DNA from: a virus
Strand: one strand, 5' to 3'
Length of the DNA: 20,647 bases
Virus record (IMG/VR): IMGVR_UViG_3300000151_000012
Location: 1 to 20,647 of that record
Positions 1 to 20,647 of the stretch are shown here, in pieces. Within the stretch, counting starts at the first letter, position 1. Each line of letters starts with the position of its first letter. The position numbers were made by a program, and so were the translations under genes. The notes beneath the pieces are model-generated. The model ran no database searches, had not been told where the DNA came from, and was given only the letters and a program-made list of their open reading frames with translations.

Positions 1-3000
1 GGCAGCAGTGCTTAACACCACCAGTGATGCGTCCTTTAGAACAGAGTCAGCTCCTGCTGCGGCACTTACCCCGCCAAGCCCCAGCGTTATGCTATATATA
101 GCACCTGGAACAACCGATAAAGTAACAGGAACTATCGACCCAGGCGAACCACCAAGACCGCCACTTGCACAAGACTCTACCCCGTCATCAAAACCATCGT
201 CATTACATCCCAAACCTTGCGTCGCCGCAGAACTAAATAAGCCTCCACCGCCTCCACCGCCCACCAAATTAACAGTCAGCGAATCATAGTTACTTACAAA
301 CACCCATACCCCACCAATTAACCCAACATCCTTAGAGACAGGATCACCTTCGTTATCGGCTACCTTAAAATAATGAGTGACCCCAGTAGTGGTGAAGGTG
401 ACATTATCCCCCAGAATAAATGCAGCATCTAAGACCCCAGCCTCTAGTGATCCACCAAATATACCAGTTGAACCAGTGATATTCCCACGGAAGAAACCAT
501 TATTAAAAACAGCGTCACCCGCTTTATCAATGAGCCACCCAGCATCGGAGTCAACAGCATTACTATCACTTTGAATCACATTGGCGATCTTGGCGTTAGT
601 GATATTCGCATCGGCAATCTTTGCAGTATCAATTGCACCATCAATCAAGTGGAAATTGTCAATAACAGCATTGCCGATCATGGCGCTGACTATCGTGGCA
701 TTTTTGATCATTGCCGTGTTAATGTACATGACCCCACCCTCAATGATAAAGGGTACATTCACATTCTCACTATCGTCGGGATCAATTACGGCAAAACGAT
801 CAGCACGGATAAAGAATTCACTACCACTCACCGTAGTGATAAACGCAGGTTTATAGGGTGTAACCGTTGCAGCGTAACTATCGACAGACCCCTCGGTATG
901 TGTCGTAACCACTAAGCCTGTAATGTCTTCAATCGTAAACTGACTACGGATATAGATAACTGCAGCAGGGTTAGGATCATACTCATGAGGTGTACCTACA
1001 TACGAGACGTTAATTGTGTCACTTACAGTTAACCCAGTGACATTCTCAAGTGTGAGTGCTAACCCTTGGAACGCACCACCCACTGTGGCGTACTCACGAG
1101 TTAAGGTATCGATATTAATCGATGAGTCGGTTGTACCGGTACCAGACGCTAAGCCGAACCCAGCTACATTACCGTTGGTATCAATCTTAACGGTGTACTG
1201 CCCTTTGAGGTTACCCACCTCATCGGCATAAACCCCCATCGCGGTTTCAAGCGCTGCCGTCTGACCATCGGATTGCTCAATCTGAATCTGTTTAGCAGAC
1301 TCTACAATACCTCCAGTAGTCCAAGTCCCCCCTGCAGCTTCACACGTTGTTTTATCACCATAGTCATCATCGCTACAGTAACCCAGTTTGATGGTGTTAT
1401 TCGTATTAATGGCTGCTGTGATATCCCCAGGGATAGCTGCCGCTAGAGTCTCACGAGCTGTTACCTCAGCACTATCTGCGCTTGCTCGGGTTGTAGCCTC
1501 TGTAGTGATCGCAGCATGTGCAGCGGCAACTCCGGTGACTTCGTCATTAACTACAGCTTCAAGCGTTTCTCTAGCTGTAACTTCCGCAGACTCAGCAGTA
1601 ATCCGCAGATCACGCTCTTCTTTAATGACACCTTCTGTCTGAGCATCACCTCTCCAGATCCCACCCATTGTTTCGCAGTGGTCGGCATCGTGTGCAGTTA
1701 CATCCAATACCCCGTCAACATAACACTTAGGGTTACTCTCTCCAAACATCAAAGCGGTTAACTCCTGACGCGAAGCAACCTCTACACTCGCAGCAGCAGC
1801 ATTAGCTGTAACACTAGCCTCCGCCGAAGCAATGCGCACTGCGTTAGCTCGTTGATTATCTTGCGCGTAGCTATCATCAACTATATTGGTTAAAAGACCT
1901 TCAGCTTCCTGCTCATTTTGATCAGTGAGATTATTAATTGAGATGTACGTGTCGGAGAGATTCTGAGTAATCTTCCCGTCAAGCGTGTTGTACTCTGTAC
2001 CCGCTGAGGTAATGGTCTTAAACGTACTATCTACATAACTGGAAGTAGCCTTGAGTGCTATAACTCCCTTCTCTGCATCCAGCTCGGCAATTACCTCACC
2101 GAGACGAGCCTCATCAATCTGACCCATTAGAGCAGTAAGCGGCTCCCGTACAAACCCAAGGAAGGCAATAGCGAAATCGTCAGCAGCACTAGCACCTAAC
2201 TGAATCTTAACTGCAGAGGCTATAGTTGTGGAGCTACACTGTACCCAAATGAGGCGGGATAACTCCGGCTCTGCAGCCCAATTTTCACTAAAGCTATTAC
2301 TTGAAGGCGGGGCTGTCAGAGTCGCCACCGTTGCGTAACTCGCAGTGCTCCCTCGATCAGTCCATTTGGCGCTATCAAAACTCTCGGCTACTGAAACCGC
2401 CGTCTTGCATTTATAAACCTTACCACCCTGCGAAACGATATTCCCTACACTGTACGTAGTTGCTGCAGAGTATGCAGTGTGTCCGTCATTAGCTATTTGA
2501 ACATCTCCATCCCAACCGGAGCCTGCTGTCTGCTTAATGCGGATCATCATATACGGAGTACTATCAAGATCTAGTGTTAATCCAGTCTTGATGACTCCAC
2601 CCGAAGTACCCGTCACATCGACTGTGAGATCTCCGCTACTTTGAGCTACGGTCGCGCTATCACCAGTCCAGCCCTCAACCCCGCTATCGAAACCCCAATA
2701 CTGACCATCAATTGAGTCGAGTGCCAGTCCTCTGATTTCAGCACTCGTTGCTTTCAATACAATATCTGCAGTATGTTGAGTGATTGTTGTCTCTGCGGTA
2801 GTAACTCGTGTATCCACCGCATCGTGTTCTGTTTGGGCCACCTTAGTAGTAATACTGGCTTCAGCAGCATTGATATCCGTTTCAGCGGTAGTGATTCGGG
2901 TATCTAATCCATCCACTTCAACTTGAGTAGCTTTGGTACTAACTGTGGCATCGGTTGCGTTGAGTTGAACTTGCACGGTGTTCAATGTACTATTGATGGA

Positions 3001-3879
3001 AGCAATACTCGCATCCACAGCAGTCAGGTCAATTAAACCAGTCTCAGGGTCAATTACAATCTGAGCATTACGCCATGAGTTCAAATCTTCTTGTGCTGCA
3101 CGGGCCTTATCTATGGCAGCACTCGCGTCCAGTGCTGCACGGATCAGACCTTCCCCTAACTCATCTTCCTGCTCTTGGGTCTCTAGCAGCACATCTCTAT
3201 GTCGATCGCTATCACTACGAACCCCAGTAGATAGATCCACTAAACCAGTACCAGAGGTGTCGATTAAATCAATACGGGCCTCAAGTGCGGTTGCTAACTC
3301 ACTCTCGGTAATCTCACCCTCGAGTATGCTCAACACATAAGTAGGGTTCTCGCTGGTAGTACCTACGGCACCGTTTATACTATTAACTGCACTTTTGTAA
3401 CTTGTACCATATGTTGGTACGTTATAGATCCAGTAATAATAAGTCTGCGCTGAGCCAATACTGTCAGCAAAAAGCGTTGAGTGGGATGTACCAATCATTA
3501 CTGCCTCGCTAAGATCATCAGTCGCACAACGCCAGATCTCAGTATAAGCATGGTTACGATACAGCCCTCTATCCCAACTAAGTAAAACATTAGCTAAAGC
3601 CCCAGCCGCACTCAGGCCGGTGGGTTTAAATGCCCTTACAGGGTTCTCAGTGTTATTCGCAATCGCACCGCTGGGGTTAATGTTCACTATGCTACGTACA
3701 CCACTACGGCGTATTTTCACATCTGCAATGCTACCGTCCTTAAGGTCTCTGAAAGTAACTACCGCGTCAAGGCCGTTACCTTTCTCACCATTGTAGACCT
3801 CAAGGGTCTCCTTTATGGTATCGAGTGTGGCTCTAACCTGCTTATCTTTGGTGTTACTAGAAGGTATACCTTTAGACAT
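1..3879 (-). CDS. J-like tail fibre / host-specificity protein (3' end outside window)
   Basis: The frame is open from an ATG at 3879 to the left edge: 1293 codons with no stop and no C-terminus. The start has a CAGGAG ribosome site and overlaps the end of the upstream gene by 8 nt. Visible order: a fibronectin III-like domain (about residues 85-150); long helical or coiled segments rich in T, A, D and E (about 200-390); a beta-sandwich-like segment beginning YWGFDSG; a CBM5/12-like stretch with spaced Y, G, V, G, Y and a final W (about 470-510); more coiled segments; and a DUF1983-like region containing ADRFAVIDP (about residue 1024) as in the C-terminal part of phage lambda J. A glycine-rich tip segment follows (about 1203 onward). 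Two Cys/Trp motifs ending in GG-x-W lie near 717-745 and 830-855. By family the protein should form the receptor-binding fibre. Domain limits are by eye. Confidence 0.88.
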   Translation of the reverse strand, partial: MSKGIPSSNTKDKQVRATLDTIKETLEVYNGEKGNGLDAVVTFRDLKDGSIADVKIRRSGVRSIVNINPSGAIANNTENPVRAFKPTGLSAAGALANVLLSWDRGLYRNHAYTEIWRCATDDLSEAVMIGTSHSTLFADSIGSAQTYYYWIYNVPTYGTSYKSAVNSINGAVGTTSENPTYVLSILEGEITESELATALEARIDLIDTSGTGLVDLSTGVRSDSDRHRDVLLETQEQEDELGEGLIRAALDASAAIDKARAAQEDLNSWRNAQIVIDPETGLIDLTAVDASIASINSTLNTVQVQLNATDATVSTKATQVEVDGLDTRITTAETDINAAEASITTKVAQTEHDAVDTRVTTAETTITQHTADIVLKATSAEIRGLALDSIDGQYWGFDSGVEGWTGDSATVAQSSGDLTVDVTGTSGGVIKTGLTLDLDSTPYMMIRIKQTAGSGWDGDVQIANDGHTAYSAATTYSVGNIVSQGGKVYKCKTAVSVAESFDSAKWTDRGSTASYATVATLTAPPSSNSFSENWAAEPELSRLIWVQCSSTTIASAVKIQLGASAADDFAIAFLGFVREPLTALMGQIDEARLGEVIAELDAEKGVIALKATSSYVDSTFKTITSAGTEYNTLDGKITQNLSDTYISINNLTDQNEQEAEGLLTNIVDDSYAQDNQRANAVRIASAEASVTANAAAASVEVASRQELTALMFGESNPKCYVDGVLDVTAHDADHCETMGGIWRGDAQTEGVIKEERDLRITAESAEVTARETLEAVVNDEVTGVAAAHAAITTEATTRASADSAEVTARETLAAAIPGDITAAINTNNTIKLGYCSDDDYGDKTTCEAAGGTWTTGGIVESAKQIQIEQSDGQTAALETAMGVYADEVGNLKGQYTVKIDTNGNVAGFGLASGTGTTDSSINIDTLTREYATVGGAFQGLALTLENVTGLTVSDTINVSYVGTPHEYDPNPAAVIYIRSQFTIEDITGLVVTTHTEGSVDSYAATVTPYKPAFITTVSGSEFFIRADRFAVIDPDDSENVNVPFIIEGGVMYINTAMIKNATIVSAMIGNAVIDNFHLIDGAIDTAKIADANITNAKIANVIQSDSNAVDSDAGWLIDKAGDAVFNNGFFRGNITGSTGIFGGSLEAGVLDAAFILGDNVTFTTTGVTHYFKVADNEGDPVSKDVGLIGGVWVFVSNYDSLTVNLVGGGGGGGLFSSAATQGLGCNDDGFDDGVESCASGGLGGSPGSIVPVTLSVVPGAIYSITLGLGGVSAAAGADSVLKDASLVVLSTAA

Positions 3880-5980
3880 TGGCTAACTCCTGAATACTCT
3901 GAGCCAGCACAACTTCCTCTACCTCGCTCGTACCCTCAAGTTGGATCTCATAATCGGTAGCCCAATACCCTCCGGCTAACCGGAATGGATTACTATTAGC
4001 TACACCTCTCGCTGTTTTCAGCACTCCGTCTGCATAGATCTTCAAAGTTAGAGAGGTGTAATCTTTAGCCCTTACCTGTGCCCAGCTAAAATTCCCCTCA
4101 GCCGTCAGGGTGAACTTCTTGCTCTTCCAGGTGTAGGTCTTCTTGGTAGCGCTACCATTCCAAGTAACAATGTCACCATCGGTCGCATCTTCCATTAAGT
4201 ATAGAAGGTCACTCTTTAAGTCAGTGTAACCAGCACTCAGATCACCCGATCCAATAGGTACTGAGGTCAAGGATTGACCCTCTTCCTTGAAAACATAAAC
4301 CGTATTACCCACAACGAATAGATACTCACCCTCATACAGATAAGCATCGATATTCTCAGGGCCGAGTGTCTGCCACCAGTCACGATCGATCACACCTTCG
4401 GTCACTAAGCCTGTACCACCCGCACTCACTTTGACCAAGCCATCAGGAGAGGCGTAGATAACATACGTACCCATGTCCACAATAGAGCGTTTCGACACAC
4501 ACGCTTGCGCGAGATCCAACCGATCAGGAACCATATTAGCAGGGTCACTGCCGGAGACGATGTAAGGATAACCTTCGGTGGCTACAAGTAGCGAATTACC
4601 CTCAAGCGGTGCAATACCTACAATCGGATAACCAACGGTCACGTAATACTCATCAGGGTAAGCATGAGGTATATAGCGCTCTGAAAAGTAAAGTCTGTTA
4701 TCGACAAATCCAGCTAACGAGCCATTGGGTAAAGCGATCAAGCCAGTCATATCAGCCGGTGGCGGTAACCAACTCAGTGATGGTATAACTTCACCTAGAT
4801 CCTTATCTTCAACCGTATCCACATATGTTGTAGTGGCTAAATCCACCTCACCTACGTACTGGTAATCTGTACCAGAAGAACCAGTAAGGGTACGATAGAT
4901 ACGTTTACGAATTCCATATGCTGTTTTGTCCCAAGTAGCTGAATCGATATGTGTCGCGGCAGCCGAACCTGCTGTTGTATTTAGAGTAAATGTATTGTCA
5001 TCAACTTTAGTGACTTTGAATTTGTCACCCTCGTCGATACCCAGAATTGCGTAATTTTGAGTGAACTCAATCTGCTCACCTGTAACTAAACCGTGAGCCA
5101 CATCAGTACAGGTGTGTACAACGCCCACAGCTTCAACAATCTGAGTAATCGTACCCGAGCCACTGCTTGCATCAGTATGACCATAGGGGTAATCAGTGGT
5201 GAGGTTACTGATAGTAACCTGATGCCCATCAGCCACATCAATGATGCCAGATACATTCGAGGGTGGTCCCTCCTCACCGTAACGGGTTACGAAGGTATAG
5301 ACATACCTGCGAGAGAACTCATCTTCATTATCGTAAGCGAGAGTGTAAGTTACATCATCTGTGTGTGTTTGGGTGGTGGTGCCAGTGGTACCATCTAGTG
5401 TGAAGTTACTAGAATCCACCTTCGTGACGTAATAAGTCTCATTAGTAATCAAGAGCGGAGAGTAACTAGCTATGGTAATCTTGTCGCCGGTAATCAACCC
5501 GTGGTTAGGATCAACTACTTTATGTGCGGCACCATTAATTTCTTCAACGTCGGTGCCCACCTGATTAAGAGTATCTTCTGTAACAATGGGGGATGACCCA
5601 GGCTTGGCTACACCCAAACGGTGGCTAATTTCAGGGTAATTCGTGCCACCTGACGCAATCAGCTCATTAGTTGTGAAACGTGGATAGCCATTGTAACCAG
5701 TGAAATAGATCCGCTGGTCCTGATCATCAACTACTGGCGATCTAACCACGTCAACATCCTCTACCCAGGTACACCAGTAGGTATCCTCATAATTGAAGAT
5801 AGTCTGCTTTGTGCCTGATTTAGTTGGTGTTGTTACCGTAGCACTTAGCTCTTTATATGGACGCAGATTACCGTTATCCAGACGACAATTGGTGCTTGTC
5901 TGAGCATGGGTATCAGGCAGAGATCGTTCCGGAATACTTGGAGCTATGCCCTTAAATTCAGTAAGGCGAATGACAGCCAT
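3872..5980 (-). CDS. Tail nozzle / stubby-tail structural protein with FCCH-like repeats
   Basis: This 702-residue protein has no signal peptide or membrane segment. Its N-terminus (MAVIRLTEFKGIAPS) resembles large tail proteins of short-tailed phages. Two related segments, about residues 146-205 and 280-345, each contain an HGL-[IV]-TG-[DE] motif followed by a 'YYVTKVDSSNFTL'-type strand; this pattern matches the E1 FCCH-like modules of phage tail proteins. The rest has repeated beta-strand patterns with YGEEG and aromatic residues, compatible with a beta-propeller or nozzle like P22 gp10, though I cannot prove that homology. The start shares one base with the preceding stop (TAATG), and the stop overlaps the fibre start by 8 nt, so translation is probably coupled. 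Its place between connector proteins and fibre supports a role at the tail. Confidence 0.72.
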   Translation of the reverse strand: MAVIRLTEFKGIAPSIPERSLPDTHAQTSTNCRLDNGNLRPYKELSATVTTPTKSGTKQTIFNYEDTYWCTWVEDVDVVRSPVVDDQDQRIYFTGYNGYPRFTTNELIASGGTNYPEISHRLGVAKPGSSPIVTEDTLNQVGTDVEEINGAAHKVVDPNHGLITGDKITIASYSPLLITNETYYVTKVDSSNFTLDGTTGTTTQTHTDDVTYTLAYDNEDEFSRRYVYTFVTRYGEEGPPSNVSGIIDVADGHQVTISNLTTDYPYGHTDASSGSGTITQIVEAVGVVHTCTDVAHGLVTGEQIEFTQNYAILGIDEGDKFKVTKVDDNTFTLNTTAGSAAATHIDSATWDKTAYGIRKRIYRTLTGSSGTDYQYVGEVDLATTTYVDTVEDKDLGEVIPSLSWLPPPADMTGLIALPNGSLAGFVDNRLYFSERYIPHAYPDEYYVTVGYPIVGIAPLEGNSLLVATEGYPYIVSGSDPANMVPDRLDLAQACVSKRSIVDMGTYVIYASPDGLVKVSAGGTGLVTEGVIDRDWWQTLGPENIDAYLYEGEYLFVVGNTVYVFKEEGQSLTSVPIGSGDLSAGYTDLKSDLLYLMEDATDGDIVTWNGSATKKTYTWKSKKFTLTAEGNFSWAQVRAKDYTSLTLKIYADGVLKTARGVANSNPFRLAGGYWATDYEIQLEGTSEVEEVVLAQSIQELANV

Positions 5981-6597
5981 TAGAGACCGCCATATTTAAC
6001 AACAGTGGGTCTTTTCCCATTCAATCCACTGCTCGCCTTTCGTAACTCATCCTCATAAAGTTCTTTATAATAGAGGGCTAACGCTGGGTCACTCCACTCT
6101 TTTTTAGGAATAGTGAGCAGCTTAACCAGGGCACCATACTCAAACGCCTGATTCCACTCATCGTAAACATCGTCATCAATACTGGTCGCCGCCAGAGTAG
6201 GTTTGAGCTCCAACCGCACACTGACTGCTTTCACTGCGTTAGGAATCGGAAACAATGACAACTCACTCTTGGTTAACTGAGTGTACGCAGTAGGTGTACC
6301 TTCTCTGGTCTCCCACTCCTCATCGTCCGCTTGTAACCCACGCTCCCCGTATTGTAGTAACTCGTTATCGTTATACGTCACCCAAAGAATATTACTCACC
6401 TGGGTACCCGCAGGTGTGCTCAGCACATAATCTCGGGTACTCGCCACAGTATTGAAGTCGCTCAACGTAGCTCGGTATACTCCATGTTTAGAGCAAAAGT
6501 CTCGCGCGGTACGAGCAATCGCACCCTCGATACTTACATCTGGACATGAAGGTAGCGACGGACGCAACCTTGAGGTGAGATCAGAATAATCGGCCAC
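5980..6597 (-). CDS. Phage head-tail connector / tail structural protein
   Basis: This 205-residue protein begins at a GTG codon, with an AGG-containing site about 10 nt upstream. It has no membrane segment or catalytic motif. The composition is helical at both ends (residues about 1-45 and 145-195) with a beta-rich middle that contains NILWVTYNDNELLQYG. This pattern is seen in small structural proteins of short-tailed phages placed between the adaptor and the nozzle, so a connector or tail-completion role is likely. That role is inferred mainly from gene order: it lies 11 nt after an adaptor-like gene and overlaps the nozzle-like gene by one base. I do not recognise a named family with certainty. 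Confidence 0.6.
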   Translation of the reverse strand: MADYSDLTSRLRPSLPSCPDVSIEGAIARTARDFCSKHGVYRATLSDFNTVASTRDYVLSTPAGTQVSNILWVTYNDNELLQYGERGLQADDEEWETREGTPTAYTQLTKSELSLFPIPNAVKAVSVRLELKPTLAATSIDDDVYDEWNQAFEYGALVKLLTIPKKEWSDPALALYYKELYEDELRKASSGLNGKRPTVVKYGGL

Positions 6598-6608
6598 AAT
6601 TACACTAC

Positions 6609-7283
6609 CTAAGCGTTAGGTGACGTGATATCTGCTACTTGTTGTCTAATACCTAGCGACTCATAAAAAGAGTTACGGAACTGCTGAGCACGTGACTCGT
6701 TAGCTGTGTAATCTGCCTCTTTACTGAACGCACGATAGACTACGTAATCTACAAGGGGAGTCAGATAGATATCATCTAAAGTTAAGGTATCGGTGAGTGC
6801 TGTAACTTCAGCAGGTGCTGCGGAGCAAAGCACTTCTAAACGTGTATCAGTTCCCGCATTAGGGTAAATGTAGAACACTTTCGGATTGCGATCATCAAAT
6901 GTATAACTATCGATATCGTCGGTGCTCTTGGCTGCAGTACGGTGCCACTCTGGGATCTGATCGTCCAGTATACTGCGATCAATCCGTCGGATTGATTTAC
7001 CTGTACCAGCGGACGCAGTATGCGTATTACGAATTACATCTAGTACACGGAGGGCAGTGCCGGACACATCAGGAGAGGTGACCTCTATACTCAGATCCTG
7101 CTTTGATCCTGCAGTAGATGGAGTAAGTGTTACCGTTTTTGGATTAGCATCAGGTTTGAGTTGCACAACCTCACGTTGCGCATCTGTAATCCAACGCATC
7201 ATCTCTACTTCGGTCCATTTGATCGAATCTGAATCTTGTAGGATATCTCTCACACGATCATCTATATTTTGTGCAGTAGCCAT
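6609..7283 (-). CDS. Head-tail adaptor protein (DUF6682-like)
   Basis: This 224-residue protein has an N-terminal helical segment with a W-T-E-V-E-M-M-R-W-I-T-D-A-Q pattern at about residues 23-36, followed by REVVQLKPDA. That combination is characteristic of the DUF6682-type phage adaptor proteins that attach beneath the portal ring. The middle is beta-rich and the C-terminus is helical, with a region resembling the 'YVVYRAFSKEADYT' helix of gp6-like connectors. Its GGAGAG ribosome site overlaps the stop of the gene before it, three bases away. Family assignment is from memory of the motif and is moderately sure; the connector role also fits the gene order. Confidence 0.68.
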   Translation of the reverse strand: MATAQNIDDRVRDILQDSDSIKWTEVEMMRWITDAQREVVQLKPDANPKTVTLTPSTAGSKQDLSIEVTSPDVSGTALRVLDVIRNTHTASAGTGKSIRRIDRSILDDQIPEWHRTAAKSTDDIDSYTFDDRNPKVFYIYPNAGTDTRLEVLCSAAPAEVTALTDTLTLDDIYLTPLVDYVVYRAFSKEADYTANESRAQQFRNSFYESLGIRQQVADITSPNA

Positions 7284-7286
7284 CTG

Positions 7287-7658
7287 TTACTCTCCGTCCA
7301 ACATATGTTCCCAGACCGTATCCCTCTCTTGGGGAGTGATATCAATCTGGATAATTTTCTCGATGGCGCGAATATGTGGTTTCCCATTCACACCGAAAGC
7401 CTTACCGTCACCAGCGTCCATTATTCGGTTAATGGCATCACGGATTTTAGCGTCGTTATCCATTAGTGCTGTCGCTGCTGGGGTTTTAGGTGCCACTACT
7501 TCTGGAGAATCTGTAATCTCCGATACAATCAAGGCACCTGCCTCAACTGCTGCTTGTTTGAAACTAGACGAGATGGTCGCCATAGTATTGGGTTGGAGTG
7601 TTATTGACCCCGTCCCATCTTCGAGCGTAACCGCTCGATTGATTCGAACCCGTAACAT
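7287..7658 (-). CDS. Small phage structural protein of unknown function
   Basis: A 123-residue protein with a very good ribosome site (AAGGAG, 5-6 nt before the ATG). The N-terminus (MLRVRINRAVTLEDGTGSI) is beta-like; the C-terminal half is helical and ends in an acidic tail. A short proline- and alanine-rich linker (about residues 52-63) joins them. I do not recognise the family. It begins just after an intrinsic terminator and is the first gene of the connector-tail group, ending 3 nt before the adaptor gene, so a head-completion or assembly role is plausible but unproved. Confidence 0.55.
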   Translation of the reverse strand: MLRVRINRAVTLEDGTGSITLQPNTMATISSSFKQAAVEAGALIVSEITDSPEVVAPKTPAATALMDNDAKIRDAINRIMDAGDGKAFGVNGKPHIRAIEKIIQIDITPQERDTVWEHMLDGE

Positions 7659-7669
7659 AACCGCTCCTT

Positions 7670-7708
7670 ATTAAAAATACCCTCTCTCCCTAGGGAGAAA
7701 GAGAGGGC
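7670..7708 (-). terminator. Intrinsic terminator after the capsid unit
   Basis: Read on the minus strand, a GC-rich self-complementary stretch (CCCTCTC ... GAGAGGG, 7680-7707, with a small bulge) is followed by TATTTTTAA. It sits after the decoration-like gene and immediately before the ribosome site of the next gene, so it should lower but perhaps not abolish transcription into the connector-tail genes. Confidence 0.7.
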
Positions 7709-7738
7709 ACCACTTCCGCATCACCCAATGAGGAATCT

Positions 7739-8146
7739 TTACTCCTGCACTTCGCAGGCACGACCGTCGATGATGTACTCAACCACTAGAGTAGCTGCAC
7801 CGGCAGTAGCTGCTGTACCAACTGCAGTCCACGTAACATCTACCGTGTCCTTAGCAGTGTACTCAGTCCACTGTGCGGCAACATCAAAAAGTACTGTTTG
7901 TGCAGTACTGCCATTGTCAGCGCCACCCGCAACAAACTTATCTGCATCTGCACCGTCACCAATCTCCAAGAGATCGGTAGTACCAGAGTTGAACGCAGTA
8001 GTAATGTTGAGATAACCACCAATGACAATTGCACCTGGAGGAAGATCAATGGCTTCAATTGCGGAACCTGAAGTCAGGTCGGCGTAAGTGAAGTCAACAT
8101 TTGCAATAAGCGGAGTCTGACGACCCGCAGCCTTAGTAATAGCCAT
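7739..8146 (-). CDS. Probable capsid decoration / head-stabilising protein
   Basis: This 135-residue protein is small, beta-rich and full of A, G, T and D, with no membrane segment. Its composition (GSAIEAIDLPPGAIVIGGYL, then alternating hydrophobic strands) is typical of head decoration or capsid-associated proteins. It lies directly downstream of the major capsid gene: its TAAGGAG ribosome site contains the capsid stop codon, so the two are co-transcribed and likely made in matched amounts. A terminator follows it. The function is inferred from position and composition rather than from a recognised family; a minor capsid or tail-related protein is an alternative. Confidence 0.6.
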   Translation of the reverse strand: MAITKAAGRQTPLIANVDFTYADLTSGSAIEAIDLPPGAIVIGGYLNITTAFNSGTTDLLEIGDGADADKFVAGGADNGSTAQTVLFDVAAQWTEYTAKDTVDVTWTAVGTAATAGAATLVVEYIIDGRACEVQE

Positions 8147-8157
8147 TTCTAAACTCC

Positions 8158-9273
8158 TTAAATAGCAGTATCGAGAGTGATGATGCCATGATCTTCGACA
8201 CCATTATCAATATTGGAATGGAACTGAGGCTTCAGCAGACCAAAGATCTTACTGGTAGAGATACCAGTCTGATTCTCATAGTCATACTTCTCCTCGTCCC
8301 ACGTAGCATCATTAATATCCGCCATCGCCAGAGCCTGAGCACCGCAGAACAGTACACGCTGACCAGCAACAGTACCGAATGTAGTATCCATGCCAGTACC
8401 ATCCAGATCACCAACAGTAGTAGCAAGCTGAGGAACATGGCGATACTCGTGAATCCACAGACCATCGACCAGTACAGAACTTGTACCCGCAAACAGCTCA
8501 TTCTTGGAGCCACGAACACCTGCATTGCGGACGTTAGAGATATAATCGCTATCCATCTTCAGTGCAGCCATACCCTGAGGACTCATGAACACATGATAAA
8601 CCTCTTCACCACCACCGCTCTTAATACCACGAACGTACTTGTCTTTAGCAAAAGCCTTAGCTTCAACCAACATCTTATAAGATGGAGTATCTGCAGCAGC
8701 CAGAGCCGTACCAGTAGCAACCAGACCGTTAGTAGCATCCCAGCGCATACCACGATTAGTGGACGGGGCGACTACATCTGATGCGAACTCCAACTGATTA
8801 AGGTTAGAGCCAGTACGTGCAACACCACGGTTAGTGTACCCATAAGGGATACCAGCCATTGTGAGGAATGCCAACTGATCGAGACGCTCACTCATCCAGT
8901 AACCCAACTGGTCGCGTCCATTCTCACGGAACTTAACGACTGTCTTCTGATCACTCATGCGACCGTGATTACGCACAGCATGACGGAGCTGATCAATAGT
9001 GATTGTCTGCGCACGATTCTGCAGCGCCTCTTCGTTCCCTTCCAGTGTGTTGTCTCCAACTACACCATCATTGGTCAGATCATTCAGCAACTGAATAACT
9101 GCTTTATCACCCTTCTCGGTCTTGGTCAGTTCCTTAATGTTCTGAACGAGAGCGTTAGAACCAGAACCGGCAAACTTGTTAATGAATGAATTATTACGCG
9201 CAACCTTCCACAGATCACGGGACCACACCTTCTTCTGAGCATCGCTCAAACCGGCAAAATTAGTAAGCGCCAT
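8158..9273 (-). CDS. Major capsid protein (N4 gp56 / DUF4043-like, HK97 fold)
   Basis: The chosen ATG at 9273 gives 371 residues and follows a strong CAGGAG site; the frame extends upstream only through a TTG at 9303, inside a terminator-like hairpin. The N-terminus (MALTNFAGLSDAQKKVWSRD) followed by FINKFAGSG, then TKTEKGDKAVI, DGVVGDNTLEGNEE and ITIDQLRHAVRNHGRM, matches the pattern I know from N4 gp56/DUF4043-type major capsid proteins. The C-terminal part includes the TWDEEKYDYENQ segment of that family. It would self-assemble on the scaffold to build the head. Position after the scaffold gene and before the decoration-like gene agrees. It is preceded by its own promoter-like element and a long structured leader. 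Confidence 0.88.
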   Translation of the reverse strand: MALTNFAGLSDAQKKVWSRDLWKVARNNSFINKFAGSGSNALVQNIKELTKTEKGDKAVIQLLNDLTNDGVVGDNTLEGNEEALQNRAQTITIDQLRHAVRNHGRMSDQKTVVKFRENGRDQLGYWMSERLDQLAFLTMAGIPYGYTNRGVARTGSNLNQLEFASDVVAPSTNRGMRWDATNGLVATGTALAAADTPSYKMLVEAKAFAKDKYVRGIKSGGGEEVYHVFMSPQGMAALKMDSDYISNVRNAGVRGSKNELFAGTSSVLVDGLWIHEYRHVPQLATTVGDLDGTGMDTTFGTVAGQRVLFCGAQALAMADINDATWDEEKYDYENQTGISTSKIFGLLKPQFHSNIDNGVEDHGIITLDTAI

Positions 9274-9295
9274 TTCGCTTCTCCTGAAAAATATT

Positions 9296-9323
9296 AAAAA
9301 CAACAGAGCAATTTAGCTCTGCT
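9296..9323 (-). terminator. Terminator-like hairpin just before capsid ribosome site
   Basis: On the minus strand an 8-bp stem (AGCAGAGC / GCTCTGTT, one G-T pair) with a six-base loop TAAATT is followed by GTTTTTAATATTTTT and then the capsid ribosome site. It has the layout of an intrinsic terminator, but it lies between the capsid promoter and the capsid gene, so it may act as an attenuator, as the end of the portal-scaffold transcript, or as a 5' stabilising hairpin. Confidence 0.55.
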
Positions 9324-9328
9324 AATAC
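9310..9328 (-). promoter_or_regulatory. Degraded fourth copy of the late palindromic element
   Basis: On the minus strand this reads GTATTAGC-AGA-GCTAAATT: the left half is identical to the three full copies and the right half differs at two bases. It overlaps the terminator-like hairpin before the capsid gene. No -35-like sequence is seen at the expected distance, so it may be a binding site or a relic. Confidence 0.4.
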
Positions 9329-9470
9329 TTCTCAGGATGGCGGCTCCTACTGATCACTTGTTTAACGCCCTTAAGGTATCCCGTCAGATCTAACGGGGAT
9401 TGCTTAGGCAATCGGTCTCCAGAGGCTCGACTCCGGTGCTTGCGAGATTGGGTACTACATTAATAGCTCA

Positions 9471-9498
9471 ATATTAGCATTGCTAATACGTGTGTCAA
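9471..9498 (-). promoter_or_regulatory. Capsid promoter with embedded palindrome
   Basis: On the minus strand TTGACA (9498-9493) is followed 16 bp later by TAATAT (9476-9471). The element GTATTAGC-AAT-GCTAATAT fills the spacer and includes the -10. It stands between scaffold and capsid genes and would start a transcript near 9464. The -35 matches the sigma70 consensus fully and the -10 matches in part, including the first two and last bases. Confidence 0.65.
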
Positions 9499-9511
9499 CA
9501 CTTATTTTAAT

Positions 9512-10489
9512 TTAAGCAACGTAATCTCCACGTAGGTCGTGATATGTCTCCGGCTCCTTGTCGATCATAGAATCGAACTGCGAATCTGTGAGCTTAGAGA
9601 TATCGACCACTACCCCTTTCCCATCAGAGGACCCAGAAATTCCACCGGCTTTGGGTGGCTGTTTATTAGACGCGGCCACCTTCTCTTTAACCTGGGTCTG
9701 TTCAACTTTAGGTTGGACTGGTTCAACCGCAGTCGTAGGTTCACCCAACGAAGTCTCACTCTCCAACAACTCAGGGTGGAATGCGCGGATAGCCGCATCC
9801 GCTGCCTTACCTAACGCATCCGAGCGGGTATAACCCGCAGACAGGTAGCCCTGCATGATAATATTAGTCTGCTCTACAAAAGCATTGTTGTAATCGGCAC
9901 TCTCTGGATTGTAGATATCGTAGGTGTCAATCATACCAGCGACAGATGTATCGAACTCACGCTGCTCTTTAGCCTGGGCCAGCGTATAACCTGTGACCTG
10001 AGTCTGTTCGAACTGGTACTGCTCACGTTCAGCATTACGGATCTCACCGCGTAACTGTTTTGCTTTAGTTTTATCTCCATCCAGAACAGCATCCATGTAC
10101 TGCTCTTCTTTGGACTCAAAATCAAACTCAGGGGCATTTGGTTTGTTTTCTTCAGCATGTTGTTTAGCAACTTGCGCTTCCAGTATGCGATTCTTCTCAA
10201 TGAGCACGTCCATACGATCTTTCGGGATCATATTTTCATCTGTACGTGTAGCGGGTGCTACTGCTGTCTCTGACTCCGACGCTGTCTCAGTCTCAGTAGC
10301 AGTCTCGGATTCCGCACTCGTTGTCTCTAGTACGGTCTCGGTCTCGGTCTCGGTCTCAGCTTCAGTGACTTCAGGCTCGGAGGTATCAGTTTCAACTGGT
10401 GTAGACTCTTCCTCAACCTCAGTATTAGGGATAAAGTCTCCACGGTCTTCCTCAGTGGTGTCGTCAACGGGGGTTTCTACAGGTTCCAT
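9512..10489 (-). CDS. Capsid scaffolding protein
   Basis: A 325-residue acidic protein with an excellent TAAGGAG ribosome site, 10 nt after the portal gene. The N-terminal 95 residues are low complexity, dominated by alternating E and T with some S and V, and encoded partly by four copies of a GGTCTC hexamer on the plus strand (10333-10357). A charged helical middle (about 115-180) and an alanine-rich helix (about 215-240) follow; the C-terminus ends with a compact DISKLTDSQFDSMIDKEPE segment that could bind the capsid. High charge, helicity, and the portal-scaffold-capsid gene order are the classic signs of a scaffold that guides head assembly and is then released. Sequence homology was not established. 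Confidence 0.75.
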   Translation of the reverse strand: MEPVETPVDDTTEEDRGDFIPNTEVEEESTPVETDTSEPEVTEAETETETETVLETTSAESETATETETASESETAVAPATRTDENMIPKDRMDVLIEKNRILEAQVAKQHAEENKPNAPEFDFESKEEQYMDAVLDGDKTKAKQLRGEIRNAEREQYQFEQTQVTGYTLAQAKEQREFDTSVAGMIDTYDIYNPESADYNNAFVEQTNIIMQGYLSAGYTRSDALGKAADAAIRAFHPELLESETSLGEPTTAVEPVQPKVEQTQVKEKVAASNKQPPKAGGISGSSDGKGVVVDISKLTDSQFDSMIDKEPETYHDLRGDYVA

Positions 10490-10499
10490 AATGTACTCC

Positions 10500-12596
10500 T
10501 TAATGGGTGATGGTGTTTGGTTTAGGTTTGAGTGATTCCAACGCTATCTTGGTCTGACTATCATGCTGCGCTTTACGCAGGTTAGTTTCGCCATGAATAT
10601 GGGCCAACTTCACCTTATTAGCTCGTTCTTCGCGCTTGTTAAGTAAATCCTGCTCCAGTTTACGGATCTCAAGATTGATATCGTCACCGTCTGATGTGAA
10701 GTCTTGAGCTTTAGCGGTACTTAACAGTGCCTGCGCTTTCTTGTTCTCAAGGTCAGCCTCGCTGTTAGCAATCTCCAGTTCAACCTGACGCATCTGTATC
10801 TGCTGCATCTGCTGCGCTAACTGCTGCTGCTCCTCACTCGGGGTGCCTTGACCTGTCATCTCACGCACACGTTCAGCTAACTCACGTTTACGTGACAGAT
10901 GTGAATACTCAATAACTGCGTCATCAGGAACCGCTACGCCTACGTTACGCAGGTTAAGCGCTTCTGCAAATTGGGACTCATCGAAGGTGTCTCTTGCAGG
11001 CTGTGTACTGATAACCACGTCGTACTCACCTACTGTGACGTTGTTACGAACCTCACCTGTTAGCGGATCAGGCACGTTGATGCCGATCATCTCGCCCTTC
11101 TCCTCAGGTCGAGCCATGTTCCCTTGTGTAATCTGAATGACACGGTGCTCAGTGTAGAAATTCTTAATTAAAGAGTGCATACGCCGAGCTAAAATGTGAC
11201 GAGTTCGCGCCAAATTATCTAAAGGTGTCTGAATCTGTACTGCACCGCGTTGAGTCTTAGCCTGTAACGCAACTCCCGATACCTCAGCACTCTCCTGACC
11301 CAACATGGCGTCAGAAATACCGCTTATTTCCTTAATATTATTAGCCGCTTTCATGCTAATACGGTCTAAACCGGTCGGAATCTGGTTAGGTTGACGTTTT
11401 AGCGGAGGCGTAGACGATTTAGCGTACTCGATCACCAAACCCGTCTCAGCACCCCTCTGTTCTAACTCCTCAACCGTCATATTAGTTAACGAACCCTGCT
11501 CCACGTCGTAACCGGAGTTAGATGTGGTGTTAACAATGTGCAGTTCTTGGGAACTGACCTTATTTAGCTGCTCCTGGGGGGATAGTAAATTCCGCACCAT
11601 GCCAAACGGCTTACCACGACGGAAAAATGGAAAATACGGGATAATTGTAAAGTCGTCGTAGATAGACCAGTCATCATGGAGCAAAATATGGTCACAAGAG
11701 ACCGTCCAACGCACCTTTTTCTCTGGCTTACGCTTAATTAACAACCCGTTGGTATCTGCGAACAACTTTAGTCGCTTAGGATCTGCACCGTCAGGTGCTC
11801 GCCGCTCATATGAGGTCTCCGGATCAACAAGATACTCCACTATTTTAATTTTACGACTCTGACGTTCGATTATTCGCACATTACGTATCGTGCGCTCGTC
11901 ACCTGAGTCCGAATCAGTCTCAAAATCCCCAGGTGTACCGAAATTCTGCTCACCAAACAAGATAGAGTCATCCCCGAACTCAGATCGAGTCGCTGCCACG
12001 TTACGTAAGTCCCGTGCCGCCTTCTTACCGTAAGTTAATTCAACCTCATCGAGACTCAACCAACGTGAAATAGTCACCTCATTCCATGTTTTGGGGTCAT
12101 ACTCCTTAGCGTCAGGATCAAGCACCACATCTAACGGATCTAACGCTATAATCTCGATCTCGCCCTCAACCTTATCGTCGAAATTCATACGAATCTCGTA
12201 AAACCCTCGATCTTGGATCAAACCATCTGCGAAAACCTGACTCTCTGCCCAATCAAGCTGATTGTCATCACTAATTTGCATCGCCAGCTTAGTAAGGGTA
12301 TCTGCCACGTCCTGTGTAGCGTCCCGTCGTGGTTTGAACACAATCTCACCGCGCGTACGACTCTGCTCACCTAAAACAGTGTTAACTGTAGTCAACACCG
12401 TGTTAATGGTGAGCGTTGGACGACCTTGTGCGTCCAATTTGTCTTTATCCGCCTGATCCCACTGCTCACCACGGTAAAAGTCGTCACATTTACGTGCGAT
12501 CTCTACCCAATCTAAGTGACCTGCGTCTCTTGCGCGAACGTAACGACGGAAATTGTGATCCGCTACCCGTCTGGAGTCTTCGATGGCTTTACTCAT
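10500..12596 (-). CDS. Portal protein (P22-type)
   Basis: This 698-residue protein is close to the length of P22 gp1. Features typical of the P22-like portal family are seen: an N-terminal ARKCDDFYRGEQWD segment (about residues 34-47), RPTLTINTVLTTVNTVLGEQ (about 63-82), and SEVSGVALQAKTQRG-like sequence in the stem region. The C-terminal 140 residues are helical and glutamine-rich (about 585-605), which fits a coiled 'barrel' inside the head. It forms the dodecameric ring through which DNA enters and leaves. There is no Shine-Dalgarno before the ATG at 12596; the ATGA overlaps the stop of a possible 17-codon leader ORF, and a -10-like TAATAT ends only 10 nt upstream. Either coupling or near-leaderless initiation would explain this. 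Confidence 0.9.
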   Translation of the reverse strand: MSKAIEDSRRVADHNFRRYVRARDAGHLDWVEIARKCDDFYRGEQWDQADKDKLDAQGRPTLTINTVLTTVNTVLGEQSRTRGEIVFKPRRDATQDVADTLTKLAMQISDDNQLDWAESQVFADGLIQDRGFYEIRMNFDDKVEGEIEIIALDPLDVVLDPDAKEYDPKTWNEVTISRWLSLDEVELTYGKKAARDLRNVAATRSEFGDDSILFGEQNFGTPGDFETDSDSGDERTIRNVRIIERQSRKIKIVEYLVDPETSYERRAPDGADPKRLKLFADTNGLLIKRKPEKKVRWTVSCDHILLHDDWSIYDDFTIIPYFPFFRRGKPFGMVRNLLSPQEQLNKVSSQELHIVNTTSNSGYDVEQGSLTNMTVEELEQRGAETGLVIEYAKSSTPPLKRQPNQIPTGLDRISMKAANNIKEISGISDAMLGQESAEVSGVALQAKTQRGAVQIQTPLDNLARTRHILARRMHSLIKNFYTEHRVIQITQGNMARPEEKGEMIGINVPDPLTGEVRNNVTVGEYDVVISTQPARDTFDESQFAEALNLRNVGVAVPDDAVIEYSHLSRKRELAERVREMTGQGTPSEEQQQLAQQMQQIQMRQVELEIANSEADLENKKAQALLSTAKAQDFTSDGDDINLEIRKLEQDLLNKREERANKVKLAHIHGETNLRKAQHDSQTKIALESLKPKPNTITH

Positions 12597-12646
12597 AAGA
12601 TAAGAATATTAGCACCGCTAATACAGTTGGGCAAATAAATATCCAT
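12593..12646 (-). CDS. Possible 17-codon leader ORF coupled to portal
   Basis: An ATG at 12646 follows a GAGGG site by 8 nt and opens a 17-residue frame (MDIYLPNCISGANILIL) whose TGA overlaps the portal ATG as ATGA. The palindromic promoter-like element lies within it. It may serve only to carry ribosomes to the portal start. There is no evidence that the peptide itself matters, and chance is possible. Confidence 0.35.
   Translation of the reverse strand: MDIYLPNCISGANILIL
12606..12634 (-). promoter_or_regulatory. Portal promoter with embedded palindrome
   Basis: On the minus strand TTGCCC (12634-12629) and TAATAT (12611-12606) are 17 bp apart, with GTATTAGC-GGT-GCTAATAT spanning the spacer end and -10. 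The -35 is weaker than at the other two sites. A transcript would begin about three bases before the portal ATG. Confidence 0.55.
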
Positions 12647-12668
12647 CTAGTCTTCCCTCGTTTTTAAA

Positions 12669-13643
12669 TTACGCCCTTAACCATGCCCACTCGTCCTCGT
12701 CATCACGAGCAATCTCGTCGTCGGTGCGAACACGTACACGCGACCCATCACCGGCAGTAACTACATGACCGTTACCATAGGTGAGATAAGAACCAGATTG
12801 TGTTGGCGTTGCGCCTAACTGCTGCTGCTGTAGTTGTGGCTGCTGCTGCTGTTGTTGTGGTTGTGGTTGTGGTTGTGGCTGTGGCTGTGGCTGTAGCTGT
12901 GGCTGTGGCTGTGGCTGTGGAGGTACACCTAACTGCCCTGATGGTCGTGGGTCAGCTACGTTAATATCCTGAGGCCGTACTGCGGTAGGGGTTACTCCAC
13001 TCGCCCCTAATCCAGCAGCCGCCTCAATTTGCTCACCCATTGGACGATTGTCAACACCCAGCCGCTCACTCTGGCCCTGGATTCTACGTCCGAGGCGTAA
13101 GGCTCGTTCACGTTCTAAATCCAATGTGTACGTTGATGGGTTACGCTCTATGTAAGTTGCTAGGGGTTGGGCTACGACATACTCAGGATCAATTAACGGA
13201 GTGGTAGGATTCATCGGTGCCTCACCTGTCGATGGCCCTACACCAGCAGAGATCATATCCGCCTGTGCCACACCAGGATGGTGCTGCATTGCGACCTCTT
13301 CCGCACGTGGTAGTAACCATGCGTCCATATCAACACCTGGGAATGGTTCAGTTAGACCTACCGACTCAGCGCGTATCGCTGGGTTAAACGACTCCGCTTG
13401 TGGTGCAGTATTATCAGCACGGATGTGTGTCGGTTGACCTAATGAATTAGCGGCTGCCCGTCGGGGCCCAAGATCCAGCATGAGTTCCTTGTTCTGCCGC
13501 AACGGATGCCCAGGATTACCCTGCACACTGTCCTCGTCAGTCACTGCGGTATTACCACCCAACTTCTGAGCCAGCATCTGCGCCTGATAGACATCTTCTA
13601 CTAATTTATACTCGTTGGTATCTCTATTCCACACTATGTACAT
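12669..13643 (-). CDS. Probable virion protein with PQ-rich tract (unknown)
   Basis: This 324-residue protein is not recognised. It has an AAAGGA ribosome site and begins 12 nt after the previous gene. The N-terminal 35 residues (MYIVWNRDTNEYKLVEDVYQ) look folded; the remainder is largely disordered, rich in P, A, G, N and R. Residues about 241-276 are a run of alternating P and Q followed by Q only, encoded by a hexanucleotide repeat at 12816-12923. The C-terminus is strongly acidic (DDEIARDDEDEW). Position between large terminase and portal suggests a virion or assembly protein; a role as an internal or ejection protein is possible but unsupported. Confidence 0.55.
   Translation of the reverse strand: MYIVWNRDTNEYKLVEDVYQAQMLAQKLGGNTAVTDEDSVQGNPGHPLRQNKELMLDLGPRRAAANSLGQPTHIRADNTAPQAESFNPAIRAESVGLTEPFPGVDMDAWLLPRAEEVAMQHHPGVAQADMISAGVGPSTGEAPMNPTTPLIDPEYVVAQPLATYIERNPSTYTLDLERERALRLGRRIQGQSERLGVDNRPMGEQIEAAAGLGASGVTPTAVRPQDINVADPRPSGQLGVPPQPQPQPQLQPQPQPQPQPQPQQQQQQPQLQQQQLGATPTQSGSYLTYGNGHVVTAGDGSRVRVRTDDEIARDDEDEWAWLRA
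12816..12923. repeat. Hexanucleotide repeat coding for PQ/Q tract
   Basis: On the plus strand the pattern is TGTGGY repeated with some changes, then GCTGCTG-type triplets. It lies wholly inside the 324-residue gene and codes for P-Q and Q runs. Copy-number changes of six bases would keep the frame, so it could vary in length without breaking the gene. Confidence 0.75.
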
Positions 13644-13654
13644 ATTTTAATCCT

Positions 13655-14995
13655 TTACTTAACCAGTCCAACTCGTTTACCAAGCTCCGAATGTATTGAA
13701 TACTCCTCCCTTATCGCCTTAATACCCTGTTCTATCTTATTGAGCTCCATCCCCGCCTCTCTGGCTTCCTCGGCATTGCCACTATGCAAGGGTCTTTGTC
13801 GCCATTCCTCTAGTATATTTGCCTTCATGGCTTCCCCTTTATCTAGCGTGCCCCTCAACTGCGCCTGTCTCGCCTGCCACATCTCATCCCCCTGTGCGGT
13901 AGCAAACGCGCGAGCTCTCTCACGGCGATAGGCATTGATATTTGGATCGTTACGCATGAGATTCTTCATCTCCTCCTTCAAATTCCGCAGACCGTTGGCG
14001 TTAGCGTCTCGCGCCTCCTCTAAACTTGGAGACCAACCTTGGCCATCAAACGAAGGATGTAGTTCATGTGTGTATAACTCCATCGAGCTGTACTGGTTGT
14101 TCAACTTCTCGTATTTAGCCTGATTTTCTGGGGTCATACGTGGGAAATCCCCTTGTCTTGCTTTACTAAAAGCCACATCCAAATCGGCGTTCAGTTTTTC
14201 GAACTCAGCCTTCTGCGCCGTGGACATCTTCCCCTGGTCCCTAATATGGGTCAACTCGTCATAGCGCGTTACCTTCTCTTTACCGAGATACGAGGCGATA
14301 TCATAGTCACCATTGAAATTATCCACCTTGGTGTAATATTTGGGATTTCCGCTCCGTTCTCGTAAAAACGCAGTCTCACTAGGGCGGGCGCCATGCGCCA
14401 AGTCGGCATCATATGTCGTATCAACCAGACCATCCCACCGATTCCCATTTTTACTGGCCACCCTTACCACATCGTCCGCCTTACTGACCACGGGCGCTAC
14501 CTCACCTAAAGCACGCATAGTAGCAATGGGTACGGTTGCCGCAGCAGCGGCCTTACCTGCGGAACCAAGAAACTCACGACGTGATGGGTTATGGGTCGAG
14601 TTAACAACCTTACCAACCGTGTCCCCTACCTTTTTACCAGTACCAATCACGCCCTGTGCGTAAGAGATAGGTCCCGGGATACCCGCACCCAACTGAGTCA
14701 CCATCCCGATGTTACGCAAACGAATATCAGCGCGGTCACTCAAATCGTTAGGTCTCGGGCGATCGTCCCAACCTATCATACGACCCAACCCTTGGGATGA
14801 TGCCTCAAACAGGGGCATCTCAAGTGTCTGATTTCGCACCATATGAGGGATGTCGGCAATAATCGCTGGGGATGTAATCCCCTCCGCTACCCCCAATTGT
14901 GCACGGTCCATTAGATAATCAGGGATATCTAAATATTTCTGAGCCATCCATTCCCAGTCGCTTACAGCTTTCGCCTCACCTAACCTACCTGCCAT
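13655..14995 (-). CDS. Unknown virion-like protein with internal Tat-like motif
   Basis: The ATG at 14995 (446 residues) is preferred over one at 15022 because a GAGG site lies 8 nt upstream and 15022 falls inside the terminase gene. The first 120 residues resemble an amphipathic, membrane-active or virion-internal segment. At residues 138-144 the sequence SRREFLG is followed by SAGKAAAAATVPIATMRAL, a twin-arginine motif plus a hydrophobic, alanine-rich stretch, but placed internally rather than at the N-terminus. The C-terminal half is highly charged and helical. I do not recognise the family. Its place between large terminase and portal points to a virion or ejection protein; it may enter or cross the membrane at infection. 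Function unknown. Confidence 0.6.
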   Translation of the reverse strand: MAGRLGEAKAVSDWEWMAQKYLDIPDYLMDRAQLGVAEGITSPAIIADIPHMVRNQTLEMPLFEASSQGLGRMIGWDDRPRPNDLSDRADIRLRNIGMVTQLGAGIPGPISYAQGVIGTGKKVGDTVGKVVNSTHNPSRREFLGSAGKAAAAATVPIATMRALGEVAPVVSKADDVVRVASKNGNRWDGLVDTTYDADLAHGARPSETAFLRERSGNPKYYTKVDNFNGDYDIASYLGKEKVTRYDELTHIRDQGKMSTAQKAEFEKLNADLDVAFSKARQGDFPRMTPENQAKYEKLNNQYSSMELYTHELHPSFDGQGWSPSLEEARDANANGLRNLKEEMKNLMRNDPNINAYRRERARAFATAQGDEMWQARQAQLRGTLDKGEAMKANILEEWRQRPLHSGNAEEAREAGMELNKIEQGIKAIREEYSIHSELGKRVGLVK

Positions 14996-15005
14996 TTCTT
15001 CACCC

Positions 15006-16613
15006 TCATGCTGACATCGCACTCTTACATTTATCGCCCATCGTATAACGGGTCAACTGGTCTCGCCAACTGGCCTGCTTCTTATGCGTAGCGATATGTG
15101 GCGACTGTAACTCCTCAAGGTGGATGCCTAAATACGCCAGCACGTCCACCACGTCATCATTTTTACCGAAGGGGAACTGTAACAGCTGAGTGGTTAAATA
15201 GTCCAACCAATGCGCCTCGCGTGGGAAATAGACCTTACCTTGAGCCATACGTCCCTGTAAGGATCTAGCCCTTAACGACTTATCACGTCGCCCAGGTAGC
15301 ATCTCCTGTACGTGCATACTGAACTGCTTACGCTCTCGGATACGCTTGTTAAGGAATGGACCAATTGCCATCTGCATATGAGTGCGCTCGATAAGAGTAG
15401 AGGCCGGTTTATACTGCTCATGCACGTCGATCATGCGCTCCACAATCTCCATCGCATCCCAGCGACCATACATGATATCCAGTAAGTACCAGTCCTCTGA
15501 CTTATCGATACCTACCACCGCACAAGCTGTGTAGTCGTTGGTCTCTTTTTGACCTAATGCTAAGTCCCAACTCGCATAAATTGTAAGTGGAGACGGTAAC
15601 GGGTGTGTGTTCTTATCGTAATATTTGAAATAGTGACGTTGGAAGTAAGCACCCTCGTCTGCAGTCGGTTTCTGCTGATACAATGCCGACCATGTACTCT
15701 CATTACCTGGAGCATTCTTAATTGCGTTCAACTGTTTCAAGTCATAGCGCTCAGGGTGTAACGCCTCACCCTGTTTACGATAATCCTCATCCTCAATAGC
15801 AATCGCAGGATACTCCACCACTTCCCACAGAGGTATATCGATACCTGCTTTAATTGCGTCCTCCTGCTGTAACCGTAGTCGCCCCGACAAATCGTCATGG
15901 TGCCAGCGTGTTTGAATAACCAGACAACCACCACCAGGTGCCAAACGAGTATACGCTGTGCTATTCCACCAGTTCCACGTACTCTCCCGATTGGTCTCAC
16001 TAACCGCGTCCTCCCAGTTACGCACAGGGTCGTCCACGATCAATAAGTGAGAACCGCGACCTGTAATACCACCACCTACACCGGCAGCTAAGAATCCGCC
16101 ATTACGGGTGGTGAGCCAATTCTCAACAGACTGACTGTCCTTATGCAACCGAGTCCCTTTAAACACATTCTGGTAACTTTGCTCTCGTAACAACTCACGG
16201 ATCTTACGAGAAAATGTCATAGACAATGATGCACTGTAGGAACAGGCTATCACCTCCATCTCTGGGTGATTACCTAAGAACCAAGCGGGGAACATAGTCG
16301 ATGCAAGGAGGCTCTTACCGTGACGAGGTGGGACTGCGATCATCAATCGAGGGGATTTTTTATCAATGATATCCCGCGCGAACTGTTCTAACCTCTGGCA
16401 TATGTCTTTGTGCACCCAACCAGGGAGATAGTCAGGCTGCATTCGCATAACAAACGGTAACAATCTACGTCGTGCGAGTACCCGACGAACTAACTCCTGT
16501 TCCTGAAGCTCTTTTTGAGAAACAGTAGCGGTTTTAGCCACCTTGCATTTCGTACAGTACTCATCCGTATCAGGTATTACTTTCCCACAGTCTGCGGCGC
16601 TACACAGTTTCAT
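15006..16613 (-). CDS. terL: Terminase large subunit
   Basis: This 535-residue DNA-packaging motor has an ATPase then a nuclease domain. Walker A (AVPPRHGKS, residues 93-101) and Walker B with catalytic carboxylates (LLIVDD, 190-195) are clear; the coupling-motif-like QTRWHHDDL lies at 234-242. The C-terminal nuclease has acidic residues at D350 (ASWDLALGQ), E409 and D487/D488, in the pattern of the TIGR01630 terminase C-terminal region. Unusually, residues 4-23 form a C-x4-C-x10-C-x2-C zinc-binding motif. The start is coupled to the small terminase stop (TAATG), and its TGA contributes to the ribosome site of the next gene. It cuts and pumps DNA into the head through the portal. Confidence 0.96.
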   Translation of the reverse strand: MKLCSAADCGKVIPDTDEYCTKCKVAKTATVSQKELQEQELVRRVLARRRLLPFVMRMQPDYLPGWVHKDICQRLEQFARDIIDKKSPRLMIAVPPRHGKSLLASTMFPAWFLGNHPEMEVIACSYSASLSMTFSRKIRELLREQSYQNVFKGTRLHKDSQSVENWLTTRNGGFLAAGVGGGITGRGSHLLIVDDPVRNWEDAVSETNRESTWNWWNSTAYTRLAPGGGCLVIQTRWHHDDLSGRLRLQQEDAIKAGIDIPLWEVVEYPAIAIEDEDYRKQGEALHPERYDLKQLNAIKNAPGNESTWSALYQQKPTADEGAYFQRHYFKYYDKNTHPLPSPLTIYASWDLALGQKETNDYTACAVVGIDKSEDWYLLDIMYGRWDAMEIVERMIDVHEQYKPASTLIERTHMQMAIGPFLNKRIRERKQFSMHVQEMLPGRRDKSLRARSLQGRMAQGKVYFPREAHWLDYLTTQLLQFPFGKNDDVVDVLAYLGIHLEELQSPHIATHKKQASWRDQLTRYTMGDKCKSAMSA

Positions 16614-17104
16614 TAGTGATGAGCATCAACGTTGTCATCAGATTCAGGTGTCAGTGTTAACTCATTACCACCGGACATCGCCAACAACTCATCATCACTC
16701 AAGGTCTCTAACTGCTCCACTTTAGTGTAATTGGCGTTAATGTTTACTGTCTTTTCTGGCTCATACACGCCGTGCATCTTCCCTATCTCTCGGATAGCTG
16801 TTATCTCTTCAGTAGCAGTAGCAGACTTACGATGTGCATCGAACAACATATTTGTTAGCAGACCTCGCGAGATCTTCACATGCACCTCATTCTCCATCTG
16901 ATAAAAATCAAGATGGGTTGCTATATCTACATCTTTCAACCATTTGGCACCCATATGCCTACTGATGCCTGCCGACTGACAAGCTAGAGCGGTATTAAAT
17001 GTATGTGCGAACGTATGAACGAACGCCTGCTGTTGGCGCGTAATAGTAGGCAATCCATGAATATACCGATCGTTATCCATCAATCTTATGGTCGTTGGGT
17101 CCAT
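16613..17104 (-). CDS. terS: Terminase small subunit
   Basis: This 163-residue protein precedes the large terminase gene and overlaps it by one base. Residues about 20-55 (TRQQQAFVHTFAHTFNTALA, then a SAGIS turn and SRHMGAKWLK) form a helix-turn-helix typical of small terminases that bind packaging sites. The C-terminal tail is acidic and likely contacts the large subunit. The ATG at 17104 has no Shine-Dalgarno and lies where transcription from the promoter at 17111-17139 would begin, so translation may be leaderless; M9 (17080) is another possible start, also without a good site. It may recognise the nearby iterons. Confidence 0.85.
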   Translation of the reverse strand: MDPTTIRLMDNDRYIHGLPTITRQQQAFVHTFAHTFNTALACQSAGISRHMGAKWLKDVDIATHLDFYQMENEVHVKISRGLLTNMLFDAHRKSATATEEITAIREIGKMHGVYEPEKTVNINANYTKVEQLETLSDDELLAMSGGNELTLTPESDDNVDAHH

Positions 17105-17110
17105 ACCTAT

Positions 17111-17139
17111 ATATTAGCTACGCTAATACTTTATGTCAA
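17111..17139 (-). promoter_or_regulatory. Small-terminase promoter with embedded palindrome
   Basis: On the minus strand TTGACA (17139-17134) is followed by exactly 17 bp and then TAATAT (17116-17111), a strong sigma70-like layout. The spacer and -10 contain GTATTAGC-GTA-GCTAATAT. The +1 base would fall on the A of the small terminase ATG. A protein bound to the palindrome would cover the -10 and block the promoter. Confidence 0.75.
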
Positions 17140-17148
17140 TTTCTAACC

Positions 17149-17235
17149 GGCAAATATTTTGGCAAATATTTTTGGTAAATATTTTGGCAAATATTTTTGG
17201 TAAATATTTTTGGTAAATATTTTGGCAAATATTTT
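17149..17235. repeat. Seven tandem AT-rich iterons
   Basis: Seven head-to-tail units of GGYAAATATTTT or GGYAAATATTTTT (12 or 13 bp) start at 17149, 17161, 17174, 17186, 17199, 17212 and 17224. Each centres on the palindrome AAATATTT. They lie 10 bp upstream of the small-terminase -35. They may be terminase or initiator binding sites, an easily melted origin element, or an A/T-rich promoter-upstream region. Confidence 0.85.
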
Positions 17236-17260
17236 GGACTTTGGACGCTTGTCTGTCCAT

Positions 17261-17423
17261 ACCGGTGCAGAAGACAAGAGGGGGTGATCCCGATTCGAAA
17301 CAGCAAAAGCGCTTGCGTTTTTCAATATATCGATATGGGACCCTAGTTCATCGCGGGTCTTGAAGGACACAAGCGCTTTTGCTGTTTCTAATTGGATCAC
17401 CCCCTCTTGTCTTCTGCACTGGT
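17261..17423. repeat. 163-bp imperfect inverted repeat
   Basis: The left arm (17261-17315) and right arm (17370-17423) are reverse complements except for one base near the outer end and a 6-7 bp internal block (about 17290-17296 against 17390-17395). The 54-bp centre has ATATCGATAT and a short GACCC/GGGTC hairpin. The DNA could extrude as a large cruciform, or its transcript could fold into a long duplex. No target-site duplication was seen at its ends. Confidence 0.85.
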
Positions 17424-17439
17424 CAGCAAAGTGATTCAC

Positions 17440-17528
17440 GTTCATACATCTGTTTATCTTCCTAGTTTGGCTGTGTTGGGTGTATTAGGCGTTTTGCTTA
17501 GTACATTAAACGAAATAGGAGAAGTAGA
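17440..17528 (+). promoter_or_regulatory. Upstream control region of first cassette
   Basis: This stretch shows partial similarity to 18846-18940 before the second cassette, including GTTCATNCRTCTG, TTAGTACATYAAAC and ATAGGAGAAGTNGAATG. Both have TTGG at 17 bp from TAGTAC (here 17476-17481 and 17499-17504), and a GTAYTA half-site facing TAGTAC. The hexamers are poor sigma70 matches, so the promoter call is tentative; the conservation is the evidence. Confidence 0.4.
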
Positions 17529-17762
17529 ATGAGAAACATCATGGAAATAGCAGAAGAGTTCGCTCCGACGCATCTAGTAGCAATCGAGGTTATGAGCCAT
17601 TCTCGGTTGTATCAAGACCCATTGCATTTTTGGATGGGTGAGGAGTTCGAACTAAGTGAAGAGCACTACGATGACTTGGTTTTCAACATCGAAGAAGGAA
17701 AACGTCGTAATGATGGTTTCCAGGTATATTCATCCATCTCATTAAACGGAGCAGTAAAATGA
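17529..17762 (+). CDS. Cassette gene A, first copy (unknown small acidic protein)
   Basis: A 77-residue acidic protein with an AGGAG ribosome site. I recognise no family. It starts MRNIMEIAEEFAPTHLVAIE and contains YQDPL, FWMGEEFE and a well-kept NIEEGKRRNDGFQVYS segment near the C-terminus. No membrane segment, signal peptide or catalytic motif is seen. Its TGA overlaps the ATG of gene B (ATGA), so the two are probably made together and may interact. It is about 83% identical to the second copy, 18941-19153, over 70 residues. The final seven residues are absent from that copy because of an earlier stop. Position suggests an early phage gene. Confidence 0.8.
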   Translation: MRNIMEIAEEFAPTHLVAIEVMSHSRLYQDPLHFWMGEEFELSEEHYDDLVFNIEEGKRRNDGFQVYSSISLNGAVK

Positions 17763-18442
17763 ACAAGTACGTCACGAAGGATTTAATCACTGCACAGGTT
17801 GTTAAAGAAACAGGCTGGAGCTTGTTGAGATCAGCATACATGAATTGCTGGGGAGCGTGTAACTCTCTGGCCGCAAAGGAGATCGATACTGCAGACGGCG
17901 GTATTGATGCTTACGAGCGCGCGGAGAATGAGGAGGTAATGAGAAAGCAAGATAAAGAGTTCTCATTCGCGACCGGGCTTGAAACCCAAGTCGATCCTAT
18001 AGTCACAGCCCGCCAATGGATGGGAGTGATAGAGGTCCTGTACCCACTGATGGACGCAAAGGATCGCTTACATCCATCGGACTTCTTAAAGGAACGGCTT
18101 AATGAAAAGCCCGAGTTCGAGATGTCTACGCCAGACATTGAGATGCGGATGAACGCCACGGGGTTATCTCAAGCGGAAATACTCGCTAAGTTCAGGGAAA
18201 ACTCCTTAGTGGCTTGGAATAAGCAGTCTGCGCAACGGGAACGGGCTGCAGATATCTTTAAAGTCATAGGCGCGGTCGATGATGCACCTCAAGCGCTAAT
18301 TGAAAAAATAGAGCAGTTCGCTACTAAGCGAGCAAAACAAGCATCATCGGACAACATGGTAGAGCGAGGCAATGAAAGCCTGGCGAATATCGCGTTGATT
18401 AAGCAGGAGCTCGCGGAGGCGGAAGCGATTATAACCCACTAA
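17759..18442 (+). CDS. Cassette gene B, first copy (unknown helical protein)
   Basis: A 227-residue, mostly helical protein with no recognised family. Strongly kept segments between copies are VVKETGWSLLRSAYMNCWGA (about 14-33), DKEFSFATGLE, ARQWMGV, DAKDRLHP, AWNKQSAQRERAA and DNMVERGNESLANIALIKQE near the C-terminus. Only two cysteines are present, C30 and C34, and both fall in the conserved NCWGAC segment; C34 is in both copies as C30 is. No membrane segment or nucleotide-binding motif is visible. The start overlaps the stop of gene A, and a strong terminator follows at 18463. About 80% identity to 19171-19857 shows a recent-to-moderate duplication with purifying selection likely. Confidence 0.82.
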   Translation: MNKYVTKDLITAQVVKETGWSLLRSAYMNCWGACNSLAAKEIDTADGGIDAYERAENEEVMRKQDKEFSFATGLETQVDPIVTARQWMGVIEVLYPLMDAKDRLHPSDFLKERLNEKPEFEMSTPDIEMRMNATGLSQAEILAKFRENSLVAWNKQSAQRERAADIFKVIGAVDDAPQALIEKIEQFATKRAKQASSDNMVERGNESLANIALIKQELAEAEAIITH

Positions 18443-18462
18443 GTTAATAGGAGTACCGACTA

Positions 18463-18497
18463 ACCCTCGGCGTCAATTGGCGTCGGGGGTTTTTTTA
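18463..18497 (+). terminator. Intrinsic terminator after first cassette
   Basis: ACCCTCGGCG pairs with CGTCGGGGGT across an eight-base loop (two wobble pairs) and is followed by seven T. It should end the first cassette transcript, which implies that the second copy has its own promoter. Confidence 0.88.
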
Positions 18498-18519
18498 TGT
18501 CAGCGACCTAACGCCTAAA

Positions 18520-18603
18520 AGCGAGGCACAATGCGGCTACAGCGAGGCACAATGCGGCTACAGCGAGGCACAATGCGGCTACAGCGAGGCACAATGCGGC
18601 TAC
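18520..18603. repeat. Four exact 21-bp tandem repeats
   Basis: The unit AGCGAGGCACAATGCGGCTA plus C occurs four times at 18520, 18541, 18562 and 18583. All four are identical. The unit is a multiple of three and reads as MRLQRGT in one plus-strand frame. A protein-binding iteron array is a possible role. Confidence 0.92.
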
Positions 18604-18693
18604 AGCAAGTGCCTGGGGTATGTACTCCGCAACAAGCGTTCGTGGCTAACTAGGCTTTCACAACAGCTATCTACTTACGTCCCCTTTCTTATG
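18604..18693. repeat. 90-bp direct repeat, copy 1
   Basis: Begins AGCAAGTGCCTGGGGTATGT and ends in CCCTTTCTTATG. It differs from copy 2 (18738-18827) at two positions. It follows the 21-bp array without a gap. No gene, tRNA or known element was recognised in it. Confidence 0.92.
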
Positions 18694-18737
18694 TACCAGC
18701 GACCTAGAATCAACGAATAGAGGCAATCACCGCAAAA

Positions 18738-18827
18738 AGCAAGTGCCTGGGGTATGTACTCCGCAATAAGCGTTCGTGGCTAACTAGGCTTTCGCAACAG
18801 CTATCTACTTACGTCCCCTTTCTTATG
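18738..18827. repeat. 90-bp direct repeat, copy 2
   Basis: This is the same 90 bp as 18604-18693 with two substitutions (CAACAAG to CAATAAG, and TTCACAAC to TTCGCAAC). The copies are 134 bp apart from start to start, so the spacing leaves 44 bp of other sequence between them. Confidence 0.92.
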
Positions 18828-18845
18828 CGTTAGTAAGTGATCCCT

Positions 18846-18940
18846 GTTCATCCGTCTGAGTATCAGTCATGTTCAGCTGAGCTTGGTGGGGTACTAGTGG
18901 TTACTTAGTACATCAAACTAACGAAGATAGGAGAAGTGGA
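18846..18940 (+). promoter_or_regulatory. Upstream control region of second cassette
   Basis: Partly similar to 17440-17528. It has TTGGTG (18883-18888) 17 bp before TAGTAC (18906-18911), and a perfect six-base inverted repeat GTACTA-N9-TAGTAC (18891-18911). Because a terminator precedes it, some promoter is expected here. The hexamers are weak, so a phage-specific or activated promoter is possible. Confidence 0.45.
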
Positions 18941-19153
18941 ATGAAAAATATCATGGAAATAGCCGACGAGTTCGCTCCGACGCATCTAATAGCAATCGAA
19001 GTAATGAGTCAATGTCGGTTGTATCAAGACCCACTACAGTTTTGGATGGGAGAGGAGTTCGAAGCAACTGAAGACCACTACAACGACGTGGTTTTCAATA
19101 TTGAAGAAGGAAAACGTCGTAATGATGGTTTCCAGGTGTATTCAGCAATTTAA
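18941..19153 (+). CDS. Cassette gene A, second copy (unknown small acidic protein)
   Basis: A 70-residue protein with an AGGAG site, about 83% identical to the first copy. It is shorter because the codon aligned with TCA of the first copy is TAA, which removes the last seven residues and also the ATGA overlap with gene B; the next gene now begins 17 nt later with its own GGAG site. The NIEEGKRRNDGFQVYS segment is intact and most substitutions are conservative, so it is probably still functional. It gains a cysteine at residue 25 (QCRLYQ). No family is recognised. Confidence 0.78.
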   Translation: MKNIMEIADEFAPTHLIAIEVMSQCRLYQDPLQFWMGEEFEATEDHYNDVVFNIEEGKRRNDGFQVYSAI

Positions 19154-19170
19154 CTAAACGGAGTAAGACA

Positions 19171-19857
19171 ATGAGTAAATATACAACCAAAAACCTCATC
19201 ACTGAACAAGTGGTTAAGGAAACAGGGTGGAGTCTGTTGCGTTCGGCGTACATGAATTGTTGGGGGGCGTGTAGCTCCCTAGCGACAAAGGAGATCGATA
19301 CTACAGACGGTGGGATCGATGCGTATAACAAAGCAGAAGACGAAGAAATAATGCGAACCCAAGACAAGGAATTCTCATTCGCAACGGGACTTGAATCACA
19401 AGTGGACCCCATAATCGCAGCCCGCCAATGGATGGGAGTGGTAGAGACGCTATATCCGATGATGGACGCAAAGGATCGATTGCATCCCAGAGAGTTTATC
19501 CAAGAACGGCTTAATGAAAAACCCGACTTCGAGATGTCTGAAGCGGACATTGCGGTGAGGATGAGCGCCACTGGGTTAACGAAGGAGGAAATACTCTCTA
19601 AGTTTAAGGAGAACTCATTGATTGCTTGGAATAAGCAGTCTGCACAACGGGAACGTGCTGCAGAGATCTTTAAGACCATAGGAGCAGTGGAGGATGCACC
19701 TCAAGCTCTAATCGAAAAAATAGAGCAATTTGCTGCGAAGAGAGCAAAACAGGCCGCAACTGACAACATGGTAGAGCGGGGTAATGAAAGCCTGGCAAAC
19801 ATCGCGTTGATTAAACAGGAGCTCGCTGCGGCAGAAGAAGCAATCGTCACCCACTAA
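19171..19857 (+). CDS. Cassette gene B, second copy (unknown helical protein)
   Basis: A 228-residue protein about 80% identical to the first copy along its whole length, with one extra residue near the C-terminus (AEEAIVTH). Substitutions are spread out and mostly conservative, while long blocks such as GWSLLRSAYMNCWGAC and SAQRERAA are unchanged, so both copies look functional. Divergent stretches are near residues 45-65 and 120-145. It has its own ribosome site (CGGAG). No terminator follows; a small cysteine-rich gene begins 12 nt later, suggesting a longer transcript than that of the first copy. Function unknown. Confidence 0.82.
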   Translation: MSKYTTKNLITEQVVKETGWSLLRSAYMNCWGACSSLATKEIDTTDGGIDAYNKAEDEEIMRTQDKEFSFATGLESQVDPIIAARQWMGVVETLYPMMDAKDRLHPREFIQERLNEKPDFEMSEADIAVRMSATGLTKEEILSKFKENSLIAWNKQSAQRERAAEIFKTIGAVEDAPQALIEKIEQFAAKRAKQAATDNMVERGNESLANIALIKQELAAAEEAIVTH

Positions 19858-19869
19858 AGGGAATAAGTT

Positions 19870-20022
19870 ATGATTTGTAAAGAATGCGGCTCAGAGATGT
19901 TAGGTGATGGGTATTCAGAGGTTATACATTGTGAGTATGCTAGTGAGGATACCTACATGTATGTAGAACCTGATGCTGATCCAATCTATTGTGTATTAGA
20001 TGAGGAGATAAATTATGATTAA
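19870..20022 (+). CDS. Small cysteine-rich, zinc-ribbon-like protein
   Basis: A 50-residue frame, with an AGGG ribosome site, has CKEC (residues 3-6), then HC at 20-21 and a Cys at 41 after EPDADPIY. This C-x2-C...HC...YC arrangement resembles small metal-binding proteins common in phages and bacterial mobile elements, usually with the EPDA-x-P-[IV]-YC ending. The role is unknown; zinc binding is inferred. It is cotranscribed with the upstream cassette B gene (12 nt gap), and its last 8 bases overlap a possible start of the next gene at 20015. Confidence 0.7.
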   Translation: MICKECGSEMLGDGYSEVIHCEYASEDTYMYVEPDADPIYCVLDEEINYD

Positions 20023-20062
20023 GTTAAATGATGTATCTGTAGGTACTGAAGGAGAAAGTCGG

Positions 20063-20647
20063 ATGAAAACAATCGAAGTAACTAATGACGAGTGGGAAGC
20101 GATTACCTTATTCCGAGCTACAAAACAGGCTGTTGAGAAACTGGAAGAGATTCACATTGAAACTAAATTGGTTGGGGGCCAACACACTTATGATGAGGCT
20201 CTGAAGCTGCAAGATGATGGTTGGCGGCTGCCTACTATCTTTGAGCTGATTCTTATTCAGAAACAAGCTGAGCTAGGTGACGATAATCGTGAGGGTGCGT
20301 ATTGGTCTTCGTCGCCGGATGCCAGCAGTTCGAATGGCGCGTGGAATGTCAATTTCTACTATGGCAACGACGCCAGTCACAATGAGAACTACGGCAGATA
20401 TGTTCGTCTCGTGCGCGGCGGACAGGATTTTGACCATCTGCGTTCCGTAAGTCGAGAGGAAGTGGAGGTATTTAAAAAGACAGGCACCCTCCCCTCCTGG
20501 CACCCACCTCTTGATAAAAGCATGGCGATTGAGCCTCCTAAACCAACCCTATACTCGGGCTACACAGAGGAGCAGATTCAGATAATTATTGATGGTGGGT
20601 ATTTGGTGACAGGAAGTGTACATCCTGATTCAACTGAATGCTCTTGG
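20063..20647 (+). CDS. DUF1566 / Lcl-type domain protein (3' end outside window)
   Basis: The frame runs off the right edge after 195 codons. The ATG at 20063 has an AAGGAG site 8 nt upstream; an in-frame ATG at 20015 also has a strong GAGGAG site and overlaps the previous stop, so both starts are possible. Residues 53-58 (GWRLPT) and 80-84 (YWSSS), then GAWNVNFYYGND (about 92-103) and YVRLVRG (113-119) are hallmarks of the DUF1566/Lcl C-type fold, which is lectin-like. A helical N-terminus and at least 76 further residues flank the domain. The stretch 20297-20421 is noticeably richer in G and C and in NNC codons than its neighbours. Such domains are sometimes targets of diversity-generating retroelements, but no reverse transcriptase or template lies in this window. 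Confidence 0.75.
   Translation, partial: MKTIEVTNDEWEAITLFRATKQAVEKLEEIHIETKLVGGQHTYDEALKLQDDGWRLPTIFELILIQKQAELGDDNREGAYWSSSPDASSSNGAWNVNFYYGNDASHNENYGRYVRLVRGGQDFDHLRSVSREEVEVFKKTGTLPSWHPPLDKSMAIEPPKPTLYSGYTEEQIQIIIDGGYLVTGSVHPDSTECSW

Follow-up and report, generated by a model that had tools for sequence, protein, structure and literature searches.

A folded RNA leader before a podovirus-type capsid gene that very probably tunes the amount of capsid protein

The sequence before the major capsid gene of a 20.6-kb virus record (the window, meaning the whole stretch of 20,647 nucleotides analysed here) very probably gives rise to a folded RNA leader by which the amount of capsid protein is tuned. 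The leader folds, and three of its stems covary with those of the closest relative. In other relatives, capsid leaders carry recurrent hairpins and pseudoknots as well as a complementarity to the Shine-Dalgarno (SD) sequence that tracks the SD of each phage. The more specific reading, a promoter followed by a folded 5' leader that controls translation of the capsid mRNA in cis, is held with about even confidence. RNA-level control of the most abundant virion protein is poorly known beyond T7, T4 and the RNA phages.

Locus and promoter

On its minus strand the window has the structural genes of a podovirus in the order terminase, portal, scaffold-like ORF, capsid gene and more virion genes (Table 1). 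The scaffold-like ORF, for which the family search gave no match, ends at 9512; the capsid gene begins with an ATG at 9273, and the leader lies in the gap of 238 nt between the two genes. Elsewhere in the record, a minus-strand ORF with a long PQ repeat (12669-13643, repeat at about 12800-12960) is located between the portal gene and 13655-15022 and had no Pfam match. A gene pair on the plus strand (77+227 aa and 70+228 aa; 17529-18442 and 18941-19857) appears by eye to be a tandem duplication, and the Pfam search of its first copy (17529-18442) gave no match.

A reading made earlier from the sequence only had proposed a promoter-like element followed by about 190 non-coding nucleotides before the capsid ribosome site. 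Both were found, on the minus strand at 9498-9274. The promoter has the form TTGACA-16-TAATAT, with TG preceding the second hexamer, and from the position of the -10 hexamer transcription would start at 9464. Promoters of this kind recur in the wider group described below, since 39 of 114 leader clusters have a site with at least 9 of 12 consensus matches between -300 and -90 (12.1 expected). By eye, an inverted repeat, ATTAGCA-A-TGCTAAT, overlaps the -10 hexamer at 9487-9473; the closest relative has a different inverted repeat, ACTACTATT/AATAGTAGT, at the same promoter position. Such a repeat is a possible operator. A leader peptide was rejected, no small ORF with a ribosome site being kept between the window and this relative.

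Table 1. Positions of the capsid leader, its elements and the flanking genes in the window
Feature	Position	Strand	Basis or remark
Major capsid protein	8158-9273	minus	Pfam Phage_capsid_3, phrog_334
Shine-Dalgarno AGGAG	9281-9285	minus	Sequence
Long hairpin pairing the SD region (15 bp), with apical terminator-like hairpin 9324-9301	9282-9337	minus	Folding, consensus scan; not conserved in L001
Capsid leader RNA (5' UTR)	9274-9464	minus	Folding, non-coding; start placed from the -10 hexamer
AGGA-GC-CGCC-A-UCCU box/hairpin	9334-9348	minus	Same 15 nt in L001 and at 24 loci from a distant group of phages
GGGCG box	9366-9370	minus	May pair with the loop CGCC of 9348-9334
Hairpin CCCGUUA-GAUC-UGACGGG	9380-9397	minus	6 pairs compared with L001: both sides differ in 2 and one side in 1, with pairing kept throughout
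Hairpin GAUUGC-CUAA-GCAAUC	9398-9413	minus	Both sides differ from L001 in 3 of 6 pairs, pairing kept
Hairpin CCGGAG-UCGAGC-CUCUGG	9419-9436	minus	Relative to L001: 2 pairs changed on both sides, 1 on one side, none broken
Sigma-70-like promoter	9471-9498	minus	TTGACA 9498-9493, TAATAT 9476-9471; 10 of 12 consensus matches
Scaffold-like ORF between portal and capsid	9512-10489	minus	By position and acidic composition

Stems of the leader and the closest relative

The four successive hairpins named in the sequence-only reading (9436-9419, 9413-9398, 9397-9380 and 9348-9334) were all recovered at these coordinates. The region 9464-9274 folds at -63.0 kcal/mol as compared with -44.6 +/- 4.4 kcal/mol in shuffled sequences (z -4.18), and none of the 200 shuffles folds as well. 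This energy signal comes entirely from the last hairpin. When it is removed (9464-9338), z becomes 0.04 and 98 of 200 shuffles fold as well, which means that the upstream stems are not unusually stable. At the level of sequence comparison, the support for these stems is compensatory change relative to the closest relative, not fold energy.

The capsid search for relatives gave twelve loci. Seven of these are near-identical to one another (L001-L007), with 69% capsid identity to the window and a leader 71% identical to that of the window over 189 aligned positions. A further locus, L161, represents the phage of the window itself, on a contig that stops inside the leader; L001 is thus the sole independent close relative in the collections searched. 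Compensatory change among relatives had been set beforehand as the test of the stems, and it was present in the comparison with this one relative: of the 18 pairs in three stems, 7 differ at both positions and 2 at one, 9 are unchanged, and no pair is broken. In L001 the first and third stems contain two G-U pairs each, as expected if the element acts as RNA. Near-invariant boxes shared with the window are CTCGCAAGCAC followed by GAGTCGAGCCTCT, and AGGAGCCGCCATCCT. The GGGCG box is conserved as well, exactly 17 nt ahead of AGGAGCCGCCATCCT in both leaders. The loop of hairpin 9436-9419 possibly pairs with CUCG at 9446-9443; this putative pseudoknot would need a 1-nt loop across a 4-bp stem. Covariation support was found for neither of the two putative pseudoknots of the window.

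The terminator-like hairpin and attenuation

The sequence-only reading had ended the leader in a terminator-like hairpin with a U tract (9323-9296) and had compared the arrangement to an attenuator or antitermination leader. The hairpin and the U tract are indeed present. UUUUU directly follows the terminator-like hairpin 9324-9301, and this tip passes the terminator consensus scan. In the best fold, though, pairing of UCCUGAGAAGUAUUA (9337-9323) with UAAUAUUUUUCAGGA (9296-9282) takes up the U tract, the tip belongs to a longer hairpin and the AGGA of the SD lies inside the 3' arm of the latter, which makes the terminator label doubtful. A conserved G+C-rich hairpin with a free U tract, as in an intrinsic terminator, is not what the window has.

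The SD-region fold, with the gene start included, reaches -33.2 kcal/mol in the window versus -7.7 in L001, which has neither the strong SD hairpin nor the terminator-like tip. Among the 114 leader clusters, 4 have a terminator-like site within the final 90 nt (0.6 expected). A transcription attenuator or antitermination leader would be consistent with the position of the leader immediately downstream of a promoter and with that of the hairpin and U tract (9324-9296) immediately before the SD. Because the tip is absent from L001 and such sites are so rare before the SD, attenuation is rejected as a shared function and is not the conserved feature; in the window itself an A-rich sequence pairs with the U tract, and the SD is sequestered. 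Attenuation is regarded as improbable.

The wider group of capsid leaders

A set of 332 sequences was gathered from three more capsid alignments and a genome scan; 329 of them had a capsid match and 324 were kept, and 289 leaders in 121 clusters were used. Loci were excluded when the capsid start had less than 140 nt before it or the intergenic sequence was shorter than 130 nt, and L099-L160 served for the 15-mer analysis only. These leaders fold better than their shuffles, with a mean z of -1.9 and 42% of values below -2. When hexaloops were counted with no prior motif, GCGACA and GCGAUA were the commonest; the RCGAYA form had been noticed by eye before this count. Hairpins with RCGAYA in hexaloops number 27 as compared with 0.20 in shuffles, and those with nine-nucleotide loops 39 as compared with 0.80. 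RCGAYA-loop hairpins are present in 69 of 121 clusters. The stem of one such hairpin, aligned over 24 leaders, has pairs that vary between GC (12) and CG (11) and between CG (11) and AU (8), and RNAalifold on the alignment A6 kept the RCGACA hairpin alone.

The 101 RCGAYA-loop hairpins found in 27.6 kb of leader correspond to 3.65 per kb, a 50-fold enrichment; the density is 0.073 per kb upstream, 0.073 per kb downstream and 0.058 per kb antisense. This bears on a further alternative, namely that the region is a DNA element (an operator, or replication or packaging hairpins) or has drifted with no RNA function. The inverted repeats that overlap the promoter in both the window and L001 would suit a DNA element, but the RCGAYA hairpins are strand-specific, being enriched on the capsid sense strand of the leader only, and the compensatory changes include G-U pairs. 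This alternative is considered quite improbable.

A second recurrent element of the leaders, about 100 nt before the ATG, is a small H-type pseudoknot, for example GGAG-UU-CGAC-CUCC-UAAAAA-GUCG. Its stem 1 is GGAG:CUCC or CGAG:CUCG, and its stem 2 is CGAC:GUCG, CGCG:CGCG, CGCA:UGCG, CGGC:GCCG or GUAC:GUAC. The initial core set was chosen by a pattern demanding a CG-type stem 2; the swap tests of stem 2 and of the strand-SD pairing were made without that demand. A first count of stem-2 pairs on a MAFFT alignment that was partly misaligned gave 66% paired, and the swap test came after it. Over 51 clusters, stem-2 complementarity is 9.61 with a leader's own partner and 8.25 +/- 0.25 with partners swapped (0 of 2000 swaps as high).

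The CUCC strand of the pseudoknot is often complementary to the SD, and its flanks follow the SD of each phage, as in L270 (CUCCUAAAAAG:CUUUUUAGGAG), L216 (UCUCCGUCAAA:UUUGAUGGAGA) and L077 (ACUCCGUAAG:CUUACGGAGU). Complementarity of the leaders to their own SD is 15.8 versus 14.6 +/- 0.25 after swapping, and that of the pseudoknot strand 14.2 versus 12.3 +/- 0.35 (0 of 2000; 45 clusters). In the controls, swapping is exceeded by the reversed zone as well (12.3 versus 11.6; 5 of 2000) and, by a small margin, by a neighbouring zone (27 of 2000); shared base composition therefore accounts for part of the SD complementarity, though not for all of it. Inside the GGAG:CUCC class alone the SD-to-leader signal is weak (45 of 2000). 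Openness of the SD is 0.270 as compared with 0.312 when leaders are shuffled, a small effect (p 0.002; 118 clusters).

Relation of the window leader to the group and to known families

The window leader shares the position typical of the group, between the scaffold-like ORF and the capsid gene and after a promoter. It also has a GGAG:CUC-type stem 1 with CGA in the loop at the core position (GGAG-UCGAGC-CUCU), with a stem 2 of only UCG:CGA (3 bp). No RCGAYA-loop hairpin, nor any CGAYA motif, was found in it; the nearest form is the hexaloop UCGAGC. Two covariance models, R1 from 23 cores with the window excluded and R2 from 24 leaders of other classes, did not recover the window leader (0.4 bits with R1). 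By position and general design, the window leader is a divergent variant of the group, not a member proven by model.

In the seven records (47-68 kb) that contain training loci, R2 gave one strong match per genome, each in the leader. It found no strong second copy behind other promoters, such as a put-like element might have, which weighs further against antitermination. In two of the other 13 of the 20 records (G021 and G026) the best match lies in the leader at E below 0.01, and in G027 a leader match at E of about 0.07 is tied with an off-leader site (contig coordinates). Over 22 loci, R2 gave four cross-class matches at E below 1, all of them in capsid leaders (L270, L195, L206, L307) and none in the window or L001. 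The group thus coheres across several classes.

Rfam 15 gave no family at or above the gathering score for the window, in agreement with the earlier statement that no known riboregulator class could be recognised, and no Rfam family matches the leaders of the group as a whole. A known RNA family was rejected: among the relatives, a few match abiF and L017 has a group I intron at 2149-2471 (RF00028, 67.2 bits), with no further Rfam match. This intron lies directly before the annotated capsid frame of MW202615, which begins inside the capsid homology. CsrA prefers GGA loops. Control by CsrA was rejected as well, given that the recurring loops are RCGAYA and that the window has no CsrA-like gene between scaffold and capsid. 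Such a gene does stand there in Klebsiella phage LASTA and Burkholderia phage BcepIL02 (L018 2154-2363, L019 2167-2361), where the leaders are about 98 nt long. A two-hexaloop ANTAR RNA was considered too and set aside, its loop consensus differing from RCGAYA. In the literature searched on phage structured RNAs and capsid leaders this leader is undescribed; two catalogues of structured RNAs, one of viruses and phages and one of 224 motifs, lay outside that coverage, so an earlier description is possible. The available part of PMC8040213 contains no mention of capsid.

The 15-nt box in a distant phage group

Loci carrying AGGAGCCGCCATCCT or the other box number 63, with a capsid homologue in 29. 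Besides the seven L001-type loci, AGGAGCCGCCATCCT occurs in 24, of which 22 have a detectable capsid (22-27% identity) and two have none in the available piece. In the 12 of these 24 loci with reading frames listed, the box lies between a long portal-type ORF and an ORF of about 0.9 kb before the capsid gene. It is the first of two or three tandem pseudoknots of the form S1-GC-CGCC-R-S1'-NNAAG-GGCG. Stem 1 varies as AGGA:UCCU, AGU:ACU, AGCC:GGCU, AGGU:ACCU and CAG:CUG, and 0 of 1000 shuffles reach the observed pairing, despite shifted registers of GCCGCCGCC that lower it. Compared with this pattern (AGGA-GC-CGCC-A-UCCU, then NAAG-GGCG), the window is identical at 15 of 15 nucleotides of the box and carries GGCG, the partner strand in the distant group, upstream, in permuted order. 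The search was seeded with the box, so finding it unchanged at the 24 loci is a matter of construction; the repeated position before the capsid gene and the second and third pseudoknots are not. The pattern GCCGCC-N4-8-AAGGGCGA had at least 120 matches in viral contigs and is uninformative, a capsid homologue being present in 1 of 80 loci among the matches listed. A DNA search of named phages with the L101 element gave no match.

Translational control and its alternatives

For control of translation in cis, the following course may be proposed. A strand beside the hairpins or small pseudoknots would pair either within the upstream fold or with the capsid SD. The strand in question in the window is UCCU (9337-9334), which would close the AGGA-UCCU hairpin, whose loop CGCC matches the upstream GGCG, with release of the SD; alternatively, the same UCCU would close the long hairpin with the AGGA of the SD, which would then be hidden. 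Capsid output would be set by whatever stabilises the upstream fold, for which a phage or host protein, the ribosome and a ligand are candidates. The switch, its signal and an action of the window leader similar to that of the relatives' leaders are what we infer here. Against control in cis weigh the lack of an RCGAYA hairpin and of an R1 or R2 match in the window, the absence of the SD hairpin and the terminator-like tip in L001, the ordinary stability of the upstream stems and the small size of the SD effect across the class.

The main rival is a leader that, as in T7 gene 10, keeps output constitutively high: 5' hairpins would protect the mRNA, a U-rich tract before the SD would recruit ribosomes and no switch would be involved. 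The T7 gene 10 leader has the same layout of promoter, 5' hairpin, UUAACUUU and SD. UUAACUUU is found between -50 and -8 in 9 of 120 clusters (0.62 in shuffles); these account for half of its 18 occurrences in 599 kb, and L001 also carries it. The zone from -50 to -12 is U-rich (31.5% versus 21.0% upstream). The window, however, has no UUAACUUU before its SD, covarying SD complementarity and a hidden SD are unexpected for a pure enhancer, and a lone hairpin would need no conserved loops or pseudoknots. An enhancer-only leader is judged possible but rather unlikely. Cis control of translation is favoured in view of the U-rich zone and UUAACUUU, as in T7 gene 10, and of the parallel to the pseudoknot of T4 gene 32.

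Some capsid leaders carry orphan abiF RNAs (RF03085) at their 5' end: L184 (1805-1841, 49.6 bits), L182 (1805-1841, 45.0 bits), L177 (1801-1837, 35.6 bits, below the cut-off of 37) and, by pattern, L185. At the abiF position of L182, eight other leaders (L179, L189, L205, L213, L217, L220, L223, L300) have an H-type pseudoknot, AACC-loop-GGUU-UGUA, with a second stem that covaries by eye. In L134 an abiF RNA lies away from the capsid leader (2637-2672), with a terminator after it by eye. An RNA with the abiF motif neutralises AbiF in C. difficile, according to the available part of PMC12373285. The orphan abiF RNAs are possibly decoys against AbiF defence. A more general form of this reading, that the leader carries RNA decoys (pseudo-antitoxins) against host defence on the most abundant late mRNA, draws on these RNAs, on the result that no Abi_2 protein was found in 20 records (many of them fragments, and L185 not among them) and on the tandem pseudoknots of the distant group, which recall type III antitoxins. 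It is thought very improbable for the leader, as no abiF or antitoxin match occurs in the window or in most leaders and SD complementarity favours a role in cis.

Comparison with known systems and significance

The leaders resemble that of T7 gene 10 in the promoter directly upstream, the 5' hairpin and the U-rich tract before the major-capsid SD, and UUAACUUU is common to T7 and the 9 of 120 relative clusters; the T7 leader is 63 nt long from the annotated promoter start and has one 5' hairpin, whereas these are about 150-200 nt long and contain pseudoknots. An enhancer element upstream of the T7 gene 10 SD is described in the part of PMC8748333 that was available. In the T4 gene 32 operator, too, the leader of a phage mRNA carries an H-type pseudoknot, and the ribosome site downstream of it is A+U-rich (PMC3014915, available in part). 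Unlike the capsid case, where a binder is only hypothetical, the gene 32 product is its own repressor. The same 2010 review, in its available part, holds that this pseudoknot may be the sole viral one in translational autoregulation.

With type III antitoxin and abiF RNAs, the short tandem pseudoknots of the distant group and the true abiF RNAs in a few sister leaders provide a likeness; the differences are that no toxin gene adjoins and that the window has none of these RNAs. Translational riboswitches that combine an H-type pseudoknot with SD sequestration include the preQ1 and SAM/SAH types. The capsid leaders share with these the A-rich third loop of the pseudoknot and a strand competing with the SD, but they have no Rfam match and change far faster than the usual metabolite aptamer.

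A broader proposal is put forward tentatively, as something less than probable. The leaders might constitute an undescribed, widespread capsid riboregulator: a fast-evolving leader with minimal H-type pseudoknots (stem 2 often CGNN:NNCG), RCGAYA hairpins and a pseudoknot strand doubling as anti-SD. The window would then be a permuted form, with GGCG before AGGA-GC-CGCC-A-UCCU, and in some phages an added abiF RNA would make the abundant late mRNA a decoy. A leader of this kind across the capsid lineage, with covarying pseudoknots and SD pairing, would open RNA-level capsid control to tests in isolates such as KPP25, phiA008 and AP1, and could provide strong expression leaders or switches.

Follow-up and report, generated by a model that had tools for sequence, protein, structure and literature searches.

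The CI repressor of phage lambda binds partly symmetric 17-bp operators (OL/OR) that begin with TA and overlap promoter elements; these operators are clustered at two early promoters, and the late genes are controlled indirectly via Q. A dispersed arrangement has been described for phage P1, in which 22 operators across the genome allow the C1 repressor to repress lytic genes (PMC8546580). The operator sequence in P1, ATTGCTCTAATAAATTT, lacks symmetry, and the late genes are reached via the activator Lpa (PMC8546580). Dispersed sites are also used by the repressor of the Cluster A mycobacteriophage L5, with more than 20 operators or stoperators whose motifs vary between groups, giving rise to immunity groups (PMC9283540, PMC6550527). 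In L5 a monomer recognises each asymmetric 13-mer site, and many of these sites lie in short intergenic spaces and stop elongation (PMC9283540, PMC6550527).

Here we analysed a 20,647-base virus record, IMGVR_UViG_3300000151_000012, a 20.6-kb fragment that we refer to as the window. Three copies of one palindrome in this fragment are, with a probability that we put at roughly 0.87, dispersed operators of the phage's own lambda-CI-like prophage (immunity) repressor, a reading of the sequence that would make the window phage temperate.

Three copies of one palindrome precede head and packaging genes

The window carries on its minus strand a large terminase subunit (15006..16613, Terminase_6N/6C), a P22-type portal protein (10500..12596, P22_portal E 9e-111) and a major capsid protein (MCP, 8158..9273) of the Phage_capsid_3 family. 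The small terminase subunit (TerS, 16613..17104, minus strand) is assigned from weak matches (Terminase_2 E 3e-4, below the Pfam cut-off, and phrog_51 E 1.5e-5), and a putative scaffolding protein (9512..10489, minus strand), for which there was no family match, from its position between portal and capsid. A near-identity search of the window among named phages gave no match.

The initial annotation had described exact copies of GTATTAGC-N3-GCTAATAT just upstream of head and packaging genes, and we recovered all three on the minus strand, at 17111-17129, 12606-12624 and 9471-9489. The arms are identical at the small-terminase, portal and capsid sites (TATTAGC-N3-GCTAATA), while the flanks vary. 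Rather than being scattered at random or inside genes, the window copies are all intergenic (3/3), with the start codons of TerS, portal and MCP lying 6, 9 and 197 bp downstream, respectively. The chance expectation is 0.17 matches at ≤3 mismatches, and the observed number was reached in 0/100 shuffles. Furthermore, when all 7-bp arms with at least one G/C and all spacers of 0-12 were taken in, the most copies of any one palindrome was 3 in the window and 1 in each of 60 dinucleotide shuffles. The three palindromes are real and non-random.

The element had been read as a directional 19-mer, of which the palindrome stands but the direction does not. The outermost G of the 19-mer is variable in relatives (A 25, G 14, T 6, C 3), and the apparent directionality is due solely to the final T of the -10 box (38/48 sites). 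Because this outermost G varies, the predicted functional core is the symmetric 17-mer, located at 17112-17128, 12607-12623 and 9472-9488.

Other repeats are found upstream of TerS. About seven repeats of 12-13 bp (GGCAAATATTTT) form an AT-rich array 5′ of TerS at 17149-17237, a possible origin or packaging signal; at the equivalent place, contig L141 has a different, 21-bp-spaced array. The region between the divergent operons (17261-17423) contains nested inverted repeats with arms of 30 bp (97%) and 36 bp (86%). Beyond it, a two-gene cassette encoding 77-aa and 227-aa proteins (81% identical) is tandemly duplicated at 17529-18442 and 18941-19857, and the two copies are separated by a 21-bp perfect tandem repeat (x 4).

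The palindrome overlies sigma70-like promoters

At each site the palindrome spans the spacer and the -10 box of a sigma70-like promoter, with the hexamers as originally claimed. The TerS promoter (17139-17111, minus strand) reads TTGACA-17-TAATAT, with the -35 at 17134-17139 and the -10 at 17111-17116, and the portal promoter (12634-12606, minus strand) reads TTGCCC-17-TAATAT, with the -35 at 12629-12634 and the -10 at 12606-12611. The MCP promoter (9498-9471, minus strand) is TTGACA-16-TAATAT, with the -35 at 9493-9498 and the -10 at 9471-9476; a shifted -10, AATATT, gives a spacer of 17. Two of these three promoters are the best-scoring sigma70-like sites in the 12.6 kb scanned. Among 165 oriented sites with TAATAT in the right arm, TTG is found at exactly 17 bp in 38, compared with 0-16 at other spacings. 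Sigma70-like promoters with 17-bp spacing are as expected of repressed, not activated, promoters. In agreement with the earlier proposal, we infer that one dimeric regulator would occupy the -10 and spacer, both of which the palindrome overlies, and we annotate the three copies as predicted operators of the TerS, portal and MCP promoters.

The ATG of TerS (17104) is 6 nt past the -10 box and that of the portal gene (12596) is 9 nt past it, and start codons 5-9 nt past the -10 are also found in relatives (L015 1996, L086 7379, L107 537, L122 6571). In several lineages, the homology of a small conserved gene that precedes TerS in relatives begins at the first residues. Together, these two observations suggest that TerS, portal and this small gene are expressed from leaderless transcripts. 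MCP, unlike TerS and portal, has a leader of about 190 nt with its own ribosome site.

The MCP leader (9270-9464, minus strand) folds unusually well (z -4.0). A long hairpin in it masks the ribosome site of MCP, and a terminator-like stem at 9301-9324 is part of this hairpin. L141 shares parts of the leader with the window, CTCGCAAGCAC..GAGTCGAGCCTC and TAGGAGCCGCCATCCT. We do not claim the leader as a conserved structured RNA, with a mean column identity across relatives of only 49%, and an Rfam search found no RNA family in the window. A degraded fourth copy had been placed in this leader, at 9310-9328 (minus strand). The match holds, with 2 mismatches, but it is without a promoter and forms the 5′ arm of the long terminator-like, SD-covering RNA hairpin. 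It may nevertheless be a decayed second operator, because clade B relatives have a good second copy at the equivalent place, just 5′ of the MCP ribosome site (L155 13629, L161 3281).

The element precedes both early and late genes in related phages

The same sites as in the window are present in near-identical contigs (L005, L006/L136 and L007). In relatives with ~50-57% identical terminase or portal, the element is found at MCP and at TerS or the small gene before TerS: L015, L018, L019, L031, L034 and L039 have TATTAG(C/T)-N3-(A/G)CTAATA both in front of the small gene adjoining TerS and at the promoter of MCP, and several of L150-L156, L161 and L164 have mostly TATAAGC-type sites, several of them within the MCP leader. 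Among terminase-fetched loci outside the window's own species, the element was confined to the six loci of the G001 group.

Whole records contain more copies. We found 8 sites at ≤2 mismatches in G001 (61.8 kb), 16 sites in G017 (61.3 kb; degenerate pattern, ≤1 mismatch) and 5-7 exact copies in each of eight further repressor-bearing records, compared with 0-1 for reversed-pattern controls in whole records. The sites of G001 and G017 precede early operons (helicase, DNA polymerase and a primase-like gene), late operons (TerS, MCP), endolysin, and the excisionase/repressor region beside the integrase. Many copies of one sequence are dispersed at lytic-gene promoters, 3 in the window and 5-16 in most whole relatives.

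These early-gene sites bear on the initial interpretation of the element as a dedicated late regulon, in which a regulator of late genes, for instance a phage activator, switches on head and packaging genes only. Such activators are common among phages, and all three window copies precede head or packaging genes. We reject this reading because in relatives the element also precedes early helicase and polymerase genes, so that comparison of related phages supports conservation at TerS and MCP but not restriction to late genes. Furthermore, copies are found close to the lysogeny cassette, and the regulator linked to the element (see below) is a CI-type prophage repressor encoded beside the integrase. 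The position of the element is also not that of an activator site, as it lies between -35 and -10 boxes at the optimal 17-bp spacing, whereas spacer-binding activators (MerR type) go with 19-20-bp spacers. Accordingly, we consider a late-gene activator very unlikely.

Several relatives count against the operator reading. Neither the element nor an integrase was found in L141, L146 and L262, the closest structural relatives of the window, all partial contigs. Repressor-bearing records of 50-55 kb have one exact copy in three cases and none in two others, and in G006 and G008, which lack the repressor, a few sites match at 1-2 mismatches. The MCP promoter of L141 (15825-15851), like that of L143, instead bears the inverted repeat ACTACTAT-N11-ATAGTAGT, which may be an operator belonging to some other immunity type.

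The palindrome is linked to a family of CI-like repressors

One of the G001 sites (56065) lies 135 bp 5′ of a gene for a 204-aa HTH protein, which adjoins genes for an excisionase-like protein and a tyrosine integrase. The association of this putative repressor with the palindrome was found in both directions. From DNA to protein, 8 contigs fetched with the palindrome only encode homologs of the G001 repressor, and 7/8 also have an integrase match; 10 other palindrome-fetched contigs encode homologs of the window's head genes. From protein to DNA, we counted all perfect 7-N3-7 palindromes in 80 loci (~1.1 Mb) fetched by repressor alignment alone, and found that TATTAGC is the commonest (35 copies, 28 loci), followed by TATTAGT (19), with the next at 7. 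The pattern has 106 sites in these loci (1.08 Mb) versus 0 in one shuffle.

Furthermore, the repressor subgroups are distinguished by the first residues of the recognition helix, and the repeated palindrome nearby changes with them: half-sites are mostly TATTAG for (T/S)QGA, TATAAG for TQP, TAATAC for TQGG and TAATAG for DLEW-TQGA, the smaller subgroups being represented by a handful of loci each. The repressors of G001 and L116 belong to the TQGA subgroup and that of G017 to TQP. The half-sites of every subgroup begin with TA, and the glutamines that align with lambda Q33 and Q44 are invariant in the family. Contacts in the lambda complex include those of Q44 with the A at position 2 and of S45 with the fourth base pair. 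The agreement of the TA start and the invariant glutamines with these contacts is suggestive only.

Sequence (phmmer 1e-4 against lambda CI) and predicted fold (AlphaFold pLDDT 91.6; 1.2 A over 68 residues to 1lli) point to a lambda-CI-like N-terminal domain in the repressor of the relatives. The C-terminal part is a beta domain with no confident full-length match; the invariant positions of the family are all N-terminal, and the autocleavage serine is not among them. A tblastn search with the L116 repressor against named phages returned only distant CI-type matches and no close cultivated relative, and a profile search of the genome contigs with the repressor alignment gave one weak match among the matches listed, with no host assigned.

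The element also follows the temperate gene set. G001, G017, G003 and G027 encode an integrase as well as the repressor, and neither was found in G004-G008 or, by tblastn, in Aeromonas phage phiA008, a head-gene relative at greater distance that also has no site at ≤2 mismatches; overall, genomes that carry the element also carry both genes, and both are missing from head-gene relatives in which matches are absent or only weak and scattered. In the window itself no integrase was recognised and no repressor gene is present, as the initial annotation had stated for the regulator. The operator reading places the repressor outside the 20.6-kb fragment. The window and its near-identical contigs end before any repressor or integrase, which counts against this reading, and we found no longer contig from this phage that would extend the window on either side. 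Some repressor homologs (for example L234 and L244) with no exact operator sequence nearby, and the lack of an operator right at the start of most repressor genes, count against it as well. Because just 3 sites, each with 1 mismatch, fall within 320 bp 5′ of a repressor start, we do not claim repressor autoregulation.

The two-way linkage also bears on whether the palindrome could be the box of a host regulator, tying the late genes of the phage to host physiology. Phages do borrow host boxes, for example those of LexA and Fur, but here the linkage is to one phage-encoded repressor family, the half-sites track the repressor subgroup, and no exact copy occurs in head-gene relatives that lack the repressor. 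We therefore regard a host box as slightly less probable still than a late-gene activator. Least credible of all is the copying of promoter modules within the genome with a palindrome incidental to the -10 box: TAATAT is indeed in all three window copies, but the flanks differ although both arms are conserved, and the left arm, which has no promoter role, remains symmetric in a 17-bp register across divergent phages.

Discussion

Under the operator reading, TATTAGC-N3-GCTAATA would be the 17-bp operator of a prophage repressor of about 190 aa with a lambda-CI-like N-terminal DNA-binding domain, encoded beside the integrase. We infer that the window's own phage carries this protein and that it dimerises, binds the palindromes and represses. 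One subunit would contact each half-site, so that the dimer covers the spacer and -10 box and denies the host sigma70 RNA polymerase an otherwise strong promoter. With the same operator at several operons, both early replication and late head and packaging, a single protein could silence the prophage, and induction would release all operator-bearing promoters.

Our analysis starts from a palindrome in raw sequence and arrives at a repressor-operator pair that can be tested, in an uncultured lineage of phages. It predicts that these phages are temperate and offers a DNA signature, a 17-bp palindrome over TAATAT, for the temperate members of the lineage. Furthermore, the half-sites, paired with their recognition helices, form natural data on how DNA is recognised specifically and how immunity groups evolve. 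On balance, though with appreciably less confidence than for the operators themselves, we favour a broader picture: an uncultured temperate lineage (P22-type portal, Phage_capsid_3) would carry symmetric operators, one per early, packaging, portal or capsid promoter, with its late genes silenced directly without a late activator, its repressors and operators co-diversified into specificity groups, and some of its transcripts leaderless.

Among known systems, lambda CI offers the closest protein and site: the predicted operators are likewise symmetric 17-bp sites over promoter elements, and the repressor linked to them in relatives has a lambda-repressor-like HTH. Unlike in lambda, single predicted operators are placed on many promoters, head genes included; there is no operator cluster between divergent repressor and early promoters, with few sites near the repressor; and the C-terminal part of the linked family shows no invariant catalytic serine such as an autocleavable domain would have. 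The use of one repressor with many, here predicted, genome-wide operators resembles P1 C1, whereas in the window phage the operator is symmetric and sits on the late promoters themselves. As for L5, the sites are dispersed and their motif varies by group, but they are symmetric 17-bp palindromes, presumably bound by a dimer and mostly at initiation sites, rather than asymmetric 13-mers bound by a monomer. The data are best explained by an arrangement of the same kind as P1 C1 and the L5 stoperators, from which it differs in that symmetric operators are built into the late head-gene promoters.
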